DNA of 35,307 bases from Micavibrio sp. (GCA_002695035.1 NZNU01000076.1:1-35307), one strand, 5' to 3'; counted from the first letter of the stretch, positions 1 through 35,307 are shown. Numbers and translations are program-made. The notes: generated by a model not told the origin, from the letters alone.

Positions 1-212
<212 letters not shown>

Positions 213-220
213 TTTGCATG

Positions 221-248
221 ATTTAAGAGAAAAGGGGCGTATTGTCAA
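221..248 (-). promoter_or_regulatory. Probable sigma-70 promoter of tuf
   Basis: On the minus strand there is a perfect -35 TTGACA (complement of 243-248), a 16-nt spacer, and a TTAAAT -10 (complement of 221-226, 4 of 6 matches). It is the best promoter match in the gap between tuf and the 404-946 gene, and it points at tuf. It implies a leader of about 145 nt. Confidence 0.6.
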
Positions 249-403
249 CCCCGCTTTATAAGAAAAACTTGGCTCTAAAAGCATTATGCGACACAGAAAA
301 ATCACCTTGAGAAGCTTCTTTTTACAGTCATATATTATTTTACCATTTATAAATCTAAAGTGATTATTCTTAATACTGAAAACACCTATAAAACAGGGAT
401 GTG

Positions 404-946
404 ATGCTAATGGCTTTGTTTGGACTTTTTAACAGGAAAACAGACAGGGAAATCGTACCCTTTAAAAGACAAAAATCTTTTAAAGACATTGTTAATGACA
501 TGCGCGGCATTATCATCCGGGCGGACTGGAGAGATGAATATCAACCTGATGAAGGTGAAACAGGTGTAACCGCACCTGATAAAATTACAGAATTAAACGG
601 TTTCAAAAACGATGCCCGACATCACATTATAGGCAAGTTCGAGGCTATTGAACGGCGCTTGGCCCAAGATGTATTGATGGATGCTCCCAGTCACGATGAG
701 ATTTGCAAAATGCTTACAGATCTTGCCTATGAACAAAACAGATCAAGTGCCGGCCCTTTTTTAAGAAGTATTGCCATTGAAATGCGCGACACGATGTTCC
801 CGGATTACATTGAAAATTTGCTGAGGCGATCATTTGTAGACGCTGATGGTCAGGAAATAAAAGCAGCCGCAACTAAGACCAGAGACCTCGAGAGCGCAGG
901 CCAACGACCTTTGGCGAATCCGACTAGCCTGTTTCGAAATCACTGA
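404..946 (+). CDS. Hypothetical protein, unrecognised
   Basis: Encodes about 180 residues, soluble and charged, with no signal peptide or membrane segment. The start is uncertain: GTG 401, ATG 404 or ATG 410 are all in frame. An AGGGA at 395-399 favours 404 or 410. The C-terminal 30 residues look low in secondary structure. I do not recognise a family or catalytic motif. The middle (residues about 60-130) is likely helical, with regularly spaced hydrophobics. It is isolated: tuf diverges to the left, and tRNA-Gly and divL run toward it from the right. It interrupts the usual closeness of tRNA-Gly(TCC) and tuf, so it may be a lineage-specific insertion. Confidence 0.6.
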   Translation: MLMALFGLFNRKTDREIVPFKRQKSFKDIVNDMRGIIIRADWRDEYQPDEGETGVTAPDKITELNGFKNDARHHIIGKFEAIERRLAQDVLMDAPSHDEICKMLTDLAYEQNRSSAGPFLRSIAIEMRDTMFPDYIENLLRRSFVDADGQEIKAAATKTRDLESAGQRPLANPTSLFRNH

Positions 947-1224
947 CCTCTTAAGGTTTAGGTGAATTCACATCATTATCAGGAGTTTTGCCTACATCTA
1001 AACTAAGCTTATATTCGTTCTGATCTATGGACCTTATGGATTTTTCCGTAAAGACAATAAAAACAGTGCTGCAATATTTGCATCAAATAAGGCAAAAACA
1101 TTTATGGTAGAGGCTCCTTTGGAGCGGGTGATGGGAATCGAACCCCAGGTTTTTCATCTGCGTGGGTTCGATACTGCCCTTGCTGGTTCACGGCTTTAGG
1201 ATAATGGGGAGACTTCTTTTCCTT
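947..1224. other. Non-coding gap holding a truncated tRNA-Gly copy
   Basis: No credible gene is present. The right part (1115-1219) holds the partial duplicate of the tRNA-Gly 3' end described separately. The plus strand near 1160-1173 also carries a short inverted match (CGTGGGTTCGAT) to the tRNA T-arm. The rest, 947-1114, shows nothing I can interpret. Confidence 0.5.
1115..1145 (-). repeat. 31-bp direct repeat of tRNA-Gly 3' end (copy 1, att-like)
   Basis: Positions 1115-1145 are identical to 1220-1250. The second copy covers the last 26 nt of tRNA-Gly (CCA end, 3' acceptor strand, part of the T-arm) plus 5 nt of downstream flank. The match stops inside the T-arm, so copy 1 cannot be a functional tRNA. 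A duplicated tRNA 3' end lying downstream of the intact gene is the geometry left by site-specific integrases. Only 74 bp separate the copies, so any element has been lost. Confidence 0.7.
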
Positions 1225-1298
1225 TGGAGCGGGTGATGGGAATCGAACCCACGTAACTAGCTTGGAAGGCTAGGGCTTTACCATTAAGCTACACCCGC
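1225..1298 (-). tRNA. glyT: tRNA-Gly (anticodon TCC)
   Basis: The minus strand folds fully: acceptor GCGGGTG/CACCCGC, D-stem GCTT/AAGC, anticodon stem CTAGC/GCTAG with loop CTTCCAA (anticodon TCC, complement of 1264-1266), T-arm with loop TTCGATT, discriminator U, and encoded CCA. Length is 74 nt with CCA. It reads GGA codons (and GGG by wobble). It lies between divL and tuf, all on the minus strand. Confidence 0.96.
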
Positions 1299-1366
1299 GA
1301 TTTTTGTCCAAAGAACAAGAATAAATATCACTAAAAGGACTCGGCCATAAAATCAAGTGCTTTTTA

Positions 1367-3652
1367 CTATTCACTTTTATCAGGGAAAGTCAGTGTTACG
1401 GTTGTACCTTTGCCATCGCTGCTCGCCAGTCGGATATCGGCATCATGCAATTCTATAATATTTTTAACGAGAGATAGCCCCAACCCGGCACCGGGCGTTT
1501 GTTCCGCGCCTGTCCCGCTTGTAATTTTTTCGAAAGGTTTAAAAGCGCGCTCAATATCGCTATCGGATATCCCGCTTCCTGTATCGATGACAGAAATGAC
1601 TACCATATCGGTAACGCGTGTAGCGCGCACGGTTATCTGCCCTTTTTCAGGTGTGTGTTTAATGGCATTTCTGAGTAAATGCATCATAACCTGTTTCAGT
1701 CTCTGTTTATCAGCGTATATCTGGCCGGCTTTTTCTTCGACATCAAAATTCAAAGCAATCTGTTTACCGCGGGCCCATTCTTCACCCAGGGTTGTTACGG
1801 GCTGTAAGACGTCCCTGACATCGACCATGGTTTTATGAAGCTCTAAGATACCTGCTTCTATACTTGTCAGGTCGAGAATATCATCAATTAACTGTTTCAG
1901 CTGTACACCCGCTGCACCAATGTCGCGTGTGTAGTCTTTTTGCCTGTCATTGAGCGGCCCGAAAAATTCCCCGGATAGCATTTCGTTGAAACCGATAATG
2001 GCATTGAGGGGTGTGCGAAGCTGGTAAGACACATTTGCCAAAAATTCTGTTTTAAGGCGTTCGGCTGTTTCAAGCGCGCGGTTTTTATCGCGCAGGGCCT
2101 GTTCCATACTCATGGAGTCGGTTATATCTGTATAGGTGAACAAACTTCCCCCATCCGGCAACGGCACAGCTGCGAATGAGAGTATTTTGCCGTCATTTCT
2201 GCGGATGACAGCCGTTTCCGTATCACGGTTTTGGAGAATTGAGAGAAGCGTCTCACGCCGTCTTTCCCATTCATCTTCTGTATAGAATTTTTGGAATTTT
2301 GATCCGAGCTGGGTCAGATGAGGTTCTCGTTCGAGGTCTTCCGGGTTTAAATTCCAGATATCAGCATATGTTGGGTTCCAGAGTTTTATACGCCCATCAC
2401 TACCATAAACAACCACGCCCTCACTCAGGTTATTAAGGGTTTCACGTTGAACGGCTATGAGCGTATTGTAAGATGATTCAAGTTCCAGATTGCTGGTAAC
2501 GTCTTCAAAAATAAGCATCAGCCCGCCAGATGGATTTGGAATCGTCTGGCAGCGCAATACAGTGCCATCGGGCAATACGATCATATCGGTTTGCGGGTTC
2601 AGAAGTTTGGTAAAGCGATCCAGCCAATCCTGTTTGTACATCCTGAAATCTGCTTGTTCCGGCAGTCGACGGGTTTCGCGCAGTTTTTCCAGAACCTCCC
2701 CAAATTTTGGGCGACCATTGAGCCATGCCTCTTCCAATCCCCAGAGATTGGCGTAAGCGGCGTTAAAGAAAGAAAGTCTTTGATGCTCATCAAATAATGC
2801 GACTGCAGCCTGCATGTTTTCAAGAAGGGCGTGATACCCGGCCATGGTTCGTTTTGCGCTGGCATCCGCCTCTTCTGCGGCTGTTTTGTCTTGAAAAATG
2901 GCTAGAGTTTTGTCCTGTTCTTCCAGATAAGTAAATTCTATCTCAAAGCGCCGCCGTTTTCCCCCGATCACCGTATAGGCATCCAGGCTTTCTTCGGATT
3001 GGTTTTCTCCATCTACATAATCTTGCAAATCTATTTTTTTCTTCAAGCCTATGGATTTGAGAGAGAGGATAAGCTGCTCTTCCAGTGCTTTTTCCGGGTC
3101 GGTTGAAAAAAGTCGAGCATAAGCATCGTTACACCATAAAAGTTTGCCCCTCCCGCAAAAGGCCGCTACCGGTGTATCAATGGATTTAAGGGTTTCATTA
3201 AAGAAAACGGCATCTTCCTTATCCTGAGATGCTTTCTCTTTCAGTGCTTTTTTCTCTACATAAGCCTCTGTTACGTTTTCGATCCAAAGAATATTAAGGT
3301 CTCTATCTGAGTCATTTTTCTTACATAAAGATAGTTTGAGGTACTGATTATTTGTTGTCTGTACGACGCTCTCGCTGTGATTTCCAAGCTTGAGCTTTTC
3401 CAGAGAATTTCTAAAAATCTCTTTTGATCCCGGCGTGAAATCCCGGCTTATATCATCAGGTTGTTTGATGCTGCCAAGCCCGAACTCTTCCGGAAGCTCT
3501 TCGCTATATTCAAATACGCCTTTATCACCCCAGGCGATATACATGAGAGGCGCACATTCCAGAAATGCGCGTATGTCCTGCCTGTATTTATCGCGGCGGG
3601 ATCCACCAAGACATTCTAAAAAACTTTTTATTTTGTGACCTTCGGAGCTCAT
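1367..3652 (-). CDS. divL: DivL-type PAS sensor kinase with tyrosine in the H-box
   Basis: A soluble multi-PAS protein (PAS-like units through about residues 60-520) followed by a HisKA-type dimerisation helix and a HATPase_c domain. The H-box reads FLANVSYQLRTPL: the phosphoacceptor His is Tyr (codon TAC, complement of 2024-2026, residue 543 with this start). Caulobacter DivL has Tyr550 in a 769-residue protein and works as an allosteric regulator in the CckA-DivK-CtrA cell-cycle pathway. N-, G1- and G2-boxes are present (HLLRNAIKHT, VIDTGSGIS, GAGLGLSLV). I start at ATG 3652 (761 residues), with a GGA about 8 nt upstream. The longer frame to 3775 would run through the divergent tsaE start. 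It is divergent from tsaE across 110 bp, where regulatory sites for both must lie. The DivL assignment rests on the Tyr H-box, architecture and length. Confidence 0.85.
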   Translation of the reverse strand: MSSEGHKIKSFLECLGGSRRDKYRQDIRAFLECAPLMYIAWGDKGVFEYSEELPEEFGLGSIKQPDDISRDFTPGSKEIFRNSLEKLKLGNHSESVVQTTNNQYLKLSLCKKNDSDRDLNILWIENVTEAYVEKKALKEKASQDKEDAVFFNETLKSIDTPVAAFCGRGKLLWCNDAYARLFSTDPEKALEEQLILSLKSIGLKKKIDLQDYVDGENQSEESLDAYTVIGGKRRRFEIEFTYLEEQDKTLAIFQDKTAAEEADASAKRTMAGYHALLENMQAAVALFDEHQRLSFFNAAYANLWGLEEAWLNGRPKFGEVLEKLRETRRLPEQADFRMYKQDWLDRFTKLLNPQTDMIVLPDGTVLRCQTIPNPSGGLMLIFEDVTSNLELESSYNTLIAVQRETLNNLSEGVVVYGSDGRIKLWNPTYADIWNLNPEDLEREPHLTQLGSKFQKFYTEDEWERRRETLLSILQNRDTETAVIRRNDGKILSFAAVPLPDGGSLFTYTDITDSMSMEQALRDKNRALETAERLKTEFLANVSYQLRTPLNAIIGFNEMLSGEFFGPLNDRQKDYTRDIGAAGVQLKQLIDDILDLTSIEAGILELHKTMVDVRDVLQPVTTLGEEWARGKQIALNFDVEEKAGQIYADKQRLKQVMMHLLRNAIKHTPEKGQITVRATRVTDMVVISVIDTGSGISDSDIERAFKPFEKITSGTGAEQTPGAGLGLSLVKNIIELHDADIRLASSDGKGTTVTLTFPDKSE

Positions 3653-3762
3653 TTCAGTCCAGTTTAGTAGTGCCAGCGCAAATCGGCAAGATGCAAATTC
3701 AAGTTTATAATAGTTAAAAATATTTGATAAAGACTGTCCTATAAGCGTATGTTTTTTAGGAC

Positions 3763-4182
3763 ATGGATAAAACATATATATGCCAAAATGAAAAAGATAC
3801 CTGCGACACAGCTATAAAAATTGCAGAGACCTTAAAAGGTGGCGACATTATATTTCTGGAAGGGACGCTGGGTGCGGGTAAGACCGTTTTTGCCCGGGCA
3901 CTGATCAGGGCATTATGCAGCGATTCTGAGCTGACCGTGCCGAGCCCGACATTCACATTGTTGCAAACCTATCCTTACGAAAGAGGAGAGATATGGCATT
4001 TTGATCTTTATCGCTTGAAAGATCCGGAGGAGATATTTGAGCTGGGCTGGGAGGATTTTGGAGGCAATGATATTGCCCTTATCGAATGGCCGTCACGGCT
4101 CGAACACCTGAAACCCGGCGAAGTTATTAGTATATGTATAGAGATAAAAGGTGATGTGAGACATATTCATGTTGCGCCCTGA
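3763..4182 (+). CDS. tsaE: tRNA threonylcarbamoyladenosine biosynthesis ATPase TsaE
   Basis: A 139-residue P-loop protein of usual TsaE size. TsaE is the ATPase partner of TsaB-TsaD in forming t6A37 of ANN-decoding tRNAs. The Walker A is EGTLGAGKT (residues 33-41). The family-typical stretch PSPTFTLLQTY follows, then HFDLYRL and the C-terminal IEWPSRL motif. The ATG at 3763 has AGGA only 1-2 nt upstream, inside a short inverted repeat (3736-3741 with 3757-3762). There is no other in-frame ATG nearby, so spacing is poor and translation may be modest. It heads a same-strand run with murU, addB and addA. Confidence 0.93.
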   Translation: MDKTYICQNEKDTCDTAIKIAETLKGGDIIFLEGTLGAGKTVFARALIRALCSDSELTVPSPTFTLLQTYPYERGEIWHFDLYRLKDPEEIFELGWEDFGGNDIALIEWPSRLEHLKPGEVISICIEIKGDVRHIHVAP

Positions 4183-4264
4183 TAAGTGCAGTGTTGAGAT
4201 TGGGCGTATATCAGATTATGTTGGGCAATGACCGGATTTTTTACAGGAAAGATATAAAAAGCAA

Positions 4265-5011
4265 ATGACAGAAATGATTGATACAGCCTTTATACTGGCA
4301 GCGGGTTTTGGGAAAAGATTGCGTCCCTATACGGACACCCTGCCGAAACCGATGGTGCCTGTTGCCGGAAAAGCAGTGATCGATCACATATTGGAAAAGC
4401 TTGTTAAAAGCGGAGTTCAACGTGTTGTCGTGAATTTGCATCATAAAGGCGATGTTTTAAAGGAGCATCTTTCCAAAAGGCAGGATATTGAAATCATCTT
4501 TTCCGAAGAAGAAGAGCTGCTTGAAACGGGTGGCGGTATACAGCATGGCCTACCCCTTATAGGTGATAAACCTTTTTTTATCGTTAATGGTGACGCCTTC
4601 TGGGATGACGCCGGAAGCGACACAGCCTTCACAAGATTGTCGGATATGTGGGTCAATCTGGGTGATAAAGTGGATCTTATCCTTTTGTTACAGCCAGTAT
4701 CAGAGATGAAGCTGACAAAAGGTGTCGGGGATTACGATTTCGTAGAAGATGGTGAAGGTCGCATAACCCGTGATAAATCCCAAAAAGGTGACTATATGTT
4801 TGCAGGTGTGCGCGTGTGCCATCCCCGCCTTTTTGATGGTGCGCCCGGCGGAAGATACTCTTTCCTTCATTTAATGGACAAAGCAGATGAGCTGCAAAAG
4901 CTTTACGGACTTGAACATAAAGGGGGCTGGCATCATATTTCCACACCCGAAGAGTTGAAGGCCGTAGAGGAGGTCTATACATCAGGCATGGAAAACGGAA
5001 CTGAGGGATGA
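4265..5011 (+). CDS. murU: MurNAc-1-phosphate uridylyltransferase (MurU-like nucleotidyltransferase)
   Basis: 248 residues of the sugar-nucleotidyltransferase fold. The N-terminal signature is AAGFGKRLRPYTDTLPKPM (residues 12-30), followed by PVAGKAVIDH; FIVNGDAFWDD carries the metal-binding Asp. In the alphaproteobacterial and Pseudomonas peptidoglycan-recycling route, MurU makes UDP-MurNAc from MurNAc-1-P supplied by the kinase AmgK. The gene order tsaE-amgK-murU-addB-addA is common in alphaproteobacteria. Here the 82 bp after tsaE hold no amgK. The stop overlaps the addB start by 4 bp (ATGA at 5008-5011). A broader GlmU/RfbA-like role cannot be excluded without the kinase. Confidence 0.75.
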   Translation: MTEMIDTAFILAAGFGKRLRPYTDTLPKPMVPVAGKAVIDHILEKLVKSGVQRVVVNLHHKGDVLKEHLSKRQDIEIIFSEEEELLETGGGIQHGLPLIGDKPFFIVNGDAFWDDAGSDTAFTRLSDMWVNLGDKVDLILLLQPVSEMKLTKGVGDYDFVEDGEGRITRDKSQKGDYMFAGVRVCHPRLFDGAPGGRYSFLHLMDKADELQKLYGLEHKGGWHHISTPEELKAVEEVYTSGMENGTEG

Positions 5012-8000
5012 GCAAAGAGCTTTCCGTTTATACAATTCCACCTACGGTCAAATTCCTGGATATATTGGCCAAAGGAATCATAAAGCGATACGGGGAAACT
5101 GATTTTCTTTCAGATGTCAGGATATTATTACCGACGCGCCGTGCTGCCAGAAATTTACAGGATGCTTTTCTCAACTTATCTTCAGGAAAACCTCTGATCC
5201 TTCCTCAATTGTCCTCGTTAGGTGATGTAGATGCTGATGAAATAGGTTTCATGGATGCCGGGATGGCTGAACGCTTTCATGAAATTCCTCCTGCGATATC
5301 ACCCCTCCAGCGACAGATTTTGTTGAGTAAGCTGGTTAAGGGGGTGTCACCTTTTGTAATGTCAGAGTCACATGCGTATATGATGGCAGGCCCACTGGCT
5401 CGCCTGATAGATCAGGTTCATACTGAAGATACGAGCTTTGATAAATTAGAGGGGCTGATTGATGATCCCGAACTGTCCAACCAATGGGGAATCAGCCTTA
5501 AGTTTTTAAATATTTTGAAAGATATGTGGCCCGCCATTTTAGAGCAGCGCGGAGTGATTGATCCCGCCGACAGGCGAAAGCGGTTGATGAAGGCGCAAAT
5601 TGAATTGTGGCAAAAATCACCCCCCAAAACACCTGTTATCGCGGCTGGATCTACGGGGTCTATCCCTGTCACGTCCGAACTGCTTAAGGTGGTTGCCGGA
5701 TTGCCGCAAGGGGAAATTATCCTGCCCGGTCTTGACTTGACACTGGATAACGAGGCCTGGGACGAGATAAAAGAAGGCCATCCCCAATATACCCTTAAAA
5801 ACCTTATCCTGTCCCTGAATATACCGCGTGTACGCGTCCAGAACTGGCCAGAATGCAGGGATGAGACAGAATGCGAAACAGCCGCACGGGATATTTTATG
5901 GCGTGAAGTCATGCGTCCGGCTGAAACGACCGGCGCATGGACATCCGGTGAGATTGAAATCCCGGCTAATGCGACGGAAGGCCTTAGCTTATTGGAGGCA
6001 GAAAGTTCAGAAGAAGAGGCGCATACTATCGCCCTTATACTTCGTCACGCGCTTGAGCGTGATAAATCTGTCACCGCGGCACTTGTCACACCTGATCGTG
6101 TTTTGGCCGAACGTGTTCAATCCAGCTTGCGGCGCTGGAACATAGAAATTGATGACTCGGCCGGGAGACCCCTTACCTCCACACCACGAGGACGCTTTAT
6201 CCTCACGGTTTTACAGCTTGCGTTTGAAAACATGTCGCCTGTTGCCTTGCTTGCGTTGCTGGAAGATAATTTAAGCGGGTTTGGCTATGAGCGCAGGCGA
6301 TTTGAAGGTGTAAAGAAGCAAATTACAAGCAGCAATATTCTGAGAGGAAGCTGGACGGATACCTCCTTTACCGCGTTGCTGGAGGATGAGGAGCTGGACA
6401 TATCGGTTAAAGAGTTTTTAAGTCACCTGCACCAGAAAGTCGTACCGTTAAAAGCCCTCATGCAACAGGAAACCGTACCCTTTAAACGCCTTGTTGAGGA
6501 ACATTTAAAGCTATGTGAATTCATCGCCGGTTCAGATACGGAAGAAGGGGCAAGCCTGTTATGGCGCGGTGAGGATGGTGAGGAAGCCGCCAGATTATTC
6601 AGGGGTGTATTGGAAGATAGCGGCAGCCTGGCCAAAGATGCCGCCCATACAGATTTTGAGTCTGCTCATACATACAAGGTTTTCCTTGAAAGTATTATGG
6701 CGGCAACACCCGTACGCCCGGCCTATGGTACGCATCCGCGGCTTGCCATATTGGGGCAGTTGGAAGCCCGCCTTATTCAGGCAGATATACTGGTTCTTGG
6801 AAGCTTGAATGAAGAAACCTGGCCTCCGCTCGTTACAAATGATCCATGGATGTCGCGGCGTATGCGGATGAATATGTCACTCCCGACACCTGAGCGCGCC
6901 ATTACGCTGAGTGCGCATGATTTTGTTCAGGGCGCAAGTGCGCGTGACGTATACATGACACGCTCCAAGAAAAACGGTGGTGTGCCAACTGTACCTGCGC
7001 GCTGGTTGCAAAGGCTAAATACGATAGTTACTTCACATGGCCTTTCTGATCCGAAGGAGAAGGGGCAGGGTTATCTGGAGTATGCAAGGCGTTTTAATCG
7101 CGCTGATGAAGATACCTTGCCCCCTTTGAAACCACCGAATCCGGTACCCCCCTTGTCCGTACGTCCCACGACGTTTAGTGCGACTTCGTTAGAGCTTCTT
7201 ATGCGTGACCCGTATGCGCTGTATGCTAAGAAAATTCTAAAACTTAAACCTCTCGATCCGTTGGAAGAAGAAAAGGGCCCGAAAGAAAAAGGGCAGGTGT
7301 TACACGACATATTTCACAAATTCTTATTGGAAACAGGGGATCAGAGCGCATTGGGTAATGATGCGCTGGATACTTTATTACAAATCGGCAGGAATGAACT
7401 GGCTCTTCATATAGAAGACCCTTCACTATGGGTCAGCTGGTGGCCCAGATTTGAAAATCTCGCCATAAGTTTTGTTGATGAAGAGCGGAAATGGCGCGAT
7501 GAGGGGTATAGCTTTGTCGCGGGAGAAACAGAAGGAAGCGCGATGAGGGGTCGCTTTACTTTGACCGCACGGGCTGACCGCATAGATCGTGACAGAAATG
7601 GAAAATATGCAGTCATTGATTACAAAACAAGCTCAACCACAATTAGCCCCAAAGATGTACAGGCCGGATTTTCTCCGCAGCTTACCGTTGCCGGTATAAT
7701 CTTGCATCCCGAAACCGAGGGCGGATTTCCAAAACTAAAGGATCAGGAAAGTTCATATCTCGGCTATTGGCATCTGACCGGAGGGCAAAAAAACCCGCTC
7801 GTTAAAAAATCTGTCGATACAGGCAAAGGTGTTTCGGTCGAAAATATTATAGAAGATGGCTTACAAGGTGTTTTGAAGGTACTTGAAAACTATGATGATC
7901 CTGAAAGGGGGTATCCTTCGCTCCCGTTTGCCGGGTACGAACCGCGATATCAGGAGTATGAACATTTGGCCCGCGTGCTGGAATGGCGATCCGCAGATGA

Positions 8001-8019
8001 CAGCGAGGCAGCGGCATGA
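5008..8019 (+). CDS. addB: Double-strand break repair protein AddB
   Basis: 1003 residues, the usual alphaproteobacterial AddB length. AddB pairs with AddA to process double-strand DNA ends for RecA loading. The N-terminal region starts ILLPTRRAARNLQDAFL with no Walker A, as expected for alphaproteobacterial AddB. The C-terminal RecB-like nuclease domain (about residues 730-960) shows FSATSLELLMRDPYALYA, GQVLHDIFHKFL and RADRID followed by VIDYKTSS, the D-x-K nuclease motif. It overlaps murU by 4 bp and addA by 4 bp (ATGA at 8016-8019), so translation of murU, addB and addA is coupled. It looks intact. Confidence 0.93.
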   Translation: MSKELSVYTIPPTVKFLDILAKGIIKRYGETDFLSDVRILLPTRRAARNLQDAFLNLSSGKPLILPQLSSLGDVDADEIGFMDAGMAERFHEIPPAISPLQRQILLSKLVKGVSPFVMSESHAYMMAGPLARLIDQVHTEDTSFDKLEGLIDDPELSNQWGISLKFLNILKDMWPAILEQRGVIDPADRRKRLMKAQIELWQKSPPKTPVIAAGSTGSIPVTSELLKVVAGLPQGEIILPGLDLTLDNEAWDEIKEGHPQYTLKNLILSLNIPRVRVQNWPECRDETECETAARDILWREVMRPAETTGAWTSGEIEIPANATEGLSLLEAESSEEEAHTIALILRHALERDKSVTAALVTPDRVLAERVQSSLRRWNIEIDDSAGRPLTSTPRGRFILTVLQLAFENMSPVALLALLEDNLSGFGYERRRFEGVKKQITSSNILRGSWTDTSFTALLEDEELDISVKEFLSHLHQKVVPLKALMQQETVPFKRLVEEHLKLCEFIAGSDTEEGASLLWRGEDGEEAARLFRGVLEDSGSLAKDAAHTDFESAHTYKVFLESIMAATPVRPAYGTHPRLAILGQLEARLIQADILVLGSLNEETWPPLVTNDPWMSRRMRMNMSLPTPERAITLSAHDFVQGASARDVYMTRSKKNGGVPTVPARWLQRLNTIVTSHGLSDPKEKGQGYLEYARRFNRADEDTLPPLKPPNPVPPLSVRPTTFSATSLELLMRDPYALYAKKILKLKPLDPLEEEKGPKEKGQVLHDIFHKFLLETGDQSALGNDALDTLLQIGRNELALHIEDPSLWVSWWPRFENLAISFVDEERKWRDEGYSFVAGETEGSAMRGRFTLTARADRIDRDRNGKYAVIDYKTSSTTISPKDVQAGFSPQLTVAGIILHPETEGGFPKLKDQESSYLGYWHLTGGQKNPLVKKSVDTGKGVSVENIIEDGLQGVLKVLENYDDPERGYPSLPFAGYEPRYQEYEHLARVLEWRSADDSEAAA

Positions 8020-11000
8020 GCGAAATGATAAAGGATCAAGAAAGAGCCCATCAAAATGTCGAAATAAGCGACACAGCAGCCGAGGCGACCTTAAGACAGC
8101 AGATTGCATCTGCGCCGGAGCAATCAGTCTGGGTGGGTGCATCAGCGGGAACGGGAAAAACCAAGGTCTTAACAGACAGGGTTTTACGCCTTTTATTGCC
8201 CTCGGAAATATCACCGGGTACAGAACCCCATAAGATACTCTGTATTACTTTCACAAAGGCCGCGGCTGCGGAAATGGCATTGCGTGTTTCAAAAGTGTTA
8301 GGTCAATGGGCCGTTGCAAACGAAGAAAAGCTGGAATAATCATTGACGAAACTTCTGGGCAAATTACCCGATGATAAGCAGAAGGAAGAAGCGCGGAAAC
8401 TGTTTGCGAAAGTTGTTGATGCACCGGGCGGGCTTAATATTCAAACCATACATGCGTTTTGTGAGTCTGTTTTGCGCCGTTTTCCGGTAGAGGCGGGCCT
8501 TCCACCAGCCTTTGAAGTTATAGAGGAGGCACGGAGTAAGCTGATATTAAAGCAGGCGCAAAACAAGGTTTTTTCAAAGATTATAAATGGAGAAGAGCCT
8601 GAGTTTCTGGATAAAATCAAATATCTGAGCTTGCGTGCCAGTGATGACCGCTTGCTGGATTTAATCAATACATTTTTAAAAGAGCGTCGGGCTTTATCTC
8701 AGCTTTTTGAGCAAAACCTCGAAGGGGGCTTGTATACGGGGTTGATGTCACAGTCAGGCTTGGACCCGAATATAACGGAAGAAATGTTATACCGTGAGCT
8801 ACAAAAAATGCTCTTGCGTTATGTCGGTGACGTAGAAAGTATTTTGCCGGAGTTGGACAGCGACTACCAAAAAACAGGACAAAATCTGGCTGGGAAATTA
8901 CGGGGCTTTGTCAAATATGAAGATTTCTCTGAACGTCTGCTCTTTCTTGAAGACGCCCTGCTGACAAAAGAAAAAAAGCCGAGATCATTCGGAAAGACTG
9001 TGTTTGCCCCCCATATACAAACCATTTTCAATGGTATAACAGATGAACTTGTCGCTTATCGCGATAAGGTGAAGCGTCTGGAAATGGTGAGGGGGAGCTC
9101 TTATGTTCTGGAGATTGTCAGAAAGGTTCTGGATGTCTTTGTGAACAGCAAATATCGGCAAGGGTTATTGGATTTTGATGATCTCATTGAAACAACTGCT
9201 AACCTGTTAAGAGGTCGTCTTCAAAACAGTCTTGATAACAAATCCTTTGAATGGATTTTGTATAAGCTGGATTACGGTATTGATCATGTGCTGGTTGATG
9301 AGGCGCAGGACACTAACCCTGATCAATGGGAAATTATCTCGACAATAGCCAATGCGTTTATGGAAGGGCTTGGTGCACGTGAAAATACAAACCGTACGCT
9401 TTTCGTAGTCGGTGATAGAAAGCAATCTATATACAGTTTTCAGCGTGCTGATCCGGATGTGTTTGAAGCTATGCGGCTTTATTTCGGACAGAGGATGAGC
9501 GAAGCCGACAGAATTTTCAAAGCGGTTGATATGAATATCTCTTTCCGCTCGGTACCTGCCATTTTAAATTTCGTCGATCGTATGTTTGAAAGTGAAATGG
9601 ATAAAAAAGGTGTCGTTGCTGCTGAGGAGGACGTTAAACACAGTGCACACAGGCACGGCGAGCCGGGATTGGTTGAGCTTTGGCCGATTATTTATGATGA
9701 GCGCACAGAAACAGGGGAAGCCTGGCCCCTGCCTGAAACGGATACAGATAAGATTGCCAGTAATGCGGCTTCGTCTGTACTTTTAGCTGAAAAGATTGCA
9801 GGTACAGTAAAGCACTGGCTGGACTCAGGCAGGTATTTACCCTCAAAAGACCGGGCAGTCGAGGCCGGGGATATTTTGATCCTGCTCAGGAAGCGCGGGC
9901 AGTTACAAGGCGATCTTGTTCGTGCATTAAAAAGCCGCAACATTAACGTGGAAGGACTTGATCGGCTCATCCTGCAAGAGCATATCGCTATTCAGGATTT
10001 GCTGGCAGCGGGCTTGTGCGCGCTCGATCCTGTTGATGATTATACACTTGCATGTTTGTTAAAATCACCTTTTGTTGGCTGGCATGATGAAGAGCTTATG
10101 GAGCTTTCACTGGGGCGTACCGGCACGCTTTATCGTGAAATGGAAAAGAGGTCCGGTGAGTCTGATTACGCAGAAATCTTAAGTTGGCTTAAAAAACTCT
10201 CCGGCTTTGCACAAAGAGAAACACCTTACAGTTTCTTCGCAACACTTTTATCAGTTTCCTGTCCGGCAGATAAAACCGGTAGCGGTTGGCGCGCTATCCA
10301 TAAACGTCTGGGCGAAGAAGCCTTCGATCCGGTGGAAACCTTCCTTGGTCATGTTCTTGACTGGAAGTCATCAAAAGGGCGTACAGGCTTGCTTGCCTTT
10401 ATTGAAGACATGAAACGCGAAAAGACCGAGATCAAACGTGAGATGGAAGAGGGGGCAGGCCGTGTACGTATCATGACAGTACATGGATCAAAGGGTCTTC
10501 AGGCTCCGATTGTGTTTCTGGCTGATACTGCTGTGTCTACGCAAGGCGGGAACAAAGGCAATCAGATATCTTCGCAAGTATACTGGCCCGCTAAAACCGG
10601 ACTTGATTTCCCCTTTTGGGCGCCCGGTGGAGATACCAGAAACAGTTTCAGCGATACCTATAAGGATATGATGGCAGAAAAGGCTGAAGAAGAGGGTAGA
10701 AGGCTTCTATATGTGGCTATGACCCGTGCCGAAGACGAGCTTTATATCTGTGGTCACATGAAAGACGGGGCAAATCTGTCCGACACATGCTGGTATGCCT
10801 TGGCTGAAAAAACTATGAAAGCGTTGCAAGCATCGAATGACGTGCGTTTTGAGGCTATTGAAAATGATGGGACTTATACCTATCAGGATAAAGGGGTACA
10901 AATTCGAGAAAATAAACAGGCGGAAAATCAGGATAAAGTCCGGGTCGATATGCCGGGCTGGGTTACAGAAATCCTCACCGAAGAGGAGAAGGTATTGAAA

Positions 11001-11561
11001 TCTGTTCAGCCATCCAGACCGGTTGAAGATGAGCCTGCCGTGTTTTCTCCGCTCGCCACTGCCAGCGAAGACAGATATATGTCCCGTTTTCACCGGGGTA
11101 ATATAATACACACCGCGCTTCAGTTCTTACCTGATCTGGATAAGGAAAAAAGGGCAGACGCACTTAAATCCTATTTGTCCCAAAAACATCTTGAGCTTGA
11201 GAAGGTTACTCAAGAAGAAATGGCTGCGGAAATTCTGAACCTGCTGGATGACCCGCTGTTCAAAAATGTATTCGGACCAAATTCGCGTGCGGAAATTCCC
11301 GTCACAGGTGTTCTGGGAGGAAACAAAAAAGTAAGCGGACAGATTGACCGACTTGTGATTGAGAAAAACAGAATACTTATCGTTGATTTCAAAACAAACA
11401 GGCCACCCCCCGATGACGAGAGGGATGTACCCCAGATATACAGGGACCAGCTGACCTCATACCACGATATCATGGCTGCTATTCACCCTGATAAGGAAAT
11501 TATATGCGGTCTTTTATGGACCAGCATTCCCAAATTTATGCGTATCAATATCAAAAAATAA
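8016..11561 (+). pseudogene. addA: Helicase-nuclease AddA interrupted by one in-frame TAA
   Basis: The frame from ATG 8016 to the stop at 11559-11561 would encode 1181 codons of UvrD-type helicase plus RecB nuclease. Codon 108 is TAA (8337-8339). The 5' part (107 aa) carries Walker A GASAGTGKT (Lys48). The 3' part resumes in the same frame three bases later at TTG 8343 (1072 aa) with IQTIHAFCES, VDEAQDTNPDQWE, VGDRKQSIYSFQRADP, MTVHGSKGLQAPIV, LLYVAMTRAEDEL and the nuclease motif IVDFKTNRPP. The frame and family-typical sequence are preserved on both sides. The change is therefore a single nonsense codon (for example GAA or AAA to TAA), a sequencing error, or read-through; it is not a frameshift. 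A weak GGAA at 8333-8336 could allow reinitiation at TTG 8343, but that product lacks the P-loop. Confidence 0.85.
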
Positions 11562-11578
11562 AGAAAGTTTATCGTCTT

Positions 11579-13528
11579 ATGGATTTTTCCAATCCCCGCA
11601 ACTTGAAATCAATTGCTGTTTTTTTCTGGCTCATCGGTCTTGCTTTAAGTTTTGCGCCCGCCACCAACTATGAGGCGTTATGTATAGGCGGATCAGTCTT
11701 AAGCCTTATACTGGCCTGTGCGATAAGCGATTCTTATGGGTTGAAACTTTCGCGCTGGACAATCAGCTTTTCCGCCCCCCTTATTTGCGTAGGCCTTTTA
11801 TGGCTTCTCTCGCTTGCAAGTATTGCCTGGGCAGCCAGCCCCTGGATGGCCTACACACAGTTCTGGACATTTTCGCTTCTGCCACTCTCCATACTGTTCT
11901 TCACTTTAAACTGGGATGACAGGGCAGAAATTCTTCATTCAACGGCTAGGGCAATAACTTTGCTTTTATCCGCAGTAGCGGCGTTCTCGCTTGTTCAGTA
12001 CTATTTTATGCCGCAAGAATTGATGTCGGGGCGCGCCTTTTACCCTTTAAAAAATCCGAATTCGCTGGGCGCTGTTTTTTCACTGGGATTTTTTTGCAGC
12101 CTCTACCTTTACAATAGCGAAAACTCAAAAGCATTATCCTTGCTGGCAGGGGCTCTCATGATTGCCGGGATTGCCACAACGGGTAGCCGGGGTGCAAGTT
12201 ACGCACTTATCCTGTCGCTATTATATCTGGCTTTCTGTTTCCGCCACATGATTTTCAAAAAAAATGCCACCAGCAAAAGAACGGGCCTTTTTACACTCAC
12301 AGGTGTGTTTATTTTTCTCATCGTCTCAATGACAGGAACGTCTACCACGAACACAGTTATTGGTAATACTTTGCGTGCCGGTACAGATCAGGTCCCTCTT
12401 TTGTGGGAAAGGCCATCTATTTGGAAATCGACATTTGAAATCATAAAGGATAACCCGATTTTGGGCGTAGGCGTTGGTAATTTTCCTTTGTTTTATGACA
12501 CTGTGCGATTGCCGGGAGAGGATTCAGCCGGTTTTTCAGCACATAACGATTTTCTTCAGTTGTGGAGTGAGCTTGGGATTGCGGCCCCCATTTTAATTCT
12601 TATGTTAGCCCCCTCATTGATATTTTTAAGTTGGAGAGCATTGTCACAAAATGAAACAAAAAATCGAAAAAACACCCTTTATGAGAAAAACAAAAATGGT
12701 TTGGTTATTTCGATCGCTGCATTATTTGCTGCGGGTCTTCATTCACTGGTCACCTCGCTTGTGCTTATAGCACCTGCTGTATGCCTCCTTGGCTACATCT
12801 TGGCAGTCTGGCAGAACGGATACGCCCATTTGATATCAAGTAAAGATGTGGTTATTGATAAACCGGAAAAACTTTCTGCATCACTTGCAGAAGCTGGAAT
12901 AGGTGTTGTTTTCCTAGGCTTTATATGTCTTGTCGCGCCCGCCTTTGTAAGCAATTTTTATACGGATCGTGCAACGACTTTTAAATATCAGGGAAATATG
13001 GAAGAGTTTGTTCATGCGGTCAATGCCAGTGAGAAATGGTCATTAGGCCAAAATCCTGTCTCCTATATTCAGGCAGCGCTTTTGCCCGTTTCCATTCTGG
13101 AAACAAACTCTGTCGTGCTGATGAAATCCAATAAGGAAGAATTAAAAAATGAAGCCTTAGATCTGCTTGAAAAAGCACAGAAACTTAATCCGCGTGACCC
13201 CGCCATATATCACAGACGTGCAAGATTATATTACGTTTCACAAGGCGACATGGATAATGCGACCAAAATTAACAGATCACTTAAAAAGGCATTGCAGATA
13301 GACCCTTATTTCATGCCTTCAAGGGTATGGTTATTGGAAAGATATATTGATAGCGGTGAGAATGACAAAGCCTACACTTTTGTGCGTGAAAGCATCCCAT
13401 ACATGAAGATATGGCAATATAACCTGAATTACGCCAGCCAAGCCGCGCAGGTTTTACTATCTAATGGTGACACAGAAGAAGGCAACCAGCTTCTGGATCA
13501 TATCAGATCTTTGCAAGAACGCCGTTAA
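11579..13528 (+). CDS. O-antigen ligase/polymerase-family membrane protein with C-terminal TPR-like region
   Basis: About 649 residues. Some ten hydrophobic segments fill the first two thirds. The Wzy_C-type region contains LKNPNSLGAVFSLGFF, TTGSRGASYALI, and the periplasmic loop GVGVGNFPLFYDTVRLPG...SAHNDFLQLWSELGI, typical of O-antigen ligase family proteins that join or polymerise lipid-linked glycans. The last ~170 residues are soluble and repeat-like (ALDLLEKAQKLNPRDPAIYHR, ALQIDPYFMPSRVWLLERYI), matching tetratricopeptide repeats. I prefer ATG 11579, after the addA stop; an upstream in-frame ATG at 11504 would overlap addA by 58 bp. Substrate is unknown and no glycan cluster is nearby. 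In relatives this slot after addA often holds trxA. Confidence 0.75.
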   Translation: MDFSNPRNLKSIAVFFWLIGLALSFAPATNYEALCIGGSVLSLILACAISDSYGLKLSRWTISFSAPLICVGLLWLLSLASIAWAASPWMAYTQFWTFSLLPLSILFFTLNWDDRAEILHSTARAITLLLSAVAAFSLVQYYFMPQELMSGRAFYPLKNPNSLGAVFSLGFFCSLYLYNSENSKALSLLAGALMIAGIATTGSRGASYALILSLLYLAFCFRHMIFKKNATSKRTGLFTLTGVFIFLIVSMTGTSTTNTVIGNTLRAGTDQVPLLWERPSIWKSTFEIIKDNPILGVGVGNFPLFYDTVRLPGEDSAGFSAHNDFLQLWSELGIAAPILILMLAPSLIFLSWRALSQNETKNRKNTLYEKNKNGLVISIAALFAAGLHSLVTSLVLIAPAVCLLGYILAVWQNGYAHLISSKDVVIDKPEKLSASLAEAGIGVVFLGFICLVAPAFVSNFYTDRATTFKYQGNMEEFVHAVNASEKWSLGQNPVSYIQAALLPVSILETNSVVLMKSNKEELKNEALDLLEKAQKLNPRDPAIYHRRARLYYVSQGDMDNATKINRSLKKALQIDPYFMPSRVWLLERYIDSGENDKAYTFVRESIPYMKIWQYNLNYASQAAQVLLSNGDTEEGNQLLDHIRSLQERR

Positions 13529-13538
13529 GGGAGGTTTT

Positions 13539-14393
13539 TTATTCCTCGTCGCGCAGGTCGATCGGTAAACCGGCAGGAGGTTTAGCGAATTCGGCATAAG
13601 CTGAATTCCCGCGTTTGACGATTTCAACAAAGTCCAGGCGCTCACCATTTGGCATAGGCCAGCCGGAGCTTCCCTTGGCAATACAGAATTCACCGTCCTT
13701 GACTGAGAAAATACCATCAGCTGCGGCTACGACCTGTTTGCGACCATTTATCTCCACGGTTAATCTCTGCCCCTTTACAGCGTCAACAGTTGATACCTTT
13801 ACAGAGGTTTTCAAATTCCCGTAACCGTCATTATAAACAATAACATTCTCAGGAAATTCATCGGGAACATCAGCACTTGCGTCATCACCAAGGCAGGAAT
13901 AATCACCGCGTGCAATATGACCTAATATACGAGGGTAATTATCGCGTGAGCGGAATTGTGTTTTATCATTATCAACATGTACGTGTCTGATCTCTTCTGC
14001 ATGTGGTTTTAAAAGCGTTGCTGAAACAGAGCTGTTTACTATCACGATCTGAGCGCCGTTTTTTAAGCGCAGATATATAAATGGTTCGCCTGCATTTTGT
14101 TTACGCTCAGCCAGATTGTCTTTACGTGGTGCGACATTATTATAGACAAGGTAATTTTCACCCAAGGGAGTATTGACCGCCAGCTGAGCCGTAACAAAGG
14201 CATTTTCAACAGCGTTCAAGGGACGCACAGGCGTGGTCATTATGTGGTAATTCAGGAAAGTGCCTGCCTCAAACTGTTCAGCCTGAAAGGATTGCAAATT
14301 GGCGTGGAGGCGTTCCTCTACCTCGGAGAAGGCAAGATCTCCGGCGGCACCGTAATCGGCAATGAGTCTGATATAAAGCTGTTTCAGTTTCAT
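13539..14393 (-). CDS. SAM-hydrolase-like protein (SAM hydroxide adenosyltransferase / DUF62 family)
   Basis: 284 residues, soluble. It fits the two-domain fold of the S-adenosylmethionine hydroxide adenosyltransferase/chlorinase family: an early IADYGAAGDLAFSEV (compare TDFG..D in the family), NVAPRKDN where canonical members have VDPGVG, and a C-terminal barrel with VIVYNDGYGNLKTSV (compare D.FGN..TN) and AKGSSGWP (compare GSSG). Canonical members hydrolyse SAM to adenosine and methionine. The first-domain motifs are divergent, so activity is uncertain. A good SD (AGAGGAAAA) precedes ATG 14393. It is last in a minus-strand series CDF-glk-GGCT-this gene, after a 78-bp gap, and nearly abuts the convergent ligase-like gene (10 bp). 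Confidence 0.6.
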   Translation of the reverse strand: MKLKQLYIRLIADYGAAGDLAFSEVEERLHANLQSFQAEQFEAGTFLNYHIMTTPVRPLNAVENAFVTAQLAVNTPLGENYLVYNNVAPRKDNLAERKQNAGEPFIYLRLKNGAQIVIVNSSVSATLLKPHAEEIRHVHVDNDKTQFRSRDNYPRILGHIARGDYSCLGDDASADVPDEFPENVIVYNDGYGNLKTSVKVSTVDAVKGQRLTVEINGRKQVVAAADGIFSVKDGEFCIAKGSSGWPMPNGERLDFVEIVKRGNSAYAEFAKPPAGLPIDLRDEE

Positions 14394-14471
14394 GTAAATT
14401 TTCCTCTCAATTTTTTCTATGGTCTATAATAACGGGGGTTCGGATTCAAGTTTAATCGTAATATGTCTGCG

Positions 14472-15101
14472 TTAAGACCAGCTTTCTTCATCATACGGGT
14501 TCCAGTCAAGAGCTTTCAGATGAGATGATAAGGGTGTTGTCCGATCACTCAAAAAAGAGGTCTCTATAAAATTATCAATATACTCTTTTCCCACAGATAA
14601 ATATGCTGAAAGACATAGCCTTAGATAGTGTCGTGAAGGAAGAATATCTCTTCTGTAATTCTCACCTTTATATTTCTTCACATAGTCGTGCCAATGGTCG
14701 TAAATTGCATGCCCCCTTTCATTGATCAGGTCTTCGTGACTATCATAGCCAACATAGACGTGACCTCTTTTTATTTCACCGGTTTTCAAAATTTTTACAT
14801 CTTCAACAGTCTCTCGGTAATCAAGTTCCCTGTCCCTGATAACAGGCCAGAACTGATCAGGTACTTTGAAGTGGCACACATACATACCGGGAGCATTGTT
14901 ATCAGGATGGATAAAGCTGGCGGAAACTTCATTTGTTTTCCAGTCGGCTGTTCCGCGTATAACACATTGTGGCGAGACCTTGCCGAATATGCGGCGATAT
15001 CCTCTTAAAATACCGATATTGAATTCTGAAAGGTTCGGAACAGAGGAGCGGGCGGAACTTTCATTAACCAGAGAAGCATATCCGATGCAGTATTCAGACA
15101 T
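14472..15101 (-). CDS. Gamma-glutamylcyclotransferase-like protein
   Basis: About 209 residues from ATG 15101, chosen because GAGGGAAAG lies about 7-15 nt upstream; TTG 15122 or ATG 15119 would lengthen it. The N-terminus EYCIGYASLVNESSARS resembles the GYGSL substrate-loop motif of the GGCT/ChaC/butirosin-cyclotransferase fold. RDRELDYRETVEDV supplies a candidate catalytic Glu in the usual position (family: F..RE..Y). Family members cyclise gamma-glutamyl groups or remove them from peptides. Residues 120-209 (HWHDYVKKYKG...RHYLRLCLSAYLSVG) form a C-terminal extension like that in bacterial stand-alone GGCT-like proteins. The start overlaps the end of glk by 8 bp. Substrate cannot be read from sequence. 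Confidence 0.6.
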   Translation of the reverse strand: MSEYCIGYASLVNESSARSSVPNLSEFNIGILRGYRRIFGKVSPQCVIRGTADWKTNEVSASFIHPDNNAPGMYVCHFKVPDQFWPVIRDRELDYRETVEDVKILKTGEIKRGHVYVGYDSHEDLINERGHAIYDHWHDYVKKYKGENYRRDILPSRHYLRLCLSAYLSVGKEYIDNFIETSFLSDRTTPLSSHLKALDWNPYDEESWS

Positions 15102-16089
15102 CCTTATGCTTTCCCTCATCAACGATGGACTTCAAACCCTGAAGCGCGATAAAAGGTGTGTCAATGACAGCAACCGGTGTCGCTTCAAGATAGTCACGAA
15201 TAACAGGGAAAGAATTATGCGACATAAAATGGAGCATAGAAGATGTATCAATCAGGTTTTTCTCGACTAAAAACTGAATAAGCCCACCGTCCAGATAAAC
15301 ACCGCCATAGGCATCACCGGTTATAACTGCCGTTTGCAGAAACAGTCCAAAAAATTCAAAGAACAAACGTAAAGTTTCCTGAACCGACACATCGTCCTTG
15401 TTTTCAAGTATGAAGCCTTGTGATGTGTCATGTTTTTCGGGGAGCCCGTGCATCAAACAGACCGCGCGGTGCAAAACAGGAAGCCCGCGCCCGCTGACGA
15501 TATCTTCAAAGCTGACTGTATACTCATGCTGGCCAAGTTGTTTGACCAGACGCATGACAAGGGTTTGTTCTTCTGTCTGTGGGCTGGCAGGAAAATGTCC
15601 GCCATAGGTATGCTGTATACGTGTTTCAGCCTTACCTGGAATGGCGTAGGCCAGACCAAGGCCGGTACCCGGCCCGCACACAACGCGGGGTTTATAAAAA
15701 TCTTTTGTGTCACCTTCTTTTAAAACGATGGTATCTCCACGATGCATATGGGCAACACCATAGGCTGTGGCTTCAAAATCCCCACAGATATGGACAATGG
15801 GGAAGCGGCTTTCTTCAAAAGCGGAGACATTTATGGCCCAGTCTTTGTTATTTCCGATGCGCCAGATATTATCTTTATCCATCCGCCCTGCCGCGGCTAT
15901 GGCAACATTCAAATTGTCTTTAGGCAGATTTTCATCATCCCGGAAACGGGCAAAGAGCTCTGTTGCTGCCTCATATTCAGAGGTTTTGTAGATGCGCGCA
16001 GGCGTCATTTTATTGCCGTCATAGGCGGCAATCCGCGCGTGAGTGCCACCGATATCAGCCAGCATATAAAGAGGTGCGCTCTTGCTCAT
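15094..16089 (-). CDS. glk: Glucokinase (Glk, ROK-unrelated E. coli type)
   Basis: 331 residues, usual for proteobacterial ATP-dependent glucokinase. LADIGGTHARIAAYD (residues 9-23) is the ATP-phosphate loop. ICGDFEATAYGVAH, VVCGPGTGLGLAYAI and HTYGGHFPASPQTEEQ match the substrate and ATP sites. GVYLDGGLI near the C-terminus completes the adenosine-binding region. It phosphorylates glucose to glucose-6-phosphate in the cytosol. The ATG overlaps the upstream CDF gene stop by 4 bp (16086-16089) and its end overlaps the GGCT-like gene, so all three are probably one transcript. The link with a metal exporter and a cyclotransferase has no obvious metabolic logic. Confidence 0.93.
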   Translation of the reverse strand: MSKSAPLYMLADIGGTHARIAAYDGNKMTPARIYKTSEYEAATELFARFRDDENLPKDNLNVAIAAAGRMDKDNIWRIGNNKDWAINVSAFEESRFPIVHICGDFEATAYGVAHMHRGDTIVLKEGDTKDFYKPRVVCGPGTGLGLAYAIPGKAETRIQHTYGGHFPASPQTEEQTLVMRLVKQLGQHEYTVSFEDIVSGRGLPVLHRAVCLMHGLPEKHDTSQGFILENKDDVSVQETLRLFFEFFGLFLQTAVITGDAYGGVYLDGGLIQFLVEKNLIDTSSMLHFMSHNSFPVIRDYLEATPVAVIDTPFIALQGLKSIVDEGKHKDV

Positions 16090-17042
16090 GCGACCTCTTC
16101 ATCATTATGACGCAAATCAGTAGGGCTTCCGGCCGGGTCGACATGTATCATAATTTCGGATTGCGGGAAGGTTTTGTAAATTTCTCTCTCGACTTCTAAG
16201 GCAATCTCATGCGCCGACCAGAGAAGAATATTCGGGTCTACCTCTATATCAAAAGTAATAAGGATTTTCATCCCAGAGCGGATAACGCGCAGATCGTGAT
16301 AATCCTTCACAGAGGAATGTGACAAAATGATATCGATAATTTCCTGTCTTGTATCATTATCCATTTCGCGGTCAAGAAGCATATCAACAGCATTTTTGCC
16401 GACTCCGTATCCGATATGCCAGACATAGCCTGCAATGATTAAAGCAAATACGGGGTCAATAATTTGCGGCAATCCCATTGCGGTACCGATGAGAACGGCC
16501 AGAACGCCCAGATTAATGAAAATATCAGAATGATAATGGGCGTGGTCTGCCTCAATTGCCAGAGAGTCGGTACTTTCAATGGCATGCTTTTGAATACGCG
16601 TCAGGACAAAGGTGAGTATGAGGGTAAGAACAATAACACCTGCTGCAAAGCCCTGATCAGTTATAGGTTTGGGAGTAATTATATTTAATATGGCGTTGTA
16701 AAAGACAACTGTTCCGGCCCCGATAATGAAGACAGATTGTATGAGGGCGAATAGTCCTTCAATTTTCCCGTGCCCGTATCGGTGGCATTCATCAGCGGGC
16801 TTGAGGGACATCTTTACCGATAACAGAGCTGTTGCCGACATCATTATATCGGCAAGGGAATCGGTCAGAGTGGACAACACGCTGACAGAGCCGCTTAAAA
16901 AATATGCTGCAGCCTTTGCAAACAACATAATACCTACAATGACGATAGCAGCCCAGCCAGCAAAAACGGCGCGGCTGGGGTCGAACAGAGCCTTATCAGA
17001 ATCTGCGTCGCGCCCGGAGTGGTTGTGTGGCTGTGTATCCAT
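16086..17042 (-). CDS. Cation diffusion facilitator (CDF/FieF-type) metal exporter
   Basis: About 318 residues from ATG 17042; an in-frame start at 17114 would add 24 residues. Six hydrophobic segments are followed by a cytosolic C-terminal domain of about 90 residues. The family signature is clear: SVSVLSTLTDSLADIMMSA in TM2 (metal Asp pair D..AD), YGHGKIEGLFALIQS after TM3, and DSLAIEADHAHYHSDIFINLGVL in TM5 with the H-x3-D pair. Those acidic/His sites bind Zn2+, Fe2+, Mn2+ or Cd2+ and exchange them for protons. The N-terminus has a short His-containing stretch (QPHNHSG). The SD is weak. It leads the glk-GGCT run and diverges from the 2OG oxygenase gene across about 100 bp. Confidence 0.9.
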   Translation of the reverse strand: MDTQPHNHSGRDADSDKALFDPSRAVFAGWAAIVIVGIMLFAKAAAYFLSGSVSVLSTLTDSLADIMMSATALLSVKMSLKPADECHRYGHGKIEGLFALIQSVFIIGAGTVVFYNAILNIITPKPITDQGFAAGVIVLTLILTFVLTRIQKHAIESTDSLAIEADHAHYHSDIFINLGVLAVLIGTAMGLPQIIDPVFALIIAGYVWHIGYGVGKNAVDMLLDREMDNDTRQEIIDIILSHSSVKDYHDLRVIRSGMKILITFDIEVDPNILLWSAHEIALEVEREIYKTFPQSEIMIHVDPAGSPTDLRHNDEEVA

Positions 17043-17143
17043 AAAGATAGTTGTACCTAAAATCGCATCATTTGAAAAGACTTGGTAGAAGCCTGATAAA
17101 AGGTAAAATTGCATGTAGTTGCGGTCTGAGGTATATTTTGGAA

Positions 17144-18085
17144 ATGAATTCTATACCTATAATTGATGTAAGCTCACTTTATAATACCGGCAAAGCTACT
17201 GATTCCGTTGATACGGAAATCGGAGAAGCTTTGCATAAAGCAGGTTTTGCGGTTTTAACTAACGCAAAAGTGGATTTTGGATTGATCGGGGAAATTCAGA
17301 AATTCTTCCAGTTGGGCGAATCTGAAAAAATGGAATATGCAAAAAACTATTATAAGTCCGAAAATACCAACCTTTACCGCGGATATTTTCCTGCAGACTA
17401 CACTGCCAATGCGCCTAAGGAAGGATATGATATAGGCCCACCGGACAAAATGCAGCCCGAAAGCGGGGATCCTTTTCTTGAAGAAAATATATGGCCTGAG
17501 CATCTGGATGACTGGCAAAACGCTATGTGTAAATATTATGCAGAAGTCGAGACACTTGGGTTTCATCTTTTGGATTCTATTGCGAGATATTTAGGGATAG
17601 ATAAACAATGGCTGTCATCACGGTTTGAGGGGCATCGCTCTACTTTGCGCCCGATAAGATATCCTTACAATGAAAGCTATACACATAAGGAAATATGTGC
17701 CCCTCATGTGGATTCAGGTTTTTTGACAATCCTGTATCAGGATACAATTGGCGGGCTTCAGGCAAAGTCACCATTTTCTGAGAATGATGATGGTTATATT
17801 GATGTTCCTGCGGTCAAAAACAGTTTTGCAATTAATATCGGCAAGACGGCCGAACGCTGGAGTAATGGCTATTTTAAAGCAACTGAGCACAGAGTATTGA
17901 ACAGTTTTAAGGAACGCTATTCTGTGCCTTTTTTCTTTGAGCCGGCTTTTGACACGGTCATTGATGTTTTGCCCTCATCAAAAATTAATAAAGCCCCGTC
18001 GCATTCACCGGAAAACTATAAAAATATTATGATAGAAAATATTAAAAATTTTAGTGAGTATAGTGGACTTTTTGGTCAAAACTGA
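17144..18085 (+). CDS. 2-oxoglutarate/Fe(II)-dependent oxygenase (isopenicillin-N-synthase-like)
   Basis: 313 residues from ATG 17144, chosen because PIIDVSSLY is the family's usual beginning and a GGAA precedes it; an upstream start at 17051 would overlap the divergent CDF gene. The N-terminal DIOX_N region (about 1-120) is followed by the double-stranded beta-helix. The Fe ligands are visible as His188-x-Asp190 (APHVDSGFLTIL) and His249 (ATEHRVLN), and Arg258 with Ser260 (RYS) is the 2-oxoglutarate anchor. Members hydroxylate or cyclise small molecules; bacterial copies with unassigned substrates are common. It stands alone on the plus strand, 47 bp before mdh. Confidence 0.88.
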   Translation: MNSIPIIDVSSLYNTGKATDSVDTEIGEALHKAGFAVLTNAKVDFGLIGEIQKFFQLGESEKMEYAKNYYKSENTNLYRGYFPADYTANAPKEGYDIGPPDKMQPESGDPFLEENIWPEHLDDWQNAMCKYYAEVETLGFHLLDSIARYLGIDKQWLSSRFEGHRSTLRPIRYPYNESYTHKEICAPHVDSGFLTILYQDTIGGLQAKSPFSENDDGYIDVPAVKNSFAINIGKTAERWSNGYFKATEHRVLNSFKERYSVPFFFEPAFDTVIDVLPSSKINKAPSHSPENYKNIMIENIKNFSEYSGLFGQN

Positions 18086-18132
18086 CGTAACGTGATCTAA
18101 ATTTATATTTAAAAAAGAAAGGTTCTATTCCT

Positions 18133-19128
18133 ATGAAAACTCCCGTACATGTCGCTGTTACAGGTGCCGCAGGCCAGATAGGCTATGCGCTTTTATTCCG
18201 TATTGCTTCCGGCGAAATGCTGGGTAAAGACCAGCCTGTATGTTTGCACCTTCTTGAAATCACACCTGCACTGGATGCTTTGAAAGGTGTTGTTATGGAG
18301 CTGAAAGACTGCGCCTTTCCATTGCTTCACGATATTGTGGCGACGGACAAGGCAGAAGAGGCATTTAAGGATGTAAGTTATGCCCTTCTGGTTGGTGCAC
18401 GCCCCCGCGGCCCGGGCATGGAGCGTAAGGATCTGTTAGAAGCAAACGGCGCGATTTTCGGCCCGCAAGGGAAAGCTCTGAATGATCATGCCAAACGCGA
18501 TGTAAAAGTTCTGGTAGTCGGAAATCCTGCCAATACAAATGCGCTGATTGCACAGCAGAATGCGCCTGACCTTGACCCCAGATGTTTTACCGCAATGGTG
18601 CGTCTTGACCATAATCGCGCAATGAGCCAGCTGGCTGATAAAACAGATAAGCATTCAACCGATATCAAAAAAATGACTATTTGGGGTAACCACTCCTCTA
18701 CCCAATATCCTGATCTATACCATGCAACAGTTGATGGTAAACCTGCCATGGATACAGTGGATGAGGACTGGTACGAAAATACATTTATACCCGATGTACA
18801 GCAGCGCGGGGCGGCCATTATCAAGGCGCGCGGGGCGTCTTCTGCCGCCTCTGCCGCCTCTGCTGCCATTGATCATATGCGTTCATGGGCGTTGGGAACT
18901 GATGAGGGTGACTGGGTTTCAATGGCCATTCCCTCTGACGGATCATATGGTATCGAAGAAGGTGTTATATATGGCTATCCCGTAACCTGTAAGGACGGTA
19001 AGTATGAAATTGTACAGGGTCTGGAAATAGGTGAGTTTTCACGCGCGCGCATGGATGCGACTGAAAAAGAACTGAGAGAAGAACGCGCAGCCGTTGAAGG
19101 TCTTTTCCCGAAAAGCAAAGCTGCTTAG
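18133..19128 (+). CDS. mdh: Malate dehydrogenase (NAD-dependent, cytosolic-type)
   Basis: 331 residues. The nucleotide-binding start is [25 protein letters not shown], as in the malate dehydrogenases of Burkholderia, actinobacteria and Thermus and eukaryotic cytosolic MDH. Substrate arginines are in [15 protein letters not shown] (Arg92 and Arg98) and MVRLDHNRA (Asp159, Arg162); the catalytic His187 is in [10 protein letters not shown]. It interconverts malate and oxaloacetate in the TCA cycle. Most alphaproteobacteria use the shorter LDH-like MDH encoded beside sucCD, so this type is unusual here. An AGAAAGG SD precedes the ATG, and a strong terminator follows, so it is probably monocistronic. 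Confidence 0.93.
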
Positions 19129-19157
19129 AAACACATTCAAAGCTTAGATTTTCTTAG

Positions 19158-19192
19158 AAACCCGCCCTTGAATGTCAGTGGCGGGTTTTTTT
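19158..19192 (+). terminator. Intrinsic terminator after mdh
   Basis: A 9-bp perfect stem (AAACCCGCC at 19158-19166 with GGCGGGTTT at 19180-19188), a 13-nt loop, then a T-run through 19192, starting 29 bp after the mdh stop. The loop segment TTGAATGT (19168-19175) can also pair perfectly with ACATTCAA (19133-19140). Confidence 0.9.
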
Positions 19193-19203
19193 AGAATGGG
19201 ACT

Positions 19204-20532
19204 TTAAAACATATCTTTGATTTTGTGCCATATCATGCCCAGACCAACCAAATGATGGTCATATTTTCCGGCAAAGGGAATATTGCCGGTTCGGAATGCT
19301 TTGGCAAAATCAGGATTTTCTTGGGAGAGGTTTGTGTCTCCTGCAATACGCGCCGCCATAAGTCTTGCCGACATATGAGTGGGGACAACACCGTGACCAC
19401 AAAAACCCAATGCATAATGTATTTTATCGTCAAGACATCCGATTTGCGGTAACTCATTCAATGTTGCTGAGAAGTACCCGCCCCACCAATGTGTGATATG
19501 AATATTTTGCAAAGAAGGAAAGAGCTTAATCATTTCGCCATAAACCGACTTAAAAGCCTTTTCTTCTTCTGTTTTATTACGTGTCAAAGGCGCATCGCCG
19601 CCACCAAAAATAAGGCGTTTATCCGCAGTCTTGGTATAATAATTTGTCAGGTTTTGCCATTCAAAAACAGCATGATTAGATGGCAGTATCTGATCGTAAA
19701 TGTCATCGCTTAATACTTCTGTTGCGAGCATTGAAGTTCTCAAAAGAACATATTTTTTTCTCAGATTGGGTAAAAGCCTGCCCTGATAGGCATCACCTGC
19801 GGCAATAACCTGATCTGCCGTTATTGTGGCTTTGGGTGTCGTTATTTCCATTTTACCCGATGCTGTCTTTTTCATGGAAAGAGCCGGGGTTTCTTCAAAA
19901 ATTTCCACACCCATCTCGGTGCATATGCTGGCTATGGAGGTAATATATTTGAGTGGGTTAAAGCAGCCTGCAAAATCATCGCGCATCGCGCCTTCATAAA
20001 GTGTCGTGCCAATATCTTTTGCTGTTTCGCTGGCATCAATAAAATCTGTTTTATAACCGACTTTTTCGCGAAGAAAATCTATATGATCGCCAAGATCGTC
20101 ATTTGATTTTTTATCTGTTGCGGTAATTGTAAGACCGGGTTTGAAATCGCAATCAATATTATGTTTTTCAATCAGCCGCCTAATTTCTCCCAAAGCCTCA
20201 ACAGTTGCCTGATAAGAGGCCTTGGCGATGTCTACACCATATTTACGTGCAATGACGCGAATATCCTGATTATAGCCCGGAATGACTTGTCCGCTGTTTC
20301 TGCCGGAAGCACCCCAGCCAACGCGGTGCCGTTCGACTACAGTCACGTCAAAGCCATATTGCTTTAGATAATAGGCGCTTAATAGCCCTGTAAAACCCGC
20401 ACCGATCACACAGATTTGAGTTTTTTTATCCTTATCGAGATTTGGATAATTACGGTTTTCTTTCAATTTGTCGCGATATAGACAAAGGTCGTCAGTGGGA
20501 AAACGGTCACGCGGATTGATAAATGTCGGCAT
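19204..20532 (-). CDS. FAD-dependent amine/amino-acid oxidase (PuuB/DAO family)
   Basis: 442 residues of the DAO family, closest in layout to gamma-glutamylputrescine oxidoreductase (PuuB/OrdL). A ~38-residue leader ending in the FAD fold is typical of this subgroup. The Rossmann motif is VIGAGFTGLLSAYYL (Gly44-x-Gly46-x2-Gly49), then VTVVERHRVGWGASGRNSGQV, the flavin-contact stretch of PuuB-like proteins. Near the C-terminus come THWWGGYFSATLNELPQIG and ALGFCGHGVVPTHMSARL. It oxidises a primary or secondary amine using O2 or another acceptor. No other polyamine genes are nearby, so the substrate is unassigned. The ATG at 20532 has no clear SD. Confidence 0.85.
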   Translation of the reverse strand: MPTFINPRDRFPTDDLCLYRDKLKENRNYPNLDKDKKTQICVIGAGFTGLLSAYYLKQYGFDVTVVERHRVGWGASGRNSGQVIPGYNQDIRVIARKYGVDIAKASYQATVEALGEIRRLIEKHNIDCDFKPGLTITATDKKSNDDLGDHIDFLREKVGYKTDFIDASETAKDIGTTLYEGAMRDDFAGCFNPLKYITSIASICTEMGVEIFEETPALSMKKTASGKMEITTPKATITADQVIAAGDAYQGRLLPNLRKKYVLLRTSMLATEVLSDDIYDQILPSNHAVFEWQNLTNYYTKTADKRLIFGGGDAPLTRNKTEEEKAFKSVYGEMIKLFPSLQNIHITHWWGGYFSATLNELPQIGCLDDKIHYALGFCGHGVVPTHMSARLMAARIAGDTNLSQENPDFAKAFRTGNIPFAGKYDHHLVGLGMIWHKIKDMF

Positions 20533-20681
20533 AAGAAGATCAATTATTTATGAATTAAATTTTACATCAAGGTGACGTATACGGGTTTTTAGACTATACC
20601 CAAATTATGTATTAGCCCAGAAAAAAAATATGTCTTTCAGGGCGTTTTTAACACTAACAATAGAAAAGAGACCAGCAAAAT

Positions 20682-21053
20682 TTAGACTGCCAAAACTATG
20701 GCAGTGATCCAGCATAAAGCGATAAAAACACGGGTCAGCAATACCGCGGCGCTTCCGATATCTTTGGCCTTCTGGGCGAGATGACTGCGTTCTGGACTGG
20801 CCTTGTCAGTGACGGCCTCAATAGAGGTGTTGACACATTCAATAATAATCATTGGAAAGAGGCTGGCTGTCAGGATGAGCCAAGTGCCCCCGCCCCAATC
20901 AAAATACATTGCAAGTCCTGTGGCCAGAATAAATCCAAACACAAACTGGATGCAGCTGACACGGAAGGATGTGTCTTCGTCCAAGGACATCATTAACCCG
21001 TCAAAGGAATGCTTTAAATTCCGAAAAGGATTATATTTTTTTGATTTTTTCAT
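20682..21053 (-). CDS. dgkA: Diacylglycerol kinase (DgkA)
   Basis: 123 residues from ATG 21053 (MKKSKKYNPFRNLKHSF), the standard DgkA size; a longer frame to 21113 would overlap the divergent PAP2 start. Three transmembrane helices are visible. The signature ECVNTSIEAVTDKASPER (catalytic Glu and metal-binding Glu) is followed by HLAQKAKDIGSAAVLL. The enzyme phosphorylates diacylglycerol (or undecaprenol in Gram-positive-like homologs) at the inner membrane. It lies back to back with a PAP2 phosphatase of potentially opposite chemistry, 49 bp apart, sharing one regulatory gap. Confidence 0.93.
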   Translation of the reverse strand: MKKSKKYNPFRNLKHSFDGLMMSLDEDTSFRVSCIQFVFGFILATGLAMYFDWGGGTWLILTASLFPMIIIECVNTSIEAVTDKASPERSHLAQKAKDIGSAAVLLTRVFIALCWITAIVLAV

Positions 21054-21102
21054 ACTCAGCCATATAGTTTGTTTATAAACATTTGTAAGAGATAATAATT
21101 CC

Positions 21103-21843
21103 ATGCCAACCATCCATAATTTTTTAAAATCGCTCTTTAAAGTTTTTTACAATGCGCCGCTTGTCGCAGGGGCGATGGTTGCATCTATTTGCATGTTTAT
21201 TGTCTTTGGTGAAATAGTTGACGAGGTTCTGGAAGGAGATTCTCACGAGCTGGATACAAAAATTCTTTTAATGCTTAGGGAGCCGGGCAATACAGATTCC
21301 CCGCTTGGCCCTGTATGGTTTGAAGAAATGGTGCGTGATTTTACCAGCCTGGGCGGTATGGGGCCTTTGACGCTTATAACTCTTACTGTCTTTGTTTATT
21401 TAATTCTTAGAAATCTGAAAGGTCATGCCTTTTATCTTCTGGCAACAGTAATTACGGGTACAGCACTTAGCAATCTGTTAAAAATAGGCTTCGACAGGCC
21501 ACGGCCTGATCTTGTTCCGCATGGTTCAATGACATTTACTAATGCTTTCCCGAGCGGCCACTCTTTTATGGCGACCGTTGTATACCTCACCTTGGCGGTG
21601 ATCCTTTCTCAGGCAGAAAAATCAAGATCTGCCAAAATCTATATATTGTCTTTGGGTGTACTTATATCGGTTATAGTGGGGGCCAGTCGCGTGTATTTGG
21701 GCGTACATTGGCCAAGTGACGTCCTTGCAGGATGGGTCATTGGCGCAGGCTGGGCTTTACTATTCTGGGTTTTGGCGGAATATCTTAAAATGCGAAATGT
21801 GCTTAAAAAGCGTGGTGATGAGGATACTCAGTCTAGCGGGTAG
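21103..21843 (+). CDS. PAP2-family membrane phosphatase
   Basis: 246 residues with about six membrane segments. All three PAP2 motifs are present: KIGFDRPRP (K-x6-RP), FPSGHSFMA (PSGH) and GASRVYLGVHWPSD (SR-x5-H-x3-D), so the active-site Lys, Arg, His and nucleophile His are intact. Such enzymes remove phosphate from phosphatidate, undecaprenyl pyrophosphate or phosphatidylglycerophosphate on the periplasmic side; the exact substrate is unknown. A long periplasmic segment (EVLEGDSHELDTKILLMLR) before the core is typical of the YodM/PgpB-like branch. The 3' end overlaps greB on the opposite strand by 16 bp. Confidence 0.92.
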   Translation: MPTIHNFLKSLFKVFYNAPLVAGAMVASICMFIVFGEIVDEVLEGDSHELDTKILLMLREPGNTDSPLGPVWFEEMVRDFTSLGGMGPLTLITLTVFVYLILRNLKGHAFYLLATVITGTALSNLLKIGFDRPRPDLVPHGSMTFTNAFPSGHSFMATVVYLTLAVILSQAEKSRSAKIYILSLGVLISVIVGASRVYLGVHWPSDVLAGWVIGAGWALLFWVLAEYLKMRNVLKKRGDEDTQSSG

Positions 21844-22310
21844 GTGATTTCCAGAATTTCCAGATATTCTTCACCCTGATCTGTGCGAACTTTGACCTCA
21901 TCTCCTTCCTCTGCCTTTAACAAAGCGCGCCCCACTGGTGACATCCAGTTAATTTTACCCTCGCGGTAATCAGCTTCATCCACATCAACAAGCTGTACCG
22001 TTACTTCGCTATCATCTTCGCGCAGATATTTGACTTTTGCGCCGAAGAAAACACGGGTTAAATTTTGTTGTTGGGCCGGGTCAACAATAGTTGTGTTTTC
22101 CAGTTTTTTGGTCAGGTAACGTACACGGCGGTCAATTTCGCGAAGGCGTTTTTTATTGTAAATATAATCGCCGTTTTCCGAGCGGTCCCCGTTTCCTGCA
22201 GCCCAGGACACTATATCTACTATTTTCGGGCGCTCATCATGTAGTAGCCAGTAAAGCTCTTTCTCAAGAACACGGTAACCCTTTGGTGTCATGTAATTTT
22301 GTTGTGACAT
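21828..22310 (-). CDS. greB: Transcription elongation factor GreB
   Basis: 160 residues, the GreA/GreB size. The N-terminal coiled coil has MTPKGYRVLEKELYWLLHDERP and GNGDRSENGDYIYNKKRLREID. The DRSENGDYIY tip carries the acidic residues that reach the RNA-polymerase active site for backtracked-RNA cleavage. The YNKKRLREIDRRVRYLTK pattern favours GreB over GreA. The C-terminal FKBP-like domain ends with SPVGRALLKAEEGDEV. It is convergent with the PAP2 gene, with a 16-bp overlap of coding ends. Confidence 0.93.
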   Translation of the reverse strand: MSQQNYMTPKGYRVLEKELYWLLHDERPKIVDIVSWAAGNGDRSENGDYIYNKKRLREIDRRVRYLTKKLENTTIVDPAQQQNLTRVFFGAKVKYLREDDSEVTVQLVDVDEADYREGKINWMSPVGRALLKAEEGDEVKVRTDQGEEYLEILEITYPLD

Positions 22311-22420
22311 GGTGTTTTAATGGATGTTTGATATAAGCATTATGTTTGCAGTTTGGACTGATACTTTGATCAATATCGTTTAATATTGCAAGAGGCAGAT
22401 CAAGCCCAAGCCTTGTCATT

Positions 22421-22461
22421 AAAAAACCGCGCTCAGAGTTTTGACTGAGGCGCGGTTTTTT
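22421..22461 (-). terminator. Intrinsic terminator after the GcrA-domain gene (possibly bidirectional)
   Basis: A long stem AAAAAACCGCG-CTCAG (22421-22436) with CTGAG-GCGCGGTTTTTT (22445-22461), broken by one bulged base, around an 8-nt loop. It has a T-run in the minus direction and a matching A-run for the plus direction. It ends about 15 bp beyond the stop of the 66-codon GcrA-domain gene and insulates it from greB. Confidence 0.85.
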
Positions 22462-22475
22462 AAAGATGCCGAATA

Positions 22476-22676
22476 TCAGGCTGCTTTTTTAAGCTTTTTA
22501 TCAAGTTCTTTTTGTTTCTGGCTTTTAGAAACATAATTTGTGCGGTAAGCCATTTTTGTATGTAATTCGCAATAGGAACTATCTTCTGAATCTGAAGTGG
22601 CACCACAGAATTTAAAGTCGTCTTCCTGCGGGTCGCCAATTGGCCATTTACAGGTTTTATGCGTCAGGTCTTTCAT
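22476..22676 (-). CDS. GcrA C-terminal-domain mini-protein
   Basis: Encodes 66 residues: KTCKWPIGDPQEDDFKFCG followed by SSYCELHTKMAYR, then a Lys-rich tail. This closely matches the conserved C-terminal segment of the alphaproteobacterial cell-cycle regulator GcrA (C-x-WPIGDP...F-x-FCG...YC-x2-H-x3-AY). Candidate zinc ligands are Cys9, Cys24, Cys36 and His39. Full GcrA (~170 aa) has an N-terminal HTH that contacts methylated GANTC sites; nothing like it is encoded here. The ATG at 22676 is 17 nt from a strong SD (AAGGAGAT, complement of 22694-22701). An in-frame ATT at 22688 sits 5 nt from that SD and may be the true start, adding four residues. It has its own promoter and terminator. Confidence 0.8.
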   Translation of the reverse strand: MKDLTHKTCKWPIGDPQEDDFKFCGATSDSEDSSYCELHTKMAYRTNYVSKSQKQKELDKKLKKAA

Positions 22677-22722
22677 TGAACAGGTAATATCGTATCTCCT
22701 TGTTTAAAAATAAAAAATCTCT

Positions 22723-22744
22723 TTTAAAACAACCTTGTTTTAAA
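22723..22744. promoter_or_regulatory. 22-bp AT-rich perfect palindrome in the GcrA-domain gene leader
   Basis: Arms TTTAAAACAA (22723-22732) and TTGTTTTAAA (22735-22744) are perfectly inverted around CC. It lies about 40 nt downstream of the predicted start of transcription. The half-site followed by AAGG recurs just before the SD (minus strand TTTTTAAACAAGGAG), so the second arm could alternatively pair next to the SD. It could be an operator or an RNA switch; neither is shown. Confidence 0.5.
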
Positions 22745-22791
22745 GCAAAATTAATAAACTGGTATGGAATTTCAATTTTGTGTGTAAATGT

Positions 22792-22820
22792 ATTATAGCA
22801 TAAAGGACTGAAATATGCAA
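22792..22820 (-). promoter_or_regulatory. Sigma-70 promoter of the GcrA-domain gene
   Basis: A perfect -10 TATAAT (complement of 22792-22797), a 17-nt spacer, and -35 TTGCAT (complement of 22815-22820). It predicts a leader of about 110 nt containing the palindrome. Confidence 0.65.
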
Positions 22821-22849
22821 AAAAGCTTGTTCAAGAGCGGCTTTTAAGG

Positions 22850-23812
22850 TTATTCAACCGGGTTGATTACGTAGTGAACGGTCAAAACCAAGGCGACGGA
22901 GATCATTAACCCCAACACCATTTTCGCAAAGTCTTTTCCTATCAGCGGAAACACATAGCCAAATTTGTAGGTGGCGCGATTGGCAGTCGCAATCGCCAAT
23001 TCCCGCCCCGTCAGAACGCCAACAAAAACCCATGTGGTGGACATAGGGATGGTATTTAATTCCTTGAAATACCATAATATAATTGCATAGATAAAATCTA
23101 TTATTGTGGCAGAGCGCATAAAACGTGACCCTGTTTTTTCCAAAACTATAGTCTGGATTTTTCCACCTTGCGTATAAAAGATCATGCCTAACCACGATAC
23201 TAAGACCGCGATTGCCCCCATTAATATCGGGAACGGCATATCACGTGGCAGGAAGACGGCAATATTGGCCATGTCGTGAGATAGCCAGGAAAACCATAAA
23301 AAACCAGTAGACGCCCATTGCGCCGTACGCCAGTATTTTCGTGTTTCCTTGCGTACGGTATTAAATTTCTCATTTATAAAACGCGACAACACTAACCACA
23401 ATACGTAAGCAACTGTTGCTGATAAACCATACCCCACAATAGATTTTATAAGCATTTTTTCCAAGACCACGGTGGAGGCGAAGACTGATAGCACCAGAAA
23501 AGTGGTGGAAACAGGAATGCCTGTACGGGTCAACAGAACAAGTACGGCGGGTGCTGCTGCGTGATACCATTCAATCTGTACGGGTGGAATGCTGTCCAGT
23601 CGTCCATAGGAAATATCACCGCCATTAACTTGCCATCCGTAAACAAGGGTAAAAATCAAAACAAGGCTTGCAACAAGCCATAACCAGTACCATTTAAAAA
23701 CACGGATATTGGAAGCAATAAAAGTCCCTAATGTTTGAACGGAATCATTGCCGATAACGGAATAGGCCGCCAGCATAAAACCAATAAGTGCGTACACGGT
23801 ATGAATGTCCAT
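22850..23812 (-). CDS. PiT-like inorganic phosphate permease
   Basis: 320 residues, with about nine membrane segments. It resembles the PiT/PHO-4 family internal duplication: an N-terminal GNDSVQTLGT (residues 21-30, compare GANDxANxxG) with GIPVSTTFLVLS (98-109), and in the second half SHDMANIAVFLPR (178-190) with IPMSTTWVFVGVLTGREL (255-272, compare P.StThalvG). Canonical PiT proteins co-transport phosphate, often as a metal-phosphate complex, with protons or Na+. It is shorter and more divergent than E. coli PitA, so the substrate could differ. It diverges from yjdM across 124 bp. No Pho box was recognised. Confidence 0.68.
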   Translation of the reverse strand: MDIHTVYALIGFMLAAYSVIGNDSVQTLGTFIASNIRVFKWYWLWLVASLVLIFTLVYGWQVNGGDISYGRLDSIPPVQIEWYHAAAPAVLVLLTRTGIPVSTTFLVLSVFASTVVLEKMLIKSIVGYGLSATVAYVLWLVLSRFINEKFNTVRKETRKYWRTAQWASTGFLWFSWLSHDMANIAVFLPRDMPFPILMGAIAVLVSWLGMIFYTQGGKIQTIVLEKTGSRFMRSATIIDFIYAIILWYFKELNTIPMSTTWVFVGVLTGRELAIATANRATYKFGYVFPLIGKDFAKMVLGLMISVALVLTVHYVINPVE

Positions 23813-23936
23813 GGATAAAGCCCTCTAAACCTTTGGCATGTAATTGATATTGCTCAATCTAAACGGAAAATACCCTAACATTTTAAAATTTTATCGTGTA
23901 GGATTAAATCATCTATTTTCAAAATAAGGACTTTTA

Positions 23937-24281
23937 ATGAGTGAATTACCCAACTGCCCAAAATGTGACTCCCCCTATACTTATGAAGACGGGGTATTGT
24001 TGAATTGCCCCGAATGCGGACACCAATGGTCAAAAAATCAGGCAGAGAGTGGTGCAAACCAAAAGGTAATCCGTGATGCAAATGGTAACGAATTGGCAGA
24101 TGGAGACACGGTCACTGTTATCAAAGACCTGAAAGTCAAGGGCTCATCCTCAGTCGTAAAGGTCGGCACAAAGGTCAAGAATATCAGGCTTGTTGAAGGC
24201 GACCATGATATTGACTGTAAAATTCCGGGTATCGGTGCAATGGGCCTTAAGTCGGAATTTGTCAAAAAGGTGACTGATTAG
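23937..24281 (+). CDS. yjdM: Zinc-ribbon protein YjdM (PhnA family)
   Basis: 114 residues, family length. The N-terminal zinc ribbon has CPKC (Cys7, Cys10) and CPEC (Cys24, Cys27). The C-terminal SH3-like domain reads [24 protein letters not shown] then [20 protein letters not shown] and [10 protein letters not shown], all diagnostic of YjdM/PhnA. The family was named for closeness to phosphonate genes in E. coli, but its function is not established. An AAGGA SD lies about 8 nt before the ATG. It is divergent from the PiT-like permease and convergent with the exchanger gene, 24 bp away. Confidence 0.92.
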
Positions 24282-24305
24282 ATATTGCCAGTGTTGCATT
24301 TTTCC

Positions 24306-25364
24306 TCAGGCTCTGACCATGTAGAGCGCCAAAAGGCTTAGAATATACCCGACCAGTATCAATGCAGAATCTATGCCGAGAGTGAAAATTTTCCTGCGCG
24401 GCCGTATGAGTAGTCCAAGGCAGTATATTGCTGTCAGAATTACTCCAGATCCCAAGGCGATACGTTCAGCCAGACCTATCTCGTTGATAACCGCGCCAGA
24501 GCGGAAGAAAATATCAACAGGAAAAACAAGAAAGGTCATAATCAGGTTGCTGCCCATTATATTTGTAATGGCCATCGTATAAGCCCTGACTTTTACAGCG
24601 GCAAGAGAGGTGCTGAGTTCCGGCAGGGAGGTGGTCAATGCAAGAAGGGAAGCTCCAATGAAACTTGTTCCCAGCCCTGTCTGTTCCGCCAGGGTTTCTG
24701 CCAAAGACACAACCAGGGCGCCGCTGATGAGAATAATAATTGCGGCAATAGCAGTGCCCGTAAAAAGTTTTATGCGCGAATACTCATCAAAGCGGTTATT
24801 GCGCTCTTTTAAATTTTTATCATCGGGCACGTCCACCAGCGACCATCCTGCATGTGTTTCAAAGCGTTGCATGCTGTAAGTCGCCAAGACATATATGGCT
24901 GCGATAATGCAGCTTCCCAACCCTATATTCCAGGCAAGAATGAAATCACCGGTAAAGCTGAACATTAATAATGTCGACAAGGATATAATTAAAAACAATC
25001 CTGCCATTACCGGGGTTAGCTGTTTTGGAAAAGATGTCATGGTTTTGTGAATGACAAAAATATCCACTATGGCAAGTACGGCAAGCTGAAGTAGCATACC
25101 GCCAAACATATTATTGAGAGCAAGGTTGCCCTGCTCGTTGAGGGATGCCGTCAGTGTTGTAACCATCTCGGGAAGCTCGGTGGCTGTTGCCAGTAATATG
25201 AGTCCCAAGAAAGCGCGCGCGATTTTGGTCTGTTCGGCAATAGCATCGACAAGATAAGAGATCCGCGTTCCGGCAATACAGATTGATGCCGCTAGAATAA
25301 GAAAAAAACCCAGATTTATTGCAAGGCTAAATTGTTCAAACAATGCATTTGTCCCATTCACCAT
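24306..25364 (-). CDS. Ca2+/cation antiporter (CaCA) family membrane protein
   Basis: 352 residues in two homologous halves of about five membrane segments. The alpha repeats are visible: LGLILLATATELPEMVTTL (residues 53-71) with NNMFGGMLLQ in the first half, and FIGASLLALTTSLPELSTSL (235-254) with NIMGSNLIM in the second. The acidic residue of each [T/S]-[T/S]-E/S-LPE motif coordinates Ca2+ or Na+ in this superfamily. A cytosolic linker of about 35 charged residues (165-199) joins the halves, shorter than in eukaryotic NCX. Its start lies inside the fusion gene's end (29-bp overlap), so it is translated from the same mRNA and probably shares its stress promoter. Confidence 0.87.
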   Translation of the reverse strand: MVNGTNALFEQFSLAINLGFFLILAASICIAGTRISYLVDAIAEQTKIARAFLGLILLATATELPEMVTTLTASLNEQGNLALNNMFGGMLLQLAVLAIVDIFVIHKTMTSFPKQLTPVMAGLFLIISLSTLLMFSFTGDFILAWNIGLGSCIIAAIYVLATYSMQRFETHAGWSLVDVPDDKNLKERNNRFDEYSRIKLFTGTAIAAIIILISGALVVSLAETLAEQTGLGTSFIGASLLALTTSLPELSTSLAAVKVRAYTMAITNIMGSNLIMTFLVFPVDIFFRSGAVINEIGLAERIALGSGVILTAIYCLGLLIRPRRKIFTLGIDSALILVGYILSLLALYMVRA

Positions 25365-27804
25365 AAGTATTGAGAATTTTACCCTTTGGAAAGCTGAGCC
25401 CTATCAGTGCAAGACCGCATATGAGACTTGAAACCATATGTGCAAGACCTACTCCGTAAATAAATGGCGTAAAGAGCAGGGCGGCTCCCAGTGGAATAAG
25501 GAAAAAGCGCAAGCTCCGGCCCGACTCGGCGAGTGCCGTGATAACGACTGTAACGGCAATTGCACCGATAAGATGGTCAGCATCGGCCATGCCCCCGGAT
25601 GCATCAAGGGTCAGTCTGGTAAACATCAGCCAAATACCTATGGCTATACAGAGCAGGAGTGACCATGGTAATGTAATACCGCCGGTAAGCATTTCTTTTA
25701 CAATAGCGAATGGCGGCTGGGCAAAATTGTCTTCCTCGTTTTCCCATTGACCTTCATCAGTATCTCCTGTGAAAAATATTTTTATCAAAGGACGACCCTT
25801 TTTCTTGCGCCGCCATAAAAAGGCGGATGTCGCAACCAGCTCATCCAGGGAATAAGGAATCTGGATAAGCATCGCAGCCGCGGCGATCAGGCAAAGCGTA
25901 CACCACGTGCCAAGCATTATAGGCTGTATAATAATGAAGAAAATTGAAACCGCTCCAAGGGGTACAATCATTATACCAAAAAGCATGACCAGCCAGGGCA
26001 TGGTGCGCCAACGGCGTGAAGATCCGATCAAACCGGTGAGAATTTCAAGCGCGTAAGTCATTGCGCCCAATCCTGCATCTGGAACTGGCCATGCCTCGGA
26101 AACGGAAGAGGTTATAATTTCTTCCGTACCGTTTTGCGGGTCGCCTGCTGAGCCTGTAAAAAACGGCTCCCAGACGCCCTCAATATGACCGAGCTGGTAG
26201 GCGCATAGATAGCGTGAGATAAAAAATCCGATAAACGCCAAGATAATGATCGGGAGTCTTTGGAACCAGCTGGACGGACAGAATTGCCAGCCGGGCGGAA
26301 TAGTTGGCCCTGTCTGCGCAGCAACGGGAGAGATGCCCGGGAAGGGACGGACCAGCACTGAAAAACCTATAATAAGCATACCAATTATGGTTCCGTTAAG
26401 ATAGGCTGCAGCCGTAGGCGCCCAAAAAACAAGGGGGGCGCCCAAAACCCAAATACCGATAAGGCCGCACGCCCATCGGGCCATACCGAACTTTCTGGAC
26501 AGTGAAAGGAAAGCAAAAACCAGAAGGGCGCAGCCTGAAATTACGTCACTCCAGATCATGCCCATGGATTCATAAGAGAGAATAAAAGGAGAGCTTATGA
26601 GCCAAAGCGCAAGCCCCAAATTCATGAAATGTGCCCAAATGCTGCCAGCGTGCTCTTTTGCTGCTTGTGTCTGGTGTTTTTGACGAATCTCATCAGGATT
26701 TACGTGTTTTTCCTCGGCTCCTATAACCCAGTCAGGAGCAGTGATACCATTGGCTTTATACCAGCTGGCAGGATCTTTTTTTAAATTCCCGATAAGCGTT
26801 TCCAGACCCTTATGAATATCGTGCTCAGGGACCCATCCTAATTGATCCTTAGCGCGGGATATGTCCAGGTCATAGTGGTCGGAGGCCAGATCAATCATAA
26901 ACGACCTTATAAAAGGTTTTTCCCCTTTATCAATGTCGTCAGGGATGACCGGCTCCATTTTTTCTTCAATAGAAGCCCCCATTTTGGCTGCAAATTCTGG
27001 TAAAGACAATGTATTCCATTCGTGTTGACCGTATATCAAATCACCTATACGGTTTTGCAAAGCCTGATATCCAAGTACTGCTTCTTCCCCGGCGAGAATA
27101 ATATTTTCATGAGGCAGGTCATTTCTTTTTTCAATAACTTTTAGAAACAAATCAAGCATATCGTCCTGATGAATAAAAGCCTGACCGGCGCTTAAATCTC
27201 CGGCATAGAGATGACTTTTAAAATCTTTCTCATAGATCCGAGCTATTTGTTCAGCCAGTGTAGGCACAGCTGTGTGTTCATTATAAAGCCCGGCAAGGCG
27301 TAATATGGTGTATGGGATATTCCCATGTGTTTCAATTAGGGCTTTTTCAGCATTTGCTTTGGATTCCGGATATGCCCATCCCGGCTGGATGGGGGTCTTT
27401 TCGGTAATCTTTTGTCCGGGCACGCCTGCTTTGTGTACCAGCATTGTCCCTGAATAAATGAAGCGCTCCACATTGAAAGTCTGAAGCGCTTTTAAAAGAT
27501 GTTTTGTACCTTCAACATTAACGGTCTGATAGAGCGGTGACTCTTCACCGCTGAAATCGAAATAGGCAGCCAGGTGAATAACAGCGGCGATATCCGTGCC
27601 GAATTTTTCCCGAATTTTATGTAACTGTAAATCAACAGAGTCCTGAGAAGTTAGATCGCATTTATAATTTTCATCTGCGATATCCGAGGCAACCACGTCA
27701 AGTCCCAGTATTGTAAATCTGTCTTTCAGACAGTGGGATAATGAAGTTCCGATATTGCCGGAAGCGCCGGTAATAAGTATTACAGGTTTTTCATTCTCAA
27801 CCAT
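25336..27804 (-). CDS. Fusion: NAD-dependent epimerase + SPW repeat + VKOR-like + SPW repeat
   Basis: 822 residues from ATG 27804 (SD GGGGGA, complement of 27809-27814). Numbering from an upstream in-frame ATG (27843, +13): residues 21-350 are an extended SDR epimerase (ITGASGNIG for NAD, catalytic YPESK at 158-162); 405-505 a membrane SPW repeat (LWLISSPFIL, GAPLVFW); 525-680 a vitamin-K-epoxide-reductase-like bundle with WPVPDAGLGAMTYALE and a WCTLC redox CXXC at 648-651; 735-822 a second SPW-like unit. The VKOR loop Cys pair found in canonical enzymes is absent between residues 548 and 647. A perfect EcfG promoter lies upstream, and its -10 covers the 27843 ATG, excluding that start. It is coupled to the CaCA exchanger. 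Function unknown; the membrane redox role is inference. Confidence 0.82.
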   Translation of the reverse strand: MVENEKPVILITGASGNIGTSLSHCLKDRFTILGLDVVASDIADENYKCDLTSQDSVDLQLHKIREKFGTDIAAVIHLAAYFDFSGEESPLYQTVNVEGTKHLLKALQTFNVERFIYSGTMLVHKAGVPGQKITEKTPIQPGWAYPESKANAEKALIETHGNIPYTILRLAGLYNEHTAVPTLAEQIARIYEKDFKSHLYAGDLSAGQAFIHQDDMLDLFLKVIEKRNDLPHENIILAGEEAVLGYQALQNRIGDLIYGQHEWNTLSLPEFAAKMGASIEEKMEPVIPDDIDKGEKPFIRSFMIDLASDHYDLDISRAKDQLGWVPEHDIHKGLETLIGNLKKDPASWYKANGITAPDWVIGAEEKHVNPDEIRQKHQTQAAKEHAGSIWAHFMNLGLALWLISSPFILSYESMGMIWSDVISGCALLVFAFLSLSRKFGMARWACGLIGIWVLGAPLVFWAPTAAAYLNGTIIGMLIIGFSVLVRPFPGISPVAAQTGPTIPPGWQFCPSSWFQRLPIIILAFIGFFISRYLCAYQLGHIEGVWEPFFTGSAGDPQNGTEEIITSSVSEAWPVPDAGLGAMTYALEILTGLIGSSRRWRTMPWLVMLFGIMIVPLGAVSIFFIIIQPIMLGTWCTLCLIAAAAMLIQIPYSLDELVATSAFLWRRKKKGRPLIKIFFTGDTDEGQWENEEDNFAQPPFAIVKEMLTGGITLPWSLLLCIAIGIWLMFTRLTLDASGGMADADHLIGAIAVTVVITALAESGRSLRFFLIPLGAALLFTPFIYGVGLAHMVSSLICGLALIGLSFPKGKILNTYGEWDKCIV

Positions 27805-27841
27805 AAATTCCCCCATAGTGTTACGGATGTAAATAGACCCC

Positions 27842-27866
27842 AACGGATATGTTTGGTTTTAGTTCC
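27842..27866 (-). promoter_or_regulatory. EcfG (general stress sigma factor) promoter for the fusion gene
   Basis: The minus strand reads GGAAC (complement of 27862-27866), 16 nt, then CGTT (complement of 27842-27845). This is an exact match to the GGAAC-N16/17-CGTT consensus of the alphaproteobacterial general-stress sigma factor EcfG. The predicted transcript starts near 27835, about 30 nt before the chosen start codon. Confidence 0.72.
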
Positions 27867-27878
27867 TTAAGAAATATT

Positions 27879-27904
27879 GGAACTTTCAGCGGTCCCGAGC
27901 CATT
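27879..27904 (+). promoter_or_regulatory. Possible weak EcfG-type promoter for the baeRF3-like gene
   Basis: GGAAC at 27879-27883, 17 nt, then CATT at 27901-27904: one mismatch to CGTT. It points at the baeRF3-like gene, 52 bp ahead, and lies beside the perfect divergent EcfG site. Confidence 0.4.
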
Positions 27905-27956
27905 TTTTTAATGAAAAGAATATGACTAAAAACAGACAAGAGACCAAGAGGATACC

Positions 27957-29117
27957 ATGAAAACGCTTACAGATATTACACAACAAACTTTGATTGACCT
28001 GACAGACAAAGAACATGACGCATGTATTTCTCTTTATATGCCAATGGTAGAGGCGGGGCCGGAAACCCGTCAAAATACTATTCGTTTTAAAACGCTTTAC
28101 CAAAATGCTGAGCAGAAAATGGAAAAATACGGCATGGATCAGGAAACAATTTCCGAATTTATTGCACCGCTCGAAAAACTGGAAAATGATACTGCGTTTT
28201 GGGAAGACAGAAGTCCCGGGCTCGCGGTTTTTTTATGTCCGCATGACATTTGTGTATATAAATCGGAAATGCCTTTCGAAGAAGAAGCCGTAGTCGACAA
28301 AAACTTTTATATTCGTCCTCTACTTACAGAGCTTGACCAGAACAAAACATTTACCGTTTTGCTTATAAATCCTGATGAACCGCGTTTGATGAAATGCAAT
28401 AACACAGCTTGCAAAAACTCACGCAGCTTTCCCGGTTATTTAGAATCCATGGAAAAATTCTTGAGTCACCACGATTTTGAAGAGAGTCTGCAACACAATA
28501 CCAGTCGCGAGGCGCCGCATTTTCACGGTCAAGGAACTGCTGGTGACAAAGATCAAGAAAACCAATATATGTTGGAATATTACAAGCAGTTAAAAAACTG
28601 GCTGCACGACAATGGTTATATAAATGATACAAATACTTTGTGGCTGATCGGCGATGATCGTAGCACAGGCATATTTACAAAAATTAGTGAAAGCCTGTCA
28701 GGTAAAACGCCTGTTCTACTGCAAAAAAATGTTTCCGGTGAAGATGATGACAAAATTCATGAAGCCATTCAGCAACATGTTACAAAATTTTCTTACGAAG
28801 CTGATCAGGAAGAATTAGAGACTTTCCAAAATCAGGCGAATGACGATGAGATTTCAACATTGCAGGAAACAAAAGATATCGTCACCGCCGCACATGATAA
28901 GCGTATCTCGAAATTATTTGTGCCTTCAAACAGCAAGAAAATTTGGGGCACGTTTAAAGCCGAAAGTCACGAAACTATTGTAAGGGATGACGCCACTAAG
29001 GAAGTTGGCGAAGAGCTTTACAATCTTGCCGCGATCAAAACATTACAAAACGGTGGAAGTGTCGTGACAAACGATAATATTCCCGAAGATAAAACTCTGG
29101 CTGTTTGCCACTGGTAA
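27957..29117 (+). CDS. baeRF3-like protein (bacterial eRF1-related family)
   Basis: 386 residues, soluble. The layout matches the bacterial archaeo-eukaryotic-release-factor-like (baeRF) group, subgroup 3/7: an N-terminal domain with CISLYMPMVEAGPETRQNTIRFK and FWEDRSPGLAVFLCP, a middle RNase-H-like domain starting FYIRPLLTELDQNKTFTVLLIN, and a C-terminal L7Ae-like domain ending EELYNLAAIKTLQNGGSVV. Comparative genomics has suggested that baeRFs act at the ribosome under stress or hibernation; this is not proven biochemically for this group. There is no GGQ release motif. A good SD (AGAGGA) precedes ATG 27957. The Rho_N mini-gene follows 27 bp later on the same strand, probably one operon. 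Confidence 0.78.
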   Translation: MKTLTDITQQTLIDLTDKEHDACISLYMPMVEAGPETRQNTIRFKTLYQNAEQKMEKYGMDQETISEFIAPLEKLENDTAFWEDRSPGLAVFLCPHDICVYKSEMPFEEEAVVDKNFYIRPLLTELDQNKTFTVLLINPDEPRLMKCNNTACKNSRSFPGYLESMEKFLSHHDFEESLQHNTSREAPHFHGQGTAGDKDQENQYMLEYYKQLKNWLHDNGYINDTNTLWLIGDDRSTGIFTKISESLSGKTPVLLQKNVSGEDDDKIHEAIQQHVTKFSYEADQEELETFQNQANDDEISTLQETKDIVTAAHDKRISKLFVPSNSKKIWGTFKAESHETIVRDDATKEVGEELYNLAAIKTLQNGGSVVTNDNIPEDKTLAVCHW

Positions 29118-29144
29118 TTTAAAAATTCCGAAAGGAGAACGAAA

Positions 29145-29408
29145 ATGGCTAAAAATCATGGAAACCAGATTAGAAATGATGAAGTCTACGAAGAGCTAAG
29201 GGATCAGGGCGCAAGCAAGGAAAAAGCAGCCCGTATCGCAAACGCTCAGGCCAATCCCAGTCAAAACCCTTCGAAAAAAGGCGGGGAAAGCTCACCTTAT
29301 GAGGAGTGGACTAAAGACGAGCTTTATAAGCGTGCGCAAGAAATTGATATCGAGGGGCGTTCGGATATGGACAAAGGCGAATTAATTAAAGCGCTAAGAA
29401 ACCATTAG
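29145..29408 (+). CDS. Small Rho_N-domain protein (DUF7218-like)
   Basis: 87 residues. The N-terminal half (MAKNHGNQIRNDEVYEELRDQG followed by SKEKAARIANAQAN) matches small stress-associated proteins that start GNQIKDDE.Y..LR..G.SKEKAARIAN. The C-terminal half, EEWTKDELYKRAQEIDIEGRSDMDKGELIKALR, is the helical SAP/Rho N-terminal fold, which binds nucleic acid in Rho. A linker rich in Asn, Pro, Ser and Lys joins them. An AAAGGAG SD precedes the ATG. It is probably co-transcribed with the baeRF3-like gene. Its stop overlaps the convergent CPA2 gene by 4 bp. Confidence 0.8.
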   Translation: MAKNHGNQIRNDEVYEELRDQGASKEKAARIANAQANPSQNPSKKGGESSPYEEWTKDELYKRAQEIDIEGRSDMDKGELIKALRNH

Positions 29409-31111
29409 TTTTTTGCAGGCTCTACCGTATTTGTTTTGCGGTAGGGTCTGCAATATTCAAGTGTCTTTTCTGAAAGTATGTCTCCAAGGATGACATTTTC
29501 AGCAACAGATTCCAGGTTCTCCAAGGCATTAAACTCTTTCATAATCTCTTGATCATGGGCACGCGCAATAATTGGAATTTCTGCATCGAATTTGCGTATG
29601 AGTTTAACCAAATTTTTGGTGGCTAAAGCTTCATCCAAAGTAATTACAACCGCCAAAGCTGTGCTTAAACTTGCGGCTTCCAGTGTCGCTTGTTTTGTTG
29701 TGTCACCATAATATACCGGGCAGGATTTAGCGCGGGCCTTGTTAACTCTTTCAATGTTTTTATCAAATCCAATGCTTTTGAAACCCTCACGACTTAAATT
29801 TTCACTAATCAGGTTTCCAATGCGCCCGTATCCGAATATGACTATATGACCCTCAACTTTTTTGGCGTTATCGGCATGATAATCTTTCCCGTCATGGCCA
29901 CGATGTTCAATAAATTTACCTGCTTTCCGGGCAAAAGGCGCAATGACCGGTGTCACCATCATGGTCATACCTATAACGATAAGCATAAACTGGCCGACGC
30001 TTTCCTGCATTAATCCTGCCGTCAAAGCGCCGCCTACGACCAAAAGTCCAAATTCACCGGCTTGTGAAAGTAATATTGCTGTCTCCGCAGAAACACTTGT
30101 GGTCTGCTTCCATAATTTACACAAGGCAAAAACGATACAGGCTTTGATGGACATAAGGCCCAAAACAGACGCAAAAAGCCAGAAAGGTTTCTCGGCAATA
30201 AACTGCAAATTAATGCTCATGCCAAAAGATAAGAAGAAGATACCCAGCAACATGCTTTTGAAGGGCACCACTAAAGATGAGATTTCATGGCGATATTCGG
30301 TATCGGCCAGTAAAAGCCCCGCTATAAAAGCGCCCAAGCCCATGGACAGGCCCGCATAAGATGCAATAGAAGCACTTACCACTATTGTAAGAAGGCTGAT
30401 TGCCATGAAAACTTCTGCGCCGCCATGTTTGTTTGTAAATACGAATAAAGGTCTTAGTATAATTTTTCCGATGACATAGATTGCAACGACTGTAACCACC
30501 ATTTTTAAAACGGATAAGAAAATATAGGTGGAAATATCTCCTTCTATTGTCGTGCTTAAGATTGTCAAAAGAAGCAGGATCGGTATAACGGCCAAATCCT
30601 GCAAGAGAAGAATGCTGAAGCTCGAGCGCCCAACGTCAGAACCAAATAATTTCTGTTGATGCAACCACTGTGTCACTATCGCAGTTGAGGATAACGCAAG
30701 CCCCAGCCCTAACAAGAGAGCCACTTGGCCCGCATTTCCCCATAGAAAAGCAATACCGCCGATAACAATTGCCGTAATAATAACTTGCAACCCACCAAGG
30801 CCAAAGACCATCCCTCGCATTTGCCAAAGCCTTCGCGGCGATATTTCCAACCCGATAACAAAAAGCAGTAAAACTATACCCAGCTCGGCCAGAATTTTCA
30901 CATTTTCTGTATTATCCAGGCTTAAAATATTCAATGCAGGAAAACTTCCTGTCAGTGACCCGACGGCGTACGGACCAAGCGCTATGCCTGCCAGAAGATA
31001 ACCAAGTGAGACTGGTATTTTAAAGAAGCGCAGAACCGGAATGACAAGCGCGGATAATGCCAGGTAAAACCCAGCATCCCAAAACACCCCTGTCAAAACC
31101 GTTTCTTTCAT
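29405..31111 (-). CDS. CPA2-family cation:proton antiporter with RCK domain (KefB/YbaL type)
   Basis: 568 residues. Residues 1-390 form about 12-13 membrane helices of the Na+/H+ exchanger fold (LGYLLAGIALGPYAVG, FVIGLEISPRRLWQMRG, LALSSTAIVTQWL, LLSQAGEFGLLVVGGAL). Residues 425-545 form a TrkA-N/RCK domain with VIFGYGRIGNLISENL (G-x-G-x2-G nucleotide motif), FDKNIERVNKA and VVITLDEALATKNLVKLIRKF. Such proteins exchange K+ or Na+ for H+ under nucleotide or glutathione-adduct control. No KefF/KefG ancillary oxidoreductase gene is adjacent. Its end overlaps the convergent Rho_N gene by 4 bp. Confidence 0.9.
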   Translation of the reverse strand: MKETVLTGVFWDAGFYLALSALVIPVLRFFKIPVSLGYLLAGIALGPYAVGSLTGSFPALNILSLDNTENVKILAELGIVLLLFVIGLEISPRRLWQMRGMVFGLGGLQVIITAIVIGGIAFLWGNAGQVALLLGLGLALSSTAIVTQWLHQQKLFGSDVGRSSFSILLLQDLAVIPILLLLTILSTTIEGDISTYIFLSVLKMVVTVVAIYVIGKIILRPLFVFTNKHGGAEVFMAISLLTIVVSASIASYAGLSMGLGAFIAGLLLADTEYRHEISSLVVPFKSMLLGIFFLSFGMSINLQFIAEKPFWLFASVLGLMSIKACIVFALCKLWKQTTSVSAETAILLSQAGEFGLLVVGGALTAGLMQESVGQFMLIVIGMTMMVTPVIAPFARKAGKFIEHRGHDGKDYHADNAKKVEGHIVIFGYGRIGNLISENLSREGFKSIGFDKNIERVNKARAKSCPVYYGDTTKQATLEAASLSTALAVVITLDEALATKNLVKLIRKFDAEIPIIARAHDQEIMKEFNALENLESVAENVILGDILSEKTLEYCRPYRKTNTVEPAKN

Positions 31112-31199
31112 GAAAGTGACGTTACAGCAATTTTAAAAGATTGGCTATAACTCCGGCGTCCCATCTCATGAATTTTTATAAGAATTTGCCCAAAAGTGC

Positions 31200-34100
31200 T
31201 TAGTCTGTTTTCCGCGAGAGAAGCTTTTGCGTCATTCTGTTCATATCGTCAAAAACCACAAGTAACACAGGAAGGAAGAAAATCAGGAATGAGCTTGCGA
31301 AAATGAGTCCAAAAGCAAGAGACACAGCCATAGGAATTATAAACTGCGCTTGTAGACTTGTTTCCAGCAATATCGGTAAAAGCCCCAGACTTGTGGTCAG
31401 TGTCGTAAGTAGGATAGGTCGGAACCTTCGTTGCAATGATTGCAAGGCTGCGTCATATACGGTTATATCCGGATTTTCTTTTTGGAGGCCGTTGTAATAA
31501 TCAACCAGAACGACAGAGTCGTTAATCACAACCCCTGTCAGTGCAACCATACCGAAAAGCGAGATGAAAGAAAGATTGAATCCCATCAAGGCATGGCCGT
31601 AAATTGCGCCCGCAATACCCAGAGGCACAATCAGCATAATAATGAAAGGTTTTGCATAGCTACGCAGCTGCGACGTAAGCATTACAAAGATAGCCAGGAG
31701 CGCAATCAGCATATTTTTTCCAAGTGTTGCAAGGTCGTTGCGCTGGTCTTCATTTTGACCGCCCAACTGGAGACTTAGACCGGGATAGCGCTCCTGAAGC
31801 TTTGCATATTGGTTCTGCATAATTTGTGTAATGGCTTCGTCCGCAGTAATGACCGTATTATCTGTATCAGCCGTGACAGATACGACCTGACGTCCGTCTA
31901 CACGTTTTATAATCGATGCGTTATAAGCCTCCTTAATATCAGTCATGACATTAATCGGGGCTTGCTCACCGTTAGGTAATGTCAGGCGGAATTCTTCAAT
32001 TGCAGATAGTGAGCGCCGATCTGATTCAGGGTAGCGCACAACAATTTCCACTTCACTCGTACCACGCTGGACCCTGTCAACGACACGACCGCGTAAGGAG
32101 TCGCGGAGTTGTCGCCCAACGTCGAAAGGGGTCAGCCCCGCGGCAAGTCCCGCTGATGTAAGCTCAAAAATAAACTCTTTTTTACCTGGCTCCAGGCTGT
32201 CGGTAACTTCTGAAAGTCCTGACATTTCAGACATTGACTGCTTTAATTCCTCTGAAGCCTTGTCGAGAATATCACCGTCGCGGTGGGATAACTCTATAGT
32301 GATATCGGCACCCGCATTAATCAACGAACTTTCAAAAGCAATTTTTTTGGCTTGCGGAATTTCACCAAGCTCGGCACGCCATTGCCTTGCTATTTCCTTT
32401 GAGGTTAAGCTGCGCTGGGCGGAGGGTACGAGCTCTATTTGAACTTGGGACAGGTTGCTGGAAAAGCTGCTGCGCTGGGCATCAGCGGGGCCGCCACGAT
32501 TTGCCCCTTGTAATCCTGTGGAAACAGCAATGCTTTCATAGATATCGCCATCGCTATGACCTGACCAGCTTTCCTTATTCAGTTTTGTAAATGTATCGAC
32601 AATTTGTTGTGTGTAATTGTCGGTGATTTCGAAAGGTGTACCTTCCGGCATTTCAAGATTGACCGTAATTTCATCACTTTCGATTTGAGGGAAAAATACA
32701 AACTTCATATTGCCTGACATCATCCAGTAAAAAGCGATGAAGCATACAAATCCGACCAGAAACAGAAATATGTAACGCCCGGCAATACAAATGCGCGCCA
32801 CCGGCAGCACCATTTTTTCGATGAAGCGTTCCAAATTCCTGTCTACGATTTCCCTTATTTTGTGGAGATACCCTCTACTCCACCGCTTGGGACTGGATAA
32901 ATGCGCCGGAAGAATGAAAAACGCCTCAAACAGGGAAACAAGAAGCACGCTGATAACGATTAAAGGTATCGGCCTTAGAATTTGCCCCAGCGTTCCCGTA
33001 CTAAAAATCAAAGGAGCAAAGGCTGCGACTGTTGTGAGTACACCTATTGTTACGGGAGCTTGTATACCCTTAACGCCGACTAGAGCAGGATTTGCGGGTC
33101 TGTCCTTGCGGTCCTGCTCTGTGAAAATACTTTCTCCGGTGACAATCGCATCATCAACGACGATACCAAGGACAACGATCAGGGCAAACAAGGATATCAT
33201 ATTAATGCTGACACCCATCAGAGATGCAAAAAATAGACCGCCCAGAAAGGAAATAGGAATGGCAAAGGCCACCCAAAACGCCAGTTTTAAATCCAGAAAT
33301 AATAACAGCGCGATAAATACAAGGGCAAAACCCATGATGGCATTACGCAGCAACAGATTTATTCTGTCGACAAGGACATCTGTCTGGTTTTTCCAGACAG
33401 CCAGATTTATATTATCCGGTAATTCAATTCCCTCGACATAACGGGTGATTTCCTTTTCCATGTCGATAGTGTCTTGTGAAGAGCTTCTGGTGATATCCAG
33501 AAATATAGCGGGTTTTCCATTATATGTATTGCTGAGGTCAACATCTTCAAAGCCGTCATCAATACTTGCAATATCCCCTAGGCGGAGCAAGCTGCCATCC
33601 GGATTACTTCGTATGACGATGTCGCGGAAATTGCTGCCGTAATAACGTCGTTCCTGAACACGTACAAGAAAGTCACCGGATTCTGTCTGCAGCGTGCCGG
33701 CCGGCAGATCTATGCTATATTGACCGATAATGTCGGCAATTTGTCCGAGATTGAGATTATACTGACGAAGCATGGTTTCAGAAATCTCTATACTGACTTC
33801 CCGGTCACGTGTTCCTGCCAATTCCACCAGAGACACCTTTGGCAAGCCTATAAGCTGGTCTTCAATCGTTTCTGCCCATTCCCTTAAGGACACCCGTTCA
33901 GCATCTCCATAAACAACCAGCGTCAGGACAGCACTTCGTGGCTTAACACGTACAATATTTACCTGCTCAGCGTTTTCAGGAGGAAAATCCTGAAGGGAAT
34001 CAATTTCTGTTTCCACATCATTCAGGACTTCCTCACCGTTCACAAAGTCCTCAATTTCGATGGTTATAATACCAATGCCTTCCTGTGCATTGGATTCAAC

Positions 34101-34400
34101 GCGCTTCACACCCTGAACCCCGATGACCGCTTCTTCAACGCGCCTTGTAATGCCGCTTTCCACATCACCGGGAGTCGCACCCGGATATGGAACAGTTACT
34201 GTGATGATTTTGGGGTCGATCGTCGGAAAAGTCTCTCGCACCATTTGCGTCAGGCTTGCAAGCCCCGCAATCAGGAAAAAGAGCATCAAAATATTGGCAG
34301 CTGCATGATTTCCGTGAAACCATGCCACAAGGCCGCTATTTCGTTTATTATCCGAAGCGGCTTTTTCATCGTCAATTATTTTGTCCTGTTTATCGGACAT
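31200..34400 (-). CDS. RND-family efflux permease
   Basis: 1066 residues, the AcrB/MdtBC size class, with 12 membrane helices and two large periplasmic loops. After a ~25-residue charged leader comes AANILMLFFLIAGLASL (TM1), then the porter domain with PGATPGDVESGITRRVEEAV. TM4 carries the proton-relay Asp pair in VVLGIVVDDAIV (Asp416-Asp417); TM10 has ALTGVVINDSVVLVDYYNG. The inner-membrane trimer drives proton-coupled export of drugs, lipids or other amphiphiles. The upstream membrane-fusion gene ends 20 bp before the start, so they form one operon. Substrate unknown. No outer-membrane TolC-like gene is seen within the window. Confidence 0.95.
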   Translation of the reverse strand: MSDKQDKIIDDEKAASDNKRNSGLVAWFHGNHAAANILMLFFLIAGLASLTQMVRETFPTIDPKIITVTVPYPGATPGDVESGITRRVEEAVIGVQGVKRVESNAQEGIGIITIEIEDFVNGEEVLNDVETEIDSLQDFPPENAEQVNIVRVKPRSAVLTLVVYGDAERVSLREWAETIEDQLIGLPKVSLVELAGTRDREVSIEISETMLRQYNLNLGQIADIIGQYSIDLPAGTLQTESGDFLVRVQERRYYGSNFRDIVIRSNPDGSLLRLGDIASIDDGFEDVDLSNTYNGKPAIFLDITRSSSQDTIDMEKEITRYVEGIELPDNINLAVWKNQTDVLVDRINLLLRNAIMGFALVFIALLLFLDLKLAFWVAFAIPISFLGGLFFASLMGVSINMISLFALIVVLGIVVDDAIVTGESIFTEQDRKDRPANPALVGVKGIQAPVTIGVLTTVAAFAPLIFSTGTLGQILRPIPLIVISVLLVSLFEAFFILPAHLSSPKRWSRGYLHKIREIVDRNLERFIEKMVLPVARICIAGRYIFLFLVGFVCFIAFYWMMSGNMKFVFFPQIESDEITVNLEMPEGTPFEITDNYTQQIVDTFTKLNKESWSGHSDGDIYESIAVSTGLQGANRGGPADAQRSSFSSNLSQVQIELVPSAQRSLTSKEIARQWRAELGEIPQAKKIAFESSLINAGADITIELSHRDGDILDKASEELKQSMSEMSGLSEVTDSLEPGKKEFIFELTSAGLAAGLTPFDVGRQLRDSLRGRVVDRVQRGTSEVEIVVRYPESDRRSLSAIEEFRLTLPNGEQAPINVMTDIKEAYNASIIKRVDGRQVVSVTADTDNTVITADEAITQIMQNQYAKLQERYPGLSLQLGGQNEDQRNDLATLGKNMLIALLAIFVMLTSQLRSYAKPFIIMLIVPLGIAGAIYGHALMGFNLSFISLFGMVALTGVVINDSVVLVDYYNGLQKENPDITVYDAALQSLQRRFRPILLTTLTTSLGLLPILLETSLQAQFIIPMAVSLAFGLIFASSFLIFFLPVLLVVFDDMNRMTQKLLSRKTD

Positions 34401-34420
34401 AGATGCATATGCCTTTTTCG

Positions 34421-35307
34421 TTACTGACCAGTTTCGTTACTGTCTTTGTTATCTGTTGCGCGCGTGGGCTCGGGTTTTATTAAGCGTTGTTCATCCGGCG
34501 CTCCGATTTCACCCTCATTGATTTCGCTTTCGGTATCGCTTTCGGTTTCATCAATTTCAACAACGTCATTTTCGGATTCTTCAACCCTGCGGATTTTCAT
34601 ACCCTCTCCGCCGCCTTTGAGAAGTCCATCCACGAGAGTTACTTTCTCACCAGAGCCAATCGCAAGCGTATAATCATCACCAATTGAAAGAATTTGGGGA
34701 CTGTATGACTCAAGCGTGTTGTCTTCCTTTACGATCCAGACAGTCTGCGCACCTTGCATCACACTGTTTGGCAGCTCCCACAAATTGTCTATTTCACGCC
34801 CCGTTAATTCAACCTCGGCAAAGACATTGGGCAGAATTTTATCCCAGTTCTGTCCGGTCGGGGCGATTATAATATCCACAAAACGCGTATTTTCATTTAA
34901 CTGCCCGCCAATGCGTTCTATTTCACCCAGAAGCGTAATGCTTTCTCCACGATAAACGGTGGTAATCGTGGCGCGGGCTTCACCCTCATCAAGATATTGG
35001 AGTAAGCGATCTTCCAATGGAACACGTATCTGGATTGCATCTTTTGAATACAGCAAACCATAGCTTTGCCCGGCCTGCACGTATTGCCCAACATCTATAT
35101 CCGTTTCAATAACACGACCTGCATAGGGCAGAGTATAAACTGTGCGTTCAAGACCGAGTTTTGCATCTTCAAGCTGGGCGCGCGCAGCCATAAGATTGGC
35201 TTTGGCCTGTTCAAGTTGCGGAGTACGAGCCACAAGTGAAGGAATGGGCTCGGACGGGTTTAAGCTTTCCCATTCTTCTCTAGATGCCTGAGCTTCTGCT
35301 TTTTCAA
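34421..35307 (-). CDS. RND periplasmic adaptor (HlyD/MFP family), partial at right edge
   Basis: At least 295 codons; the frame stays open to the window end, so the N-terminus (signal peptide, first lipoyl half) is missing. The visible parts are the end of the coiled-coil hairpin (EQAKANLMAARAQLEDAKLGLERT), the second half of the lipoyl domain (GRVIETDIDVGQYVQAGQSYGLL), the beta-barrel (IQIRVPLEDRLLQYL...VELTGREI) and a membrane-proximal domain. The C-terminus ends in a ~60-residue acidic, disordered tail (EESENDVVEIDETESDTES), unusual for the family. It links the RND permease downstream to an outer-membrane channel. Confidence 0.93.
   Translation of the reverse strand, partial: EKAEAQASREEWESLNPSEPIPSLVARTPQLEQAKANLMAARAQLEDAKLGLERTVYTLPYAGRVIETDIDVGQYVQAGQSYGLLYSKDAIQIRVPLEDRLLQYLDEGEARATITTVYRGESITLLGEIERIGGQLNENTRFVDIIIAPTGQNWDKILPNVFAEVELTGREIDNLWELPNSVMQGAQTVWIVKEDNTLESYSPQILSIGDDYTLAIGSGEKVTLVDGLLKGGGEGMKIRRVEESENDVVEIDETESDTESEINEGEIGAPDEQRLIKPEPTRATDNKDSNETGQ

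Follow-up and report, generated by a model that had tools for sequence, protein, structure and literature searches.

A probable stress-controlled locus pairing a Balon-like gene with a VKOR-like membrane fusion gene in a Micavibrio-like alphaproteobacterium

In the 35,307-nt stretch of DNA analysed here (the window), a short intergenic gap separates two divergent pairs of genes and carries promoter-like sites that face both ways. Do the four genes form a single stress system, or have separate units come under a shared control, and what would their products do? An earlier note had described a membrane redox/epimerase fusion and a CaCA exchanger on one side and a baeRF3/Rho_N pair on the other, with a perfect GGAAC-N16-CGTT facing the former and a one-mismatch site facing the latter. 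Both the gene layout and the two sites were confirmed, and the features of the locus are as follows.

24306-25364, minus strand: CaCA-type sodium/calcium exchanger (Pfam Na_Ca_ex, 8.9e-27)
25336-27804, minus strand: SDR (extended, epimerase-type)-SPW-VKOR-like-SPW membrane fusion, 822 aa (Pfam)
25849-26253, minus strand: VKOR-like domain of the fusion, residues 518-652, lacking the loop cysteine pair
25891-25902, minus strand: CxxC (C635-C638) in the VKOR-like domain, kept in the window copy
27842-27866, minus strand: predicted EcfG-type promoter toward the fusion gene, perfect GGAAC-N16-CGTT, ending 38 nt before the fusion ATG
27879-27904, plus strand: predicted EcfG-type promoter toward the Balon-like gene, GGAAC-N17-CATT with one mismatch, ending 53 nt before the ATG
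27957-29117, plus strand: Balon-like (baeRF) protein, 386 aa (NCBIfam NF052287, 7.5e-24)
29145-29408, plus strand: DUF7218 mini-protein, 87 aa (Pfam DUF7218, 1.5e-22, 80 bits)

The fusion matched the Pfam families Epimerase (5e-25), SPW (two stretches, 1.9e-17) and VKOR (8e-25; 88 bits, cut-off 27.5), and the end of its gene is overlapped by the exchanger gene over 29 nt. On the rightward side, two labels had to be adjusted. The protein previously called baeRF3 is indeed eRF1-related; its match to family 3 fell below the cut-off (28.9 against 31.5 bits), and its best Pfam match was baeRF family 7 (41 bits, cut-off 27.2). The mini-protein described as Rho_N-like is foremost a DUF7218 protein, for its Rho_N-like C-terminus scored 20.6 bits (E 0.00043), below the Pfam cut-off of 24.9. 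An action of this protein on nucleic acid, which rests on the sub-threshold Rho_N match, is unsupported.

The gap between the divergent fusion and eRF1-like genes spans positions 27805-27956 (152 bp, taking the ATG of MVENEKP as the start of the fusion). The site toward the fusion is the sole perfect match in the window, where 0.84 would be expected by chance (spacers 15-18). Based on 20,000 dinucleotide shuffles, the chance of a perfect site on the minus strand of the gap was 0.0007, while a plus-strand site with at most one mismatch had a P of 0.025 when taken alone; both sites together arose in 0/20,000 shuffles.

The window belongs to a 2.14-Mb assembly that is ~96% complete and whose named relatives are Micavibrio MAGs. 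Genome-wide figures were taken from pattern searches and individual loci. The perfect motif occurred 28 times, compared to 63 for a reversed control, so the motif alone says little and it is position that carries the argument. Twelve of these 28 copies precede a start codon by 36-68 nt, against ~0.6 expected assuming a gene density of one per kb (Poisson P ~1.6e-12), and the window's fusion site shares this spacing range with 11 other sites in the genome. Several of the genes located 3′ of the sites appear stress-like by eye (CsbD-like, glycine-zipper lipoproteins, DJ-1-like, DUF883-like). A candidate regulator is encoded at C14:50679-51221, an ECF sigma gene surrounded by four perfect sites. 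Its product showed weak, sub-threshold similarity to PhyR_sigma2, and no curated EcfG model scored above its cut-off; the sigma-like domain of PhyR mimics EcfG. The factor is named EcfG-like rather than EcfG. The setting resembles the alphaproteobacterial general stress response (EcfG-NepR-PhyR) in having GGAAC-N16/17-CGTT promoters at a fixed distance to starts and an EcfG-like ECF sigma gene within a stress-gene cluster. It differs in that neither NepR nor PhyR was recognised in the ~96% complete assembly, where the PhyR_sigma2 model picked up only the sigma gene, and the canonical EcfG switch is consequently not established here.

Similar sites precede the homologues found in relatives. The fusion is carried by four of the 142 genomes of the order, the window's included; the other same-order copies are 65-68% identical to that of the window, and EcfG-type sites precede the fusion operon in all three. 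A perfect site lies 37 nt before the fusion in genome G034, and before a small ORF running into the fusion in G511 (UBA1664). In G500 (UBA2705), a one-mismatch site precedes an operon consisting of a small ORF, a pyridoxamine-oxidase-like gene, the fusion and a CaCA gene. In G034 the Balon-like gene sits on a contig apart from the fusion, and a perfect site precedes its ATG by 43 nt. Among 25 distinct alphaproteobacterial fusion loci (the window left out), a perfect site was found within 300 bp in four, whereas random windows drawn from these loci gave an expectation of ~0.22 (binomial P 6.5e-5). A looser form, GGAAC-N18/19-TT, was found at no fewer than 6 of the 25 (at least 6; P 2.5e-4), or at seven when counting locus L087, which has a one-mismatch site. 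The fusion gene on pSymB of Sinorhizobium meliloti strain 2011 (16483-19014) is preceded by GGAAC-N18-TT at 43 nt. Neither the perfect nor the looser form was found at the beta- and gammaproteobacterial fusion loci (0/9). Taken together, the site positions, the EcfG-like sigma gene and the recurrence of sites in relatives make stress control of the locus, as read from these sites, well supported. They back the EcfG-type control proposed in the earlier note, and both divergent units are very probably switched on together by a general-stress sigma factor.

What might such control act upon? The best NCBIfam match of the eRF1-like protein is the model for AOC03_06830 ribosome hibernation factors (NF052287), with a score of 84.9 bits, well short of the equivalog cut-off of 330. 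AOC03_06830 is the Balon gene of Psychrobacter urativorans. All eight homologues in our alignment (A4) matched the same model. The single sequence matched Balon marginally (E 0.043), and the profile of the eight homologues aligned with Balon over its full length (8rd8_B; E 2.4e-46, positions 9-383 to 2-369) and also matched MSMEG_1130 (5.6e-14). With Balon and MSMEG_1130/Rv2629 the protein shares full-length, three-domain (aeRF1-like) homology, and with Balon-type factors it shares the lack of both GGQ and NIKS, neither string being present in its 386 aa, and a gene neighbourhood linked to stress, which has been reported for homologues of Balon too. It differs in being distant, as judged by its bit score. 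In the single-sequence alignment (E 0.043), AGPE pairs with the EHPA of Balon, which may place GP at the position of a Balon "HP".

In a Nature study of 2024, Balon was seen together with EF-Tu in the A site, both in cold shock and in stationary phase; it co-occurs with RaiA and is often encoded beside stress genes (PMC10901736). Inhibition of the ribosome had already been suggested for the baeRF clade in an earlier survey, which also pointed to connections with HPF (PMC6514570). The window's genome also encodes an S30AE/HPF gene. The product of 27957-29117 is a distant full-length homologue of Balon and, on the basis of this homology, is expected to be a ribosome hibernation factor. The rightward unit can thus be assigned a specific predicted function, and the earlier suggestion that it would act at the ribosome gains backing. 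No description of EcfG-type promoter control of Balon-type factors was found in the literature searched.

The fusion on the other side of the gap represents an uncharacterised, mobile family. Members were found on 166 plasmid records, 118 of them at ≥80% query coverage, and in 5 of the 386 alphaproteobacterial genomes sampled. Among the closest relatives of the window copy are copies from Alteromonas plasmids (66%), so transfer between classes is likely. A CaCA gene adjoins the fusion in G034, G500 and Sulfitobacter indolifex, and is divergent to it in Limimaricola. Cytochrome oxidase genes lie nearby in Alteromonas and Sulfitobacter (by annotation) and in G511 (by eye), and a branch that is 41-44% identical lies near copper/mercury resistance genes (CueR, multicopper oxidase, CopC/D, DUF411, DUF305). 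Literature searches for SPW with VKOR, or for EcfG with the present families, returned no papers.

VKOR and DsbB enzymes use two cysteine pairs, and the loop pair is a defining functional one (PMC4555120, PMC11208910). In an alignment of 33 fusion proteins and two unfused relatives, no cysteine was present in the loop between the first two helices in any of the 35 copies, with the other conserved positions of the loop (NGTE, S-x-AWP, DAG-x-G) being kept. The CxxC was kept in 22 of the 33 fusion proteins and replaced in 11 (e.g. STLA, ATLT, STPA); the tree needs three changes to account for its loss, and the three lineages keep the rest of the domain. In the SDR domain, YxxxK was found in all copies and TGxxGxxG in nearly all. 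When the sequence of the VKOR-like domain was compared directly with solved structures, no VKOR was matched, and the assignment of the domain rests on Pfam; AlphaFold models built with shallow alignments were too poor for use (mean pLDDT 44 and 54). Because the loop pair is absent in all copies and the CxxC has been lost in three lineages, a standard disulfide-forming role of the fusion is unlikely. Of the envelope redox chemistry proposed in the earlier note, it is VKOR disulfide formation that these losses weaken. The window copy keeps its CxxC, so some thiol chemistry is possible there, while the fusion family as a whole, judging from the alignment, cannot depend on it.

It could still be argued that the fusion is a conventional, stress-induced VKOR-type disulfide-forming enzyme to which the SDR is a secondary addition. 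The Pfam VKOR score well above cut-off, the CxxC in the window copy and in 22 of the 33 homologues, and DsbA, DsbD or TlpA genes near some plasmid homologues are all consistent with this. However, the protein differs from known VKOR disulfide-forming enzymes in being joined to an SDR and two SPW domains, and in belonging to a family in which the loop pair is missing throughout and three separate lineages dispensed with the CxxC while retaining the rest of the domain; we consider such an enzyme unlikely. Alternatively, the promoter-like sites could be chance matches and the locus a random juxtaposition of horizontally transferred accessory genes. A patchy, plasmid-borne family and a short motif whose perfect form is not enriched genome-wide would fit this account, but the position of the sites relative to starts, and their reappearance ahead of the same gene in relatives whose upstream DNA has diverged, go far beyond what chance would give and render it highly improbable.

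Another alternative is that the four genes act as one dedicated system coupling membrane redox state or cation flux directly to ribosome hibernation. EcfG-type sites stand before both units, the fusion and CaCA genes are repeatedly adjacent, and in two of four genomes of Arsukibacterium, which belongs to another class, the fusion and Balon-like genes stand side by side in tandem, a pairing that argues for some shared benefit. Yet the other two Arsukibacterium genomes carry the same fusion with no adjoining Balon-like gene, most fusion loci have none within the flanks retrieved, and in G034 separate contigs carry the fusion and baeRF genes, and an EcfG-type site precedes each of the two. Conservation of the divergent arrangement had been put forward as a check; in a search that took in 142 genomes from the order, several hundred from the class, and plasmids, it was seen in the window and in no other genome. 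The adjacency of baeRF and DUF7218 was likewise not found outside the window. The single general-stress module of the earlier note is thus unsupported, and a dedicated system of this kind appears quite improbable. In our reading, what the units have in common is stress control, and their physical coupling is loose; the locus probably comprises two separately recruited stress units rather than one dedicated machine.

The sequence evidence leads us to favour, with good though incomplete confidence, a model in which the locus is a stress-controlled accessory made of Balon-type and membrane fusion units that were separately recruited under shared control, adding to the general stress response of a Micavibrio-like alphaproteobacterium. 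As the sites suggest, both divergent units would be transcribed from the one short gap by an EcfG-type sigma factor when the cell is under stress. The rightward Balon-type protein, by its full-length homology, would insert into the ribosomal A site and keep ribosomes intact while inactive, and the same unit would also make the small DUF7218 protein. The leftward unit would provide the cation exchanger and a membrane protein that joins a VKOR-fold membrane domain to an NAD(P)-binding SDR on the cytoplasmic side. Counting against this explanation are the mismatch in the site toward the Balon-like gene, the unconserved divergent adjacency, the lower genome-wide count of the perfect motif than of its reversed control, and the searches for NepR and PhyR, which found neither.

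Since no homologue has the loop cysteines, we propose that the VKOR-like domain may act as a quinone-pocket partner of the SDR, passing no disulfides to secreted proteins, and that the fusion perhaps senses or adjusts the redox state of the membrane under stress or on exposure to copper; this role is speculative and is offered tentatively. More doubtful again is the wider proposal that the family represents a cysteine-independent VKOR fold, in which a quinone pocket and the SDR would form a redox sensor or an NAD(P)-quinone enzyme. On this view, plasmids would have spread the family in the company of copper and stress genes, and at this locus a single general-stress sigma factor would govern it alongside ribosome hibernation. 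If EcfG directly controls Balon-type factors, the main stress regulator of a large class would be tied to the most recently recognised route into ribosome hibernation. The fusion family, for its part, is both widespread and mobile, and it goes under the annotation "vitamin K epoxide reductase family protein" while lacking the loop cysteines that this name implies and, in places, the CxxC as well; these absences point to an unstudied use of the VKOR fold and are a likely source of wrong annotation.

SPW-VKOR also occurs unfused, in Haloprofundus and Manganitrophus, near GH15, a different SDR and copper proteins. That this SDR is the same domain split off was considered and rejected, because it is a classical SDR with ~22% identity over part of its length.

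EcfG-type promoter motifs, in looser or one-mismatch form, were also found upstream of homologues at other loci. The fusion homologue on Sinorhizobium meliloti pSymB is preceded, 43 nt upstream, by GGAAC-N18-TT (L090, around position 7958), which fits the looser form of the motif. In G229, another alphaproteobacterium, an EcfG-type site with one mismatch lies ~33 nt upstream of a DUF7218 gene (L130 4723-5034).

In the window's own assembly, an EcfG-like sigma gene is clustered with an OmpR-type regulator (L115; G000:C14:44000-60000), and the same cluster encodes a large membrane protein, sensor kinase-like in appearance. Four perfect GGAAC sites were located within this cluster, and neither NepR nor PhyR was recognised there. 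Possibly, the cluster represents a general stress response operating under a switch different from NepR/PhyR.

The Balon-like gene follows the fusion in two Arsukibacterium genomes (L069 12609-13748; L072 12484-13641), while in two others (L068, L070) the corresponding position behind the fusion lacks it. On the exchanger side, the window carries a further gene, which was not seen near any other fusion locus.

Window 23937-24281, YjdM/PhnA zinc-ribbon gene, in convergent orientation to the CaCA exchanger

The SPW-VKOR protein also occurs unfused, in neighbourhoods that hold a GH15 gene together with copper proteins and an SDR of the classical type.

L135 3061-5466, unfused SPW-VKOR locus, haloarchaeon
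L136 2944-7262, unfused SPW-VKOR locus, Manganitrophus

A branch of the fusion family with 41-44% identity is located in plasmid copper, mercury or arsenic resistance regions (L098, L104, L105, L106, L107), and the plasmids bearing it include mobilisable and conjugative ones.
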